The notes: generated by a model from the sequence alone, not told the origin. Shown: positions 1 through 64,000, counted from the stretch's first letter. The stretch is DNA of 64,000 nt from Cyanobium sp. C1_MAG_00004 (GCA_027486935.1 JAIXOF010000107.1:1-64000); one strand, 5' to 3'. Made by a program: numbers and translations.

Positions 1-20
1 ATCGCCCACCGCCACCTGCC

Positions 21-1376
21 GTGACCCCACAGGCCGTCACCCTCGCTGAAGCCTCCCGCTTCTGGCTGCAGCTGGGGCTCGTGAGCTTTGGCGGACCGGC
101 CGGCCAGATCGCCCTGCTGGACCGTGAGCTGGTGGAGCGGCGCCGCTGGCTGAGTGAACGCCGCTATCTGCATGCCCTCAATTACTGCATGCTGCTGCCC
201 GGGCCCGAGGCCACCCAGCTGGCCACCTACCTGGGCTGGCTGTTGCATGGCGTGCCCGGTGGCCTGATCGCTGGCGGCTTGTTTTTGCTGCCGTCGGTGC
301 TGGTGCTGACGACCCTGGCCACGATCTATGCCCTGTGGGGCCAACTGCCCCTGCTGGTGGCGGTGTTTGCCGTGCTGAAACCGGCTGTATTGGCGATCGT
401 GATCGTCGCCGCCTGGCGGTTGGGCCAGCGCATCCTGCAGACCCCCCTGCTCGTGGCGCTGGCGGCCCTGGCATTTGCCAGCCTGGCCTTGTTGAACGTG
501 CCTTACCCACTGGTGGTGGGGCTGGCCGCACTGATCGGGTGGAGCGCGGGCCGTCTGCGCCCCCATTGGATCCAACGGCAATCCCAACGGACTGTTGACG
601 CCCAACAGGTCGATGCGCGGGTGCCTCCACTGGCACTGCACGACGACCTGACGCCCACCCCGGCCCACGCCCTGGTGTCGCCGCGGCGCCTGGCCGTGAC
701 CCTGTTGGCCTGGGGCCTGGCGACCCTGCTGCCCCTGGCGGGGCTGGCGCTCTGGGGCGGCTGGAACGGCACCCTGGCCACCATGGCCCGGTTTTTCAGC
801 CGCGTGGCGCTGCTGAGTTTTGGCGGGGCCTATGCGGTGCTGCCCTATGTGGCCCAAGGAGCGGTCGACACCTTTGGCTGGCTGAGCGCCAGCCAGATGG
901 TCGATGGCCTGGCCCTGGGCGAGACCACCCCGGGGCCGCTGATCATGGTGGTGGCCTTTGTCGGCTTCATGGGGGGATGGAACACGGGCCTGGGAGGCGG
1001 CGGTGTTGGCGATGCTGGTGGTGGCGCCAGCTGGCCGGCGGCCCTGGCGGCCACCCTGGTGACCGTGTGGTTCACGTTTGTGCCGTCCTTCGGCTTCATC
1101 CTGGCCGGCGCACCTCTGGTCGAAGCCAGCCGTGATGACCTGCGGCTGGGTGCCCCCCTGACGGGCATCACAGCGGCGGTGGTGGGGGTGATCGCCAGCC
1201 TGGCGGTCTTTTTTGCTGGGCCGGTGCTGTGGCCAGCGGGGCGCCTGCAGCCCGCTGCGTTGCTGGTGGTGGTGCTGGCCCTGTGGGTTCAGCTGCGTTG
1301 GCGCTGGAGCGTGATGCAGGTCATTGGCGGCGCCGCAGCCTGCGGGCTGGGGCTGGCTGCGAGCAGGGCCCTGTAA
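21..1376 (+). CDS. chrA: Chromate transporter family protein (ChrA, two-domain form)
   Basis: Membrane transporter of the CHR family, whose characterised members export chromate, possibly in exchange with sulfate. The 451-residue protein has the two homologous halves of long-chain ChrA. The first opens with the FGGPAGQIALL motif (about residue 22) and the LLPGPEATQLATYLGW segment. The second repeats the pattern with FGGAYAVLPYVAQ and GETTPGPLIMVVAFVGF. Hydrophobic helices fill most of the rest. A glycine-rich stretch near residue 325 lies between two late helices. The chosen start is a GTG at 21, close to the window edge; the N-terminus matches the family well, so the gene looks complete. It converges on the ABC-transporter operon with only 10 nt between stop codons. 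Whether the substrate is really chromate cannot be read from sequence. Confidence 0.88.
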   Translation: MTPQAVTLAEASRFWLQLGLVSFGGPAGQIALLDRELVERRRWLSERRYLHALNYCMLLPGPEATQLATYLGWLLHGVPGGLIAGGLFLLPSVLVLTTLATIYALWGQLPLLVAVFAVLKPAVLAIVIVAAWRLGQRILQTPLLVALAALAFASLALLNVPYPLVVGLAALIGWSAGRLRPHWIQRQSQRTVDAQQVDARVPPLALHDDLTPTPAHALVSPRRLAVTLLAWGLATLLPLAGLALWGGWNGTLATMARFFSRVALLSFGGAYAVLPYVAQGAVDTFGWLSASQMVDGLALGETTPGPLIMVVAFVGFMGGWNTGLGGGGVGDAGGGASWPAALAATLVTVWFTFVPSFGFILAGAPLVEASRDDLRLGAPLTGITAAVVGVIASLAVFFAGPVLWPAGRLQPAALLVVVLALWVQLRWRWSVMQVIGGAAACGLGLAASRAL

Positions 1377-1386
1377 TCAAGTTCCC

Positions 1387-2253
1387 CTAGCCATCTGCGT
1401 CGTGGGCAAAGCGGTTGTAGAGGAAATCGAGTGCACTGTTGCGCAACTCGTAATAACGGGGGTCTTCCATGATGTCCTCGCGGCTGCGGGGACGGGCAAA
1501 GTCGATGGTCAGCACCTCACCGATGCCCGCTGCTGGACCGTTGCTCATCATCACCAGGCGATCGGCAAGGAACAAAGCCTCATCAATGTCGTGGGTAATC
1601 ATCAACACGGTGCATTTCTGGGTGTTCCAGATTGCGAGCAGTTCCTCCTGAAGCTCCTCTTTGGTGATCGCGTCAAGAGCCCCGAACGGCTCATCCAGGA
1701 TCAGCACCTCAGGTCGGATCGCCAGGGCCCGCGCAATCGCAACCCGTTGTTTCATGCCCCCTGAGAGCTGGGTAATCAACTTCTCAGCTGCTGTTCCCAG
1801 GCCGACAAGCTGCAGATGATCGTTCACGATCTCCCGCTTCTGACGCTCGCTGAGCTCGGGCTTCACCGAGTCAACAGCGAGGTAAACATTTTCATAGGCG
1901 GTGAGCCAGGGCAACAGGGCATAGCCCTGAAACACGACCATGCGGTCGGGGCCAGGCCGTTGGATCGGCTGGCCATTGAGCAGCACCTGGCCGCTGGTGG
2001 GCTTGGCGAACCCTGAGACGGTGTTGAGCAGAGTGCTCTTGCCACAGCCCGAGTGGCCGATCACACAGATGAACTCGCCGGCGCGAACCTCGAGATTGAC
2101 GTTCTCGAGGACCGGGTAGGGGCCCTTGGGGGTGGGATAGGTGAGGCCTAGCTGCTCAAAACGCAGCAGGGTCGGCGCCGCTGGGGTCGACGTCGCCGGG
2201 CTGGATTCGGCAGAGAGGGTTGTCGTCATGGCAGCGAGGGAAAAAAAGGACAA
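1387..2253 (-). CDS. cmpD: ABC transporter ATP-binding protein, CmpD/NrtD type
   Basis: Cytoplasmic ATPase subunit of the bicarbonate/nitrate-class importer, last gene of a four-gene leftward operon. The 288 residues form one ABC domain with Walker [10 protein letters not shown], signature [15 protein letters not shown] and Walker [14 protein letters not shown], followed by the H-loop MITHDIDEA. There is no extra C-terminal sensor domain, which distinguishes it from the C subunit next door. It lies 15 nt after cmpC, so transcription is almost certainly shared. The D subunits of nitrate and bicarbonate systems are too alike to separate on their own. The symbol follows the substrate-binding protein of the same operon. 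Confidence 0.85.
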
Positions 2254-2268
2254 CGTTGAGAAGGCAGG

Positions 2269-4260
2269 TCAGTTCGCCAAGGCCCTGGGAACACCGATCG
2301 GAATCTCAGCGACGCTGTAGTCCTTGTGGATCGACAAGGCGTTGATGTAGGCGATCGGATCGTCAGGGTTAAACGGCACACCGTCAAACAACTCAATCCC
2401 GCTGCGTTGGTAGCTGACATCCTCAAGGCCCAGCTCCCGGGCGGCGGTGCTGTAGACGCCCACAGCGCACACCCGCTCAAGGATTTCGACGTAGTTGCGG
2501 GGAAAGGGAATCTCACTCCACCGGGCCAGCTGGGTGATGATCCAGAGGTGCTCACTGCGGCTGGGACGGTTGACGCCAGGCCCGAAAAACAGGGTGTGCG
2601 GATCTGCAGGCCGTTCATCGCCGAGTCCCTGACCGGCGCCAAAGCGGATCAACTCGGGTTTCATGCCCAGATAGCGGCGATTGCTGAGCAGGTGGGTCAG
2701 TTCATCCCAGTGAGCCGGATCAGCGCAGTAGCGGCAGGCCTCGAGCAGAGCTTTGGTCAGCGCAATGTGGGTGTTCGGATAGGCGAGGGCCCAGTCCTCC
2801 CGCACGCCCAGCACTTTGCCCGGGTGACCCGACCAGATCTCGAGATCACCAACCATCGAGAAGCCATGGCCCTCGAGCTCGGCGCGACGGTTCCAGGGAT
2901 CGCCAACGCAATAGCCGTCGATGGAGCCATCCTTGAGGTCGGCCAGCATCTGGGCCGGCGGCAGGGTCTGCAGATGGACGTCGTGATCGGGATCGATCGC
3001 GTTCGAGGCCAGCCAATACCGCAGCAGCAGGTTGTGCATCGAGGCCGGGTGCACAATCCCCAGGGTGTGGGGTTCGCGGTTGGTGCGCAGCAGATAGTCG
3101 CGGTAGTCGGCCACACTGCGCACGCCCTGCTCGGCCAGGCGGTTGGCCAAGGTGATCCCGTTGCCGTTCCGGCTCAGGGTGAGCGCGGTCACGATCGGCG
3201 TGGGGTCGCCACCATGGCCGCCGGCACTCATCCAGGTGGGCATGCCCGAGGGCATCAAGGCCGCATCGAGGGTGCGATCCAGCAGACCATCGGTGATGCC
3301 ACGCCAACTGGTTTCGCGCACCAGCTGCACCTCATCGAGGCCGTGCTTGGCAAAGAAGCCTTTGGCCTCAGCCACGGCCAACGGCGCGCAGGCACCCAAC
3401 GGGATGAAGCCCAGATCGAGATTCACCTTTTCAAGCCCGTGACGGGCCAGGACCTTGTGGGGCTTGGCCTGCCACTGCTTGACCCGCTTCTGACGGTTGA
3501 GGAAATAGATGATCTCCGAGCGCAGGCTGTAGTAACTGGGGTGGTGAACCACCTCCAGGCGCTGGCGCGGACGGGGAATGTCCACCTCGAGGATGCCGCC
3601 GATCTTGGAGCCAGGCCCATTGGTGAGCATGACGATGCGATCAGAAAGCAACACCGCCTCATCAACGTCATGGGTGACCATGACGGCGGTGAGTTCATTT
3701 TCGTTGCAGATCTGCATGAGTTTCTCCTGCAGATTGCCGCGGGTCAGCGCATCAAGGGCGCCAAAGGGCTCGTCCAGCAGCAACAACTTGGGCTTGATGG
3801 CCAGAGCCCGGGCGATGGCCACCCGCTGGCGCATCCCGCCCGAGAGCTGCAAGGGCGGCTTGTCGGCGGCATGGGCCAGACCCACCATGGTGATGTGGTC
3901 TTCCACCACCTGTTCGCGCTCGCTCCGCGGCAGGTCGGGCATCACTTCATCGACTGCCAGGGCGATGTTCTCGCGCACGGTCAGCCAGGGAAGCAGCGAA
4001 TAGTTCTGGAACACGACCATCTTGTCGGGGCCTGGCCGCTTGACGGCCTCTCCCTCGAGCAACACGGTTCCGCCGCTGGGCAGATCTAGGCCGGCGATCA
4101 TGTTGAGCAGGGTGCTCTTGCCGCATCCAGAGTGCCCGATCAACGAGATGAACTCGCCTTTGCGGATTTCCAGATCAATGCCTTTGAGTGCCAGATAATT
4201 TCCCCCACCGCTCAGGGGGAAATTTTTCTCAACATCCTGAACAGCAACAAGTGGTGACAT
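2269..4260 (-). CDS. cmpC: ABC transporter ATPase fused to a substrate-sensing domain, CmpC/NrtC type
   Basis: Cytoplasmic ATPase with an attached regulatory domain. The N-terminal 250 residues are an ABC domain ([38 protein letters not shown]). From about residue 280 the protein resembles the solute-binding protein encoded by cmpA, with FIPLGACAPLAVAEAKGFFAKHGL and YCVGDPWNRRAE. This two-part build at 663 residues is diagnostic of CmpC/NrtC; in NrtC the C-terminal domain is known to mediate inhibition of uptake. The start was set at 4260 (reading MSPLVAVQDV) because the 25 upstream residues in frame do not resemble family members. Spacing is 25 nt after cmpB and 15 nt before cmpD. Substrate assignment follows cmpA. 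Confidence 0.87.
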   Translation of the reverse strand: MSPLVAVQDVEKNFPLSGGGNYLALKGIDLEIRKGEFISLIGHSGCGKSTLLNMIAGLDLPSGGTVLLEGEAVKRPGPDKMVVFQNYSLLPWLTVRENIALAVDEVMPDLPRSEREQVVEDHITMVGLAHAADKPPLQLSGGMRQRVAIARALAIKPKLLLLDEPFGALDALTRGNLQEKLMQICNENELTAVMVTHDVDEAVLLSDRIVMLTNGPGSKIGGILEVDIPRPRQRLEVVHHPSYYSLRSEIIYFLNRQKRVKQWQAKPHKVLARHGLEKVNLDLGFIPLGACAPLAVAEAKGFFAKHGLDEVQLVRETSWRGITDGLLDRTLDAALMPSGMPTWMSAGGHGGDPTPIVTALTLSRNGNGITLANRLAEQGVRSVADYRDYLLRTNREPHTLGIVHPASMHNLLLRYWLASNAIDPDHDVHLQTLPPAQMLADLKDGSIDGYCVGDPWNRRAELEGHGFSMVGDLEIWSGHPGKVLGVREDWALAYPNTHIALTKALLEACRYCADPAHWDELTHLLSNRRYLGMKPELIRFGAGQGLGDERPADPHTLFFGPGVNRPSRSEHLWIITQLARWSEIPFPRNYVEILERVCAVGVYSTAARELGLEDVSYQRSGIELFDGVPFNPDDPIAYINALSIHKDYSVAEIPIGVPRALAN

Positions 4261-4285
4261 GGCGTTGTGATGAGGGGGTGAATGT

Positions 4286-5107
4286 TCAGCGACCAACCGC
4301 AAGTCGGGTCTGGATCCAGGCCATGAAGCGGTCAAGAATCAGACCAATGGCACCAATCCAGATCACACCGAGCACGATGTCGGAGACATAGCCGTTCTGG
4401 TTGGCATCCCAGATGAAGAAACCGATTCCGGGAGTACCAGGCATCACAATTTCAGCCGCGATGATGGCGAGCCAGGCCAGACCAATCGAAATGCGCAGCC
4501 CCGTGAAGATGTAAGGCAGTGCCGAAGGAAGCAGGATCTTGGTGAAGAATTTCTGCTTGGACATCTGCAGAACCAGGGCCACATTGCGGTAATCCTGCGG
4601 GATCTGACGAACACCCTCGGCGGTATTGATCAAAATCGGCCAGATCGAAGTGATGAAGATCACAAAGATCGCCGCAGGCTGGTTCTGCTGGAACATCACC
4701 AGGGCGATCGGCACCCAGGCCAGAGGAGCCACCATGCGCAGAAACTGGAACAGCGGGTCAAAGGCACGGTTGAGATTGTTGTTCAGACCCACGGCAATGC
4801 CAACGCCGATGCCGACCACGGCCGCCAGCGCATACCCCAGGGCCACCCGACTGAGGCTGCTCATGGTGTGCAGGAACAACCCCTTGTCGAGACCGCCACG
4901 ATCAAAGAAGGGATACAGCAGCAACTCGCGCGTGCGCTCTTCGGTCCACAAACTCAAGGGACCACTGAGCTTGGTCAAGCCAAGGCTGGCACTCAATTGC
5001 CAGCACAGCAGAAAGCCCCCGATGCCAAAGATGGGTGGAAGGATGGTCTTGCGGTTGCGCTTCCACCATTGGGCAAGGCTGAATCCAGAGCTGGGTGTCG
5101 TGGTCAT
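4286..5107 (-). CDS. cmpB: ABC transporter permease, CmpB/NrtB type
   Basis: Inner-membrane permease of the importer. The 273-residue protein has several hydrophobic helices and the cytoplasmic EAA-type loop (EGVRQIPQDYRNVALVLQMS followed by LPSALPYIFTGLRI), which docks on the ATPase subunits. Length and topology match CmpB/NrtB. It sits 48 nt after the solute-binding lipoprotein gene and 25 nt before the ATPase/sensor fusion, so it is the second gene of the operon. A homodimer is expected from the family. Substrate cannot be read from the permease alone. Confidence 0.87.
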   Translation of the reverse strand: MTTTPSSGFSLAQWWKRNRKTILPPIFGIGGFLLCWQLSASLGLTKLSGPLSLWTEERTRELLLYPFFDRGGLDKGLFLHTMSSLSRVALGYALAAVVGIGVGIAVGLNNNLNRAFDPLFQFLRMVAPLAWVPIALVMFQQNQPAAIFVIFITSIWPILINTAEGVRQIPQDYRNVALVLQMSKQKFFTKILLPSALPYIFTGLRISIGLAWLAIIAAEIVMPGTPGIGFFIWDANQNGYVSDIVLGVIWIGAIGLILDRFMAWIQTRLAVGR

Positions 5108-5155
5108 GGAACGTGCTTGGAATAGAGAGAAATGGAATCGCAGTCCTGGCGCTGA

Positions 5156-6496
5156 TCAGCCCTTGATGCGCAGGCTGTTCAGGTAGGCCTCAGGGTTGCT
5201 GGGGTCATAGACGGTGCCGTCAAAGAAGACCTCCTTGCCCCTGCTGCTCGAGGTGGGAATGTCCTTGGCGGGCAGGCCGAGCTCTTTGGCAGCCCGAAGC
5301 CAGAGGTCATCGCGCACCACGCGCTCGTTGAGGGCCCTGGCCTCAGCGACGGTGTCGACCACACCGGGGTAGAACTTCCAGCGCAGCGATTCGATCAGGA
5401 ACCACAGCGTCAGGCTCTTGTAGGGGTAGGAAATCACCCCACGGTCGCTGCTCCAGTACAGGGGCCCCATCTTGGGGTCGTTGACCGAAGCTGCTTTGGC
5501 TCCCAATTGGTACTGCCCCTTGAGTGACTGCTCAAGCAGATCAGGCGGCACGTTGAACCATTTGCGGGTGCTGAGAAGTTCGGCAGCCTCGGCTTTGTTC
5601 TCTGGCTTGTCGAGCCACATCTGGGCTTCGATCAATCCTTTTAACAGGGCAAGGGTGGCCTTGGGATGCTTGTCAACCCAGTCACTGCGCAGAGCGAGGT
5701 ATTCCTCAGGATGCACCTTCCAGATCTGGGCTGTGGTGGCAGCCAGGTAACCCAGGTCCTGTTGCTCAATCCGCGAGGGCCAGGGGTCACCGGTGGAGAA
5801 GGCCTCCATCGTGCCGTTTCTCATGCCCTGCAGGGTTTCTGGGGCAGGCACGGTCAGCAGTTCGACGTCCTTGTTGGGATTGACGCCATTGGCCGCCAGC
5901 CAGTAGCGAACCCATAGGTCCTGGTTCGCCCTTGGGAAGGAATAGGACGCCCGGAACTTGCGCCCCTCCTTCTGACTGAAGCGCTGAAAGAAACCGGGGG
6001 ATGAGCTCCTGAGATCAAGGCTCAGGTTTCCGTCTCTGACGGTGTTGGCGGCGGCAATCCCATTGCCCTGGCTCATCAACATCGCCAGCACGACCATCGG
6101 CACTTTTTTGCCGTTGGTGATCGCACCTTCGCTGATCATCTGCGGCATCGGCAGCTGCCACTGGCCGCCCTCGATGCCGCCCCCGGCAGACCCGAGCACA
6201 AGGTTGTCACGGGCAGCCGACCAACTGGACTGTTTGGCGAGCTTCACATCAAGCCCATGCTTGGCAAAGAAGCCCTTCTCCACACCAATCACCAACGGTG
6301 CTGCTTCGAGAATCGGGAGAAAGCCCAGACTGACGGTGCCGGTCTCCAGCTGGGCAGCCGCCTGAGCATTGAGGGGAATGGGCTCAGCGACAGGCCTGCC
6401 GCTGCGACTGGGGGGATTTCCCAAACAACCGGACAGCAGAAATGATGAGGCCATAGCCCCAGCAACAAGGCTCAAAAAGCGACGTCTTTTTTTCAT
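5156..6496 (-). CDS. cmpA: Bicarbonate-type ABC transporter substrate-binding lipoprotein (CmpA/NrtA family)
   Basis: Periplasmic solute-binding lipoprotein, first gene of the operon. It begins with MKKRRRF, a hydrophobic helix and the lipobox LSGC (lipidated Cys24), giving 446 residues. A longer in-frame reading exists, but position 6496 places the signal peptide correctly. Compared from memory with both families, it carries the CmpA forms of the discriminating motifs: GGGIEGGQWQLPMP instead of the GAHI-type of NrtA, FSTGDPWPSRI instead of VGEPWN, and HPEE (residues 262-265) where nitrate-binding NrtA has HPEK, the lysine being the reported nitrate ligand. I therefore favour bicarbonate uptake (BCT1). 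No nitrate or nitrite reductase and no cmpR lies nearby. Generic annotation might still call it a nitrate-binding protein. Confidence 0.8.
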   Translation of the reverse strand: MKKRRRFLSLVAGAMASSFLLSGCLGNPPSRSGRPVAEPIPLNAQAAAQLETGTVSLGFLPILEAAPLVIGVEKGFFAKHGLDVKLAKQSSWSAARDNLVLGSAGGGIEGGQWQLPMPQMISEGAITNGKKVPMVVLAMLMSQGNGIAAANTVRDGNLSLDLRSSSPGFFQRFSQKEGRKFRASYSFPRANQDLWVRYWLAANGVNPNKDVELLTVPAPETLQGMRNGTMEAFSTGDPWPSRIEQQDLGYLAATTAQIWKVHPEEYLALRSDWVDKHPKATLALLKGLIEAQMWLDKPENKAEAAELLSTRKWFNVPPDLLEQSLKGQYQLGAKAASVNDPKMGPLYWSSDRGVISYPYKSLTLWFLIESLRWKFYPGVVDTVAEARALNERVVRDDLWLRAAKELGLPAKDIPTSSSRGKEVFFDGTVYDPSNPEAYLNSLRIKG

Positions 6497-6634
6497 GGTG
6501 CACGTCATTAGCAATGCATCAAATCGGTAAGAATCAAGCGGGACTGTGGCGTTGCAATTGATCCAGATCTCTCTTGCGAAGTGATGCGGCAAAGGTAGAG
6601 GTGTGACTGATCAGCCTGGGGAGGGCAAGCCGAA

Positions 6635-6656
6635 GCAATAACGATGGTTGCAATAA
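6635..6656 (-). promoter_or_regulatory. Direct repeat upstream of the transporter operon
   Basis: The heptamer TTATTGC (read on the minus strand) occurs twice, at 6650-6656 and 6635-6641, 15 bp apart start to start. It lies about 140-160 nt upstream of the cmpA start in the 264-nt gap before the sigma factor gene. LysR-type regulators such as CmpR recognise TTA/TAA-flavoured boxes, so this is a possible activator site, but the match is loose. No clean GTA-N8-TAC NtcA site was seen in this gap. Confidence 0.25.
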
Positions 6657-6684
6657 GCTGTGATGATCAACTCAGATGAGCAAC

Positions 6685-6721
6685 AAAAAAAGTGGCAGTC
6701 AGTGCATCGCACCACTGCCAC
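6685..6721 (-). terminator. Rho-independent terminator of the sigma factor gene
   Basis: On the minus strand GTGGCAGT pairs with ACTGCCAC, with an inner GTGC-GAT-GCAC stem, followed directly by a run of seven T. It lies about 40 nt beyond the stop codon of the sigma factor gene at 6761-7735. It also insulates the transporter operon, which starts further left on the same strand. Confidence 0.85.
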
Positions 6722-6760
6722 CCAAACGCCAGGAAAGTTGTCTAGTGAGCTGACTTGAAC

Positions 6761-7735
6761 TCAGCCCTCTTGGATGTAGTCAACCACCTTGTGGGACAGG
6801 CCCCTGACAGCCGCCAATGCCCGGCGTTCGATGCCGCGGGCCGTGTCCCGGGTCACCCCCATGCTGCGGGCCACAGAACTGAGGTTCTGGGGTTCCAGTC
6901 CATTGATGCCGTAACGAAGCCGTAGCAACTGCGCCTCCTGGGTTGGCAGCTCATGCAGCAGTTGTTCGAGGTCGCTGCTGAACAGCTGACCCACCAGGCG
7001 CTGCTCCGGTTGGCTCGATGAGCAGTGGATGCGATCGAGCAGCGAACCATCGCCCTCGTGCTGTTGACCGGCGTCAAGGCTGACGGGCTGCTGGGCACGA
7101 AACAGGATCTCTTCAATGTCCAGGGGCTTGAAGCCCGTGAAGGCGGCCAACTCGTCGATGCTGGGCGTACGACCCAACTCATGGCATAGGGTCTGCTGCG
7201 CTCGACGCAGCTTGCTCAGGACCTCGCCCACGTGAACGGGCAGGCGAATCGTGCGGCTCTTGTCGGCGATGGCCCTGGTGATGCCTTCGCGGATCCACCA
7301 GTAGGCGTAGGTCGAGAACTTATAGCCACGGGTCGGATCAAACCGTTCGACGGCCTTGATCAGGCCGATGTTGCCCTCCTGGACCAGGTCCTCCAGCTCA
7401 AGCTGGCGACTGGCGTACTTGCGGGCAATGGTGACCACCAGGCGCAGGTTGGCCGAGACCATGCGCTGCTTGGCGCGCTGACCGCGGCGCCGGCGGCGCA
7501 CCAGCTCTAGCGGGGTGAGGCCGGCTTCTGCCGCCCAGACGTCCAGCGAGGGGGCCTGTCCACCCGAGCGCAGGGTCAGCTCCTCGCTGATCTCATCTAA
7601 GGAGCGCAGGGCCTGAACGGCACGGGCCAGGGTGATTTCCTCCTCATGGGTGAGCAGGGGAATCCGGGCGAGGTTGCGCAGGTGGGTGCTGAGAGCGTCG
7701 CAGCTGCTGCGGGTGAGCTTCTGTGGCGCGGTCAT
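6761..7735 (-). CDS. Group 2 (non-essential, RpoD-like) RNA polymerase sigma factor
   Basis: Sigma-70 family factor directing RNA polymerase to alternative promoters. The 324 residues show region 1.2 (LRNLARIPLLTHEEEI, from about residue 18), region 2 with the core-binding and -10 recognition segment (DLVQEGNIGLIKAVERFDP, then YKFSTYAYWWIREGI), region 3, and region 4 with the helix-turn-helix (SSVARSMGVTRDTARGIERRAL). The long acidic region 1.1 of the principal SigA is absent and the protein is short, both typical of cyanobacterial group 2 factors. These usually respond to light, nutrient or stress state; the trigger here is unknown. It is monocistronic, with an inverted repeat in its upstream region and a strong terminator. 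Confidence 0.92.
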   Translation of the reverse strand: MTAPQKLTRSSCDALSTHLRNLARIPLLTHEEEITLARAVQALRSLDEISEELTLRSGGQAPSLDVWAAEAGLTPLELVRRRRRGQRAKQRMVSANLRLVVTIARKYASRQLELEDLVQEGNIGLIKAVERFDPTRGYKFSTYAYWWIREGITRAIADKSRTIRLPVHVGEVLSKLRRAQQTLCHELGRTPSIDELAAFTGFKPLDIEEILFRAQQPVSLDAGQQHEGDGSLLDRIHCSSSQPEQRLVGQLFSSDLEQLLHELPTQEAQLLRLRYGINGLEPQNLSSVARSMGVTRDTARGIERRALAAVRGLSHKVVDYIQEG

Positions 7736-7830
7736 GGTGGGTGAACCCCGTCAGGTGGGCGCCACCCTACAGGGTTTAGAAACAGAAAAGGTTCCTTTTC
7801 GGCTTGCGATCAACGAGAAGCCGCAATTGC

Positions 7831-7853
7831 ACTGATCAGATCAGCTGATCAGT
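7831..7853. repeat. Inverted repeat between the sigma factor gene and a small membrane protein gene
   Basis: ACTGATCAG and CTGATCAGT form nine-base arms around a five-base spacer. The core GATCAGCTGATC (7839-7850) is itself a perfect 12-bp palindrome. It lies about 95 nt upstream of the sigma factor start and 180 nt upstream of the small gene at 8034, in an otherwise empty 298-nt gap. The symmetry suits a dimeric regulator site; there is no T-tract, so a terminator is unlikely. Confidence 0.45.
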
Positions 7854-8033
7854 GCCCCAAACCCGCTGCGGCGTGGGTTATCAGCGATGCCGGAACAACA
7901 CTGAGCGTGGCTGTCAAGGCTCAGGTGGCGGTAGCAGATCGTGCACAGATCTGGCCAGAAAGCCACTCAGATTTGGTGGCTCCCCAGAGCCAGTGGGCCC
8001 CGTACTAGACAACGGAGGCTATTGGCCCCAACC

Positions 8034-8201
8034 ATGGCTGCCTTAATCACCCTTGCCGCAATTTGGCTGCTGCTGCGATCGGCCCTGCTGATCCACCAGG
8101 CCAATCGACACAGCGACGAAGCCCGCCTGGCCCGCGGCTTTGTTGCCGAGTTGCGGCGCCGGGGGTTGATGGGCACGCACCCGCTGAACCTGGGCGATTG
8201 A
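8034..8201 (+). CDS. Small single-helix membrane protein (hypothetical)
   Basis: A 55-residue peptide with an N-terminal hydrophobic helix (MAALITLAAIWLLLRSALLI) followed by a charged helix-like tail rich in Arg, Glu and His. The ATG at 8034 was preferred over longer readings because it places the membrane helix at the very N-terminus. A GGAGG lies 15 nt upstream. The stop is 12 nt before the next gene on the same strand, so they may be co-transcribed. I do not recognise the family and assign no function. Confidence 0.55.
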   Translation: MAALITLAAIWLLLRSALLIHQANRHSDEARLARGFVAELRRRGLMGTHPLNLGD

Positions 8202-8213
8202 GCCATCGGATCG

Positions 8214-9071
8214 ATGGCTAGAGCCCTGTTTGGACCCAACGGGCCGGTCTGCCTGACCACCCGCCATGGCAAGGAACGGGCCCTGGCACGCCCGTTTCGG
8301 GTCGGCCTGGGACTGGGCCTGGTGGTCAGCGGTTGCGACACCGATCAGCTGGGCACCTTCAGCGGCGAATGCGTCCGGCCCGCCGACGCCCTGGCCACCT
8401 GCCGCCGCAAGGCCCTGCTGGGCCTTGAGCTGAGTGGACTGGCGCTGGGCCTGGCCAGCGAAGGCAGCTTTGGGCCCCATCCAGCCGTGCCGTTGTTACC
8501 CGTCGGCCATGAGTTGCTGGTGCTGCTGGACCGCGAGCGGGGCCTTGAGGTTGTCGAAGAACGGCTGGAGCTGCGCACCAACTACAGCCAGCAGACCTTG
8601 GGCCCTGACGACGATCCAGGGCCCTGGCTGCGCCGCATCGGCTTTCCAGCCCATGGCGTGATCGTCAGGCCTGCCGGCTGGACCCCAGGCGCCCCCCTGT
8701 TCAAGGGGCTGACCACAGCCGCGGATCTGCAGCGGGCGCTGGCCCACAGCCGGCGCGCCGACCCCGCAGGGCTGGTGTTGCTCGAAACCGACATGCGGGC
8801 GCACCTCAACCCGACCCGCATGGCCTCGCTGCGGCGCCTGGGACTGGCCTTGGTGCGGCGACTGCGGTGCCCCTGCCCCGACTGCGGTGCACCGGGTTGG
8901 GGCCTGGTTGACACTGCAGCCGGTCTGCCCTGCAGCTGGTGTGCAGAGCCAACGGCGCTGATCCAACAGGAAATCTGGGGCTGCCCCCACTGCGGCTCAA
9001 GGCGGTCCCAACCCCGCCGCGACGGCCTGCTGCTGGCCGACCCGGGCCACTGCCAGCAGTGCAACCCCTGA
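8214..9071 (+). CDS. DUF6671-like protein with C-terminal zinc-binding cysteines
   Basis: A soluble 285-residue protein I match from memory to the DUF6671 family of uncharacterised bacterial proteins. It opens with MARALFGPNGPVCLTTRHGKE, the characteristic start in which a Thr-x-His-Gly-Lys-Glu signature appears early. The C-terminal third holds several Cys pairs (CPCPDC, CSWC, CPHC, CQQC, about residues 220-283) arranged as two likely zinc ribbons. No catalytic role is known to me. It lies upstream of chlN-chlB but 347 nt away, with a small opposite-strand gene between, so it is probably not in their operon. Confidence 0.7.
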   Translation: MARALFGPNGPVCLTTRHGKERALARPFRVGLGLGLVVSGCDTDQLGTFSGECVRPADALATCRRKALLGLELSGLALGLASEGSFGPHPAVPLLPVGHELLVLLDRERGLEVVEERLELRTNYSQQTLGPDDDPGPWLRRIGFPAHGVIVRPAGWTPGAPLFKGLTTAADLQRALAHSRRADPAGLVLLETDMRAHLNPTRMASLRRLGLALVRRLRCPCPDCGAPGWGLVDTAAGLPCSWCAEPTALIQQEIWGCPHCGSRRSQPRRDGLLLADPGHCQQCNP

Positions 9072-9078
9072 CCCGCGC

Positions 9079-9183
9079 TCAGACCTGAGGACCGCCCGTC
9101 AGGACGCCCGCCATCATCGCGATCACCAACGCCACCAGGATCACGTCCCAGAGCGCCAGCATGCCCCCGTTTTCAGATTCCAT
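9079..9183 (-). CDS. Very small membrane peptide (hypothetical)
   Basis: A 34-residue reading frame, MESENGGMLALWDVILVALV followed by IAMMAGVLTGG, with one predicted transmembrane helix and short polar ends. Size and build resemble the single-helix subunits of cyanobacterial photosynthetic complexes, but it does not match PetN, PsbX, PsbY, PsaM or Psb30 as I remember them. It runs opposite to its neighbours, 7 nt beyond the stop of the DUF6671-like gene. Coding status is uncertain because nothing but length and hydrophobicity supports it. Confidence 0.45.
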   Translation of the reverse strand: MESENGGMLALWDVILVALVIAMMAGVLTGGPQV

Positions 9184-9280
9184 CGCCTCCACAGCGATCC
9201 AGTGCTGGGTCACAACAGCACCATCATTCGGGCCATGCCGTGGCAACGGTCACCAAATGCCGGATCAAGCCTTGTGGTGA

Positions 9281-10714
<1,434 letters not shown>

Positions 10715-10715
10715 C

Positions 10716-12353
10716 ATGGAACTGACCCTCTGGACCTATGAAGGGCCGCCCCACGTGGGTGCCCTGCGCATCGCCGACTCGATGGAGGGGGTGCATTACG
10801 TGCTGCACGCACCCCAGGGCGACACCTATGCCGACCTGCTGTTCACGATGATCGAGCGCCAGCAACGGCGCCCACCGGTCAGCTACACAACGTTTCAGGC
10901 CCGGGACCTGGGGGGCGACACGGCCGAGCTGGTCAAACGCACGATCGCCGAGGCGGTCGAGCGCTTCAGGCCCGAAGCGCTGCTGGTGGGCGAAAGCTGC
11001 ACCGCAGAGCTGATCCAGGACCAGCCCGGTGCCCTGGCCGCCGGCATGGACCTGGGGGGCATCCCGATGGTGAACCTGGAGCTGCCGGCCTACTCCAAAA
11101 AAGAGAACTGGGGCGCGGCTGAAACCTTCTACCAATTGGTGCGCACCCTGCTCAAACCGCAGCTGCCGCCGCCGGGCACGCCCAAGGCGGATCCCAGCCG
11201 CTGGCGTGCCGAGGGCCGTCGCCCGCGGGTGAACCTGCTGGGCGCCAGCCGCCTGGGCTTTCGCTGCCGCGATGACGTGCGCGAAATCACAGGCCTGCTG
11301 GCCAGCCATGGCGTGGACGTGGCGGTGGTGGCGCCGTTGGGAGCCCGGCCTGCGGACCTGATGGGCATCCCCACTGCCGACGCCAACGTCTGCCTCTATC
11401 CCGAGGTGGCGGGCCCGCTGTGCAGCTGGCTGGAGCGCAGCTTTGGCATGGCCACCGTCAAAACGGTACCGATCGGCGTCGGCGCCACCGTGACGTTTCT
11501 GCAGGAACTGCACCGGACCCTGGGGCTGGAATTGCCGGCAGGGTTGATCCCCGGCGACGATGGACGCTGCGACAGCGAACGGCACTCGCAGTTGCCCTGG
11601 TATTCGCGTTCGGTGGATTCGACGTATCTGACGGGCAAGCGGGTGTTCATCTTTGGCGACGCCAGCCACGCCATCGCCGCCGCCCGCATCGCCAGCCGCG
11701 AACTGGGCTTTCAGGTGGTCGGCCTGGGCACCTACAGCCGTGAGCTGGCCCGCGAGGTGCGCGCCGCCGCCGCCGAACTAGGCCTGGAGGCCTTGATCTC
11801 AGACGACTACCTGGCGGTCGAAGCCGCCATGGCCGAGGCCGCCCCCGAGCTGGTGCTGGGCACCCAGATGGAACGCCACAGCGCCAAGCGCCTTGGTGTC
11901 CCCTGCGCGGTGATCAGCGCCCCGCTGCATGTGCAGGACGTGCCGGCCCGCTACAGCCCGGTGATGGGCTTTGAGGGTGCCAACGTGCTGTTTGACAGTT
12001 GGGTGCACCCCCTGATGATGGGCCTGGAGGAACACCTGATCGGGATGTTCCGCCATGACTTCGAGTTTGTCGACGGGCACCGCAGCCACCTGGGCGAGGG
12101 GGCGCCTTCGGCTGGGTCATCTGGGGCATCTGGGTCATCTGGGGTCTCGCTCGCTGAACCGCCATCAACCGGGGCTCCCGCCACGGCAGGGGAGCTCTGC
12201 TGGTCCTCTGAGGGGGAAGCCGAGCTGGCCAAGATCCCCTTCTTTGTGCGCCCCAAGGTGCGCCGCAACACCGAGGCCTTTGCGCGCGAACGGGGCATCG
12301 GGGCCATCACCGATGAGGTGCTCTACGAAGCCAAAGCCCACTACAGCCGTTGA
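10716..12353 (+). CDS. chlB: Light-independent protochlorophyllide reductase subunit B
   Basis: Partner of ChlN in the DPOR catalytic component. It begins [20 protein letters not shown] and contains [33 protein letters not shown] and HLGEGAP near residue 465. The C-terminal domain ends [21 protein letters not shown]. Between the two lies a low-complexity Ser/Gly/Ala/Pro linker (about residues 469-500) encoded by short GGGTCATCTGGGGCATCT-like repeats. This is longer than in homologues I recall and seems to be an expansion of the natural hinge before the C-terminal domain. The start lies one base after the chlN stop. Nothing resembling chlL follows directly; two sensor cassettes intervene. Confidence 0.95.
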
Positions 12354-12360
12354 ACATGTG

Positions 12361-12426
12361 CGGTAGTTGTGCGGCCAGCACCGCCAGCCATGACAACGAT
12401 CGGTAGAGCCAACTGAGCACCTACCG
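12361..12426. promoter_or_regulatory. CGGTAG repeats before the first histidine kinase gene
   Basis: CGGTAG occurs at 12361-12366 and 12401-12406 and its complement CTACCG at 12421-12426, spaced in multiples of 20 bp, that is close to two helical turns. The last pair forms a dyad with a 14-base centre ending 12 nt before the GTG start of the kinase. The spacing suggests sites on one helical face for a regulator, possibly one encoded in the cassette. Support is from pattern only. Confidence 0.3.
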
Positions 12427-12438
12427 CTCCCGCCCAGC

Positions 12439-13515
12439 GTGCGACTGCAGGACGACCGCGCCAACCACCCCAGGCTCCTGGTTGTGCTGGCCCTGGCGGT
12501 GGTGCTGGGGGTGATCACCGAGCGCAGCGTCGGTCGTGACTACGGCATCCAACTCAGTTCATGGCTGGCGATCGTGCCGGTGGTGATCGGCAGCATGGTG
12601 TTCAGGCCTCGGGATGAAGGGGTTCTCGCTGGCGTCTTCATCGGGATCAACCTGATTGAGGCCCTCAGTCGGGGGGGTGAAACCGCCAATGGAGCCGCCG
12701 CGCGGCTGGCCGCCCGCAGCCTGGTGGTCGGCCTGTGCGTCTGGACGGCGCATTTGCGCACCGAGTTGCGGCGCCAACGGGACATCAGCCTCAAGGCCGC
12801 CGCCATGGCCCACGAAATTCGCCAACCGTTGACGGCACTGCAGTTGAACAGCCGCCATCTGCTCCATTCCCTGGAACAGATGGATGCCGTCGAACCTCGG
12901 ATCCTTGACGGGATCAAACGGCTGCTCAGCAGCAGCGATCAACTCGGCGAAACCATGGTGGTGATGACGGCCTTGCTGGGCAGCCCGAACCAGCCCCGGC
13001 AAACGGTGGATCTTGCCGCCGTTCTGCGGGAGCTGCTGAGCAGCAGCCTGGCGGACGATCTGGGCAACGCTGGTGTGCAGCTGCGCTGCGAGGGCCTGGA
13101 GCAGCCCCAGATGGTGCTGGGAAAAGCCGAAGAACTGCGGATTGTCTGCCGCAACGTGGTCAACAACGCCATCGAGGCCCTGCAGGCGGTCCCCATCGCC
13201 CAGCGGCAGCTGCTGGTGAGACTGCAGCGCGGCCGCAAGATGATCCGGCTGACGATTGCCGACTCAGGGCCGGGCCTGCCCGCCCTGGAGCTCGAAAAAG
13301 TGCAATTGCGGTCCAGCAAACCCCAGGGCATGGGGCTGGGGCTGCACACCGCCGGGGCGATCCTGGCCCAACTGGGTGGACAGCTGTCGCTGGAGCGATC
13401 GAGCGAGCTGGGCGGTGCGGCAGTGGTGATCAGCTTCCCCTGCCAGGTGGATGGCTCAAGCCCGCCACCCGCTGCAGCACGGCTGCACGCACCAGCTCGG
13501 CACCGCTCAGATTGA
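12439..13515 (+). CDS. Membrane sensor histidine kinase, cassette 1
   Basis: Two-component sensor kinase of 358 residues. About three or four hydrophobic helices span residues 12-103, followed by a short linker. The HisKA domain has the phospho-accepting His125 in AMAHEIRQPLTAL. The HATPase domain has N box NVVNNAIEAL (239-248), G1 DSGPGLP (275-281) and G2 GMGLGLHT (297-304). There is no PAS domain. The start is a GTG at 12439, immediately behind a dyad. The gene converges on a LuxR-type response regulator and overlaps it by 86 nt, and a paralogous kinase follows at 14.5 kb with the same surroundings. Signal and target are unknown; location between chlB and chlL suggests, without proof, a link to light, oxygen or pigment state. 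Confidence 0.88.
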   Translation: MRLQDDRANHPRLLVVLALAVVLGVITERSVGRDYGIQLSSWLAIVPVVIGSMVFRPRDEGVLAGVFIGINLIEALSRGGETANGAAARLAARSLVVGLCVWTAHLRTELRRQRDISLKAAAMAHEIRQPLTALQLNSRHLLHSLEQMDAVEPRILDGIKRLLSSSDQLGETMVVMTALLGSPNQPRQTVDLAAVLRELLSSSLADDLGNAGVQLRCEGLEQPQMVLGKAEELRIVCRNVVNNAIEALQAVPIAQRQLLVRLQRGRKMIRLTIADSGPGLPALELEKVQLRSSKPQGMGLGLHTAGAILAQLGGQLSLERSSELGGAAVVISFPCQVDGSSPPPAAARLHAPARHRSD

Positions 13516-14080
13516 GCTTGGCACTGATGGCCTTGCGATAGGTCTCGACCGTGGCCATGGTCAGTCCCTGCTCCTGGGCGATCTGCTTGTTGAGCAGGCC
13601 CCTGCCCAGGGCCAGAAACAGGCGCAACTCGCGCGGTGACAGGCGATGCAGCGGCAGCTCTCCGGCCTGATTGCCGCCCTGGCTGCCAGGACGCGCGACA
13701 GCATCGGCGCTGCGTAGCCAGCCATGCACGACGGCCAGCAGGTCGTTCCAGGCGCGGGACTTGGCCACCACGCCCAGCACGATGGAGCTGTACTCGGGTG
13801 GTGGGGTGAACTGGTCGCCAGAGGCGCTCAGAAACACAAGCCTGCCCTGGGGATTGAGCCGTTGCAGGGCAGACGCCGCGTCCTGCCAGCGTTCACCGGG
13901 AAGGTCGAGATCGAGGATCAACAGATCGGGACAATCCCGCTCCATCTGGGCGATCGCCTCGGCCACGGTGTGGCACACCACGACCAGCTCGAACCCGCAC
14001 AGTTCACTGAGCAGCCCGCCAACCGCCTGGGCGACCAACTGGTGGTCATCCACCACCAGACAGCGCAACGGCGTTGCCAT
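13430..14080 (-). CDS. NarL/FixJ-type response regulator, cassette 1
   Basis: Two-component output regulator of 216 residues. The receiver domain has the acidic pair Asp11-Asp12 (VVDDHQLVAQAV), the phospho-acceptor Asp57 in LLILDLDLPGE and the Lys near 107 in VVAKSRAW. The C-terminal DNA-binding domain is a LuxR helix-turn-helix (LSPRELRLFLALGRGLLNKQ, then MATVETYRKAISAKL). It is read toward the kinase on the other strand and overlaps its 3' end by 86 nt. It is divergent from a small ribbon-helix-helix gene, with 130 nt between starts. It is closely similar to the regulator of cassette 2, for example in LVAQAVGGLLSELC. Confidence 0.92.
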   Translation of the reverse strand: MATPLRCLVVDDHQLVAQAVGGLLSELCGFELVVVCHTVAEAIAQMERDCPDLLILDLDLPGERWQDAASALQRLNPQGRLVFLSASGDQFTPPPEYSSIVLGVVAKSRAWNDLLAVVHGWLRSADAVARPGSQGGNQAGELPLHRLSPRELRLFLALGRGLLNKQIAQEQGLTMATVETYRKAISAKLNLSGAELVRAAVLQRVAGLSHPPGRGS

Positions 14081-14123
14081 GACGCTTCACAGACACTGTC
14101 CTGAGCAAACGCAACCTGAGGGG

Positions 14124-14137
14124 TCCCACCATTGGGA
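14124..14137. promoter_or_regulatory. TCCCA/TGGGA dyad in the divergent region of cassette 1
   Basis: TCCCA-CCAT-TGGGA lies between the divergent response regulator (start 14080) and RHH gene (start 14211). The equivalent spacer of cassette 2 has a longer CCCCAA/TTGGGG palindrome. A CCCA/TGGG half-site in both makes an operator for the RHH protein or the response regulator plausible. Five-base arms alone are weak evidence. Confidence 0.3.
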
Positions 14138-14210
14138 AGCCCAGAATCAGGAGCTTCTCAGATGCAGGCGCGATCCCAAACACTGAAGGGAGGTTCACTC
14201 CCGATTCACC

Positions 14211-14390
14211 ATGAACGCATTCAGCAACGATCTGGCCCCTGCCTTCCGCAGCTCGCAGCGGATCTCAATCACCCTGCCCCATCACGTGGCCCGCTGCCTG
14301 CAACAACGCTGTGACGACGAGGGGCGATCCCTGAGCAACCTGGCGGCCTACCTGCTGGAGTCGACACTGACACAGTCACGCCAGGGGTGA
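14211..14390 (+). CDS. Ribbon-helix-helix (CopG-like) small DNA-binding protein, cassette 1
   Basis: A 59-residue protein with the ribbon-helix-helix pattern. The beta strand is QRISITLPHHV (residues 16-26), then helix A, the turn GRSLSNLAAYL (38-48) and helix B. Such dimers bind palindromic operators and often repress their own promoter. It shares about 26 of 40 core positions with the RHH protein of cassette 2. GGGAGG lies 17 nt upstream of the ATG at 14211. Its last codons form the first copy of an 18-bp tandem repeat that continues past the stop. No toxin partner is visible next to it, so an antitoxin role is not supported. Confidence 0.75.
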   Translation: MNAFSNDLAPAFRSSQRISITLPHHVARCLQQRCDDEGRSLSNLAAYLLESTLTQSRQG

Positions 14391-14410
14391 CTGTCACGCC
14401 AGGGGTGACG
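14375..14410. repeat. Two-copy 18-bp tandem repeat with dyad symmetry
   Basis: GTCACGCCAGGGGTGACT is repeated in tandem at 14375-14392 and 14393-14410; the last base of the second copy differs. Each unit has GTCAC and GTGAC arms. Copy one spans the stop of the RHH gene. Copy two ends at a weak promoter-like pair, GTGACG (14405-14410) and TTATAC (14428-14433) at 17-nt spacing, in front of the second kinase. It could be an operator pair. Confidence 0.55.
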
Positions 14411-14501
14411 GCGTAACCGGTTGCATTTTATACATTGACCAAGGCAGATGGGCTATTCAGCTATAGCCCTGGATGCCGATTGCAACAAATTAAAAATAAT
14501 T

Positions 14502-14515
14502 GGGGGGGGGGGGGG
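14502..14515 (+). repeat. G14 homopolymer in the leader of the second kinase gene
   Basis: Fourteen consecutive G lie 37 nt upstream of the ATG at 14552. An open frame beginning with TTG at 14435 runs through the tract into the kinase, so a change in tract length would alter any upstream translation or the promoter-to-start distance. Such tracts slip during replication and are also hard to sequence correctly, so the exact length is uncertain. Confidence 0.7.
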
Positions 14516-14551
14516 ATTGATGCAATCCTTCTGGACTGCAATTCTGGCTCG

Positions 14552-15970
14552 ATGCAAGGACTGCAATCCAGCCAGAGGCTGACAGTGCTGCTGATCCTGG
14601 CCACGGCCGGGCTTTATGCCCTGGACCTGCAGCTGGCCGCCAGCAGTGACCACATCCTGAGCGGGATGTACTTTCTGCCGTTCATCGCTGGGATGGTTTG
14701 CTTGCCACTGGCACCCCTGAGCCTGCTGGCCGCCCTGGTGTGGGCGTTGGCGCTCGTCAGCACCCAATTGGGACCTGAGGTTGCCGGCAGCACCCCCACC
14801 CTGTATGTGCTCGTGGAGACGGCCGCCATCGGCCTGTGCCTCTGGGCTGCCAGGCTGCGCGACCGGCTCGAGCGCACCAGGGTTCTTGTCGAGACGATGC
14901 AACGGCACGCACCGGTCGGCATTGCCCTGCTGGATCAGCAGGGCCGCATCAACCAGCTCAATCCCGCCATGGAGCAACTGCTTGCCCAGGACGGCCAACT
15001 GCTGCTGGGTCAACCCTGGGAGACCCTGAGCAGCCACAGGGCCGAAGCCGGTGAAGCCCGCTGCCAGCAACTGCGAACCCCCAACGGCTGGCGCCACGTC
15101 GATGTGGTCTGCAGGGTCTGGCCGGGTGCAGTGAACGGGCGGGACCAGGGCCTGTTGGTCCAGGCCCTCGACTGCCAGCAGAGGGTTGAAGCCCAAGAAG
15201 CCCTGCAGGCTGAACGCAACCAACTGCAGCAGACCCTGCGCACCAGCCTGCTGAGCTCGGCCCTGGTGCACGAGATCAAGCAACCCCTGGCTGCACTGCT
15301 GCTGCAATGCCGACGGCTGCTGATCCAACAGGAACAGGAGCCTGAGGTCAGCCGAGGGTTCGGAACCCAGCTCGGTGAGGTGCTGAGCAGCGCCGAACAG
15401 CTGCAGCGCAGCGTCGATGCCGTGGCCGTGCTCTTGCGCCATGGCGACCACGAGCCCCCATCAGAGCCCTTCGATCTGTGCGCACTGATCAACAGCTGCC
15501 TGAGCGCCCAGACCCCATGGATGACAGCACGCCATGTGGTCGTGGATCAGGTCGGGTTCGAGCAGCCCCTGGCGATCAGGGGCGAGCCAGGCATTGTGCG
15601 GATCCTGGTGGACAACCTGTTGCGCAATGGCCTGGAGGCGCTCGAGGCCTGCCCCGCCGGTCAGCGACGGCTGCAACTGGTGCTGAGGCGGCTGCCTCCC
15701 AATGTGGAGCTGACCATCTCGGACAGCGGCCCCGGATTGCCCGACACTGCGCTCAACAACCTGCGACTGCGCTCGAGCAAACCGTCGGGGCTGGGGATTG
15801 GGCTGTTCACCGCCGAAACGATCGCCCAGCAACACGGCGGCAACCTGGAGGCTGGGCGCTGTCCCCAGCTGGGAGGCGCGTCACTGCGACTCACTCTGCC
15901 TCTGGGCAGGGGTCAGGGTCTGGCAGGCAACGGTGCAGCACCGCCAGACGCACCAGCTCAGAACCGCTGA
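14552..15970 (+). CDS. Membrane sensor histidine kinase with PAS domain, cassette 2
   Basis: Paralogue of the kinase at 12439. From the ATG at 14552 it has 472 residues: about four hydrophobic helices (10-100), a PAS-like domain (about 112-215, VGIALLDQQGRINQLNPAME), a coiled linker, HisKA with His240 in ALVHEIKQPLAAL, and HATPase with NLLRNGLEAL (355-364), DSGPGLP (391-397) and GLGIGLFT (413-420). The helix-linker junction (AIGLCLWAARLRDRLE) mirrors kinase 1 (LVVGLCVWTAHLRTEL), which lacks the PAS domain. A TTG start at 14435 is possible but would translate through the G14 tract. The 3' end overlaps the convergent response regulator by 80 nt. The signal is unknown. Confidence 0.88.
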   Translation: MQGLQSSQRLTVLLILATAGLYALDLQLAASSDHILSGMYFLPFIAGMVCLPLAPLSLLAALVWALALVSTQLGPEVAGSTPTLYVLVETAAIGLCLWAARLRDRLERTRVLVETMQRHAPVGIALLDQQGRINQLNPAMEQLLAQDGQLLLGQPWETLSSHRAEAGEARCQQLRTPNGWRHVDVVCRVWPGAVNGRDQGLLVQALDCQQRVEAQEALQAERNQLQQTLRTSLLSSALVHEIKQPLAALLLQCRRLLIQQEQEPEVSRGFGTQLGEVLSSAEQLQRSVDAVAVLLRHGDHEPPSEPFDLCALINSCLSAQTPWMTARHVVVDQVGFEQPLAIRGEPGIVRILVDNLLRNGLEALEACPAGQRRLQLVLRRLPPNVELTISDSGPGLPDTALNNLRLRSSKPSGLGIGLFTAETIAQQHGGNLEAGRCPQLGGASLRLTLPLGRGQGLAGNGAAPPDAPAQNR

Positions 15971-16523
15971 TGCCCAACTTGCTGCAGATCACCTTGCGAT
16001 AGGACTCGACTGTGCCCACACTGAGCCCCAGCGCAGTGGCCACCTCGCGATTGAGCAGCCCCTGACCCAGGCACAGGAACACACGCTGTTCCCGCGGCGA
16101 GAGCATCGCGAACACCGGCAGGGTGCAACGGGCCGGGGGAGCTGATCGGTCCGGCAGACGCTGGTGGCGCCAGCCGCCGACCAGGCCGATCAGATCGTTC
16201 CAGGCCCTGCTCTTGTCGACCACCCCCAACAGCGATGGCGCCAACCAGGTTGGGGTCACAAAAGTGTCTGCCAGGCCAGTCAGGATCAGAACCTTGCCCG
16301 CTGGGTTGCGATGCAGAAACATCTGGGCAACGGTCTCCCAGGATTCGCCGGGCAGATGCAGGTCCTGGACCAGAAGATCGGGCCTGGCCTGCTCCAGGAC
16401 CTGCAGAGCTTGGCGGCCCGAACCGCAGACAGCCTCGAGGTCAAGATCACAGAGTTCACTGAGCAGTCCCCCGACAGCCTGGGCGACAAGCAGATGATCA
16501 TCGACCACGAGGACTCTGTGCAT
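15891..16523 (-). CDS. NarL/FixJ-type response regulator, cassette 2
   Basis: A 210-residue regulator paralogous to the one at 13430. The receiver has Asp8-Asp9, phospho-acceptor Asp54 in LLVQDLHLPGE and VVDKSRAWNDL. The C-terminal LuxR domain reads LSPREQRVFLCLGQGLLNRE followed by VGTVESYRKVICSKLGI. It converges on its kinase with an 80-nt overlap and diverges from an RHH gene, with 137 nt between starts, repeating the arrangement of cassette 1. Shared residues such as LVAQAVGGLLSELC show that the cassette arose by duplication. Cross-talk with kinase 1 is possible and untested. Confidence 0.92.
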   Translation of the reverse strand: MHRVLVVDDHLLVAQAVGGLLSELCDLDLEAVCGSGRQALQVLEQARPDLLVQDLHLPGESWETVAQMFLHRNPAGKVLILTGLADTFVTPTWLAPSLLGVVDKSRAWNDLIGLVGGWRHQRLPDRSAPPARCTLPVFAMLSPREQRVFLCLGQGLLNREVATALGLSVGTVESYRKVICSKLGISGSELVRLAVLHRCLPDPDPCPEAE

Positions 16524-16579
16524 GCTTGGATCGCGATGACCTTATTGTCCAGGTCAGTCAAGGCCTGCAGGCTGATGCA

Positions 16580-16600
16580 CCCCAACTTTGGGGCCCCAAA
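16580..16600. promoter_or_regulatory. Overlapping palindromes in the divergent region of cassette 2
   Basis: CCCCAA-CT-TTGGGG (16580-16593) shares its right arm with the perfect 14-bp palindrome TTTGGGGCCCCAAA (16587-16600). Both lie between the divergent starts of the response regulator (16523) and the RHH gene (16661). Three alternating half-sites in 21 bp suit cooperative binding of RHH dimers, which contact short adjacent half-sites. It lacks a T-tract, so an operator is likelier than a terminator. Confidence 0.5.
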
Positions 16601-16660
16601 TCTGGCGCTGGTCGACATAGCTTACCTCCATCAGATTAGGCCTGTTCGCAGAACTATTCC

Positions 16661-16879
16661 ATGCAAACCCACGCGACGTCACAATCAAGTCGCTTTCGTG
16701 CACCGCAGCGCATCTCGATCACCCTGCCCCAGAACGTTTTTGATGCACTGCTGGATCGCAGCGCCATCGAGGGACGTTCCCTGAGCAACCTGTCGGCCTA
16801 CCTGCTGGAGTGCTCCCTGCGGGAGGACCCCAGAGGTGCGGGTGCTGCCACCTCGCCGGCGCGGCTGGCTCGGCACTGA
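16661..16879 (+). CDS. Ribbon-helix-helix (CopG-like) small DNA-binding protein, cassette 2
   Basis: A 72-residue protein with the same RHH fold as the one at 14211: strand QRISITLPQNV, helix A, then GRSLSNLSAYLLE, with a longer Ala/Pro/Arg-rich tail. The ATG at 16661 follows a 137-nt spacer containing strong palindromes. Its 3' end enters a 10-bp tandem repeat. Function is probably local transcriptional control; chlL begins 157 nt downstream on the same strand, so its promoter is also a candidate target. That target assignment is inference. Confidence 0.78.
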   Translation: MQTHATSQSSRFRAPQRISITLPQNVFDALLDRSAIEGRSLSNLSAYLLECSLREDPRGAGAATSPARLARH

Positions 16880-16914
16880 CCGGCACTAACCGGCACTGAA
16901 CAGCACTGACCGGC
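16871..16914. repeat. Ten-base tandem repeat before chlL
   Basis: CGGCACTGAC, CGGCACTAAC, CGGCACTGAA and CAGCACTGAC follow each other without gaps, then CGGC begins a fifth unit. The array starts inside the last codons of the second RHH gene and ends about 120 nt upstream of chlL. It may affect the spacing of upstream elements of the chlL promoter; no function is shown. Confidence 0.7.
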
Positions 16915-17030
16915 AACATGGCCTGGCAGTCGAGCCCATGCAGGCTGCCTTGGACCCAGCATGTTTCGCTTTGCACGCAAGCGTGGGCAGTTGCTGCATG
17001 CGGCTGTTGGATGAAGACAGACCCTGCTGA

Positions 17031-17921
<891 letters not shown>

Positions 17922-18543
17922 TTTTGCTCAGCCTGATTTTGCTCAGCCTGGCTTTGCTTCGCCTAATTCAGTTTCGGCGGCTGGGTTCAGCCTGACTGGG
18001 TTCAGTTGGCCGGATTCAATCTGAGTGGTTTCAGTTGGCTGGGTTCTATCTGAGTGGGTCCAGTCGGACTGAGTTCAGCCTGACTGGGTTCAGCCTGCTG
18101 GGCTTGGCGTGAACGGATTACGCCTGGGATGGTCAGGAAGGCGAAGGTGAACCTTCACGGACCTTGGCGTGACTGGCGGGCCATGCCTGATCTGCGCGAC
18201 TGCGGAAAGACCGTTCATGTCGACGCAATGCCTCGGAATTCCCCTTAGCAGTGATGACATGTAATCACTGCTAAGGACGTGATACACATTGGAACCCGTA
18301 CCCGGATGTCGCCAAGCCGGGCCAAACCAAGCCAACCCGAGCCAAGCGAAACCGAGCCAAACCAAGCCAAGCCGAGCCAAACCGAACCAACTCAAGCCAA
18401 GCAGAGCAAACCCACGGCAAACCGAGCCATCTGATCCGGCCCCATCTGATGCGGACCCATCTGATGCGGTCCCTTGTGATTCGGTCCCTTGTGATCCGGC
18501 CCAATCTCATCCAATCCCATCAGCAGTGTGAAAGCTGCTGCGG
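17922..18543. repeat. Gene-free, repeat-rich spacer between chlL and por
   Basis: No credible gene is present. The left third consists of imperfect units around GGGTTCAGCCTGACT and GCTCAGCCTGATTTT. A 34-nt palindrome sits at 18243-18276. From about 18300 to 18440 degenerate five-base units (GCCAA, ACCAA, GCGAA) alternate, followed by CCATCTGATGCGG-type repeats to about 18515. Frames through the right part only spell repetitive Pro/Ser/Lys/Gln. A weak CAGCAG/CTGCTG hairpin (18521-18540) lies just beyond the por stop. Confidence 0.75.
18243..18276. repeat. Long near-perfect palindrome between chlL and por
   Basis: CCTTAGCAGTGAT and ATCACTGCTAAGG are perfect 13-base complements around GACATGTA, whose centre ACATGT is again palindromic; only one base pair of the 34-nt element mismatches. 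No T-run follows on either strand, so simple Rho-independent termination is not obvious. A hairpin barrier between the two convergent transcripts, or a high-affinity operator, both fit. Confidence 0.75.
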
Positions 18544-19551
<1,008 letters not shown>

Positions 19552-19571
19552 TCAGGCCAGGGCGCCCCAAC

Positions 19572-20111
19572 TTACGAACCGGGGTTCCAGACCACCCGCA
19601 ACCGGTTGGGAGCGATCCACTGGTTCTGCTCGCGGATCAGGCGCTGCTCCCCGTCGACAACGAACAGCTGGTCAAAACGCTCGCGGGCCTTGGCCAGCTT
19701 GCCGGCTTCCAGTTCAAGCACCGCCGACAGTTCGCCCTGGCGATCCATCCGCTCCTGGTAGGCGGTGGCCAGACGCACCAGGCTGACCGCCACGACCCCC
19801 ACCAACGAGGCCTTGATCAACAGGCCGATCAAGCTGCACAGCAGTTCCTGACGCTCGCTGGAAACCGACAACAGACTGCCGTCGGGGGCGAACACGGCCT
19901 GCCGAGGCAATCCGTCCTGCACTGGCGCAGGCTGCACTGGCGCAGGCTGCACTACCCCAGGGTGCACGGACCCAGGCTGCACAGCGGCGGGCGTCTGGGT
20001 GCGGTGACGGCGGGTCGCACGGGCGGGCACGGGGGAACTCCGGGGCGGAAAGCCGGGCCACAAAACAGGCCCGACTGGGACGCTTCTAGCTCCCCGTTCG
20101 GGCCCTGCCAA
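19572..20111 (-). CDS. Membrane-anchored coiled-coil protein (conserved hypothetical)
   Basis: The first 60 or so residues are a Pro/Gln/Val-rich low-complexity region with repeats of QPAPV encoded by CTGGCGCAGGCTGCA units, so the true start could lie further in. A transmembrane segment follows (LLCSLIGLLIKASLVGVVAV, about 91-110). Then comes a charged, probably coiled region (MDRQGELSAVLELEAGKLAK) and a conserved-looking end. I recall similar proteins in picocyanobacteria but know no function. It sits between psaM (26 nt) and por (29 nt) on the same strand. That hints at a role around photosystem or pigment assembly, which is inference from position only. Confidence 0.65.
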   Translation of the reverse strand: MAGPERGARSVPVGPVLWPGFPPRSSPVPARATRRHRTQTPAAVQPGSVHPGVVQPAPVQPAPVQDGLPRQAVFAPDGSLLSVSSERQELLCSLIGLLIKASLVGVVAVSLVRLATAYQERMDRQGELSAVLELEAGKLAKARERFDQLFVVDGEQRLIREQNQWIAPNRLRVVWNPGS

Positions 20112-20137
20112 GGGGTTCGTGACTGAACTGTCAGCGA

Positions 20138-20272
20138 TCAGGCCTTGTAAAGGCTGAAGCAGAGACGCACGGCCAGCACCCCGGCATGGGCAGCCACAAC
20201 GAGGGCGATCAGCACTTCGGCCTGGTTCAAGCTGGAGACCATTTCGGGGACCTCAGACGGCAACTCAGCCAT
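20138..20272 (-). CDS. psaM: Photosystem I reaction centre subunit XII (PsaM-like)
   Basis: A 44-residue peptide with a 13-residue polar start and one transmembrane helix: LNQAEVLIALVVAAHAGVLA, then VRLCFSLYKA. Against the remembered Synechocystis PsaM core (LSDTQILAALVVALLPAFLA, then FRLSTELYK) the order of Gln, the ALVVA stretch, the Arg-Leu pair and the LYK end all align. PsaM lies near the monomer interface of trimeric photosystem I. It is the first gene of a leftward string with a membrane protein gene and por. The N-terminus is longer than in other PsaM sequences I recall. Confidence 0.72.
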   Translation of the reverse strand: MAELPSEVPEMVSSLNQAEVLIALVVAAHAGVLAVRLCFSLYKA

Positions 20273-20329
20273 TGTTGACGTGCTGATGGCTACGGTCGAG
20301 CACTCTGGCGTGTGCTGTTACAGCTCTTG

Positions 20330-20815
20330 ATGGCCCCTGCAGCCGATGCTTCCAGCCTGCTGATCAGCGCTGAACAGATCGCACACCTCGATCTGACAGC
20401 CCTGGCCCCCTGGCGATCTCTGAACGCCACCCAGCTGCTGCAGCAGGGAGCGTTGCTGCAGCTGCAGTTTGACTGGCCCAGGCCGGCCGAGGATCCGCGC
20501 GAGGCCTCGGAGATTCCCGAGCTGCGCCTGTGGAGCCTGCGGGCCGATGCCACCTGCCCGTGGCTGCCCCTGGTGCTGGAGCGCAGCAGTGGCCAGCTGG
20601 CCCGTCACGTGGCGATGCTGCTGCCCCATGGCTTTAACCGCAGCGAGGGGCTGCGGTTCGCGCCAGAAGCCCTGGAGCTGTGGATCACCCATCGGTTGTT
20701 CTGGCTGGATGGCTGGACCCAGAGCCAGGGCCTCAACTGCCGCCAGAACCTGGCCCAGATGGCCGCAGTCCTCGGCTACGAGGTCGACCCCGGCTTCTGG
20801 CAGCACCTCAACTGA
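20330..20815 (+). CDS. crr6: Crr6-type NdhI maturation factor
   Basis: Member of the chlororespiratory reduction 6 family (formerly DUF1817), a soluble factor needed to mature the NdhI subunit of the photosynthetic NDH-1 complex. The 161-residue protein has the family signatures EIPELRLWSLRADATCPWLP, LARHVAMLLPHGFNRSEGL and ALELWITHRLFWLDGW. The ATG at 20330 was chosen; a GTG at 20312 would add six residues. It is divergent from psaM, with 57 nt between the starts, and its 3' end overlaps the convergent exporter gene by 8 nt. Confidence 0.85.
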   Translation: MAPAADASSLLISAEQIAHLDLTALAPWRSLNATQLLQQGALLQLQFDWPRPAEDPREASEIPELRLWSLRADATCPWLPLVLERSSGQLARHVAMLLPHGFNRSEGLRFAPEALELWITHRLFWLDGWTQSQGLNCRQNLAQMAAVLGYEVDPGFWQHLN

Positions 20816-21599
20816 GGCCAGACCCCACCAGCGTCAGCTGCAGGGCCCGGCGGGCGCTGTCAGCCGCCAGCAGGGCCGTCAGCATCCGCAGCATCCAGAC
20901 CAGTCGCCGCTCGCTCACCCGGTTGAGCTGGGCCGCCGCCCAACGGGCCGCCATAGCCGCCGTGCCCCCCAGCACCAGGGCGACGGGCCACAATCCGCGC
21001 TCGTCGGCAATGAACACCGGCGCCGCCACGCTCGAAGACACCAGCACCGCCAGGGTGCTCAGACGGATTGCCAACCGCACCGGCTGGCCCAGTCCAGCCA
21101 CCATCAGCGGCACCATCACCAGGCCGCCGCCCACCCCCAGCAGGCCGCTGGCAAGGCCCGCCACCAGCCCGACAGCGACCAGGGGCAGCAGGGGCATAGG
21201 GGGGGCCTGGGCCTGGTCTGCGGCCTCGTCTGCCGGTCGCGGGCCCATCACCACCGTCAGCAGGCCATACATGGCCGCCTGCAGCGCCAGCAACAGGGCC
21301 CCTGACCACTGGGCGCCCAGTCGGCCGAACAGGGCGCTAGCCAGGGCGGCCCCCACAGCGATCGCCAGGCTGGGGCGCAGGGGCAGTTGCTGGCTGCGCA
21401 GGTGGCTCCAGGTGCCGCCCAGGGTGGTGGGCACGATCGCCAGGGTGCTGGTGGCCAGGGCCTGATGGGGTGGCAGGCCGAGCATCAGCAGCAGCGGCGA
21501 AAAGATCAGCCCGCCACCGATGCCCAGCAGACCCGACAGCAGGCCCGCCAGGACACCCAATGGGGCCAGGGGCAGCAGACTCGAGAGCGTCAGCTCCAT
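20808..21599 (-). CDS. Sulfite exporter TauE/SafE family membrane protein
   Basis: Integral membrane protein of 263 residues from the TauE/SafE (DUF81) family, which transports sulfite, sulfoacetate or other organosulfur anions; many members are uncharacterised. Two repeated halves each carry the glycine-rich signature: GVLAGLLSGLLGIGGGLIFS near the N-terminus and GLASGLLGVGGGLVMVPLM in the middle, with hydrophobic helices around them. It converges on crr6 with an 8-nt overlap. Its start region abuts the divergent lipoate ligase-like gene. The substrate is unknown. Confidence 0.88.
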   Translation of the reverse strand: MELTLSSLLPLAPLGVLAGLLSGLLGIGGGLIFSPLLLMLGLPPHQALATSTLAIVPTTLGGTWSHLRSQQLPLRPSLAIAVGAALASALFGRLGAQWSGALLLALQAAMYGLLTVVMGPRPADEAADQAQAPPMPLLPLVAVGLVAGLASGLLGVGGGLVMVPLMVAGLGQPVRLAIRLSTLAVLVSSSVAAPVFIADERGLWPVALVLGGTAAMAARWAAAQLNRVSERRLVWMLRMLTALLAADSARRALQLTLVGSGLS

Positions 21600-21633
21600 G
21601 ACACTTTCGATGGGCCCTCACCCAGCATCCCCC

Positions 21634-22401
21634 ATGGCCGTGGAGCTGCTGAGCCACACCTGCCTGAGCGGCAGCTGGCAGATGGCATTGGATGGGGCCC
21701 TGCTGCAGCGGCAGCAACCGGTGCTGCGGCTTTACACCTGGAGCCGCCTGACCCTGTCGCTTGGATTTCATCAGCGGCAGCTCGATCCCCGATGGCTCGA
21801 CTGGCAGCGACGCGGCCAACTCGATCTGGTGCGGCGACCCAGCGGTGGCGGCGCTGTGCTGCATGGCGGCGATCTCTGTTACGCCCTGGTCCTGCCCTGT
21901 GATCGCTTCGAGCGGGAGCGGGCCTACGGCAGCATCTGCCGCTGGCTGCAGCGGACTTTTGCCGAGCTGGGCGAGCCGCTGCAGTTCGGCAGTGAGCGGG
22001 CCGATGGCAACCCCGACTGCTTTGCGCGCAGCACCGCTGCCGACCTGGTGAATGGTCTTGGCATCAAACGGGTTGGCAGTGCCCAGCGCTGGCAGGGGGG
22101 ATGGCTGCTGCAGCACGGCAGCATCCAGATCGCCCCGCCCGAAGACGCCTGGCAGTCGCTGCTGAGCAGCTCGCCGGCGCCTGCCAGGTGTGATCGGGCG
22201 GCCCTGGCGATGGGCGCCGGTGACCTGGCCGATCGGCTGCTGAGCAGCGCGCGGCAGCACTGGTGTCTGACGGCGACGGCCCGGCCCCTGGATGCGGACC
22301 TGCTGGCACGCGCCGGCGCGTGCCTTGAGCGCTACCGCCTGGCGCCAGAGGACTCGCCGCTGCCCACCTCGCCACTGGCCTCCATCGCCTGCACCACCTG
22401 A
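21634..22401 (+). CDS. Lipoate--protein ligase A family protein
   Basis: Biotin/lipoate ligase-fold enzyme of 255 residues. The family signature RRPSGGGAVLHGGDLCYALV (from about residue 67) and the segment KRVGSAQRWQGGWLLQHGSI, with the lysine that contacts the lipoyl adenylate, are both present. Family members attach lipoate to the E2 subunits of 2-oxoacid dehydrogenases or the glycine cleavage H protein, or transfer octanoyl groups. The ATG at 21634 is preferred: the alternative at 21598 would share bases with the start codon of the divergent exporter gene. The last 70 nt overlap the convergent M50 protease gene. Ligase versus octanoyltransferase activity cannot be decided here. Confidence 0.83.
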   Translation: MAVELLSHTCLSGSWQMALDGALLQRQQPVLRLYTWSRLTLSLGFHQRQLDPRWLDWQRRGQLDLVRRPSGGGAVLHGGDLCYALVLPCDRFERERAYGSICRWLQRTFAELGEPLQFGSERADGNPDCFARSTAADLVNGLGIKRVGSAQRWQGGWLLQHGSIQIAPPEDAWQSLLSSSPAPARCDRAALAMGAGDLADRLLSSARQHWCLTATARPLDADLLARAGACLERYRLAPEDSPLPTSPLASIACTT

Positions 22402-23594
22402 GGCAGGGCCAACCCCAGCGGATAGCCGCGCTGACGGCGCGCTGTCTCGAGCAGAGGTGGCGGCAACCGCAGACCGAGGCGTTCCAGCACGGCCAGGCCC
22501 AGCTCGCTGCGTTCGAGGGTGCCACTGGGCAGTCCGGCAGGGCTCAACACCAGCAGCCGGGCGGCCCCGCTGTCTTCAAACCGTTGCACCGCCTGCCACA
22601 GCGGCGCCGATTCGCTGATCGACGGCAGGCTGGACAGGGGGCTGAGATGGTCGCAGACCCGCTCCCGGTCCCAGGCCTGGACGGGCAGGGTCTGCAGGGG
22701 CTGGTCGTCGATCAGCCCCTGCCAGCGGCCCCGGTCGGTCACCAGCACCCAGTCGGCCGCGTCGCCGGCGGGGGCGGGCTCGAGCCGCAGCGCACTGAGC
22801 TCGCGCAGGGTGGTCCGGGCCTCAACCACCCGGTAGCGGCGGCTGGCCGCGTCGCGCACCCGCAGGTCCTTGAGCACCTGTTGGATCAGCAACATCTGGC
22901 GCTGGTTGCGGGCCGCCCCCAGGCCGAACCAACCCAGCAGCAGCAACCAGGCCCCCCCCAGACCACTGCCCCGCAGCAACAGCACCGCGCCCAGGCCGAT
23001 GGCCAGGTAGGCCAGAAAACGGCCGCTGGCATTGGCCACTTCAAGGCCCCGTCGCTGGCTCCCCGTGGCCTGCCAGACCAGGGCCTTGACGATCAGACCA
23101 CCGTCCAGGGGCAGGCCGGGCAACAGGTTGAACAGGGCCAGAACCAGGTTAAGAGCCCCCAGTTCGCCGACCATTGACCCCAGGGCAGGCGACAGGTGGG
23201 CGGCGGCATGGGTGGAACCCAGCAACATCAGAGCCAGCACCAGGCTGACCGCAGGTCCGGCGGCGGCCACCAGCAGCGCCCCGCGGGCGGTGCTGCATTC
23301 GCGCTCAACACTGGCCACACCGCCCAGAAGAAACAGGGTGATGCTGCGCACCTTGACCCCCTGGGAGAGGGCCACCAGGGAATGGCCCAGTTCGTGCAGC
23401 AGCACTGAAACAAACAGCAGCAAGGCCGTCACCAGGGCCAGGGCCCAGCGCTCCGACAGTGCCGGAGCCGGATCAAGCGCCTGGGTGTAGTGCTGCTGAA
23501 AGGCCAAGGTGGCCAGCACCAGGATCACAAACCAGGTGGGGTGGATGCGCAGGGGAATGCCGCGAATCCTCAGAACAGTCCAGCCTTCTCCCAC
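22332..23594 (-). CDS. Site-2 protease (M50) family membrane metalloprotease
   Basis: Intramembrane zinc protease of 420 residues. The active-site helix carries HELGH (LLHELGHSLVAL, about residues 66-77) and the third ligand lies in LPGLPLDGG. Hydrophobic helices surround both. The C-terminal part (from about 230) is soluble, with a pattern like paired CBS regulatory domains (YRVVEARTTLRELSALRL, DWVLVTDRGRWQGLIDDQPL), as in many cyanobacterial S2P homologues. Substrates are typically membrane-anchored anti-sigma factors or transcription factors; none is identified. The 3' end overlaps the lipoate ligase-like gene by 70 nt. Confidence 0.9.
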   Translation of the reverse strand: MGEGWTVLRIRGIPLRIHPTWFVILVLATLAFQQHYTQALDPAPALSERWALALVTALLLFVSVLLHELGHSLVALSQGVKVRSITLFLLGGVASVERECSTARGALLVAAAGPAVSLVLALMLLGSTHAAAHLSPALGSMVGELGALNLVLALFNLLPGLPLDGGLIVKALVWQATGSQRRGLEVANASGRFLAYLAIGLGAVLLLRGSGLGGAWLLLLGWFGLGAARNQRQMLLIQQVLKDLRVRDAASRRYRVVEARTTLRELSALRLEPAPAGDAADWVLVTDRGRWQGLIDDQPLQTLPVQAWDRERVCDHLSPLSSLPSISESAPLWQAVQRFEDSGAARLLVLSPAGLPSGTLERSELGLAVLERLGLRLPPPLLETARRQRGYPLGLALPQVVQAMEASGEVGSGESSGARR

Positions 23595-23681
23595 GTCCAG
23601 AGGTGCAGCGGTGGTTGGGCCCTGGGGCCGGGATCGAACTCCGATCCTAGAAAGGACAGGGGCGTCGGGGTTTCAGCCAAC

Positions 23682-24371
23682 ATGACCTTGCTGAAGATCT
23701 GCGGGTTGCGGCAGTGCGACCAGGCAGCGGCGATCGCAGCCCTGGGGGTTGATGCGATCGGTGTGATCGCGGTGCCGGGCTCGCCCCGTTATGTGCCGCC
23801 GGCACAACGTGCGGCCCTGTTTGCCGCCGCGCGCCAGGCCAATCCCCGCTGCCAGGGCGTGCTGGTGGTGGCCAATCCGGACCCGGCCATGGTCGCCGAG
23901 CTGCGACCGGAGCGGGGCCATCAGGTGGTGCAGCTGCACGGTGACGAATCACCGCAGCAGTGCCGCCAGCTGCGCGCCCAGCTGGACGGGGTGACCCTGT
24001 GGAAGGCGCTGCGGGTGCGCAGCCGCGACGACCTGGAGCGGGCCAGGACCTACGAGGACTGCGTCGACGCCCTGCTGCTCGATGCCTGGGTCAGTGGCCA
24101 ACTGGGGGGCACCGGTGTGGCCATCCCGCTGGAGCTGCTGCAGAGCTTTGAGGCCACCCTGCCCTGGTGGCTGGCGGGCGGCATCCAGGAGCGCAGCGCC
24201 GCTGCCGCCCTGGCCGTGCTGCAGCCAACCGGCCTGGACGCCTCGAGCGGTGTCGAGCGCAGTCCCGGTGACAAAGATCCAGCGCGGGTGGCTGCGCTGC
24301 TGGCAGTGGTCAGGGCGGCACGGCAGGATCTGGGCCAGCCCGCTACTCCGCCTGAGCCGCCATGTCCCTGA
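23682..24371 (+). CDS. trpF: Phosphoribosylanthranilate isomerase
   Basis: Tryptophan biosynthesis enzyme converting N-(5-phosphoribosyl)anthranilate to the 1-carboxyphenylamino-deoxyribulose phosphate. This TIM barrel of 229 residues has the catalytic cysteine in LKICGLRQ (residue 7) and the catalytic Asp in DALLLDAW. Phosphate-binding loops are GGTGVAI and LAGGI, followed by LDASSGVE near the C-terminus. The start at 23682 puts the first strand at the N-terminus as in all homologues, although the frame stays open further upstream. It overlaps the next gene by 10 nt. Other trp genes are absent from the window. Confidence 0.94.
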   Translation: MTLLKICGLRQCDQAAAIAALGVDAIGVIAVPGSPRYVPPAQRAALFAAARQANPRCQGVLVVANPDPAMVAELRPERGHQVVQLHGDESPQQCRQLRAQLDGVTLWKALRVRSRDDLERARTYEDCVDALLLDAWVSGQLGGTGVAIPLELLQSFEATLPWWLAGGIQERSAAAALAVLQPTGLDASSGVERSPGDKDPARVAALLAVVRAARQDLGQPATPPEPPCP

Positions 24372-24901
24372 ACCCGGTCCGCGCAGGACGCAGCATCGCC
24401 CCGCTGCTGCTGGCCCTGCTGGTGCCCCTGCCCCTGCAGGCAACCCTGCCCTTGAAGGCCCAGGACATGCTCGATGGTTGTCAACTGGTGGACGGCAGCC
24501 TGCAGTGCGTGCCGGGCGTGACCGCCGACCCCCAGCAACAGATCAGGGACCTGAACCAGCAGATCAGTGCCGATCAGAAGCTGGAAACAGCGGTCCAGCA
24601 GCAGATCAACGGCCTGCAGCAACTGGTGCTACAGGGTCAGGCCGCCGAAGGCACCCTGCTACAGGCAACCCTGACGGCAGATGCCTTGGCCGGCCTGCCG
24701 CCCAACGCCTTTCACTGGTACCGGCTGCCGGCCGGCAAAACCCGCTGGCTGCTGATCCAGGGAGCCGGTGGTCCCACTTACGTGCTGGGCCAACAGGATG
24801 TCAACGCCCGGGTCATGGTGGTGGTGGCGGTGCCCAGCGCCAGCGGCAGCCAGCGCCAGGCATCAACGCCTGTGGGTCCGGTCAATGGCGCCCGGCCCTG
24901 A
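24362..24901 (+). CDS. Secreted or periplasmic coiled-coil protein (conserved hypothetical)
   Basis: A 179-residue protein with an N-terminal signal peptide (SIAPLLLALLVPLPLQATLP) probably cleaved near residue 28-34. A Cys pair (CQLVDGSLQC) follows, then a Gln-rich coiled coil (QQQIRDLNQQISADQKLETA) and a small C-terminal domain ending in a disordered tail. The start overlaps trpF by 10 nt, so translation may be coupled. I know of no characterised homologue; export is inferred from the signal peptide only. Confidence 0.68.
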   Translation: MSLNPVRAGRSIAPLLLALLVPLPLQATLPLKAQDMLDGCQLVDGSLQCVPGVTADPQQQIRDLNQQISADQKLETAVQQQINGLQQLVLQGQAAEGTLLQATLTADALAGLPPNAFHWYRLPAGKTRWLLIQGAGGPTYVLGQQDVNARVMVVVAVPSASGSQRQASTPVGPVNGARP

Positions 24902-24927
24902 CCGGTGATCCGGCCCTGATCCGGGAA

Positions 24928-25698
24928 TCAGACGAGCAGCAGGGACTCCTGCTGCTTCACCAATTCAAAGAATTCGGCCTTGAGGCTGGGATCGTGGCGG
25001 AAATCGCCACGCACCACCGAATTGACCATGCTGGTCTGGGGCTCCTTGACCCCACGCCACTTCATGCAGTAATGCTGCGCTTTGACCAGAATCGCCAGTC
25101 CCTGGGGCTCACACAGGCGCTCGATCTCGTCGGCCAGGATCATCACAGCCTCTTCCTGAATGTGGGGCCGCGAGAACACCCAGTCGGCCACCCGTGAGAA
25201 CTTGGACAGGCCGATCACCCGGTCGCCGGGTTTGATGCCGATCCAGCAGTTGCCGAGAATCGGCACCAGGTGATGGGAACAGGCTGAACGGACCGAGATC
25301 GGTCCCACGGTGTAGATCTCGTCGAGCTTCTTGACGTTGGGGAAGCTGGCGATCTTGGGCTGTTCGTGATAACGACCCTTGAACACCTCATGGAGGTACA
25401 TGCGAGCGACACGCTCAGCGGTCTCCTCGGTGTTGTGATCGTTGTCGATGTCGATCACCAGGCTGCGCAGCAGCTCGCGCACCTTGCCGGCAACCTCGAT
25501 CTCGAGCTGATCGAGCTCACCCTCCTGCAGGTACTCAGAAATGTTGTCGTTCGCGAAGAACGAGGCTCCGGCCTGCTCAAGACGCTGACGAAGCCGCAAA
25601 CTGATGGGGGCTGGTGCTGCTGCAGGTGTGGACGGACGCAGCTCCGTTGAGGCGGGCATGGCAGATGTGGGCAGACCGGTTGGCAATGTCGATGTCAT
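24928..25698 (-). CDS. folE: GTP cyclohydrolase I
   Basis: Zinc enzyme making 7,8-dihydroneopterin triphosphate from GTP, the entry to folate and pterin synthesis. The catalytic core starts after a 35-residue Pro/Ala-rich leader. It contains NTEETAERVARMYLHEVFKG, the zinc and catalytic site SVRSACSHHLVPI and the second zinc cysteine in AQHYCMKWRGVK, then MVNSVVRGDF. The 256-residue length is slightly above usual because of the leader, so an internal start is possible. It lies 6 nt after a short-chain dehydrogenase gene in the leftward ado-aar-accA string. Confidence 0.94.
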   Translation of the reverse strand: MTSTLPTGLPTSAMPASTELRPSTPAAAPAPISLRLRQRLEQAGASFFANDNISEYLQEGELDQLEIEVAGKVRELLRSLVIDIDNDHNTEETAERVARMYLHEVFKGRYHEQPKIASFPNVKKLDEIYTVGPISVRSACSHHLVPILGNCWIGIKPGDRVIGLSKFSRVADWVFSRPHIQEEAVMILADEIERLCEPQGLAILVKAQHYCMKWRGVKEPQTSMVNSVVRGDFRHDPSLKAEFFELVKQQESLLLV

Positions 25699-25704
25699 GG
25701 AATC

Positions 25705-26418
25705 TCAGAGCACGCCGGCTGCGGGCATCAGGGTGAGGTCGTCCACCTGTTGGGTCGGCGGCTGCTGAGCCAGATAGAGCACAGCTTCGGCAACCCGGTG
25801 GGGATCAAGCATGGCACGGCGGTCGAAGGAACTGTCGACCGATTCGCTGTCCCACAGTGGCGTATTCACCGCACCAAGGGTGAGGGTGCTGACGCCGATC
25901 CCGTGGGGTCGCTCCTCTTCGGCCAAGCAACGGCTGAAACTGGCCAGAGCTGCCTTGCTGACGCAGTAGGCCCCCCAATCTGGAAAGGCGTTGCGGGCCG
26001 CATGGCTGCTGATGTTGATGATGCGCCCCCCGCCGGCCTGGCGCAGCATCGGCACCACCACCTGGCACACCTGGAAGACGCTGGTCAGGTTGAGCTGCAG
26101 CAACCATTGCCATCGCTCGAGGGGCATCACCGCCAGGACGCCGGTGTAGGCCGCCCCGGCATTGTTGATGACCAGGGTCGGCGGGTTGCCGCGCTCGCAC
26201 AGGTCTTTCAGGGGGGCGGCGATGGACTCAGGCCTGGCCAGGTCGATCGCGGCACACGCCACCCGCCCCCCGAACTGGCGCAGTTCGATGGCCAACTGCT
26301 CGAGGGCCTCGCCGGACCGGGCCACCAGCAGCAGGTCATGGCCGTTCTGGGCCAGCAGACGGGCGCTGGCCTCACCGATGCCACGGGAGGCACCGGTGAT
26401 CAGGGCTGTGGGGTTCAA
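25705..26418 (-). CDS. Short-chain dehydrogenase/reductase family oxidoreductase
   Basis: NAD(P)-dependent SDR of 237 residues. The cofactor motif is GASRGIGEA (residues 8-16). NNAGAAYTG follows, then the catalytic Ser in [10 protein letters not shown] and Tyr/Lys in YCVSKAA. The start overlaps the accA stop by 4 nt (ATGA) and the stop is 6 nt before folE, so it sits in an operon. Similar genes next to folE are sometimes drawn into pterin metabolism, and FabG-like activity is also possible beside accA; sequence alone does not decide. Confidence 0.88.
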
Positions 26419-27401
26419 ACGGCCGACTCCTGCACCTGACCGGCTTCGAGGAATCGCCCCATGCGCCTGAACTTGTCGTAGCGCTGCTGCTGCAAGGCTT
26501 CAGGACTGAGGGTCTGCAGGGCTGCCAACTCCTCGAGCAGGGCCGCCTTGAGGGTCTGGGCCGCCTGCAGAGGCGCCCAGTGGTTGCCGCCGCAGGGCTC
26601 CTGCAAAACCCGGTCCACCAGACCCAGCTGCAGCAGGTCGGAGCCCGTGATGCGCAGGGCCTGGGCCGCGTCAGGTGCCTTGCCGGCATCACGCCACAGG
26701 ATCGAGGCGCAGGCCTCGGGGCTGGCCACGGTGTAGACGCTGTGCTCAAACATCAGCAGACGATCGGCCACGCCGATGCCCAGGGCGCCGCCGGAGCCGC
26801 CTTCACCGATCACCGTGGCCAGGATCGGCACCCGCAGGCGGAACATCTCACGCAGGTTGACGGCGATCGCCTCGCCCTGGCCCTGCTCTTCGGCCAGCAC
26901 GCCGGCATAGGCACCGGGAGTGTCGATGAAGCTCAGGATCGGCAGTCCGAACCGATCGGCATGCTCCATCAACCGCATCGCCTTGCGGTACCCACCCGGC
27001 GAAGCCATGCCGAAGTTGCGGGCCACATTCTCTTTGGTGTCCCGTCCTTTCTGGTGGCCCAGCAACACCACACCCTGCTCGCCGATGCGGCCCACGCCGC
27101 CGACCAGGGCCTGATCGTCGCTGCCACGGCGGTCGCCATGCAGTTCAAAGAACTGATCGGTGATCACCTGGATGTAATCCAGGGTGCTGGGGCGTTGCGG
27201 GTGGCGGGCCACCTGAATCTTTTGGGCTGGGGTCAGCGCCGCAAAGATCTCGCTGCGCCGGCGGGTGGCCAGGGTTTCGAGCTGCAGCAGCTGCTGGCTG
27301 ACATCGACCTCAGAGTCGCGGGCCAGCTGGCGGATCTGCTCGATCTGTTCCTCGAGCTCCACCAGGGGCTTTTCAAACTCGAGCAGGGCGCGGCGGGCCA
27401 T
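26415..27401 (-). CDS. accA: Acetyl-CoA carboxylase carboxyltransferase subunit alpha
   Basis: Alpha subunit of the carboxyltransferase that forms malonyl-CoA, the first committed step of fatty acid synthesis. The 328-residue protein begins [19 protein letters not shown] and contains [57 protein letters not shown] and [19 protein letters not shown], all typical of AccA. It lies directly downstream of the acyl-ACP reductase gene aar (39 nt). That arrangement is widespread in cyanobacteria and links fatty acid supply to alkane formation. It overlaps the following SDR gene by 4 nt. Confidence 0.96.
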
Positions 27402-27440
27402 CGGGAACTAGCGCAGGTCAAACAAAGGGGAACCGTGAGC

Positions 27441-28490
27441 TCAGACCGTCGCCAGGGCAGGGGCTGGTGACTGCTGGTCTTCAAGGGCCAGGGCCCTGAA
27501 GCCGTGCCGCAGGGACGCGGCCCCGATCCAGTCCATCGCCTCAAGGGTGATGTTGTTGCGGCCCCAGCTGAAATTGGTATGACGCTGCTCGAAGTCAAGC
27601 AGCATCGCCTCGGCGAAGCAGGCGAACATCTGGCGCTGGGGTTTGGCCATCTCGGCCACCTCCATCATCTGCCAGCCGATGTCCTGCCAGAACTCGACGA
27701 TGCCGCCCTTGAGCACGTGCACACCCTCGGCAGCGGCCTTGGTGTCCAGATTCTTGGGGTAGCCGCCATCAATCATCAGACAGGGCCTGGGCAGGGATGC
27801 CAGATCGATCTCCAGGCTCTGGGGCAGGCTGGCCACCCAGACCACGATCTGGGCTTCGGCCAGGGCTTCGTCGATGGCAAGGATGCGGCCCTCGCCAAGG
27901 CTGGCCTGCAGATCGATCAACGGCTGGGGCCGGCGGGCCACCAGCAGCAGCTCTCCGACCCCCTGGCGCTGCAGCCAGCGGCAGACGGCGCTGCCGATGT
28001 CGCCACTGGCCCCCACCACGGCGACCTTGGCACTGGCGAGGTCGATGCCCAGACGCGGAGCATTGGTGACCACCTGCTGGCAGATCACCCAGGCGGTGTG
28101 GGTGTTGCCGGTGGTGAACCGCTCCCAGTCGAGGGCCACGGCGCTGACCCGCTCCTCCCGGAGCAGGTTCATGTCCTCAAAAATGATCGAGGTGAAACCG
28201 CCGAGGGCGGTGATATCGATCCCGCTCTTCTGGGCCAGCTCCATGGCCTTGAGCACCTTGCGCTTGGCCGTTTTGAAGCGGCGCAACATCTCGGGCACAA
28301 ACACCGAGTCGATGTAGGCCCCCTCGATGGTCTTCCCGGTGGCACTGGTGACGCTCACCCGCTCCAGCAACTGGGGGGGAGCGGCGCACCACATATCGAG
28401 GTCACCCTCGGCGTAGTCGTCGTAACCAAGGTTGCGGGCATTGGCCCTGGCCTCGGCAAAGCTGGTGGAGTGGCCGATCAGACCAAACAT
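27441..28490 (-). CDS. aar: Long-chain acyl-[acyl-carrier-protein] reductase
   Basis: Reduces acyl-ACP or acyl-CoA to fatty aldehyde with NADPH, the first step of cyanobacterial alkane synthesis. The 349-residue protein starts [20 protein letters not shown]. The NADPH-binding motif is [15 protein letters not shown]. The segment FACFAEAML holds the cysteine believed to carry the acyl thioester. It is immediately followed by accA and preceded by ado (79 nt), the standard gene order. The product aldehyde is the substrate of ADO. Confidence 0.96.
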
Positions 28491-28569
28491 GAATCAGGCG
28501 TTTGCGGGGCAGGGGCCCGCGGTGAAGTGCATCCTGACACGTTTGGCTGTAGCGACGGGCACCGACTGA

Positions 28570-29286
28570 TCAGCCCACCAGGGCGGCAGCCGCAAACTTG
28601 GCGATCTCGCGGTTGCTGAAGCCGATTTCCAGCAGTGCGTCCTGATAGGAACCAAGGAAATCGGCCATCAGGTCCTCTTTGTCCATCTGCAGGACGGCGG
28701 CATCGGCAGCGACCTGCTCGAGCATGGTGCGCACCAAAGGCAGGTTCTCGCGGTTGGCCTGCTCGAATTCGTCGCGGATGGTTTCCAGGTTGGCCTTGAG
28801 CCACTCCTGGCCGTAGTTGAGGTGGGTGTACTCGTCCTTAACCACGCCTTCGGTGATCTTGCGGGCGAAGGGATCGGCGACAGGGATATAGATGTGATAC
28901 GCCGAGATGGCGAAGGCTTCGATCAGGATCGCCTGAATCAACAGACAGGTGACCACCTTGCCTTCGGCCAAGGCAACCTGAAAGTTGTTGCGCAGGGGTG
29001 CGAAGAAGTCCCTGGCAAACGGCATGTCGGCGGTGACCCCCAGGTTGGCGGCACAGGCGGTGAAGCCCTTCATGTGCTTCAGCTCCATGCGGGCCAGGCG
29101 GGTCAGCTCTTCGGCCTGATCAGGGATCAGGGTGCCGATAGAGATGTAATTGTCGTGGGCTTCCTGCTCGCCTTCGATGACGATCGCGTTGATGCGGCTG
29201 TAGGCGTCCTTGTAGGTCTCGCTCGCGAAATCGGGCAGCGCAGACTCCTGCGAAGAAGCTGCCACCGGGGAGGCAAGGGACGCCAT
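28570..29286 (-). CDS. ado: Aldehyde deformylating oxygenase (alkane synthase)
   Basis: Ferritin-like di-iron enzyme converting fatty aldehydes to alkanes plus formate. All six iron ligands are recognisable: Glu in [11 protein letters not shown], Glu and His in [10 protein letters not shown], Glu in [10 protein letters not shown], and Glu and His in [10 protein letters not shown]. The start at 29286 ([10 protein letters not shown]) gives 238 residues; an upstream in-frame extension of 22 residues is not family-like. It lies 79 nt upstream of aar and 43 nt from the creatininase-family gene on the same strand. Confidence 0.96.
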
Positions 29287-29329
29287 GGCTACCGCACTGG
29301 GTGGATGAATCCGACGACTGTAACGACCT

Positions 29330-30112
29330 TCAGCGGGGCTGGGGCCAGTCACTGGCCATCAGCGTTGTGAACAAACCACACCAGCCATCGATCAGCCGCA
29401 GGGCCAACCGCTCGCCCAGCTCGGCGGTGGCGCCGGTGGGATCGCCGATCACCCCTGAGTCGCTCAGATCACGGCTCAGCCAGGCCGTGGGTGCAGCCCC
29501 CTCGAGGCTCCAGCCCGCCGGCGGTTGGGACCCGCGCAGACCATCGCCCGCCGGCAGCGCACCCACCAACTCGGGGGCCAGATGCAGCATCAGGCTGGTC
29601 TCGGCCAGGCCGGCATGCAATCCGTTGCTGCGTTCGGGCTCAGGAATCAGCTCTGACACCCCATCAGGCCCGCTCCAGACAAAACAGGGCAGCACCGCCA
29701 TCTGCGGGGAGCGGGCCCGCAGCTGGCGGGCAGCCGTCTGCAGCAGGGCGATCTGACCCCCATGGGCGTTGAACAGCAGCAACCGGGCAAAGCCCGCGTC
29801 TGCCAATTGGGACCCGACAGCGACCAACTGGGCGATCAACAGCTCGGCCGGCAGGGACAGGGTGCCGGCAAAGCCCTGGTGCTCTGGTGAAAAGCCGAGG
29901 CTCTGGAGCGGCAGCCGCCAGATCGGCAGGGCTGGCGGCAGGCGCTCAAGGACGCGATCGAGCAGGCGATCGGCAAACAGGGCATCGGTGCCCAGGGGCA
30001 GATGCGGACCGTGCTGCTCCACCGACCCCCACGGCCAGACCACCGTGCAGCCCGGCTGGCTGGCGGCGGCAGCAAGGGCGGTCGTGCTGAGCTCGGTCAG
30101 GCTGCGGCCCAT
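29330..30112 (-). CDS. Creatininase family protein
   Basis: Metal-dependent amidohydrolase-like protein of 260 residues from the creatininase/MftE family. It shows the metal-binding motif [15 protein letters not shown] near the N-terminus, FNAHGGQIA and the [11 protein letters not shown] segment, matching residues that bind two metal ions in creatininase. Cyanobacterial members have no settled role. The start at 30112 (MGRSLTELS) was preferred over an in-frame ATG 12 codons upstream. It is divergent from the S1-domain gene, with 51 nt between starts. Confidence 0.88.
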
Positions 30113-30163
30113 GGCTCTGGAACTGGTCTCTACAGTGTGGGATTGCAAGCGCGTTCTGTGACG

Positions 30164-31495
30164 ATGGCCGGATCCGGCAAGTCAGCTTCGGCCTCTTCAC
30201 CCAACCCAGCCCCATCGTCCCGGCCTGTGCCTCCGACAGAACTGCGCCGGCCCAGCGACCCGCCCCAGCGGCGCCCTCCCCAGGTGCTGATGCTCAAAAA
30301 GGACGGCGCTGGTGCCGCAACTGACGGCGAACCGGCGGTGGCCCAGCCCCCCCAACCAGCACCGACCCAGGCTCCTGCACCGACGCCCGTGGCCGCCAAC
30401 CCACCGGCACGCAGTGAAGAAGACCTGTTTGACATGAGCGCGATGGCCGGCATGACCATGGCCGACCTGCTGGGCCCCGCCGACCAGCGCCCCCGCCGTC
30501 AGGGCGGTCAGAGCCGACAGGGGAGCCCGGCCGGAGGCCGCGAGCCCCAGCTGCAGCGGGGCAATGCCGGCACACCGGCGGCCCAGGTGGTGCGCCGCAG
30601 CGTCGATGACTTTGATTTTGATGAGGAGGCCTTCCTGGCCGCCCTCGATGAGAACGAACCGGTGGGCACCACCGGCGAAGTGGTCCACGGGGTCGTCCTC
30701 AATGTCGAGAGCGACGGGGTCTACGTCGACATCGGAGGCAAGGCCCCCGGATTCATGCCCAAGAGCGAAGCCGGCCTGGGGGTGATCACCAACCTCAAGG
30801 AGCGGTTCCCCAAGGGACTGGCCGTTGAAGTGCTGGTCACCCGCGAGCAGAACGCCGACGGCATGGTGACCATCAGCGCCCGGGCCCTTGCCCTGCGCCA
30901 GAGCTGGGAGAAGGTGCGCCAGCTCGAGAAGGACGGCAAGGTGGTGCAGGTCAAGGTCAACGGGTTCAACCGCGGTGGGGTGACCTGTGATCTGGAGGGT
31001 CTGCGCGCCTTCATCCCCCGCTCGCAGCTGCAGGAGGGGGAACAGCACGAAGCGTTGGTGGGCAAAACCCTGGGTGTTGCCTTCCTCGAGGTCAATTCCG
31101 AGACCCGCAAGCTGGTGCTATCCGAAAAGAAAGCGGCCACCGCGGCCCGCTTCGGTGAACTCGAGGTTGGCCAGTTGGTCGAGGGGGTGGTCGCCTCGAT
31201 CAAGCCCTACGGCTACTTCATTGACCTGGGCGGCATCAGTGGCCTGCTGCATCAGAGCTGCGTCAGCGGCGGCCAGTTGCGGGACCTGCGCGAAGTGTTC
31301 AACACGGGCGATCGGGTTCGGGCCCTGGTTACCGAACTGGATCCCGGCAGGGGCCGAATCGCCCTCAACACCGCCCTGCTGGAAGGCCAGCCAGGCGAGA
31401 TCCTGATCGCCAAGGACCAGCTGTTCGCCGAAGCCGAAGAACGGGGCAACCGCGCCCGCTCCATGCTGCGCCAACAGGAACAGGCCGCCGGATGA
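30164..31495 (+). CDS. S1 RNA-binding domain protein (ribosomal protein S1 homologue)
   Basis: A 443-residue protein with a long Pro/Ala/Gln-rich, probably disordered N-terminal region (about residues 1-150), followed by three S1 OB-fold repeats. Repeat one contains VVHGVVLNVESDGVYVDIGG, repeat two VVQVKVNGFNRGGVTCDLEG and repeat three VVEGVVASIKPYGYFIDLGG. Cyanobacteria encode several S1-like proteins acting in translation initiation or RNA binding; this one resembles the secondary (rps1b-like) form rather than the main ribosomal S1. The ATG at 30164 follows the family start. The 3' end overlaps tab2 by 4 nt, so these two RNA-binding proteins are likely made together. Confidence 0.87.
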   Translation: MAGSGKSASASSPNPAPSSRPVPPTELRRPSDPPQRRPPQVLMLKKDGAGAATDGEPAVAQPPQPAPTQAPAPTPVAANPPARSEEDLFDMSAMAGMTMADLLGPADQRPRRQGGQSRQGSPAGGREPQLQRGNAGTPAAQVVRRSVDDFDFDEEAFLAALDENEPVGTTGEVVHGVVLNVESDGVYVDIGGKAPGFMPKSEAGLGVITNLKERFPKGLAVEVLVTREQNADGMVTISARALALRQSWEKVRQLEKDGKVVQVKVNGFNRGGVTCDLEGLRAFIPRSQLQEGEQHEALVGKTLGVAFLEVNSETRKLVLSEKKAATAARFGELEVGQLVEGVVASIKPYGYFIDLGGISGLLHQSCVSGGQLRDLREVFNTGDRVRALVTELDPGRGRIALNTALLEGQPGEILIAKDQLFAEAEERGNRARSMLRQQEQAAG

Positions 31496-32352
31496 GCGAC
31501 TGGGAGCTCGATTACTACTCCAGACCGATCCTGGATGCCGACGGCAAGAAGCGCTGGGAGCTGCTGATCTGCAGCACCCCGGCCACCGGCGAAGCCGAAG
31601 AGCCGTTTCGCTGGAGCCGCAGCTGCCCGGCCAGCAACGTCAACTCGATCTGGCTGCGCGAAGCCCTAGAGCAGGCGATCGCCGCCGCCGAACAGCAGGG
31701 CCTTGCCAGACCCCGGCGGCTGCGCTGCTGGCGGGCTTCGATGCGCACCATGGTGCAACGGGCGGCCGAAGGCCTGGCCATCGAGCTGATCGCCAGCCGC
31801 CGTTGCTACGCGCTGGTCAGCTGGCTGCAGCAGCGCGAACGGGAGGTGTATCCCCACGAGGAGGGGTACCTGTCGGGTCCGCTGGCACCGGCGCCCGAAC
31901 CGATTCGTGCGCTGGCGCGCCCCCTGCCAGAGACGGCCAGGGGCGAGAGCTGGGCCTGGGCCCGGCTGGGGGCCGGCGAGCTGCAGCAGGCCGACCAGTG
32001 GGAGAGTGACTTCTCCGGCCTGATCCCGCTGCCGGCGGGTCTGAACAGCGACAGCCCGGTGCCGGGCATCCTGCTGTTTGGCGGCGAACGGGCCCTGGCC
32101 ATCGCCGCCTGGGTCGCCGGGCTCGAACCGGTGCGGCTCGAGGTCTGCGGCCGCCAACTGATCCTGGAAGCCGGACTCGAGGATCGCTGGCTGCTCAGCG
32201 ACCTGGGCAGCGACGACGCCGAGCGGACATCTGCCGAGCTGAGCGCCAGCCGGCAGCAGGTGGGAGGCCTGCAGTTCCTGGCGGTGCAGGCCAATCCCAG
32301 CGCCCAGCGCTTCACCGGGTTCTGGATGCTGCGCGATCTGCCCGACAGCTGA
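31492..32352 (+). CDS. Tab2/Atab2 family RNA-binding protein
   Basis: Homologue of Tab2 of Chlamydomonas and Atab2 of Arabidopsis, which bind mRNA and promote translation of photosystem core proteins (psaB, and psb genes in plants). The 286-residue sequence starts WELDYYSRPILDADGKKRWE and shows RRLRCWRASMRTMVQRAAEG, EREVYPHEEGYL and the C-terminal pattern ending FTGFWMLRDLPD. Start and upstream S1-domain gene overlap by 4 nt (ATGA). A function in photosystem I or II translation follows from the family and agrees with photosynthesis genes nearby. Confidence 0.9.
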   Translation: MSDWELDYYSRPILDADGKKRWELLICSTPATGEAEEPFRWSRSCPASNVNSIWLREALEQAIAAAEQQGLARPRRLRCWRASMRTMVQRAAEGLAIELIASRRCYALVSWLQQREREVYPHEEGYLSGPLAPAPEPIRALARPLPETARGESWAWARLGAGELQQADQWESDFSGLIPLPAGLNSDSPVPGILLFGGERALAIAAWVAGLEPVRLEVCGRQLILEAGLEDRWLLSDLGSDDAERTSAELSASRQQVGGLQFLAVQANPSAQRFTGFWMLRDLPDS

Positions 32353-32361
32353 ACCGCACCC

Positions 32362-33165
32362 ATGGCCGAAGCGGTCGATGCCCCGTTTGACCGGCCCGAT
32401 GCCGGCTTCAACGACCTAGACGGATGGAGCTGGGTGGGCTGCTACGGCGGCTACTACCTGCAGGCCGATCTGCTGCAGGGCTTTGAACACGCCTTTTTCA
32501 CACGCCAGTGGCAGGGGCGGGAACCCGATGTGCTCGCCGGCTATCTGAGCGCTGGCATCAGCGTGCACCGGCCCCGGCAGGTGCACAGCGACCGGGTGCT
32601 GGCCGCCAGCCAGGCGACGACTGAACCGTGGCCTGAGGCCGACGGACTGGTCAGCGACAACGGCGGCCAGAGCCTGTGGGTCTGCGGGGCCGACTGCACC
32701 CCGGTGCTGATCGCCGATCCGGCCAGCGGCCAGGTGGCGACCTGCCATGCGGGCTGGCGCGGGGTGGCCGGTCAGATCCTGCAGGCAGCGATCGCCATGC
32801 TCGAGCGCCAGGGCTGCCGCCGCGAGCAGCTGCTGGTGGCCCTGGGTCCGGCCATTTCAGCAGCGGCGTACCAGGTTGATCAGCCGGTGGTCAGCGCGAT
32901 CGCCACCTCGTTGCAGCTGCCATCTGACGCAGAGACGACGGCCACCCTTCTGGGCGCTGGAGTCCTGCACAGCGATCCGCTGCCGGGGCACTGGCGCCTC
33001 GATCTGCGACGGGCGGCTGCCCTGCAGCTGCAGCAACTTGGCATCGCGAGCGAGCGTGTGACGGTCTGTCCGTTATGCACTGCCAGCGAACCACTGTTAT
33101 TCCATTCATGGCGCCGAGATCAGGTCAAGGCTGTGCAGTGGAGCGGCATTGTTTCGCAGGCCTGA
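32362..33165 (+). CDS. pgeF: Peptidoglycan editing factor PgeF (YfiH/DUF152, laccase-like fold)
   Basis: Member of the YfiH family. In E. coli PgeF removes wrongly incorporated L-serine from peptidoglycan precursors; other members have purine nucleoside or polyphenol oxidase activity. The 267-residue protein keeps the metal-binding motifs RQVHSDRVL, GADCTPVLI and TCHAGWRGVAGQIL. It starts 9 nt after tab2 and ends 79 nt before cyAbrB. The activity in cyanobacteria is not established. Confidence 0.88.
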   Translation: MAEAVDAPFDRPDAGFNDLDGWSWVGCYGGYYLQADLLQGFEHAFFTRQWQGREPDVLAGYLSAGISVHRPRQVHSDRVLAASQATTEPWPEADGLVSDNGGQSLWVCGADCTPVLIADPASGQVATCHAGWRGVAGQILQAAIAMLERQGCRREQLLVALGPAISAAAYQVDQPVVSAIATSLQLPSDAETTATLLGAGVLHSDPLPGHWRLDLRRAAALQLQQLGIASERVTVCPLCTASEPLLFHSWRRDQVKAVQWSGIVSQA

Positions 33166-33192
33166 AGCTGCAGCGAACCAGCTCACCCGCCC

Positions 33193-33237
33193 TTGCAATG
33201 CGGCAAGTTGAGCTGGATAATGCATCTGTTGCATAAT
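33193..33237 (+). promoter_or_regulatory. Promoter of the cyAbrB gene with an overlapping dyad
   Basis: TTGCAA (33193-33198) and GATAAT (33216-33221) are separated by 17 nt, a good sigma-70 match, placing transcription start near 33228, about 17 nt before the ATG. Immediately overlapping it is ATAATGCA-TCTGT-TGCATAAT (33217-33237), an imperfect dyad across the start point. The position suits a repressor site, possibly autoregulation by the encoded AbrB. Confidence 0.6.
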
Positions 33238-33244
33238 CAGCCCC

Positions 33245-33607
33245 ATGCTCACCGGCGCCGACCTTCTCGCCAAGGTCAAGGAACTCGGAGATGCCAGCAA
33301 ATCGGATCTGGTCCGGGCGTGCGGCTACGTGTCGCAGAAAAAAGATGGCAGCGAACGTCTGAACTTCACCGCCTTCTACGAAGCCCTGCTCAATGCCAAG
33401 GGTCTGGAACTCGGCAACGGCCCCAAGGGCCGCAAGGGTGGTCGCAAGTTGAGCTTCAACACCAAGATTCAATTCAACGGAAACCTGATGGTTGGCCGGG
33501 CCTACACCGAAATGCTGGACCTCAAACCCGGCGATGAATTCGAAATCAAGCTGGGGCGCAAGATGATCCGCCTCGTCCCCCTGGGTGCCGAAGACGACGA
33601 AGAGTGA
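33245..33607 (+). CDS. cyAbrB family transcriptional regulator
   Basis: A 120-residue cyanobacterial AbrB-like DNA-binding protein. These regulators control carbon/nitrogen balance genes, including nitrogen assimilation, Ci uptake and hydrogenase in model strains. The N-terminal part (LLAKVKELGDASKSDLVRAC) is the cyanobacteria-specific extension. The C-terminal half (FNGNLMVGRAYTEMLDLKPG) is the swapped-hairpin AbrB domain, and the tail ends in acidic residues. It has its own promoter with a dyad across the start point. A convergent flavoprotein gene ends exactly at the next base (33608). Confidence 0.93.
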   Translation: MLTGADLLAKVKELGDASKSDLVRACGYVSQKKDGSERLNFTAFYEALLNAKGLELGNGPKGRKGGRKLSFNTKIQFNGNLMVGRAYTEMLDLKPGDEFEIKLGRKMIRLVPLGAEDDEE

Positions 33608-35392
33608 TCAGCGGGCCGATGCGGTGAGCGCCGCCGCGACGGCCTCGGCAACCTTGAGCCCATCAATGGCTGCCGAAAGAATCCCGCCCGCGTAACCCGC
33701 CCCTTCACCGGCCGGGTACAGCCCGGGGGTGTTCAGGCTCTGGAGGCTGATGGGGTCACGGCTGATCCGCACCGGTGATGAGGTGCGGGTCTCGACCCCG
33801 GTCAACCTGGCACCGGCCGCGGCATAGCCCGGCAACACCCGTTCGAAGCGGGGAATGGCCTCGCGCAGGGCCTGGGTGACAAAGGCGGGAAGACAAGCCG
33901 CCAGATCCGCATCAACCACCCCAGGTTGGTAAGAGGGCTTCACCCCACACGGGGCAATCTCTGACGGTGCGATCACAGACGGTGCGATCTCGGACCCAGC
34001 AGCGTGCTGCTGCCCTGCTTCAGGGCCTGGGTCTGCGGCCAGGAAGCGCTCCACAGACTGGCTGGGTGCGGCATGGGTGCCGCCGGCCAAGGCAAAGGCG
34101 AGCTGTTCCCAGTGCCGCTGAAAGGCCACACCCGCCAGGGGATCACCGGCAAAAGCGCCATAGGGCTCCAGGTCCTCGAGGGTGATGTTGACCACCAGGG
34201 CACTGTTGGCATTGCGCTCGCGGCGGCTGTGCTGGCTCATGCCATTGGTGACCACCAGACCCGGCTCGGAGGTGGCGCCCACCACCAGCCCCCCTGGACA
34301 CATGCAGAAGCTCCAGACCGAGCGGCCGGTTAGCTGCGGCTCCTGACAGTGGTGCACCAGTTTGTACTCGGCGGCACCGAGCCGGGGATGGCCCGCGGCA
34401 GTGCCCCAGCGGGCCTGATCAATCAGGGCTTGGGGGTGCTCGATGCGCAGGCCGATGGCCAGGGGCTTGGCCTGCAGCGTGACCCCCTGCTGTTGCAGCA
34501 GGGCAAACACGTCGCGGGCGCTGTGCCCTGGAGCCAGCACAACCTGGCTGGTGGGGATCAGCTCACCGCTGGCCAGCAGCACCCCCTGCACCTGCCGGGT
34601 GTCCGGGTCGAGCGCCAACCGCTCGACCCGGCTCTGAAAGCGGACCGTGCCGCCCAGGGATTCGATCGCACTGCGCAGCCCCCGCACCACCGTCGCCAGC
34701 TTGAAGGTGCCGATGTGGGGGTGATGCAGGGTCAGGATTTCGGGATTGGCACCAGCTGCCACCAGCTCTTCGAGCACCTTGCGCTGATAGGCGGGCGGTT
34801 CGCTCACCTGGCTGTAGAGCTTGCCGTCGGAAAACGTGCCCGCCCCGCCCTCGCCGAACTGGGCATTGGATTCAGGATCAAGCGGCCGTTGCCCGCGCCA
34901 GAAACCGAAGGTGTCGGCCGTTCGGGATCTGACATCGCGACCCCGCTCCAGCAGCAGCGGCCGCAGGCCCATCTGGGCCAGCAACAGCGCCGCAAAGTAT
35001 CCGCAGGGCCCGGCACCCACCACCACCGGTCTGGCCAGGCCGTGATCCGGCGGCAGCTGCAGCGGCAGGTGGTAGCGGGTGTCCGGTGTGGGCTGCAGAT
35101 GGGGGTCAGCCGCAGCACGCTCGGCCAACCGCCGCTGCAGCGGCGCCGGCAGATCAAGCTCCAGATCAAGGCTGTAAACCAGGCGGATCCCGTCACGGCG
35201 CCGGGCATCGACGCTGCGTTTGACCAGGGTCCAGCGGCGCAGCTGCTCGGGCCGCAAGCGCAGGCGGCGACAGATGGCGAGCGTCAGGTCGTCGTCGCTG
35301 TGGTCGAGGGGCAGCTTCAGTTGGTGCAACCGCCAGGATCCCTGGGGGCCTCCCATCTGTGGACCTCGCTCACCAGCTCGCTGAGGATTCAT
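33608..35392 (-). CDS. FAD-dependent oxidoreductase of the COG2509 type
   Basis: A soluble flavoprotein of about 594 residues, similar to uncharacterised FAD-dependent dehydrogenases. An N-terminal ferredoxin-like domain (LKLPLDHSDDDLTLAICRRL) is followed by the FAD Rossmann motif VVVGAGPCGYFAALLLAQMG. The flavin-binding C-terminal signature is YPAGEGAGYAGGILSAAIDG. A loop near residue 480 contains a repeat-encoded insert, EIAPSVIAPSEIAP, from TGCGATC-type units at about 33960-33995. The start is uncertain: in-frame ATGs at 35392 and 35356 are both possible. Reaction and partner are unknown to me. Confidence 0.82.
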   Translation of the reverse strand: MNPQRAGERGPQMGGPQGSWRLHQLKLPLDHSDDDLTLAICRRLRLRPEQLRRWTLVKRSVDARRRDGIRLVYSLDLELDLPAPLQRRLAERAAADPHLQPTPDTRYHLPLQLPPDHGLARPVVVGAGPCGYFAALLLAQMGLRPLLLERGRDVRSRTADTFGFWRGQRPLDPESNAQFGEGGAGTFSDGKLYSQVSEPPAYQRKVLEELVAAGANPEILTLHHPHIGTFKLATVVRGLRSAIESLGGTVRFQSRVERLALDPDTRQVQGVLLASGELIPTSQVVLAPGHSARDVFALLQQQGVTLQAKPLAIGLRIEHPQALIDQARWGTAAGHPRLGAAEYKLVHHCQEPQLTGRSVWSFCMCPGGLVVGATSEPGLVVTNGMSQHSRRERNANSALVVNITLEDLEPYGAFAGDPLAGVAFQRHWEQLAFALAGGTHAAPSQSVERFLAADPGPEAGQQHAAGSEIAPSVIAPSEIAPCGVKPSYQPGVVDADLAACLPAFVTQALREAIPRFERVLPGYAAAGARLTGVETRTSSPVRISRDPISLQSLNTPGLYPAGEGAGYAGGILSAAIDGLKVAEAVAAALTASAR

Positions 35393-35494
35393 TGCAGCAG
35401 CCCCCGAGTGCACTCCATCGGTGCCAGGGTTCCAGGACCCGGAGCCCGATCATGTCGATCACCCATTGTCCGTTGTGCGTCGGCCTGGCCGTGC

Positions 35495-37945
35495 TCAGCG
35501 CAGTGCGCTTCCTGGGGCATGCGGTGCTGGTGTGGAGCCTGAGCGAGCCTCGGCCAGCCGCTGCTCTGCCGCTGCGACCTGCAACCGCCCACGGATGAGG
35601 GCGTCGGGGTTGAAGCTGATCGCATCGATCCCCTCGGCCAGCAGCAGGTCCACGAAGCCGGGATCATCACTGGGGGCCTGACCACAGAGGCCGATCGTCC
35701 GGTGGCAGCGGTGCGCCGTGCGGATCGCCTGACGGATCAGCTCCAGCACCGCCGGATGGCGTTCGTCGAACAGCCCGGCCACCCGGGCCGAGTCGCGATC
35801 CACCCCCAGGGTCAGCTGGGTCAGATCGTTCGAGCCGATCGAAAAACCATCGAAGCGCTGGCAATAGGCCTCCAGCTGCAGCACGTTGGCCGGCAGTTCA
35901 CACATCATCGTCACCTGCAGGCCGTGTTGACCGCGCACCAGTCCGGCAGCGGCCATCGCCGCCAGCACCCGGTCGGCCTCGGCCGGATTGCGGCAGAACG
36001 GCACCATCGGCACGGCATTGACCAGGCCCAGCTCTTGCCGCACCCGCAGCAGGGCGGCGCACTCGAGCGCAAAGGCCGCTGCAAAGGCCGGATCGGCGTA
36101 GCGGGCAGCGCCGCGCCAACCCAACATCGGGTTCTCTTCAACCGGCTCAAAATCCCGCCCCCCCAGCAGGCGGGCGTATTCATTGCTCTTGAAGTCGGAA
36201 AAGCGCAACTGCACCGGCCGCGGATAGAACGCCGCCGCCATGCGGGCCATGCCCTCGCTGAGCCTGGCCACGTAATAGGCGGGCCCATCGCTGTAGCCGC
36301 TGATGCGCTCAGCGATCGCGCTGCGTTCAGCCGGGCTCGACACCCGCTGGGGCTGCAGCAGGGCCAGGGGGTGAATGCCGATCTGACTGGTGATGAGGAA
36401 CTCGAGCCGGGCCAGGCCCACGCCGTCGCAGGGCAACTGAGCGCGCACGAAGGCTTCCTCGGGGTTGCCCAGATTCAGCAGCAGGCGCGTGCTGGTGGTC
36501 GGCAACTGCTCCAGCTCCTGCTCGTCAACGCTAAACGGCAGCAGCCCGGGGTAGACATGGCCTTCATCGCCCTCGCAGCAGCTGGCGGTGATCGGTTGAC
36601 CATCGACGATGCGGCGGCTGCCGTCCCCTGTGCCGACGATCGCCGTGATGCCCAGTTCACGGGCGATGATCGCGGCATGACAGGTGCGGCCGCCCTGGTC
36701 GGTGATCACGCCGCTCGCCCGTCTGAGGATCGGCTCCCAGTCGGGATCGGTGCGGTGGCTCACCAACAGGTCGCCATCGCCAAAGCTGTGGATCTGGCTC
36801 GGGTCGGCCAGCACGCGGGCATGGCCGCTGCTGACGGCGCTGCCGACGGCCCTGCCGCTCACCAGCGGCGTGGCGCTGTGGGGGGCCAGGCGCCACTGGC
36901 GCAGCAGGTGGGGACGGCGGCGGGACTGCACCGTCTCGGGTCTGGCCTGCAGGATGAACAGCTCGCCGCTGATGCCGTCACGGGCCCACTCGATGTCCAT
37001 CGGCGTCGCCCGGCCGCACCGCTGGCTGGTGTGCTGTTCGATCAACACCGCCCAGCGGGCGAGCTGCAGCGCCTCGTCGTCGCTGATGGCCAGGCGTTGC
37101 TGCAGGGCAACAGGAACCGGCTCGGCCCTGAGCCCACCGCAGGGATCAGCCACCAGCCGCTGCGCCTTGCTGCCCAGACGCCTGCTAAGGATCGCCCGAA
37201 AGCCCTGGGCCAGGGTGGGCTTGAACAGCAACAGCTCATCGGGATTGACCGAGCCCTGCACCAGGGATTCACCAAAGCCGTAGACGGCGTTGAGCAGCAC
37301 CAGATCGGTGCAGCCGCTTTCGGTGTCGAGGGTGAACATCACCCCGGCGGCTCCCTGTCCGGCCCGCACCAGCCGCTGCACCCCCACCGACAGGGCCACG
37401 GCCAGATGGTCGTAGCCCCGCTGTTGCCGGTAGACGATCGCCCGATCGGTGAACAGCGAGGCCACGCAGCGTCGGCAGGCCGCCAGTAGCGCATCGGCAC
37501 CCTCGACATTGAGCAGGCTCTCCTGCTGGCCGGCAAAGCTGGCGTCGGGCAGGTCCTCGGCCGTGGCGCTCGAACGCACCGCCACCGGACCGGCACCCAG
37601 GGCGCGATAGGCCGAGAGGATCCCCTGCTCCAGTGCTGGGGGCAACGGCGCCTGCAGCAACAGCTGGCGCGCCGCAACTCCGGCGGCCTGCAACGCCACC
37701 AGGTCCTCGCTCACCAGGTCCTGCAACAAAGCGGCCAGGTGCTGGCGCAGGCTGCCACCGCCGGTCGGGGCAGGTTGATCGAGGATCAGCCGGTAGGCCG
37801 CCGCCGTGGTGGCAAAGCCATCGGGAACGCGCACCCCCGCAGCCGACAGCTGGCTGAGCATCTCGCCGAGGGAAGCGTTCTTGCCGCCCACCCGGGCCAC
37901 ATCGGCCAGTCCGACGGCCTGCAGGGGTACCACCAGGGGATCCAT
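35495..37945 (-). CDS. ppsA: Phosphoenolpyruvate synthase
   Basis: Converts pyruvate and ATP to phosphoenolpyruvate, AMP and phosphate. The 816-residue protein has the usual order. The ATP-grasp domain opens with VARVGGKNASLGEMLSQL and has AVRSSATAEDLPDASFAGQQ. The central phosphohistidine domain has the catalytic His in GGRTCHAAIIARELGITAIV. The C-terminal PEP/pyruvate barrel has MLGWRGAARY, FSIGSNDLTQLTLGVDRDSA and the catalytic Cys in LCGQAPSDD. The start at 37945 (MDPLVVPLQA) matches family members; ten further in-frame residues upstream do not. It is divergent from tic22. Confidence 0.95.
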   Translation of the reverse strand: MDPLVVPLQAVGLADVARVGGKNASLGEMLSQLSAAGVRVPDGFATTAAAYRLILDQPAPTGGGSLRQHLAALLQDLVSEDLVALQAAGVAARQLLLQAPLPPALEQGILSAYRALGAGPVAVRSSATAEDLPDASFAGQQESLLNVEGADALLAACRRCVASLFTDRAIVYRQQRGYDHLAVALSVGVQRLVRAGQGAAGVMFTLDTESGCTDLVLLNAVYGFGESLVQGSVNPDELLLFKPTLAQGFRAILSRRLGSKAQRLVADPCGGLRAEPVPVALQQRLAISDDEALQLARWAVLIEQHTSQRCGRATPMDIEWARDGISGELFILQARPETVQSRRRPHLLRQWRLAPHSATPLVSGRAVGSAVSSGHARVLADPSQIHSFGDGDLLVSHRTDPDWEPILRRASGVITDQGGRTCHAAIIARELGITAIVGTGDGSRRIVDGQPITASCCEGDEGHVYPGLLPFSVDEQELEQLPTTSTRLLLNLGNPEEAFVRAQLPCDGVGLARLEFLITSQIGIHPLALLQPQRVSSPAERSAIAERISGYSDGPAYYVARLSEGMARMAAAFYPRPVQLRFSDFKSNEYARLLGGRDFEPVEENPMLGWRGAARYADPAFAAAFALECAALLRVRQELGLVNAVPMVPFCRNPAEADRVLAAMAAAGLVRGQHGLQVTMMCELPANVLQLEAYCQRFDGFSIGSNDLTQLTLGVDRDSARVAGLFDERHPAVLELIRQAIRTAHRCHRTIGLCGQAPSDDPGFVDLLLAEGIDAISFNPDALIRGRLQVAAAEQRLAEARSGSTPAPHAPGSALR

Positions 37946-38058
37946 GGCATGCCGTTGCGTCCGTGCACCGCTCACTGTGACCAGTTCCAGCAGCGCTGCC
38001 GGGGGGCTGGTGCACAGCTGGGGGGCTGCTTAGGCTGCCTGGACTGCACATCGTTCCG

Positions 38059-38814
38059 TTGAGCCTTCGTCGCCCTGCCGGTCTCCGGCGTTCCCTGCGC
38101 TGGTGCCTGTCGCTGGCTGCCGCCCCATTGCTGGCCGGAGCGCCGCTGCTGGCTACCGCACCGGTGCTGGCCATTCCTGAAGCCGAGGCGATCAAGAAGC
38201 TGGCGGTGATCCCGGTCTTCGTGCTGACCAACGCCCAGGGAGTGCCCCTGCCGATCCCGCGCGACAAGACCCTGATCCTGCCGCTCTATCTGGAGCGGAA
38301 GCAGGCCGACACCGAACTGGCCAACTTCAACAAGGCCAATCCCCAGATCAAGGCCCAGGTGCTGCCGATTCCCCTCAACATCGCCAACGAAAAGGTTGAG
38401 GAACTCAACAAGCAGCTCAAGGATGGGCGCACCCTGGTGGCGCCCGTCGTCTCGCGCGATCAGGATCGGCAGCAGGCGGTCGCGATCCTCAAGAAGCAGG
38501 GTCTGAGCGACAAACAGATCCAGGACGGCCTGACCACGCCGGTGTTCTTCACCAAACCGTTCCTGACCATCAACACCCCCCAAGGGCAGCGTGGGGTGTT
38601 CTTCTTCCGCTACGACGACCTGCAGAAGGCCCTGGCCGGCACACCCGACGCCACCAAGCTCGAGCCCCAGGCCGCCGATCTGACTGCGGCGCTGCGCGAG
38701 ATCGTCAAGGCCAAGGACGATGTGTTCGTGTTCTTCCCAACGCCCGACTACTTCGCCCTGGTTCAGCAACAGCAGAAGGCGGCCCCCGCAGCTGCCCCCA
38801 CCGCCAAGCCCTAG
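38059..38814 (+). CDS. tic22: Tic22 family protein (exported)
   Basis: Homologue of plastid Tic22, a chaperone-like intermembrane-space protein. Cyanobacterial Tic22 is periplasmic or thylakoid-lumenal and is thought to assist outer-membrane protein biogenesis with Omp85. The 251-residue protein has a twin-arginine-rich N-terminus and a signal peptide ending near ATAPVLA (about residue 38). Family motifs are IPVFVLTNAQGVPLPIP, PVVSRDQDRQQAVAIL and GVFFFRYDDLQKAL. The start is a TTG at 38059, because no ATG lies upstream in frame at a sensible distance. The stop overlaps the convergent small membrane protein gene by 4 nt. Confidence 0.87.
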   Translation: MSLRRPAGLRRSLRWCLSLAAAPLLAGAPLLATAPVLAIPEAEAIKKLAVIPVFVLTNAQGVPLPIPRDKTLILPLYLERKQADTELANFNKANPQIKAQVLPIPLNIANEKVEELNKQLKDGRTLVAPVVSRDQDRQQAVAILKKQGLSDKQIQDGLTTPVFFTKPFLTINTPQGQRGVFFFRYDDLQKALAGTPDATKLEPQAADLTAALREIVKAKDDVFVFFPTPDYFALVQQQQKAAPAAAPTAKP

Positions 38815-39026
38815 TCGGGATCGGGGTCAGGGTCGGCGCCTGCGCCCGAATCGGGCAACAGCTGGGCCAGCAGCCCGGCCCCCATCAGCAGGCCGCCCAG
38901 GCCGAGGGCCAGGGGCCGGTTGGCCGCCGCCGGGCCATCGGCCCACACCCCTGCCGCCAGGAAGGCTGCACCCAGCAACAGCGAAGGCACCAGCACGATG
39001 CCGCGGGCGGTTCGGTTCAGACTCAT
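38811..39026 (-). CDS. Small two-helix membrane protein (hypothetical)
   Basis: A 71-residue protein with two hydrophobic helices (GIVLVPSLLLGAAFLAAGVW and ALGLGGLLMGAGLLAQLL) and an acidic DPDPDPD tail. Its ATG overlaps the stop of the upstream gene by 4 nt (ATGA), the second such coupling in the ilvB string, which supports real translation. I do not recognise the family and propose no function. Confidence 0.6.
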   Translation of the reverse strand: MSLNRTARGIVLVPSLLLGAAFLAAGVWADGPAAANRPLALGLGGLLMGAGLLAQLLPDSGAGADPDPDPD

Positions 39027-39385
39027 GCCGAGCACTCGGGTGTCAGCTGGCCAAAACCGGCAGCCACCAGATCGTTGGCCAGATCCGTGCCCTGATCGAG
39101 GCGCTGCACCCGGGCCATCAGCACCCCCCCGTCGACCCCCATGGGCCGCAGATTGACCCGGGTATGGCGGGGCAGCTGACGGCGCAGCCAGGTGGTGGCA
39201 GCAGCCCCGTCGTCGCCCGCCGCAAGGCCAAAGCAGGCCAGTTGCACGCCGTAACTGCGGTTCTGATCGCCCACCTGCAGCAGGCTGGCACTGCGCACCT
39301 GCAGCACCTCGGCCGCTGCCACCTGAACCGCCCCCACCAGCAGGGACAGCACCAACGCCAGCACCGTGGTCAGCAACGACCTCAC
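39023..39385 (-). CDS. Exported thermonuclease-like small protein (conserved hypothetical)
   Basis: A 120-residue protein with a signal peptide ([20 protein letters not shown], cleaved near residue 25). The following domain ([48 protein letters not shown]) resembles the OB-fold of staphylococcal-nuclease-like proteins that cyanobacteria export, though catalytic residues are not clearly all present. The GTG start at 39385 overlaps the ilvB stop by 4 nt (GTGA), a common coupling layout. A longer reading to 39451 would lie wholly inside ilvB and is not preferred. The function is unknown. Confidence 0.65.
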
Positions 39386-41250
39386 AGCTTGGCGCCGCAG
39401 CTGGGGCAGTACAAGTGAGCGCTGAGGGTGGTTGAGCCGCAGCTGCCGCACTGGCGGGTGGTGTCGATCGCCAGCTCGGGATGGCTGGGCAGACCCACCA
39501 TCTGGGCGTTGCTGGCACCGGGGGGCACCATCGGGTAGCAGTTCTCGTTGCGGCGGACCCGCACATCGATGAACACCGGGCCGTCATGGGCCAGGGCGGC
39601 GGCGAGCTGGGCGCGCAGGTCGCCGCGGTCGGTGATGCGCACGCCGTGCACCCCAAACGCCTCGGCCAGGGCCACGAAGTCGGGCATGCCACCGGTCATT
39701 TCAGAGGCCGAGTAGCGCTCCTCGTAGAAGCTCTCCTGCCACTGGCGCACCATGCCCTGCCAACCGTTGTTGAGCACGACCACCTTGACCGGCAGGTTGT
39801 ATTGACTGAGGGTGCCGAGCTCCTGGATGTTCATCAGGATCGAGGCGTCACCGGCGACACAGATCACCTGCTCGTCCGGATGGGCCATCTGCACCCCCAG
39901 GGCGGCGGGCATGCCAAAACCCATGGTGCCCAGGCCGGCGCTGCTGATCCAACGGCGTGGTCCATTGCGCAGGAACTGGGCGGCCCACATCTGATGCTGG
40001 CCCACATCGGTGGTGTAAAAAGCGCTGGGCGCCAGGTCCCGCAAGGCCACCACGACCTCCTGGGGGGCGATCTCGCCCTCGGCGGCGGGCACCACCAGGG
40101 GGTACTGCTGCTTCCAGGTGCCGATGCGATCCAGCCAGGCCTCGGTGCGGCCCTGGGCGTCCTCTGCAGCAGAAGACTGAAGCATCAACGCCAGAGCGTC
40201 GCGCACGTCGGCCACGACGGCCACATCGGGCAGGCGGGTCTTACCCATCTCGGCGGCATCGATGTCGATGTGAATCACCTGGGCCCGCGGCGCAAAGCCG
40301 TCGAGGCGTCCGGTGACCCGGTCGTCAAAGCGGGCGCCGACGGCGATCAGCAGATCGCATTCGGTCACCGCAAAGTTGGCGTAGGCGGTGCCGTGCATGC
40401 CCAGCATGCCGACCGACAACGGATGGTTTTCGTCAAAGGCTCCTTTGCCCATCAGGGTTGTGGTGACCGGCAACCTGAAGCGCTCGGCCAGGTGCAGCAC
40501 CTGGTCGTGGGCATTGCTGCTGATCGCTCCGCCACCGACGTAGAGCAGGGGTCGGCGCGCCTGGCGGATCAGTTTCAGGGCCGCCTCGATCGCCTGGGGC
40601 TGGGGGGCCGGGGGCAGGTGAAAGCCGGCTGGAATCACCGAACCGGGCTCGACCGGGACGTAATCGAACAGCTCGGCCCCCACATCCTTGGGCACATCGA
40701 TCAAAACCGGACCGGGGCGACCGCTGGCGGCGATCAAAAAGGCCTCGGCCACGATGCGTCCGATATCGGCCGGGTCGCGCACCACCCACGAATGCTTCAC
40801 GATCGGCAGGGTGATGCCGAAGATGTCGGTTTCCTGGAAGGCATCAGTGCCGATCGCAGCCCGGGGCACCTGACCGGTGATGACCACCATCGGAACCGAA
40901 TCCATCTGGGCGGTGGCGATGCCGGTGACCAGGTTGGTGGCACCGGGGCCTGAGGTCCCGAAACAGACCCCGACCCTGCCGGTAGAGCGGGCATAGGCGT
41001 CGGCGGCATGGGCGCCCCCCTGTTCGTGGCGCACCAGGATGTGCCTCAGCCAGCCACGGGATTCGGCGATGTGCAGTTCGTCGTAGATCGGCAGGATCGC
41101 CCCACCGGGGTAACCGAAGATCACCTCGACCCCATGGCGATGGAGGGCATCCATCAACGCGTGGGCACCTTTGACCCGTTGGGGAGTCGCGGGGCTCCTT
41201 TGGGTCGTGGAACCTGCAGTGGTCGCAGGGGTGAGAGGCGTGAGCGTCAC
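39382..41250 (-). CDS. ilvB: Acetolactate synthase large subunit with C-terminal zinc ribbon
   Basis: Thiamine-diphosphate enzyme starting branched-chain amino acid synthesis by joining two pyruvates, or pyruvate and 2-oxobutyrate. The 622-residue protein contains [18 protein letters not shown], the catalytic Glu region [17 protein letters not shown], and the ThDP motif [20 protein letters not shown]. The last 25 residues form a probable zinc ribbon with Cys601, 604, 615 and 618 (CGSC...CPSC), absent from E. coli enzymes. The start is a GTG at 41250 overlapping the M23 peptidase stop by 4 nt. Two small genes follow with 4-nt overlaps. The regulatory small subunit is not in the window. Confidence 0.94.
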
Positions 41251-41825
41251 GGCTGCAGCGGCGCAGTTCGAATGCCCCCAACCCTAGGGGGCGGCAGGCG
41301 TTGTGCCGAGCGGGCGGCGGCCATCGCTCGCAGCACCCGGGCGGGGTCGAGCCACTGTCCGCCGTAGCGGACCCCCCAATGAAGATGGGGGCCCGTGGTG
41401 CGTCCGGACAGGCCCACATGGCCGATCAACTGGCCGGTGCCCACCCGCTGGCCCAGGCGCAGGTTGACCGGCCCGCTGCGATAGGTACCGCCGCTCACGT
41501 CACCGGCCAGGTGGCAATAGATGTGCTCGTATTCACCTGAACGAATGACCAGACCGACGCCACAGGCGCCGTCGCTGACCAGGTCCTGAACCACCCCTCC
41601 CCACCAGCTCTGGATCGCGGATCCCAACGGCGCCGCGATATCGAGGCCTCGGTGGGGTTCAACGCTGCCATCGGTTCCCAGGCGGGCGCCGTAATGGCTG
41701 GTGTAGCTCACAAAGCTGGCAACCGGAAACACGCCGACCCGCCAGCGGGTGTTGGCCAGAACCGCAGACGGCAGGAGGGCCGACACAGCTGCAGCCAGCA
41801 GCGCCGCTGAATGCAGCGCTGTCAT
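41247..41825 (-). CDS. M23 family metallopeptidase (exported)
   Basis: Probable peptidoglycan DD-endopeptidase or LytM-like amidase activator. From the ATG at 41825 the 192-residue protein has a signal peptide ([20 protein letters not shown], then AVLA). The LytM domain has zinc ligands in [12 protein letters not shown] (HxxxD) and [11 protein letters not shown] (HxH). A longer N-terminus to 41882 would overlap hemH and would bury the signal peptide. It lies 37 nt after hemH and is coupled by 4 nt to ilvB. The surrounding metal site is intact, so activity rather than pure scaffolding is likely. Confidence 0.87.
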
Positions 41826-41862
41826 CAGCAGCGCTAAGTGGCAAGCCGATGGCGAACGCGCG

Positions 41863-43038
41863 TCAGAGCAGACCGAGGGCATGGAGCGGTCCTCGACCGC
41901 TGATCAGCTCCAGCAGAAAAGCGGAAAAACCGAGCATCGCCAAGCGGCCGTTCCAGACCTCGGAGCTGTTGTTCCAGCCCCAGGCCCACTTGTCCTGGGG
42001 ATACAGCTTGACCTTGGTGGGCAGCGATGCTGCCTGGTCCAGGTTGACCTCGGGCCCGGCCAGGGATTGCTGCACCAGCGCCGCCAGGGCATCGATGAAG
42101 GCTGGATTGGTGTCCAGGGCCGGCACGCGCCTGAAATTGGTGATGCCGGCTTCATGGGCAATCTCGCGGTACTCGATGTCGATCTCCTCGAGGGTCTCGA
42201 TGTGCTCGCTGACAAAGCTGATCGGCACCACCACCAGATCCTTGACCCCCGATGCCCCGAGCTCGTTGAGGGCGTCGTCGGTGTAGGGCCGAAGCCATTC
42301 GACCGGACCGACACGGCTCTGGTAGGCCAGGGTGAAGGGGTTGGGGTGACCCATCAGGGTGGCGAGGCGCTCCATGATCAACCGACTGCAGGCCTCGATC
42401 TCGTTCTGGTAGGGATCGCCGGCTTCCTCCACATAGCTCTTGGGGACCCCGTGGGCGCTGAAGAACACGTGGGCCTGGGCAGGGTCCGGACAGGCCCTGA
42501 CCTGATCGGCGATCAACCGGGCCATCGAGTCGACGTAGCCGGGATCGTCGAAATAGCTGCGGATGCAGCGCAGGGGCAGCCCGGCGAAGGCCGGATCGGC
42601 CTGACGCAGGCGCTGCAGTTCGCGAAAGCTGGAGCCGCTGGTGCTGATTGAGAAATGGGGGTAGAGCGGCAGCACCACCACCTCGTCGATGCCGTCGGCC
42701 TTGATGTCGGCCACCGCCGATTCGGTGAACGGATGCCAGTAGCGCATCGCCACGTAGCTGGTGGCCTCGATGCCGCGGCTGCGCAGGGTGCTCTGCAGTT
42801 CGCGGGCCTGTTGCTCGGTGATGCGGCGCAGGGGCGACCCCCCGCCGATCGAGCGGTAAGCCTCCTGGGATTTGCCGGCACGGAGGCTGCTGATCAGCCA
42901 GGCCAGGGGCTTCTGCAGGGCCGGGTTGGGCAGCCGGATGATCTCCGGATCCGAAAACAGGTTGTACAGAAACGGGCCCACGTCCTGGATCCGTTCAGGC
43001 CCCCCGAGGTTCAACAACAGCACGCCCACCTTGGCCAT
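41863..43038 (-). CDS. hemH: Ferrochelatase with C-terminal chlorophyll-binding-like helix
   Basis: Inserts Fe2+ into protoporphyrin IX, the last step of protoheme synthesis. The 391-residue protein has [52 protein letters not shown] (catalytic His) and [17 protein letters not shown]. It ends with a helix of the light-harvesting (CAB/Hlip) type, [20 protein letters not shown], as in cyanobacterial and plastid ferrochelatases. There that tail takes part in dimerisation and in balancing heme with chlorophyll. The start at 43038 ([10 protein letters not shown]) fits; 15 further in-frame residues do not. It is divergent from the tyrosine recombinase gene. Confidence 0.95.
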
Positions 43039-43166
43039 GCCCGTGCTCGCGCCGTCAGAAACCGCAGAGCGTAACGCTGCCACCGACCATCTGACCGCCC
43101 GAACGGCTGGCCGACAGCTCGCGCCGCCGATACTTTCGGCCGTATCGCCACCGTTCCAGGCATCCG

Positions 43167-44375
43167 ATGTCTGCCGAAGCCCGCCTGGCGCTGACGCTGC
43201 AGCAGCAGAACCAGCTGGCGGCTGCCGCAGGGATCCGGCTGCGGCTCGAGCGGCGCGGCGATCGCCTCAATCTGCGGGGCCCCCTGCCCTGTCGCAAGGG
43301 CGGCGCCCAGCTGCGGATTCAGCGGCTGAGCCTGGGCTGTGCGGCCGACCCTGCCGGTCTGCAACAGGCCCAACAGCTGCTGCTGCAGGTGCACCAACAG
43401 CTAGAGCAGGGTCGCTTTGACTGGCAGCACTGGCGGGGAACCGCTGCCCCTCGGGACGGGGCGGGGCAACAGTGCGGCCAGCAGAGCTGCAGCCCTTTGC
43501 GCACCGAACTGGAGCGCTTCGAGCAGAGCTTTTTCAACGACCCGCGCCGGCGCCGCAACCCCGCCGGCAGCCGTACGACCTGGACCAGCGCCTACCTGCC
43601 GTACCTGCGGCGCCTGGGCCGCCTGGCCGAGTCCCAGGGCGCCGAGCTGAGCCCCCAGCTGCTGGTGCAGGTTCTGGAGAGCTATGAGCTCGCCAGCCGC
43701 AGCCGTCAGCAATGCACCACCGCCCTGGCCGCCCTGGCCGCCCATTGCGGTCTGGAGCTGCCCTCTGACTGGAGCGAACGGGGGGCCGGCTACGGACTGC
43801 ACCGCGCCCAGTACCGGCAGCTGCCCAGCGACCAGCAGATCCTGAAGCTGCAGGGGTTGATCCCCAACCCCCGCTGGCGCCTGATCTACGGCCTGATGGC
43901 CACCTACGGGCTGCGCAACCATGAGGCCTTCTTCTGCGACCTGTCGGCCCTGGCCCCAGGCGGCGACCGGGTGATCCGGGTGCTGCCCACCAGCAAGACG
44001 GGCGAGCACCAGGTCTGGCCGTTTCAACCCGCCTGGGTTGATCACTTTGATTTGCAGGCCCTGGCTGCAGGCGGCGACGCCCTGCCCCAGGTCAGCACCG
44101 ACCTGCGCCGCACCACCCTGCAACAGGTGGGCCGCCGCGTGGCCGAGCAGTTCCGGCGCTACAACCTGCCGATCACCCCCTATGACCTGCGCCATGCCTG
44201 GGCCGTGCGCACCATCCACATCGGCCTGCCCGACACGGTGGCGGCGCGGATGATGGGTCACTCGGTGGCGATCCACACCCGCACCTACCACCACTGGATC
44301 ACCCGCCGCGACCAGCAGCAGGCGGTCGACGCGGCCCTGGCCAGGCTGGAACCCCGTCCGGTCCTGGCCTCATGA
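43167..44375 (+). CDS. Tyrosine recombinase / site-specific integrase family protein
   Basis: A 402-residue phage-integrase-fold protein with an N-terminal basic region, a SAM-like core-binding domain ([20 protein letters not shown], from about 138) and a C-terminal catalytic domain. The catalytic set can be read as Arg250 ([11 protein letters not shown]), Lys277 (TSKTGEH), Arg342 (PYDLRHAW), His365 (MMGHSVAI) and Tyr374 (HTRTYHHWI). In the HxxR box the first His is Tyr339. No attachment repeats, cargo or phage genes surround it. It overlaps a methyltransferase gene by 4 nt among housekeeping genes, so it seems a resident chromosomal gene rather than part of a mobile element. Its role is unknown. 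Confidence 0.82.
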
Positions 44376-45040
44376 GCAGTCCACTGCGCACCCTGGCCTA
44401 CCGGCATCGCTGGTTCTACGAGGCGGTGACGGCCACCAGTTCCCTAAGCGTTGGCGGGCCGACGCGGCTGCGGGGTCTGGGGGCGGCCTGGCTGGCCGAC
44501 CAGCTGCCGGCCGGCGCTGCCGTGCTCGACCTGTGCTGCGGCGGCGGCGAGGCGGCCCTGGCCCTGGCCCAGCGGGGCTTTGCCGTCAGCGGTCTCGATG
44601 TGGCGCCAAGGGCCCTTGACCAGGCCAGGGAACGCTCGCGCCGGATGGGCCTGCCTGTCACCTGGGTCGAAGGTCTGGCCGAAGACCCGCCCCTGCCGGC
44701 AGGCAGCCAGTCAGGGGTGCAGATCTCGCTGGCGTTGCACGAGTTCAGCGCCGGCGAACGGGCCGCGGTGCTGCACGCCTGCCACCGGCTGCTGCAGCCG
44801 GGGGGCTGGCTGGTGATCGTCGATCTGCACCCCGCCACCGGGGTCATGGCCCTGCCCCAGCAGCTGTTCTGCAGTCTGTTTGAAACCGAGACTGCCCTGG
44901 ACTTTCTGGCGGGGGACCTCGCTGCTGAAGTCACAGCAGCCGGGTTCGACGTGCGCCGGCGCGAGCCGTTAGCCGGTGGTGCCCTGCAACGGCTGCTGGC
45001 CCAGAAACCGGCCGATGCCGGTCTGCAGCCGGCAGAGTGA
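44372..45040 (+). CDS. Class I SAM-dependent methyltransferase
   Basis: A 222-residue methyltransferase with the AdoMet motif VLDLCCGGGEAALALAQRG (from about residue 51), acidic ribose-binding Asp in VSGLDVAPRAL, and the post-I/II segments VQISLALHEFSAGER and LLQPGGWLVIVDLHPA. It is UbiE-like in general layout, but the substrate is not identifiable. The ATG overlaps the recombinase stop by 4 nt, so translation is coupled; a functional link between the two is not obvious. cobO follows after 27 nt. Confidence 0.85.
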   Translation: MSSPLRTLAYRHRWFYEAVTATSSLSVGGPTRLRGLGAAWLADQLPAGAAVLDLCCGGGEAALALAQRGFAVSGLDVAPRALDQARERSRRMGLPVTWVEGLAEDPPLPAGSQSGVQISLALHEFSAGERAAVLHACHRLLQPGGWLVIVDLHPATGVMALPQQLFCSLFETETALDFLAGDLAAEVTAAGFDVRRREPLAGGALQRLLAQKPADAGLQPAE

Positions 45041-45067
45041 GGCTGATCTGCCCCACCGTTGCGTCCG

Positions 45068-45757
45068 ATGAGCAGCCCCGCCGATGCACCCGTGAGCGCC
45101 GATGATCTCGACGCCCTGGCGGCCGAGATCGGACCCGGCGGCGCCTTGGCGCCCGAGCGTGAGCAACAGGCCTACCAGGCCCGCATGCAGCGCCGTCAGC
45201 AGGTGCAGCGCCAGCGGGTCGGTGAACGCAACCTCGAGAAGGGGCTGGTGCTGGTGTTCACCGGCGACGGCAAGGGCAAGACCACGGCAGCCCTGGGGAT
45301 GGTGCTGCGCACCCTGGGCCACGGTGAGGCCGTGGCGGTGGTGCAGTTCATCAAGGGCGGCTGGCAGCCCGGCGAGGCCAAGGCCCTCGAGCTGTTCGGC
45401 GACGCCCTGCACTGGCACGCCCTGGGCGAAGGCTTCACCTGGGAAACGCAGGACCGCGAGCGCGACCGGGCCCTGGTGCAGGCTGCCTGGGAGCGCTCAC
45501 TGGACTATCTGCGAGACGCTGACCGCAAGCTGGTGGTCCTTGATGAGGTCAATGTGGCCCTCAAGCTGGGCTATCTGGATGTGAATCAGCTTCTCGAAGG
45601 CCTAGCCATGCGCCCGCCGTTAACCCACGTAGCCCTGACCGGCCGGGGGGCACCGCCAGCCCTGCTGGAGCGGGCCGACCTGGTCACAGAAATGAAGATG
45701 GTCCGCCACCCCTTCAGGGAGCAGGGGGTCAAGGCCCAGAAGGGCATCGAGTTCTGA
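45068..45757 (+). CDS. cobO: Cob(I)yrinic acid a,c-diamide adenosyltransferase
   Basis: Adds the 5'-deoxyadenosyl group to the corrin cobalt during (pseudo)cobalamin synthesis or salvage. The 229-residue protein has the N-terminal region conserved in CobO/BtuR, the P-loop variant FTGDGKGKTTAALGM (about residues 61-75), VVQFIKGGWQPGEAK, LVVLDEVNVALKLGYLD and the end FREQGVKAQKGIEF. The ATG at 45068 was chosen over one three codons upstream. It stands with the methyltransferase upstream and the SOD gene 52 nt downstream. No cobalamin riboswitch is apparent. Confidence 0.93.
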   Translation: MSSPADAPVSADDLDALAAEIGPGGALAPEREQQAYQARMQRRQQVQRQRVGERNLEKGLVLVFTGDGKGKTTAALGMVLRTLGHGEAVAVVQFIKGGWQPGEAKALELFGDALHWHALGEGFTWETQDRERDRALVQAAWERSLDYLRDADRKLVVLDEVNVALKLGYLDVNQLLEGLAMRPPLTHVALTGRGAPPALLERADLVTEMKMVRHPFREQGVKAQKGIEF

Positions 45758-45809
45758 GTCCTTCAGCTCGATGCCAGCACCTAAAAAGACCTGATCAAGC
45801 ACTCGCCCC

Positions 45810-46499
45810 ATGGCCCGATCTCAGCTGTTGAGCCTGTTGGCGAGCCTGGTGCTGCTGTTGGGCTGGTGCCCCCTGCCAGCCTGGGCGGACTTTGCGCTGC
45901 CGCCCCTGCCCTACGCGAGCGAGGCCCTGGAGCCGGTGATCGATGCCACCACGATGTCGATCCACCACGACCGCCATCACGGCGCCTACGTGGCCAACCT
46001 CAACGCCCAGATCGCGGCCAACCCCGGGCTGACCGAGCTAAGCCTCGAGGCGCTACAGGGCCAGATCGCTGATTTTCCGGTAGCGGTGCGGAACAACGGG
46101 GGCGGTCACTGGAACCACAGCCAGTTCTGGACTGTGATGGGCCCAGTCGGCCAGGGCGGCAAGCCCTCGACCCAGTTGCTGAAAGCGATCAACGCCAGCT
46201 TCGGCTCATTGGAGTCGCTGCAAACGGAGTTCAACAAGACGGCCGCGGGGCACTTTGGTTCGGGCTGGGCCTGGCTGATCCGCAAACCCGACGGAACCCT
46301 GGCGATCACCAGCACCGCCAACCAGGACAACCCCCTGATGAACCTCGAGGGCATTGAGCGCGGCACGCCGCTGCTGGGCCTGGATGTGTGGGAGCACGCC
46401 TACTACCTCAAGTATCAGAACCGCCGGCCCGACTACATCGCCGCCTGGTGGGACCTGGTCAATTGGAACGAGGTGAACCGGCGCTTCGCAGCCGTCTAA
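45810..46499 (+). CDS. Manganese-type superoxide dismutase with signal peptide
   Basis: Disproportionates superoxide. The 229-residue precursor starts with a signal peptide (LLSLLASLVLLLGWCPLPAW, then A), so the enzyme is exported to periplasm or thylakoid lumen. Metal ligands are His52 (SIHHDRHHGAY), His103 (HWNHSQFW), Asp192 and His196 (LDVWEHAYY). The motif NNGGGHWNHS matches Mn enzymes, where Fe enzymes have a Gln-containing NNAAQ-type motif. The start is ATG at 45810. The signal peptide contains a Cys at position 20, but no good lipobox follows. Mn preference is family inference. Confidence 0.9.
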   Translation: MARSQLLSLLASLVLLLGWCPLPAWADFALPPLPYASEALEPVIDATTMSIHHDRHHGAYVANLNAQIAANPGLTELSLEALQGQIADFPVAVRNNGGGHWNHSQFWTVMGPVGQGGKPSTQLLKAINASFGSLESLQTEFNKTAAGHFGSGWAWLIRKPDGTLAITSTANQDNPLMNLEGIERGTPLLGLDVWEHAYYLKYQNRRPDYIAAWWDLVNWNEVNRRFAAV

Positions 46500-47273
<774 letters not shown>

Positions 47274-47276
47274 GCC

Positions 47277-47816
47277 ATGGACCTCGAAGCCAGCATGAGC
47301 AAGTCGCTGGATGCCACCCAGCGCACCTTCAACACGATCCGCACGGGACGGGCCAACCCGTCGCTGCTGGACAAGATCCAGGTCGAGTACTACGGCAGCG
47401 ACACGCCCCTCAAGGCGCTGGCCAATCTGTCGACCCCCGACGCGCAGACCATTCAGATTCAGCCCTTCGACACCTCGGCCATGGCGGTGATCGAGAAGGC
47501 GATCGCCACCAGCGACCTGGGTCTCACCTGCAACAACGACGGCAAGGTGATCCGCATCAACATTCCGCCGCTCACCGAAGACCGCCGCAAGGAGCTGTGC
47601 AAGCTGGCGTCCAAATACGCCGAAGAGGGCAAGGTGGCCCTGCGCAACATCCGCCGCGACGCGATCGACAAGATCAAAAAGCAGGAAAAAGAAGGGGAGC
47701 TCTCCGAGGACCAGAGCCGCGACGAACAGGACAAGATCCAGAAGCTCACCGACCGCTTCATCGCCGATCTGGAGAAGCAACTGGCCGAGAAGGAAGCCGA
47801 CATCCTCAAGGTGTGA
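47277..47816 (+). CDS. frr: Ribosome recycling factor
   Basis: Splits post-termination ribosomes together with EF-G. The 179-residue protein has the expected tRNA-like two-domain composition: [20 protein letters not shown] with the conserved Arg, [14 protein letters not shown], the beta domain, and the long helix [19 protein letters not shown] and [15 protein letters not shown]. It lies 3 nt after pyrH. The following gene begins at a GTG that overlaps the frr stop. Confidence 0.97.
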
Positions 47817-48940
47817 GCAAGCCTGTTGATGTGGCCGTGGTGGGCGGAGGCGCCGCCGGCGCCAGCACAGCCGTGCACCTGGCCCGCGCCGGCCACAGGG
47901 TGGTTGTGCTCGAAAGGGGTCCTGTTCCCCGGGCCAAGGCCTGTGGTGGTGGCATGGCCGCTTCGGTGCAGCGTTGGTTCCCCTTCGACCTGAGCCCGGC
48001 GGTCGACCAGGTGATCCGCCGGGTGCAGTTCAGCTGGTGCCTCGAGGACCCGGTGATCGCCGAACTGCCCGGCGAGGGACCGTTCTGGATCGTGCGCCGC
48101 GGCAAGCTCGACGCTTTTCTGCTCGAGCAGGCCTGTGCCTCCGGGGCTGAACTGTGCAGCGACTGGCCGGTCGAACGTGTCACCCGCCAGGGCGAGCACT
48201 GGCAGGTGATGGGCCCGACGGGGTCTCTTTCAGCCCGCGCGGTGGTGATCGCCGACGGCAGCAGCTCAGAGCTGGCCACGCCCCTGGGGCTTGGTTCCCC
48301 CCGGCCGCGATATGCCAGCACGGTGGCGGTCGAGCTCGAGGGGCCGGTGCTGGCACCGGACACGGCCCGGTTTGAATTTGGCCTGGTGCAGCATGGCTTC
48401 TGCTGGGCCTTTCCGCGCCAGGGGGGCACCAGCATCGGACTGGGGACCTTCATCGGCCGGGAGGCCGCCGATGCTGACGCCGTGCTGGCGCGGCTGCTGC
48501 CCAGCTTGGGCTTTGCCGCCGATGCCGGCGTGCGCCGCAGCAGTGCCCTGCGCATCTGGGACGGCCATCACCGGCTGCATGGCGATGGGATGGTGGTGGT
48601 GGGCGATGCTGCGTCGCTGTGTGATCCCTTTCTGGCTGAAGGAATCCGTCCGGCTCTGTTGAGCGGCACGCTGGCCGCCGGGGCTCTCGATCGCTGGTTG
48701 ACGGGCGAACCCAACGCTCTGGCGACCTACAGCCAGCAGATGCGCCAGCAATGGGGTGAGTCGATGGCCTGGGGCAAACGGATCGCCCAGGTCTTCTACC
48801 GGGTACCGAAGATCGGTTACCAATTGGGGGTCAAACGGCCCACGGCGCCCCAGCGCATCGCCCAGATCCTCTCGGGCGAGATGGGCTACGGCGATATTGC
48901 CCAGCGGGTGATCCGCCGGCTGCTGTTTCAGGGGTCTTAA
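47813..48940 (+). CDS. Geranylgeranyl reductase family FAD-dependent oxidoreductase
   Basis: A 375-residue flavoprotein of the ChlP/geranylgeranyl reductase superfamily. The dinucleotide-binding motif [20 protein letters not shown] lies at the N-terminus, followed by [35 protein letters not shown] is the second FAD-contact motif, and the lipid-binding middle domain is variable. The true ChlP is usually longer and more conserved, so the hydride acceptor here is unknown; it may act on an isoprenoid lipid. The GTG start at 47813 overlaps the frr stop (GTGA). It is the last gene before the AT-rich block; the DNA changes composition directly after its stop. Confidence 0.85.
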
Positions 48941-49236
48941 AGAATCGCTGGCGAGCACGTTAATTTGCGATTCTGGGCACTCACAAGCCGAATCAGGGAG
49001 CAGGGAGGCGGGACACATTCAAACCACTCGAAATTCTACAAAAAATCAAATTGCCCGCATCAACCAGCGGAGCCAGGCGCAGCAAGGATTGTTGACAACC
49101 CTAAACGATTGCCCCATTGTCCCAATAGACAAGACCAGAGCGAGGACCAGCCAACGAAACCAATACCCCCAGCAGAAGCAATCAAGCCAACAACCAACAA
49201 GACGCAATGTCGACGATTATCCTACCCTGAAAGACG
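48941..49236. other. Junction into the AT-rich block
   Basis: No credible gene is present. An eight-base inverted repeat AGAATCGC/GCGATTCT (48941-48948 and 48967-48974) follows the flavoprotein stop without a T-run; it may be a weak terminator. From about 49000 the sequence turns visibly AT-rich. Confidence 0.5.
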
Positions 49237-50318
49237 TCATATCGAGACCACTGATTGCGTCGAGGCAGAACGATAAACGGCTTCCGCCACCTTGATGTCG
49301 CGCAGACCCTCTTCACAAGGAGCGATCAATTTGCCACGATTCACGATTGCAGCACAATCATCATCCATCTGCCTTACAAGCTGATTGGCAACAAAAAAGT
49401 CGATCACCTTGCCGTCAGACATACGCCCCCTATTACCCTGATAAAGTGAGTGGGGATTCATCCGCAACCACCCTCTTTCATAGTGACATTGAGAAAATTC
49501 ATTTCCACACCAAAGCTTGACATATAGGAAGCCCTTGCCCCGCGTCGGAAGCCAAGCAAAAACTGCATGGTTTCTTCAACATCTTTGTAGATCGAGGGAC
49601 GCGTCGTCGACGCCTGTGCAAGCACTGAAACAGGCTCCACTCCTGTGGCCATAGGCGCAGCCTGGATTGCATAAATTCCCATATCTCGCACCGAGCCTCC
49701 ACGCAAGGCTGAGACTTGAAGCCAATTATTTGAACGAGAATCCTAGAAACCAGCGACAGAAGTCAGAAGAACTGGCGCTCCAAACGTTCTGCTACGACCA
49801 ATCGCTTGATAAGCCCGAACATTCGGATCATACTGACAGCGATAGCTAATAGCTAGGCGAACCTTATTAGCCGCAGCGGCAGCAATCATGGATTGACATT
49901 CGGCCACAGTGATCGCCATTGGCTTTTGACAAAAAACGTGCTTGCCAGCATTTGCGGCTCGCACATCGAACGCACAGTGCAAGGAAGGAGGAAGCACAAC
50001 ATAGACAACATCAATCCAAGGATTGTTTGCAATTTCGTCAAATCTGAAGTAATTGTAGATATTCTTGCAAGGAATACAATATTTCTTCCGCCATTGTAAA
50101 ACCTTTGCAGTGGCGCCAGTGACTATGCTCGCAAGATAACAATTCTTCGTCAGCAGCAAAGCCGGCGCAAGCAACTCAGAACTGTAATAACCCAGGCCGA
50201 CAAGAGCAATTCCCAACATGCCACGCCCGCGAGTTTGCTAGGGCAAAGCAGGAATGACAGAATCTTGCAGACCAACAGCAGCAAAGGCTCAAGCCAGCAG
50301 GAAGTCTCGGCGATTCAT
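49237..50318 (-). pseudogene. Pseudogene: glucose-fructose oxidoreductase-like, Tat-exported (broken copy)
   Basis: A decayed duplicate of the intact gene at 50679-51761. Read from the ATG at 50318 it matches the intact protein end to end: MNRRDFLLA, then a TGA at codon 10, a TAG at codon 26, the NAD-binding domain GIALVGLGYYSSELLAPALL, another nonsense codon at 49743-49745 (TAG where the intact copy has Tyr) and a one-base deletion near 49484. After the deletion the frame continues as MNPHSLYQ to the end. Many substitutions have also accumulated (for instance CQKPMA for CEKPMA). The Tat signal is destroyed by the first two stops, so export is impossible even if parts were translated. Confidence 0.9.
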
Positions 50319-50678
50319 TCAAGGATAAAGCGCATTGTCACCCTAGCCAATCCAATCAATCATCAAACGCCAAAGCAACCGCTACATAGATAAACAGAGC
50401 ACAGGAGGAAAGCCAGCAATGCTGATCAAAATAATCATGCTATGGGCAATTTGCAGAAAACTTCAAGCAAGCAAAAGCAAATACCCACCAATCATAAAAT
50501 CAGCCTAGACCAAGCGTAAACACTCAATCAGACTAACAAACAGCAACACAGGGAGCCTCTAATGGTTGCAACAAGAAAAAAGCCAAGGAATCTATTTACA
50601 ATCGCTCACAGCAACAAATGAATTGCGAGGACAAAGAAGAGAAACTATTGTCAACAATCGGACTACATGGCCAAGTTA
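50319..50678. other. AT-rich spacer between the broken and intact oxidoreductase copies
   Basis: About 360 nt without a credible gene. It is A-rich on the plus strand, with short poly-A runs, and contains no insertion-sequence-like terminal repeats that I can see. It lies downstream of the intact copy and upstream of the broken one. It may be residual sequence from the duplication. Confidence 0.5.
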
Positions 50679-51761
50679 TCAAATTGTCACGAGCCCTCGA
50701 GTTGCCGCAGAACGATAAACTGCTTCAACAACCCTAATATCGCGCAGGCCTTCTTCTCCAGGAGCAATAAATTTACCACGACTCATGATTGCCGCACAAT
50801 CATCGTCCATCTGCTTCGCCTGCTGATTGGCAATAAAAAAGTCAATAACTTTGCCATCAGACATATCACCTTTATTACCGTTATATTGCGAATGTGGATT
50901 CATTCGCAACCAGCCTCGCTCATAGTTGACATTAAGATAATTCATTTCAACACCAAAACTTGACATACAGGAAGCCCTTGCGCCACTTGGGAATTCAAGC
51001 AAGAACTGCATGGTCTCATCAACATCCTTGTAGATCGCAGGACGTGTTGTCGATGCCTGTGCGAGCACTGAAACGGGCTCTTCTCCTGTAGCCATGCGCG
51101 CTGCCTGGATGGCATAAATTCCCATATCTCTAACCGAGCCACCCCCCAACGCTTGAACCTGACGCCAATTATTTGAACGTGGGTCATAGAAGCCTGCGAC
51201 CGAGCTCAGCAGAACAGGTGCGCCAAACTTTCGATCACGACTAATCGCCTGATAAGCCTGAATATTCGGATCATGCTGACAACGATAGCCAATAGCCAGA
51301 CGAACTTTATTGGCAGCCGCAGCAGCAATCATTGATTCACATTCGCCCACAGTCATCGCCATTGGTTTTTCACAAAAAACATGCTTACCAGCGTTGGCAG
51401 CACGAACTGCGAAATCGCGATGCAAAGACGGAGGCATAACGACATAAACAATATCGATCTCAGGATTGTTGGCAATATCGTCAAAATTTGAATAGCTATA
51501 AACGTTTTTATCGGGTATCGAATACTTCATTTGCCACTTCGAAATTTTTGCAGGGGTACCAGTGACGATCCCTGCCAAATAACAATTCTTGGTCAGCTGT
51601 AATGCAGGGGCAAGCAAATCAGTACTGTAATAACCCAAGCCAACCAAAGCGATCCCAAGCTTGTCACGCCTGCGACCTTGCTTTGCCAGCGCCGGAACGG
51701 CTGAGCCTGTCAGACCAGCAGCAGCAACAGCTGAAGCAAACAGGAATTCTCGACGATTCAT
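50679..51761 (-). CDS. Tat-exported Gfo/Idh/MocA oxidoreductase (glucose-fructose oxidoreductase-like)
   Basis: A 360-residue NADP-dependent sugar oxidoreductase. A Tat signal, MNRREFLFASAVAAAGLTGS, leads into the Rossmann domain GIALVGLGYYSTDLLAPALQ and the family catalytic segment GKHVFCEKPMAMTV (Lys of EKP). IGYRCQHDPN and VRDMGIYAIQAARMATGEEP follow, with the Asp and Tyr used in Zymomonas GFOR. The closeness to GFOR (YSNFDDIA, YVVMPPSLHRDFAVRAANAG) suggests oxidation of an aldose to its lactone with tightly bound cofactor in the periplasm. It lies in the AT-rich block with a broken copy downstream and a lactonase gene upstream on the same strand. The substrate is not known. Confidence 0.87.
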   Translation of the reverse strand: MNRREFLFASAVAAAGLTGSAVPALAKQGRRRDKLGIALVGLGYYSTDLLAPALQLTKNCYLAGIVTGTPAKISKWQMKYSIPDKNVYSYSNFDDIANNPEIDIVYVVMPPSLHRDFAVRAANAGKHVFCEKPMAMTVGECESMIAAAAANKVRLAIGYRCQHDPNIQAYQAISRDRKFGAPVLLSSVAGFYDPRSNNWRQVQALGGGSVRDMGIYAIQAARMATGEEPVSVLAQASTTRPAIYKDVDETMQFLLEFPSGARASCMSSFGVEMNYLNVNYERGWLRMNPHSQYNGNKGDMSDGKVIDFFIANQQAKQMDDDCAAIMSRGKFIAPGEEGLRDIRVVEAVYRSAATRGLVTI

Positions 51762-51939
51762 GTGACGGCGATGTACTTGGTTGACTCTAAGCCAATCCGC
51801 TAAGGAGCTTCACAAATAGATGGAGTCTGACATCAAGCAGAAAAGACTTAAAAGCATAAAATTGGCAACAGATGAAACGATCATTCGAATCAGCACCGAA
51901 TCAAAGCAGAAGACAGATGATGATGTCAAATTTCAGGCC

Positions 51940-53166
51940 TTAGCTCGATTTTTCTACAAATTCAACGCAAACTGGAGCGAAGATTGGTGCTACTTTCGGT
52001 GAGAATACCGTTTCAGCACCCTGCCATTTGCCAAAAAGTACAGAATCGCCCTCCTGATTAGCAACAAAAAGCCAAGTACCCGAGGGATCAAAACTAAAGT
52101 TTCTTGGTGTCTTAATCTCTCGCCCTGGTTCACTTCGAATGAAGCCTACAGTGGAAAGCTGCCCATTGACTTTCCTGTAAACGACAAGACTATCGTCGCC
52201 GCGATTAGAAGCCACAACGTAGTGTCCCATTGGATGAACTAATACCTCCGCACTGGTATTAAGTTGACGCAAGGCTGATGAAGCATCCTTGGGAAGTGTT
52301 GATAGGGGATTTGGTTGTTGATCGGTTGAAGGCAAAATTTCAAGATTGCCCTTACGGCTTTTTGAAACTTGGAGAATATTGCAGGTTGAATTCAATTCAC
52401 CCACCACATAAGCGCGATAATCGGAAGTTGAAAAAGCAATATGACGTGGACCGGTTCCAGGTGGCAACCCAAGTGAGGGAGGAGCTAGTGGCAGAAGGCT
52501 ACCTGTACGATGGTTGAGTTGGTAAGCAAAAATGCGGTCAAGACCGAGATCAACAACATAGGCGTATTCGATATTATTCAAAACGACAAATTGAGCACAA
52601 TGCGCGTGAGGTGATTCCTGTCGAGTTTTATTCGGACCTAGAACCCCAACATGCTTCTTGAAGTCAGTCAAGCGACCAAGACTTCCATCAGGTTGAAGCG
52701 CAAAAACTGCAGAACTGCCACCACTATAATTGGCAACAATCGCATATTTACCTGTGCTATTAATCGAAATATAGACAGGGTGAGCTCCAGCAGATGGTTT
52801 GCTATTTAAAGGCGTAAGCGCGCCGGTCCTTTGATTGATGCGAAACGAGTGAACAGTTCCCTCATTGCCTTGAGGGCCAGATTGAGCAGTCTCACTTACA
52901 GCATAGAGACAATCACCTTGTGGACCTACCGCTAGATAGGTTGGATTATGCATTGGCGCTGCCAGCACTGGCAGGGATAATTCACCAGTAACTGGGTCAA
53001 ACAAGCTCCGATAAATGCCAAGACTACCTTGTTGCTTTGTATAGGTTCCAAAATAAACCCAAGTAGCCTTAGAAACTCGACTTGTAATCTGCTGCGAATG
53101 GGCAGCCCCAGCCAGGGCAAACAAAGGGAATGATAGAAATGCCTTAACAACAAGCCGACGCTTCAT
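51940..53166 (-). CDS. Exported lactonase family protein (YbhE/Pgl-like beta-propeller)
   Basis: A 408-residue seven-bladed propeller of the lactonase family that includes bacterial 6-phosphogluconolactonase. It begins MKRRLVVKAFLSFPLFALAG and AAHS, a signal peptide with a basic pair compatible with Sec or Tat export. Blade motifs include VYFGTYTKQQGSLGIYRSLF, HPVYISINSTGKYAIVANYS, GPRHIAFSTSDYRAYVVGEL and FVANQEGDSVLF. The start at 53166 is preceded by TGAGG at a good distance and a TATAAT box. It stands upstream of the GFOR-like gene on the same strand, 178 nt away. Hydrolysis of that enzyme's lactone product is a reasonable inference. Confidence 0.85.
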   Translation of the reverse strand: MKRRLVVKAFLSFPLFALAGAAHSQQITSRVSKATWVYFGTYTKQQGSLGIYRSLFDPVTGELSLPVLAAPMHNPTYLAVGPQGDCLYAVSETAQSGPQGNEGTVHSFRINQRTGALTPLNSKPSAGAHPVYISINSTGKYAIVANYSGGSSAVFALQPDGSLGRLTDFKKHVGVLGPNKTRQESPHAHCAQFVVLNNIEYAYVVDLGLDRIFAYQLNHRTGSLLPLAPPSLGLPPGTGPRHIAFSTSDYRAYVVGELNSTCNILQVSKSRKGNLEILPSTDQQPNPLSTLPKDASSALRQLNTSAEVLVHPMGHYVVASNRGDDSLVVYRKVNGQLSTVGFIRSEPGREIKTPRNFSFDPSGTWLFVANQEGDSVLFGKWQGAETVFSPKVAPIFAPVCVEFVEKSS

Positions 53167-53175
53167 TAAACCGTA

Positions 53176-53219
53176 CCTCAAGAAAACAAATAAAAAAATT
53201 CAGCTGATGTAGGATTATA
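53176..53219 (-). promoter_or_regulatory. Promoter -10 box and ribosome binding site of the lactonase gene
   Basis: On the minus strand a perfect TATAAT (53214-53219) lies 47 nt upstream of the ATG at 53166, and TGAGG (53176-53180) lies 9 nt upstream of it. No strong -35 hexamer was found at the usual spacing; the sequence there is T-rich. Confidence 0.5.
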
Positions 53220-53286
53220 TTAACGCAAAAGCTCAAAAAATAAAAGTTAGGATCCAAGCAAAGAAGATCAAGGTGAATGCAACCGT

Positions 53287-53697
53287 TCAGACGAACCGGC
53301 TGCTGTCCTTGAGCTGGCGCAGACGCTGATCGATCGAGCCCAGCAGCTCGATCGCGAACATCGGCGACTCCTGCACGGCAAACAGAAACTTTTCCCGGTT
53401 CATCACCAGCACTTTGCAGTCTGTGATGGCGGTGGCATTGCCGTAACGGCGATGGTCGGGGGTGACCAGTGCACCGGCGCCGAACACATCGCCGGCTTTG
53501 ATGTCCTCGTGGCCACTGTCCTCGTGGCCGCTGTCCTCATTCCAGGTGAGCTGAACCTGGCCTTCCAGCAGCCCGAACATGCAGTCTCCGGATTGACCCG
53601 AGCGAAAAATCATCGCCCCGGCCGGCACATCGATCACCTCACCATTGCTGGCCAGGGCACGCATCGTGTCGAGGGCGTTGACGGTTGGTTTGACCAC
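53287..53697 (-). CDS. Stand-alone cyclic-nucleotide-binding-domain protein
   Basis: A 136-residue protein with a single CRP-like beta-roll (VIDVPAGAMIFRSGQSGDCM, LLEGQVQL, DIKAGDVFGAGALVTPDHRR) and the beginning of the C-helix, but no DNA-binding helix-turn-helix. In the phosphate-binding cassette the usual Glu of FGE is Ala (FGAGA) and the Arg of RxA is replaced (YGNATA), so cAMP or cGMP binding in the canonical way is doubtful. A tandem repeat of EDSGH is encoded by two 15-nt units near 53515-53545. It sits 3 nt from transaldolase on the same strand, so the two are probably co-transcribed. Confidence 0.8.
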   Translation of the reverse strand: MVKPTVNALDTMRALASNGEVIDVPAGAMIFRSGQSGDCMFGLLEGQVQLTWNEDSGHEDSGHEDIKAGDVFGAGALVTPDHRRYGNATAITDCKVLVMNREKFLFAVQESPMFAIELLGSIDQRLRQLKDSSRFV

Positions 53698-53700
53698 TGT

Positions 53701-54876
53701 TCAACTCCTGGCAGCCAGCGACAGGGGGGCACCGAGTCCGCCCCGAACGTCATCGGGAACAAGTCGGCCGTCGTTGTCGGTGTCGAGAGCGGCGAAGACC
53801 GCATCACTCCCGAGCCACTCTTCACGGGTGATGCAACCATCGCCATCGAGGTCATTCAGCAGAAAGATCTCATGGGCGGCATGGTTGAGGGCGGAGCCTC
53901 CTTCCAGCACCACCAGGCGGTGGGTCAGCTGGGCCTCGAGGGTTTCAATCGCCTTGCAGAATCCGCGGATGCCTTCATCGAGCTTCTCGCTGGCCATCGG
54001 ATCGGCGGCCAGCATCTGACGGAACCCGGACTCGTCGAGGTGGATCTGGTCTTCGCTTGCGGCAGGGTCAAACGGATTGAGTTTGCGCACCAGATCCCCG
54101 TCCGTGGAGCGCAACTGATCCAGCAACACCGGGGAAATGGTGAGCAGGTCACAGCCGGCCAACTCGATGATCTCTTCGATGTTGCGGAAGCTGGCACCCA
54201 TGACCTCGGTCTTGTAGCCGTAGGTCTTGAAGTAATTGAAGATCCTGCTGACCGACACCACACCCGGATCCTCAGGGCCCGGGTAATGGTCACGGCCGGT
54301 TGATTTCTTGTACCAATCGAGGATCCTGCCGACAAACGGTGAGATCAGGGTGACGCCGGCCTCGGCACAGGCGACGGCCTGGGCAAACCCGAACAACAGG
54401 GTGAGGTTGCAGTGAATGCCTTCTTTCTCAAGTTGCTCAGCAGCGCGGATACCCTCCCAGGTGGAGGCTATCTTGATCAGCACCCGGTCGTTGCCGATAC
54501 CGGCCTGGTTGTAAAGCCCGATCAGCTTGCGGGCCTTGGCAATGGTGGCTTCGGTGTCAAAGCTCAGGCGGGCGTCAACTTCGGTGGAGACCCGGCCGGG
54601 AACGATCTTGAGGATCTCCTTGCCGAACGTCACACAGATTTCGTCAAGCGCCTCGAGCACGACTGACTCGGCCGAGGCGTCGGCGCCCATGACCGCGCGC
54701 GACTCGCGCAACGAACGGTCGATCAGTTCCTGGTACGTGGCGATCTGGGTGGCCGCCAGAATCAACGACGGATTGGTGGTCGCATCCCGGGGAGTGAACT
54801 GACGGATCGCATCGATGTCGCCGGTATCGGCGACGACCACCGTCATGGCGGCGAGTTGATCGAGCAAGTTGGCCAT
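53701..54876 (-). CDS. tal: Transaldolase with C-terminal EF-hand pair
   Basis: Transfers a dihydroxyacetone unit between sugar phosphates in the non-oxidative pentose phosphate pathway. The N-terminal 320 residues form the TIM barrel with [47 protein letters not shown] (catalytic Lys) and [17 protein letters not shown]. The C-terminal tail carries two calcium-binding loops, [12 protein letters not shown] (342-353) and [12 protein letters not shown] (365-376). That fusion is known from other cyanobacteria and suggests calcium-responsive behaviour, which is unproven. The gene is followed after 3 nt by the cyclic-nucleotide-domain gene. Confidence 0.94.
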
Positions 54877-54976
54877 GCAGATGGGAAGTCCAAAGTCCCT
54901 GATCAGCTCAGGCTAGCGAGGTCTTTTGCAATGCCTAGTCCCGATCCCGTCGGTGTGTGCTGGCACACAAGCCAGG

Positions 54977-56770
54977 TCAGCCGGCACGGCTGAGCGGGGG
55001 CTTTGCTTCGGGCGGCCTGGAAGGTGCGATCTTCTCAAGCACCAGTAGGGCATCGATGATCTCCTTGGCCACGGGAGCGGCTACGGTCGATCCGTAGACA
55101 TTGCCCCCCTTGGGTTCGTCAACCACCACCAACACCACGTAGCGGGGATCGTTCATCGGCAGATGGCCGACAAAGCTGGTGATCAGGGCGCCAGGGATGT
55201 AGACGCCATTCTCTGCCTTCTGGGCGGTGCCGGTTTTGCCACCGATGCGATAGCCGGGTGTCTTGACCGGCAGGCTGCCCCGTTCGACCACGCTCTCCAT
55301 CCAGCCCATGACCACCCGTGTCACGGCGGGGTCGAGCAGCTGCAGGCCCGTGGCCGTGGGCGCCGACGCCAGAGCGTCACCAGAGCGCAATCCCCGGGTG
55401 ATGTGGGGACTGACCAAGCGACCGCCGTTGGCCAACATGGCGTGCAACTGCAGCAATTTGAGCGGAGTCAGGGAAAAGCCCTGGCCAAAGGCAGCCACGG
55501 CTGGTTCGATCGGCTGGCCGATGAACGCCTTTCGGTCCTTTAACTGGCCCGGCACTGCACCCGGCAGATCGGTGTCCGGCCGACCGTCAATGCCGAAGGT
55601 GTGCAACCAGTGCCAGAAGCGGTCGCGCCTGACCTTCGCCATGGCCTGAACCATCGCCACGTTGCTGGAGACCTGCAGAACCGTGGCGAAATCGATCACG
55701 CCGTTCGCCTTGCGGTCGTGGTTGAAGATCGGCCAGCCGCCAATGGTCAGAGAACCGCTGTCAGCGACTTTGTCGCTGGGGCTGATCGCCTTTTCCTGCA
55801 GGGCCAGGGCCAGGTTGATCGGCTTGAAGGTCGAACCGGGTTCGTAGAGGTCCTGAACCGACCATTCGCGGAACAGGCCGGGCTTGAAAGCCCAGAAACG
55901 ATTGGGGTCGTAGGTGGGCGATGAGGCCAGGGCCAGCATTTCGCCGTTGCGCACGTCCATCACCAGGGCAGCGCCACGCTTGGCATTCCATTTCTTGATT
56001 TGGCGGGCCAGGGCCTGCTGGGCCACCTGCTGCAACCGGGCATCAAGGGTCAATTGCAGCCGCAGGTCATCGCCGTAGAGGGAGCCGGCCGTCAGGCCCT
56101 CGGGCAATGGGGTGCCATCGGCGCCGCGGCGCATGCGCAGGGTGTCCTCGTGGCGGCGCAGATCCCGGTCACGGCTCTGTTCGAGACCGGCCTGGGGCAC
56201 ACGCTCCAGGTTGAGAAAGCCCACCACGTTGGCGAACAACGGCCCCTGGGGATAGATGCGGTGGGGGTAGGCCTCCAGATCCAGACCGCTGATGCCCAGC
56301 TGCCTGACCCGCTGGGCCGTCTCAGGGTCCAGGTCGCTCGCCAGGCGGATGCCGCTACTGCGGCCGGCCATCGTCGCCAGGAGCTTCTCCTTGGGCTGGG
56401 CGAGCACCGTGGCCAGTCGGGCGGCGACCTCGTCGGGCTTGCGCAGCTGCTGGGGCTCGTCGCCCGGAAAATTGAAATAGCGCGGATGGGCCCAGAGGCT
56501 GAACCGCTGCTCATCGAGAGCCACCAGGCGACCGTTGCGATCGACGATCGTGCGGCGTTTGCCGATCGGCGCGACGGACTGGGTCTGGATCGCCCGGGCG
56601 CGGGCCTGCAACGTCCCCCGCTCGACGATCTGCAGCCAGGCCAGACGCATCCCCAACCCCAGCAGTCCGGCTGCCAGAACCGCGTAAACCGCCATCAACC
56701 GCCCCACCGGAACCGGCTGCAGGTTCACCACCCGCCGTGGGCGTGGGGGCCGCTGCGTTGGAGCGACCAT
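54977..56770 (-). CDS. ftsI: Septal peptidoglycan transpeptidase (penicillin-binding protein 2, FtsI)
   Basis: Class B penicillin-binding protein cross-linking septal peptidoglycan. The 597-residue protein has a short cytoplasmic start rich in Pro/Arg and one transmembrane helix (LMAVYAVLAAGLLGLGMRLA, about 24-43). The dimerisation domain follows (TIVDRNGRLVALDEQRFSLW), then the transpeptidase domain with the catalytic Ser in YEPGSTFKPINL, the SSN motif in VSSNVAMVQAM and KTGTAQ. It begins 1 nt after a small membrane protein gene that may be the FtsL counterpart. Confidence 0.95.
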   Translation of the reverse strand: MVAPTQRPPRPRRVVNLQPVPVGRLMAVYAVLAAGLLGLGMRLAWLQIVERGTLQARARAIQTQSVAPIGKRRTIVDRNGRLVALDEQRFSLWAHPRYFNFPGDEPQQLRKPDEVAARLATVLAQPKEKLLATMAGRSSGIRLASDLDPETAQRVRQLGISGLDLEAYPHRIYPQGPLFANVVGFLNLERVPQAGLEQSRDRDLRRHEDTLRMRRGADGTPLPEGLTAGSLYGDDLRLQLTLDARLQQVAQQALARQIKKWNAKRGAALVMDVRNGEMLALASSPTYDPNRFWAFKPGLFREWSVQDLYEPGSTFKPINLALALQEKAISPSDKVADSGSLTIGGWPIFNHDRKANGVIDFATVLQVSSNVAMVQAMAKVRRDRFWHWLHTFGIDGRPDTDLPGAVPGQLKDRKAFIGQPIEPAVAAFGQGFSLTPLKLLQLHAMLANGGRLVSPHITRGLRSGDALASAPTATGLQLLDPAVTRVVMGWMESVVERGSLPVKTPGYRIGGKTGTAQKAENGVYIPGALITSFVGHLPMNDPRYVVLVVVDEPKGGNVYGSTVAAPVAKEIIDALLVLEKIAPSRPPEAKPPLSRAG

Positions 56771-56771
56771 T

Positions 56772-57338
56772 TCAGTAGCCGGAGGCGACCAGGCGCCATT
56801 GCAGTCCCTGGGTCACCGCAGCCAGGTGCCCCTGCTGCGGCCGGGCAGCCGGAGGCGGCAGGTGCACCAGTTGGTCACTGCTGGTGGGCACCAGCAGACC
56901 GGGCTTGCGCACCGCACCCAGATGGTGCTGCTCGAGCAGGGCTGCCGACTCCTGCAGCCGGTGCTCCAGGACCTGGGTGGCCTCAAGGGCCCGATAGCTG
57001 CTGCCCCACTGGTTCTGCCAGTGCAGGGTGAGGGCGCTGAGCCCCAGCATCGACACACCCAGACCGACAAGGGCACCATCGGTGACGCGGTGCAGGCCTG
57101 CAAGCCAGGGAGCCTGGCGCACCACTTTGCGGGCCGACAGGGACCCTTCGATCAGGGCCAGGGGCCGCTCGAACCGGGGCGTGGCCTTGCGCGGACGACT
57201 GGATGAACCCCGCTGGGAACGCGACTCGGGTTGCTGGAGCGGGGTGGCGACCAATGGGACCGTGAGGCACTGCGCAAGTGAACCACCCGCCCCAGAGGTC
57301 GGCAAGGCCTCAACCGGCCAGTAGCAACAGGTTCGCAA
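56772..57338 (-). CDS. Small bitopic protein upstream of ftsI, possible FtsL counterpart
   Basis: A protein of up to 188 residues. A basic cytoplasmic N-terminus is followed by one transmembrane helix (GALVGLGVSMLGLSALTLHW, about 88-107), an Ala/Leu/Glu-rich coiled region (ALEATQVLEHRLQESAALLE) and a Pro-rich C-terminus. Its stop lies 1 nt before ftsI. A short bitopic coiled-coil protein directly before ftsI is the place and shape of FtsL in other bacteria, whose sequence diverges strongly. The start is uncertain: the longest reading overlaps the CPBP gene by 29 nt, so an internal start (for example a TTG at 57254) is likely. Confidence 0.65.
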   Translation of the reverse strand: MRTCCYWPVEALPTSGAGGSLAQCLTVPLVATPLQQPESRSQRGSSSRPRKATPRFERPLALIEGSLSARKVVRQAPWLAGLHRVTDGALVGLGVSMLGLSALTLHWQNQWGSSYRALEATQVLEHRLQESAALLEQHHLGAVRKPGLLVPTSSDQLVHLPPPAARPQQGHLAAVTQGLQWRLVASGY

Positions 57339-58629
57339 AGGTGAGACCGTTCCACAGGCCGTGCATCAGCACGCTGGCCCCCAGCCGTCCGCTCTGCAGG
57401 CGCAACCAGCCCAGCCCCAGGCCGAGCACGAACAGAGGCAGCAGCTCGCCCAGGCTCAGGTGGGCCAGGGCAAAGGCAGCCGCACTGAGCAACACCCCCC
57501 AACCGCTGCCCCAGCGCCGGGCCAGCACCGGCAGCAGCACGCCGCGAAACAGGGTCTCCTCAAACAGGGGGGCCAGCACCAGTGCGGTGACCCCCAGCAG
57601 TACCAGAGCCAGATTGCTCGGGGTCGTCAGCACCATGTCGAGCAGGGGATTGCTACCCGAGGGATCCGACCAGATGCGCTCGAGCAGCCAGCCCGAGAGG
57701 GCGACCACCGGCAGCACCATCAACAGCTGCAGCAGCGCCTGGCGCAGGGTCTGGGTCCAGGGCAGCCAGCGCCACTGCAGCCAGCCCGCGGCGGGCATCG
57801 GGCCCAGACCCGCCAGCAACCAGGCCAGCAGGGCCAACGGGCCCACCATCAGCGCCAGGTACAGCAGCGGCACCGAAGCCGCCTGCTGCAGGGCTGGGTC
57901 ATCCGCTAGGGGCGCCAGCAACCGACCCAGCAGGGGAGCCACCAACAGCGGCGTCAGCAATTCGCCGAGCACCACAAACCCACCGGCCACCAGCAGGGTC
58001 ACATCGACCAGCGACAGCGGCGGCCCCTGCAACGGCGCGGGCCCGTTGAGCCGGCGGCGTGCCAGCAGCCACAGCTGACGCAGCAGCGCCAGGGCACCCA
58101 CCAGCATCAGCAGCGCCGGCGCCAGGGTGATCAACAGCAACCGCAGCAGAGCCTGGCGGGCCATGCCATCGGGCACGGCACAACCGGCAGCGGGATCGGC
58201 CAGTTCACAGCCCAACATCGTCTGCAGGGAGGCAGCGATGCCCGACTGAGGCTGGTCGGCCGGCGCCAGAGCACTGCGGATCTGCTGGGCCAGGGCCCTG
58301 TCGCCGCTCTGCTGTTCCAACAGGGCCCAGGTGCGCTGCTGCTCGGCCGGCAACGGGGTGGAGGAGGCGGCCTGACGGGCCAACTCCTGGCGCAGCTGCC
58401 GCCGGGGATCGGCGCCCAGCAGCAGCTGGGCCAGCGACGGCGGCACGGCCGGCTCGGCCAGCACCGCCAGCTCCTGCTGGCGCAGGAGCAGGGCATTGCC
58501 GACCGAGGGGCGCTCAAGGCTGCCGAGCAGTCCATTGAGCCAGAGCAGCAGGCACAGCGACAGGCTCAGCAGGGCCAGCAGGCCCTTGAGACTGCGCCAG
58601 TCATCGGCCGGTGGGGATTGGCTGCTCAT
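57310..58629 (-). CDS. CPBP family intramembrane glutamic endopeptidase
   Basis: Integral membrane protein of 439 residues with about eight hydrophobic helices. The CPBP/Rce1 motifs are the paired glutamates in LAPLFEETLFRGVLLPVLAR, the helix ALAHLSLGELLPLFVLGLGL and the His in ASVLMHGLWNGLTF. An N-terminal soluble region (about residues 30-150, Gln/Ala/Arg-rich) precedes the membrane part. Members process prenylated or bacteriocin precursors or act in protein sorting; the substrate here is unknown. The 3' end overlaps the longest reading of the small ftsI-upstream gene by 29 nt. It is divergent from the mutase gene. Confidence 0.87.
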   Translation of the reverse strand: MSSQSPPADDWRSLKGLLALLSLSLCLLLWLNGLLGSLERPSVGNALLLRQQELAVLAEPAVPPSLAQLLLGADPRRQLRQELARQAASSTPLPAEQQRTWALLEQQSGDRALAQQIRSALAPADQPQSGIAASLQTMLGCELADPAAGCAVPDGMARQALLRLLLITLAPALLMLVGALALLRQLWLLARRRLNGPAPLQGPPLSLVDVTLLVAGGFVVLGELLTPLLVAPLLGRLLAPLADDPALQQAASVPLLYLALMVGPLALLAWLLAGLGPMPAAGWLQWRWLPWTQTLRQALLQLLMVLPVVALSGWLLERIWSDPSGSNPLLDMVLTTPSNLALVLLGVTALVLAPLFEETLFRGVLLPVLARRWGSGWGVLLSAAAFALAHLSLGELLPLFVLGLGLGWLRLQSGRLGASVLMHGLWNGLTFANLLLLAG

Positions 58630-58726
58630 GGCCGGCGGGGATGGACCCAGCGATGGTCTCAGCGATTCTCCTGGCAGACGCCGCAGAACCGCTCCAATAC
58701 AGTGCGTGGCCAGCAGCAGCCAGACC

Positions 58727-60055
58727 GTGTCGCTTCGGCTTGTGTTGGTCCGTCATGGGCTGAGCAGCTTCAATGTTGACCAGCGCATTCAGGGTCGTGA
58801 CGACCTGTCGGCGCTCACCCCCCAGGGTGTGGAACAGGCCCGCAGCACCGGCGACGCCCTGCGGGAGCTGAACCTGGATGCTGCCTACTGCTCACCCCTG
58901 CGGCGGGCCCACGACACCGCCCTGACCCTGCTGGAAGCCCAGGGACAGGGCCTGAGCACGGCCCTGGAACCACTGCTGCTCGAGATTGACCTGGCCCCAT
59001 GGAGCGGTCTGACCCGCGATGAGGTCAGGGCCCGCTTCGCCGATGACGAACGCATCTGGCGCACCGCACCCCACCAGCTGGAGCTGACCGACTGCAACGG
59101 TCAACGGGTCAAGCCCCTGATGGCCCTGATGGAGCAGGCCGAACACTTCGTGCAGCGGCTGCGGGCGGATCACGGTGCCGCGATCCGGGGTGAACGCCAA
59201 CAGTGTGTGCTGATCGTCGCCCACAACGCGATCCTGCGGGCCCTGGTGCTGCGGTTGCTGAACCTGCCGGCCGAACAGTTCCGCCGGCTGCGCATCGACA
59301 ACGCTTCGGTGTCGGTGTTCAACCTTGGGGAGAGCGGCGTTCAGATCGAATCGCTCAACAGCACCGCCCACCTGGGCCAGGCCCTGCCCGAACGCAGTGC
59401 AGGTCCGCGGCTGCTGCTGGTGCGCCATGGCGAGACCGACTGGAACCGCCAGGGCCGCTTCCAGGGGCAGATCGACATCCCGCTCAATGCCAATGGCCAA
59501 CGCCAGGCCGAAGCGGCAGGGCGGGCCCTGGCCGCGGTTCACATCGACCGTGCTTACACCAGTTCCATGGCCCGGCCCCGGCAGACGGCCGAAGCGATCC
59601 TGCGGTGCCATCCCGGCGTGCCGCTGACCAGCAGCCGCGGTCTGATCGAGATCGGCCATGGCCTGTGGGAAGGGCAGCTCGAAGCGGAGATCGCCGCCGG
59701 CTGGCCCGAGCTGCTGGCGGCCTGGAAACAGGCACCCCAGACCGTCCAGATGCCAGAGGGCGAGAACCTGCAACAGGTCTGGGACCGGTCCCTTCAGACC
59801 TGGCAGCGCATCGCCGGCGCCCTGGCGGCCAACGAGACCGCCCTGGTGGTAGCCCACGACGCGGTCAACAAGACCATTCTCTGCGCCCTGCTGGGACTGA
59901 CACCCGCCGACATCTGGGTGATCAAGCAGGGCAATGGCGGCATCACCGCGATCGACTACCCCCAGGGTCCCGGCGGGGCACCGTTGGTGGCGGCGATGAA
60001 CCTCACCCATCATCTTGGGGGTGTCCTCGATCGCACGGCCGCCGGGGCTCTCTGA
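58727..60055 (+). CDS. Two-domain histidine phosphatase / phosphoglycerate mutase-like protein
   Basis: A 442-residue protein with two tandem histidine phosphatase domains. Domain one has the phosphoacceptor His10 in VLVRHGLSSFN and IVAHNAILRAL; domain two (from about 224) has LLLVRHGETDWNRQGRFQGQ and VVAHDAVNKTI. Both keep RHG and the later His, so both may be active. The start is a GTG at 58727; a longer frame upstream is low-complexity and not family-like. Enzymatic identity (phosphoserine phosphatase-like, adenosylcobalamin phosphatase-like or mutase) is unresolved. The stop is 29 nt before the dihydroorotase-like gene. Confidence 0.88.
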   Translation: MSLRLVLVRHGLSSFNVDQRIQGRDDLSALTPQGVEQARSTGDALRELNLDAAYCSPLRRAHDTALTLLEAQGQGLSTALEPLLLEIDLAPWSGLTRDEVRARFADDERIWRTAPHQLELTDCNGQRVKPLMALMEQAEHFVQRLRADHGAAIRGERQQCVLIVAHNAILRALVLRLLNLPAEQFRRLRIDNASVSVFNLGESGVQIESLNSTAHLGQALPERSAGPRLLLVRHGETDWNRQGRFQGQIDIPLNANGQRQAEAAGRALAAVHIDRAYTSSMARPRQTAEAILRCHPGVPLTSSRGLIEIGHGLWEGQLEAEIAAGWPELLAAWKQAPQTVQMPEGENLQQVWDRSLQTWQRIAGALAANETALVVAHDAVNKTILCALLGLTPADIWVIKQGNGGITAIDYPQGPGGAPLVAAMNLTHHLGGVLDRTAAGAL

Positions 60056-60084
60056 AGCCCCATGGCGCCGGCCTGAGTTGCCCG

Positions 60085-61365
60085 ATGCCTGCCCCGACCG
60101 CCCTCTGGCTGCAGAACCTGCGCATCCTGGCGGGACCCGGCCAGGCCGTGGCAACCGGTGAAGCCCTCATCAGCCCTGGAGGCGAACTGCTCGCCATCGG
60201 CGAGGCAACCCGGCAGCAGGCCCAGGCCCTGCAGCTGCAACCCAGCGATGCCCAGGGGTGGTTGCTGGCCCCCACCCTGGTCGACCCCCACAGCGTGCTC
60301 GAGCAACCACTGCTGGGGCGGGCCGAGACCCTGGGCAGCCTGGCGGCTGCCGCTGCCCGCGGCGGCTATGGCCAGGTGGCGCTGCTGCCCTGGGGCGTGC
60401 CTCCGCGGGACCATCCCGATCAACTGGGACTCAGCTGGCCGGAACCGTTGCGTCTGCACTTGTGGGCCAGCCTGAGCCTGGGTGAGCAGGGCCAAGAGCT
60501 GTCGGCCCACAGCGAGCTGTTGGCGACAGGCGCGATCGGCCTGGCGGGTGGGGGCGAGCTCGGCCCCACGCCGTTGCTGCAACGCAGCCTGCAGCTGGGC
60601 GAGATCGGCGACAGGCCCCTGCTGCTGGCCCCCCGGCAGCGCAGCCTCAACGGTGGCGGCCTGGTGCGCGAGCGGGTCGAAGCCCTGCGGGCGGGCTGGC
60701 CGATCGATCCGGCCTGCAGTGAAAGCCTGCCCCTGGCGACCCTGATCGGCCTGCAACAGAGCCATCAGCAACGGCGGTTGGTGGCGATGAACCTCTCCAC
60801 CGCTGAGGCAGTGGAGGCCCTTGGGGCCGCCAGTTGCCCACCCCTGGCGACCGTGCACTGGTGGCAGCTGGTCACCGACAGCGGCGAGCTTCATCCCACC
60901 AGCAATGGTTGGCGCCTTGAACCGCCGCTGGGGGGGCCGCCGGATCGCGCCGCCCTGCGGGCTGCCCTGGCTTCAGGGCTGATCAGTGCAGTGGCCGTGC
61001 ACCATCAGGCCCTGGATGCAGAAGAGCAGCTGCTGCCGATCGATCAGCGACGGGTCGGCCTGGCCGGCCATGGGGTGGTGCTGCCCCTGCTGTGGCAGGC
61101 GTTGGTGCAGGGGGAGCAATGGCCGATCGAACAGCTCTGGCAGGCCCTCTGCTGGGGCCCCTGCAAGCTGCTGGGGCTCGCCCCCGAAGTGCTCGAACCC
61201 GGCGGCCGTCGCTGGCTGCTGTTTGACCCCCAGGCCCGCTGGTCCTGGCCCGAGGCCAGCAACGGTTCGCTGGCAGCCAACCAGCCCCTGCGGCCCGGTA
61301 CGGCGGTTCAGGGGCTGGTGCGGGCCACCGGTCTGCTGCCCTGCACGGACTGGCAGCTCACCTGA
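60085..61365 (+). CDS. Dihydroorotase-like amidohydrolase lacking the metal motif
   Basis: A 426-residue amidohydrolase-fold protein aligned with PyrC-type dihydroorotases: WLLAPTLVDPHSVLEQPLLG corresponds to the strand-one region, and RPGTAVQGLVRATGLL to the C-terminal end. The diagnostic HxH of active enzymes (DPHVHLRE-type) is DPHSVLEQ, and the remaining metal-binding His and Asp positions are not obvious, so catalysis of carbamoyl-aspartate cyclisation is unlikely. In other bacteria such inactive paralogues act as structural partners of aspartate transcarbamoylase; that role is a hypothesis here. The ATG at 60085 was chosen. It precedes lepB convergently by 7 nt. Confidence 0.78.
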   Translation: MPAPTALWLQNLRILAGPGQAVATGEALISPGGELLAIGEATRQQAQALQLQPSDAQGWLLAPTLVDPHSVLEQPLLGRAETLGSLAAAAARGGYGQVALLPWGVPPRDHPDQLGLSWPEPLRLHLWASLSLGEQGQELSAHSELLATGAIGLAGGGELGPTPLLQRSLQLGEIGDRPLLLAPRQRSLNGGGLVRERVEALRAGWPIDPACSESLPLATLIGLQQSHQQRRLVAMNLSTAEAVEALGAASCPPLATVHWWQLVTDSGELHPTSNGWRLEPPLGGPPDRAALRAALASGLISAVAVHHQALDAEEQLLPIDQRRVGLAGHGVVLPLLWQALVQGEQWPIEQLWQALCWGPCKLLGLAPEVLEPGGRRWLLFDPQARWSWPEASNGSLAANQPLRPGTAVQGLVRATGLLPCTDWQLT

Positions 61366-61372
61366 AGCCCTC

Positions 61373-62140
61373 TCAGAGGCTGCCGCTGCGGTCAAAGGGG
61401 AAGACGCGCCAGAAAGCCCGGCCCAGGAGCTCGGTGTCCGGCAGAAACGGACCACCTGGCCAGAAGCGGGCATCCCAGCTGTTGGCACGGTTGTCGCCGA
61501 GCACGACGACATGACCGGCAGGCACGACCGTGTCCAGGGTCTTGCAGCCCGGCAGGCTGCGGCCATCAAACGGGCAGTAGTTGGTGACGTAGGGCTCCTT
61601 GAGGGCTCGACCGTTAATGGCGACCCGACCGCTGGGATCGACACTGATGCGCTCCCCGGGCAGGCCGACCACCCGCTTGATATAGGCATCGCAGGCCGGA
61701 TTGCTGAACCCGGGCAGCTTGTTCAGCAGGGGCAGGTTGCTCGGCAGGCAGGCCAGGGCACCGGGCTTTCTTCCCCCCGACAGCACCGGGTCAAAGGCGT
61801 GGGGAGCCCTGAACACGACGATCTCGCCCCGGCGGGGAGGCCGGCTGCGGTAGGTCAGCTTTTCGACCAGCAGCCGATCCTCGATCTGCAGGCCGGGCAG
61901 CATGGACCCTGACGGGATGTAGCGGGCCTCGACCAGCAGAGAGCGGATCCCGAGGGCTACGGCCAGGGTGATCAGCACACTGCGCCAGAAAGGCCAGGGA
62001 CTGTCAGACGGCTGGGGCTGGGCGGCACCGGCCGGCTCGATGCCAGGGGGACTGGATTCACCGCTGTGGTCAGCCAAGGAGAGCGCTGCTGCAAAGGGCC
62101 GGACACGGCAGATTAGGCAGACGTTGTCACCCCCACGCAT
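61373..62140 (-). CDS. lepB: Signal peptidase I
   Basis: Membrane-bound serine protease removing signal peptides of exported proteins. In the 255-residue reading the transmembrane helix (WRSVLITLAVALGIRSLLVE) precedes the catalytic Ser79 in IPSGSMLPGL and the general base Lys155 in DAYIKRVVGLPGE. VVLGDNRANSWDARFWPGG and GRAFWRVFPFDR complete the family signature. The ATG at 62140 shares bases with the start of the divergent gene (62139), so an internal TTG at 62077 is a good alternative. The last genes on both sides converge with gaps of only 7 nt. Confidence 0.94.
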   Translation of the reverse strand: MRGGDNVCLICRVRPFAAALSLADHSGESSPPGIEPAGAAQPQPSDSPWPFWRSVLITLAVALGIRSLLVEARYIPSGSMLPGLQIEDRLLVEKLTYRSRPPRRGEIVVFRAPHAFDPVLSGGRKPGALACLPSNLPLLNKLPGFSNPACDAYIKRVVGLPGERISVDPSGRVAINGRALKEPYVTNYCPFDGRSLPGCKTLDTVVPAGHVVVLGDNRANSWDARFWPGGPFLPDTELLGRAFWRVFPFDRSGSL

Positions 62141-63674
62141 GGCCCGACCGCGCTGGCATGCGCTGCGCTCGCCCAGCCGCAGTGCCCTGGGGGTGGGCTG
62201 GGACCGGTTTGTGGCCCTCTGGGCCGGCCTGAACCTGCTCTGGGTGGCCTTTGATCTGAGCTACGTGCCGCTGCGCAGCTTCTGGCTGCAGCGCAACCTT
62301 TACCCCCTGCCCGGGACCCCGGTGGTGATTCCACTGGGAGTTCTGCCCGATGTGACGCCCTGGGTCGACCCGATCAAGGGCATTGAGCCGCACCGTGAAA
62401 CCCAGGATTACCTGCGTCGCTTTGCCCAGCTGGAGCTGGCAATGGCCGGCTCCGATGGCCGGCAGCTGACCCCCGGTCAGCAGCAGTTGCTTGACCGCCA
62501 GGCCGAGCTGACCAGCAACCTGATCGACAGCAATCCGTTTCTAGCCTCCAACAGCGCCGGCACGCTTGAAAAGATCAAGAGCCGGCTGCGGCAACGGGCC
62601 GACCGCGATTCGGCCAAGGCGGCCGCCAGCCAACTGCTGAGCCCTGCCTGGCTGGCGGCCCATCGCTGGTCCGACGAGCAGCGGTTCTGGCGGCAGCAGA
62701 TCCTGCCGCTGGTCGAAACAAACTACTGGCGCTCGATTGACGAGAACGGCCAGCCCACCGACCACGTCTGGCGCCTGGACCTGTTGCTGTTCCAGAGCGT
62801 GTTTGCCCTGGACATCGTCCTGCGGGTGATCCGGCTGCGGCGCCGGCTGCCGGGACTGAGCTGGCGCGACGCCGTGCTGCGCCGCTGGATCGATCTGCCG
62901 CTGTTGCTGCCCTTCTGGCGCTGGTTGCGGCTGCTGCCCGTGGTCGAGAGGCTGCAGTCCTGTGGCCTGATCACGGTCGAACCGCTGAGGGCGGTGATCA
63001 GCCGGGCCGTGGTGGCCCTGCTCGCGCTCGAGCTGTTTGAGGTGCTGGCGCTGCAGCTGCTCGACGGCAGCCAGTCCCTGATCCGCTCGCGGCACTGGCC
63101 CGAGCGGATCCGCGCCCTGCGCAGCCACCAGAGCGTGGGCACAACCGAGGAACGGGAACTGGTGGCGCTGGTGCGCATCTGGGGGCCACTGCTGCTGAGC
63201 CAGGTGGCACCGCGCCTGGCCCCTGAACTGCAGGGACTGCTGAGTTACACCCTCAGGCAGAGCCTGGAGGGAACCGTCGTTCCACCAGCGCTGCGGCAAC
63301 TGCAGCCGCTGCTGCAGGTTGAAACCGAGCTCAGCCGCCAGCTGGGGGTCGGGATGACCCGCAATCTGCTCGAACTGTCACGCAGCACGGGCACCCAGCT
63401 GGCCCGACGCGACACCGCCCAGTTGGAACTGGTGCAGCGCTGCATTGACCGGTTCTGGGAAGAACTGGCTGCGGCGCTGGAGAGCGGACCGGTGCTCAAC
63501 CAGACCCAGGAGCTGCTCAGCGCCCTGATCGAGAGCTTCAAAGGGACTTACCTAAGCCAGATCAACCGGACCGGTGTCAGCTCTCTGATCGAGGAGCTCG
63601 ATCAGTTGATGGCCCGCAACAGCCGGGACCAGGACGGGATCAACCCAGCAGAGCCTGCCAGGCCTCCAGCTTGA
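62139..63674 (+). CDS. Large membrane protein with ion-channel-like helices (conserved hypothetical)
   Basis: A 511-residue protein with an N-terminal hydrophobic segment (RFVALWAGLNLLWVAFDLSY), a polar middle region and a second hydrophobic area (LLLFQSVFALDIVLRVIRLR, WIDLPLLLPFWRWLRLLPVV). The pattern of that area recalls the S1-S3 part of voltage-sensor-like proteins, although no selectivity filter is seen. The C-terminal 200 residues are amphipathic. I recall such proteins in picocyanobacteria but no function. The start at 62139 follows the divergent lepB start. The 3' end overlaps the ArsC-like gene by 35 nt. Confidence 0.68.
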   Translation: MARPRWHALRSPSRSALGVGWDRFVALWAGLNLLWVAFDLSYVPLRSFWLQRNLYPLPGTPVVIPLGVLPDVTPWVDPIKGIEPHRETQDYLRRFAQLELAMAGSDGRQLTPGQQQLLDRQAELTSNLIDSNPFLASNSAGTLEKIKSRLRQRADRDSAKAAASQLLSPAWLAAHRWSDEQRFWRQQILPLVETNYWRSIDENGQPTDHVWRLDLLLFQSVFALDIVLRVIRLRRRLPGLSWRDAVLRRWIDLPLLLPFWRWLRLLPVVERLQSCGLITVEPLRAVISRAVVALLALELFEVLALQLLDGSQSLIRSRHWPERIRALRSHQSVGTTEERELVALVRIWGPLLLSQVAPRLAPELQGLLSYTLRQSLEGTVVPPALRQLQPLLQVETELSRQLGVGMTRNLLELSRSTGTQLARRDTAQLELVQRCIDRFWEELAAALESGPVLNQTQELLSALIESFKGTYLSQINRTGVSSLIEELDQLMARNSRDQDGINPAEPARPPA

Positions 63675-63984
63675 AACCGGTGAGAATCCGCTGATCGTCG
63701 GTCACCAGCACGGGGCGCTTGATCAGACGGCCGTCGCCGGCCAGGGCCTCCAGCAACTGCTGATCGTCCATGGCGGCAATGGCCGGGGCACCCAACTCGC
63801 GATAACGCTTGCCGCTGGTGTTGAGCAACGCTTTGCGACCCAGTTGGGTCAGGGCCAGACGCAACTCAGAGGGGGTCGGGGGCTGTTGGGTGATGTCGAT
63901 GGTCTCGACGGCGTGGCCCTGCTGGGCGAGCCAGCTCAGGGCCTTGCGGCAGGTGGAGCAGGAGCCGTAGCTGTAGAGCCTCAA
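63640..63984 (-). CDS. ArsC/Spx family glutaredoxin-like protein
   Basis: A 114-residue thioredoxin-fold protein of the arsenate reductase/Spx superfamily. The redox motif CSTC (residues 9-12 in YSYGSCSTCRKALSWL) and the later LIKRPVLVTDDQRILTGF match, with the Arg and cis-Pro of RPV typical of ArsC. Whether it reduces arsenate, or binds RNA polymerase as Spx/MgsR do, cannot be said. It overlaps the convergent hypothetical gene by 35 nt. The ATG at 63984 is near the window edge. Confidence 0.87.
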   Translation of the reverse strand: MRLYSYGSCSTCRKALSWLAQQGHAVETIDITQQPPTPSELRLALTQLGRKALLNTSGKRYRELGAPAIAAMDDQQLLEALAGDGRLIKRPVLVTDDQRILTGFKLEAWQALLG

Positions 63985-64000
63985 CGGCCCACCAGGGCCT

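Follow-up and report, generated by a model that had tools for sequence, protein, structure and literature searches.

A divergent response regulator and ribbon-helix-helix gene pair of Cyanobiaceae, found with and without a histidine kinase, and the tandem dyad in its spacer

Two kinase/regulator/RHH modules between chlB and chlL

The window, that is, the whole 64,000-nt stretch of Cyanobium sp. C1_MAG_00004 that was analysed (JAIXOF010000107.1:1-64000), carries a cassette region at 12361-16914 in which two successive modules repeat the order histidine kinase (+), NarL-type response regulator (-), and ribbon-helix-helix (RHH) protein (+). ORF calls and domain profiles agreed on all six genes and on the orientations given in the initial annotation. 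The flanking genes chlB (10716-12353, + strand) and chlL (17037-17921, + strand) were both assigned by their ORFs and NCBIfam equivalog cut-offs, which verified that the modules split the DPOR genes. In module 1, the membrane kinase HK1 (12439-13515, +) starts 86 bp 3' of the chlB stop and contains HisKA, HATPase_c and about four hydrophobic segments, counted by eye. It is followed by the regulator RR1 (13430-14080, -), with an intact DD/D/K receiver, and by RHH1 (14211-14390, +), a divergent gene for a 59-aa RHH_5/CopG-like protein. Module 2 consists of HK2 (14552-15970, +), a membrane kinase with an extra PAS domain, RR2 (15891-16523, -), also with an intact receiver, and RHH2 (16661-16879, +), which is divergent from RR2, encodes a 72-aa RHH_5/CopG-like protein and ends 157 bp before chlL in the same orientation. 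The HK2 ORF is open from 14435, and the ATG at 14552 is its likeliest start. In each module, the kinase gene converges on the regulator gene, and their 3' ends share 86 bp (HK1/RR1) or 80 bp (HK2/RR2).

Both kinases have a DHp motif and the HATPase_c N and G boxes, with the motifs HE..QP, N, DSGpGLP and GxGxG conserved. HATPase_c scored above its cut-off in each (E 8e-13 and 3e-11), and HisKA was detected slightly under the Pfam cut-off (E 7e-5 and 2e-4). The two regulators are two-component response regulators of the NarL/FixJ type, with Response_reg and GerE domains and complete receivers (VVDDH, D57, K107); their best solved relatives were VraR, EvgA, NarL and DevR. The RHH proteins scored 48.2 and 29.1 bits against the RHH_5 cut-off of 26, and no sequence-related solved structure was found for them with a query alignment that included one misframed row (L043). 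A search for RNA families found none.

The regulators were 50% identical over 202 aa (E 4e-61), the RHH proteins at 28/48 positions (E 1e-16), and the kinases 37% over 250 aa (E 8e-36), with LRSSKP common to both kinases and LVAQAVGGLLSELC to both regulators. The homology of each pair is thus far beyond chance, and the paralogy noted in the initial annotation was borne out. Its description of the cassette as duplicated was right as to paralogy, but not in the sense of a recent local copy. RR2 and RHH2 grouped in the trees with the single chl-locus units of two congeners (G003 and G001), and module 1 grouped with kinase-less regulator-RHH pairs elsewhere, including a second pair of G003 beside ychF. 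Since the modules have different nearest relatives, the trees and the identities ruled out a recent tandem duplication. As judged from both, the cassette is two old units of different ancestry brought together in one chlB-chlL gap.

The regulator, the RHH gene and the kinase across Cyanobiaceae

Regulator homologues were collected by searching relatives and 400 genomes of the family, and their surroundings were fetched and annotated with profiles. The regulator tree separated a clade holding the window regulators from a sister clade with 100/100 support. A divergent RHH gene accompanied 20/20 regulators of the window clade versus 0/16 of the sister clade, with spacers of 138-306 bp between profile matches. 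These 20 loci came from 18 genomes in six genera, all Cyanobiaceae, including Vulcanococcus and Synechococcaceae MAGs. Sampling of genomes across the class yielded no clade member outside Cyanobiaceae, and genus-wide searches of three genera returned none beyond those already known. With only seven RHH_5 genes in the 3 Mb of the window's genome, the probability of chance adjacency should be negligible. Counts of pairing and of receiver state across loci are raw and phylogenetically correlated.

The initial annotation had proposed looking in other cyanobacterial genomes for the two genes in divergent orientation and had regarded unlinked homologues as evidence against a permanent three-component pairing. 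Since the RHH gene was linked to the clade regulator at every locus in all six genera, this comparison did not refute the pairing. The claim held for the regulator and the RHH gene, but not for the kinase, which was absent from half of the loci. From this distribution, the constant core of the unit is the regulator with its RHH gene, and the kinase is optional. Distance matrices of the two proteins were correlated (Mantel r 0.61, 0/5000 permutations; 0.51 without near-copies), a correlation that stems partly from common ancestry. Support in the RHH tree was low because the protein is short. Two basal sister-clade loci, L127 and L129, may represent an intermediate arrangement: the kinase gene converges on the regulator gene and overlaps it by 4 and 55 bp, respectively, and farther along the kinase strand there is an RHH gene.

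RHH folds are frequent among antitoxins, and the unit was found at several genomic places, as might be expected if the RHH protein served as an antitoxin or belonged to a mobile element, with selfish co-transfer accounting for the linkage. We considered this highly improbable, in that no toxin-like partner adjoins the RHH genes, which precede HK2 and chlL, neither RHH protein had a PADLOC or PHROG match, and the unit is distributed in one family with broadly congruent regulator and RHH histories.

The kinase was present at 10/20 clade loci, in each case convergent with the regulator gene and overlapping it by 23-101 bp. At the ten remaining loci, no kinase was found nearby even at loose thresholds, and a genome-wide search of these genomes found no equivalent kinase elsewhere except the chl-locus kinase of G003. 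The other best matches in these genomes scored about as well as the kinases found with regulators of the sister clade. The acidic pair of the receiver was DD at all ten loci with a kinase and damaged at all ten without one (AD, TN, DR, DE or deleted), and the ten kinase-less relatives did not qualify as response-regulator receivers. The association had a Fisher p of 1e-5 on raw counts, and no fewer than three changes of state are needed to fit the tree. In one genus, the order P-type ATPase / RHH / regulator / (kinase) / trehalose-phosphate synthase-like gene was kept with and without the kinase, which seems to have been lost there in situ. Linkage, together with the joint loss of the kinase and the receiver residues, suggests that the kinase may transfer phosphate to the regulator.

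A tandem dyad in the divergent spacer

A motif search revealed that the spacer shared by the regulator and the RHH gene bears a tandem dyad, CCC-N6/7-GG[GA] occurring twice. In the window, it was located at 14125-14157 (+ strand; CCCACCATTGGGAAGCCCAGAATCAGG) 5' of RHH1 and at 16580-16611 (+ strand; CCCCAACTTTGGGGCCCCAAATCTGG) 5' of RHH2. Unbiased enumeration of spaced trinucleotides ranked CCC-N7-GGA (16/21 spacers) and CCC-N6-GGG (14/21) at the top, whereas in 40 shuffled sets the most frequent dyad reached no more than 9. A weight matrix was then trained on paired loci, leaving out in turn each locus together with its near relatives, and the motif position was recovered in 19/21 spacers. For module 2 of the window, the match was on the other strand and no more than 2 bp away, as expected of a near-palindrome. 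The scoring failed at L128, which has the most decayed regulator, and was weak at L062. The dyad lies 64 +/- 11 bp (about 50-90) from the RHH start, versus 110 +/- 50 bp from the regulator start. At four related loci (L122-L125), the motif ends at CTTGAC and AATACT follows about 17 bp on; these were assigned by eye as -35 and -10 elements. A consensus promoter scan found no promoter in the window, and the promoter and terminator scan was uninformative.

The tandem dyad was not seen at sister-clade regulators, at RHH genes lacking an adjacent regulator in related loci, or upstream of the three RHH paralogues of the window's genome with scorable upstream sequence. Across that genome, the dyad pattern had 9 matches and a reversed control pattern had 12, indicating no enrichment of a regulon. 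Two other motif matches in the window (23138 and 5452) were rejected as sites, both being inside ORFs.

In NarL sites, two inverted heptamers are separated by 2 bp (7-2-7). The CCC-N6-GGG spacing fits this arrangement, and perfect heptamers (TACCCAT, TACCTAT) were present only in L124 and L125. The dyad half-site T[AG]GG resembles both the NarL half-site TACYYMT (PMC4886647) and the PedR recognition motif RWWTRGGYNNYY with its TRGG core (PMC13421787). Because half-sites of the TRGG type are recognised by both NarL and PedR, binding of the dyad is more readily ascribed to the regulator, although this is not proof. Because the regulator and RHH genes are both present wherever the dyad occurs, the dyad could instead be bound by the RHH protein. 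On that reading, it would be the RHH operator, through which the RHH protein represses itself and the regulator gene, and the regulator would have its targets elsewhere. Autorepression is common among RHH proteins, and dyads repeated in tandem at a constant spacing could accommodate RHH dimers in pairs. TrcR, an RHH protein of cyanobacteria, occupies the region of the -10 box in its own promoter (PMC10272220). The motif, however, is absent from unpaired RHH genes and from the three scorable paralogues, stops 5' of the -35 element without covering the -10, and has the NarL- and PedR-like half-site described above. Taken together, an RHH operator is a real possibility, though one that we regard as rather doubtful.

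Chlorophyll genes and the proposed role of the unit

The initial annotation had suggested that the cassette controls dark chlorophyll synthesis. In keeping with a dedicated regulator of DPOR (chlN, chlB, chlL) in the dark or at low oxygen, the window has two modules between chlB and chlL, G003 and G001 have one each, and G002 has a regulator fragment and an RHH gene 5' of chlL. A LuxR-type protein, PedR, activates chlL, chlN and chlB in Synechocystis (PMC4500134, PMC13421787). This location, however, was restricted to the window's genus, and in other genera the flanking sequence retrieved around the unit (roughly 3-9 kb, contigs permitting) contained no DPOR gene. The unit elsewhere adjoins a P-type ATPase and a trehalose-phosphate synthase-like gene, a PEP-utilising enzyme, ychF or chlD. 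Direct adjacency of chlB and chlL, with chlB 5', was seen in most of the other genera checked. The gap also accepts other genes: in the congener G004 (L185:2808-8985) it holds several, including an HlyD-type efflux adaptor, and in G003 it also contains a LysR-like gene. The chlL upstream element TGTTTCGCTTTGCA (16962-16975, + strand), identified by comparison across congeners and G014, was kept in congeners with the cassette, in those with another insert, and without any insert in G014, which belongs to another genus. The tandem dyad was absent upstream of chlN, HK1, HK2 and chlL in the window, where the chlN region had a lone CCC-N7-GGA match at 9327. With the location restricted to one genus, a gap open to other genes, an element independent of the cassette and no tandem dyad at chl promoters, control of chl genes was unsupported, and we regard a dedicated DPOR regulator as quite improbable. 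From these comparisons, the chlB-chlL gap appears to be an insertion site in the window's genus and not the general target of the unit. Because RHH2 lies 157 bp 5' of chlL and HK1 86 bp 3' of chlB, all co-oriented, read-through into chl genes could occur, and transcription from the RHH2 promoter may possibly extend into chlL.

Two further observations were made on chl genes. At L117:4493-6553, a kinase-less regulator-RHH pair is convergent with an adjacent gene for a ChlD-like magnesium chelatase subunit, which may be coincidence. Identity of chlL was 83-99% within the family and fell to about 54% for almost all of the sampled cyanobacteria outside it, and one genome from outside the family, G094, had a chlL 84% identical; these values suggest horizontal transfer of DPOR genes.

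We consider it moderately probable that the locus represents a conserved Cyanobiaceae unit in which the regulator acts through the dyads to control the RHH promoter, the RHH protein is the output, and the kinase is optional. Three parts of this model can be read directly from the sequences, namely the obligate pairing, the spacer dyad at a near-fixed distance from the RHH gene, and the damage to the receiver whenever the kinase is absent. Regulator dimers would bind the tandem dyads just 5' of the RHH -35 element and thereby regulate the RHH gene, activation being likelier than repression. The RHH protein would act as the output repressor, probably with autoregulation. At loci with a kinase, the kinase would tune the regulator by phosphorylation; where it was lost, the regulator would have become a phosphorylation-independent pseudo-receiver protein acting at the same promoter.

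This unit resembles NarL/FixJ two-component systems in its receiver-GerE regulator, HisKA/HATPase kinase and TRGG-type dyad sites. It differs from them in that the kinase gene is convergent and overlapping rather than co-operonic, a divergent RHH gene is obligate, and the kinase was lost repeatedly. PedR of Synechocystis shares GerE/LuxR-type DNA binding and the motif with the TRGG core, but is a thioredoxin-sensitive one-component protein without a kinase or RHH partner (PMC13421787) and activates chlL, chlN and chlB, whose promoters here lack the tandem dyad. FciC of the CA4-A island in marine Synechococcus is alike by description, as an RHH protein of 55-67 aa whose gene adjoins those of other transcription factors, but its neighbours are the AraC-type FciA and FciB, not a response regulator and a kinase (PMC3877281). 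TrcR (Anabaena all0854) is likewise a small cyanobacterial RHH protein, autorepressing through its own promoter; it differs in having an 8-bp, TGTAGTAT-like site at the -10, and the accessible part of its description mentions no paired response regulator (PMC10272220). Pseudo-receiver regulators miss key phosphotransfer residues, as do the regulators of the ten kinase-less loci, and a review from 2025 described what switches bacterial pseudo-receivers on and off as a mystery (PMC12632262). Here, by comparison, the change can be traced within one clade, with the promoter site kept and in step with loss of the linked kinase. The clade is therefore a natural series: regulator, promoter site and partner gene stay the same, and the kinase is present at some loci and missing from others. 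Should the step from regulator to RHH gene be real, the unit would also be a compact means of converting a two-component signal into repression; the group is ecologically important, and its regulators are little known.

A further reading, which we judge unlikely, is that the regulator and the RHH protein make up a self-contained switch on one shared operator that has ceased to depend on a kinase, and that poly-G slippage could render phase-variable. On this reading, each loss of the kinase would convert the receiver into a pseudo-receiver and leave the switch in place. A G14 homopolymer (14502-14515, + strand) lies 5' of HK2 and is the only G/C run of at least 9 in the window. The spacers of L115, L116, L118 and L126 have G/C runs of 9-10, the sole runs of at least 8 in those 13-15 kb loci, and in L118 and L126 the run merges with a dyad arm. 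Phase variation based on slippage in such tracts is possible. Imperfect tandem repeats follow RHH2 at 16871-16915 (CGGCACTGAC, 4.5 copies), and others with 10-35-bp units occupy 17918-18512, between chlL and a downstream short-chain dehydrogenase gene that is probably por.
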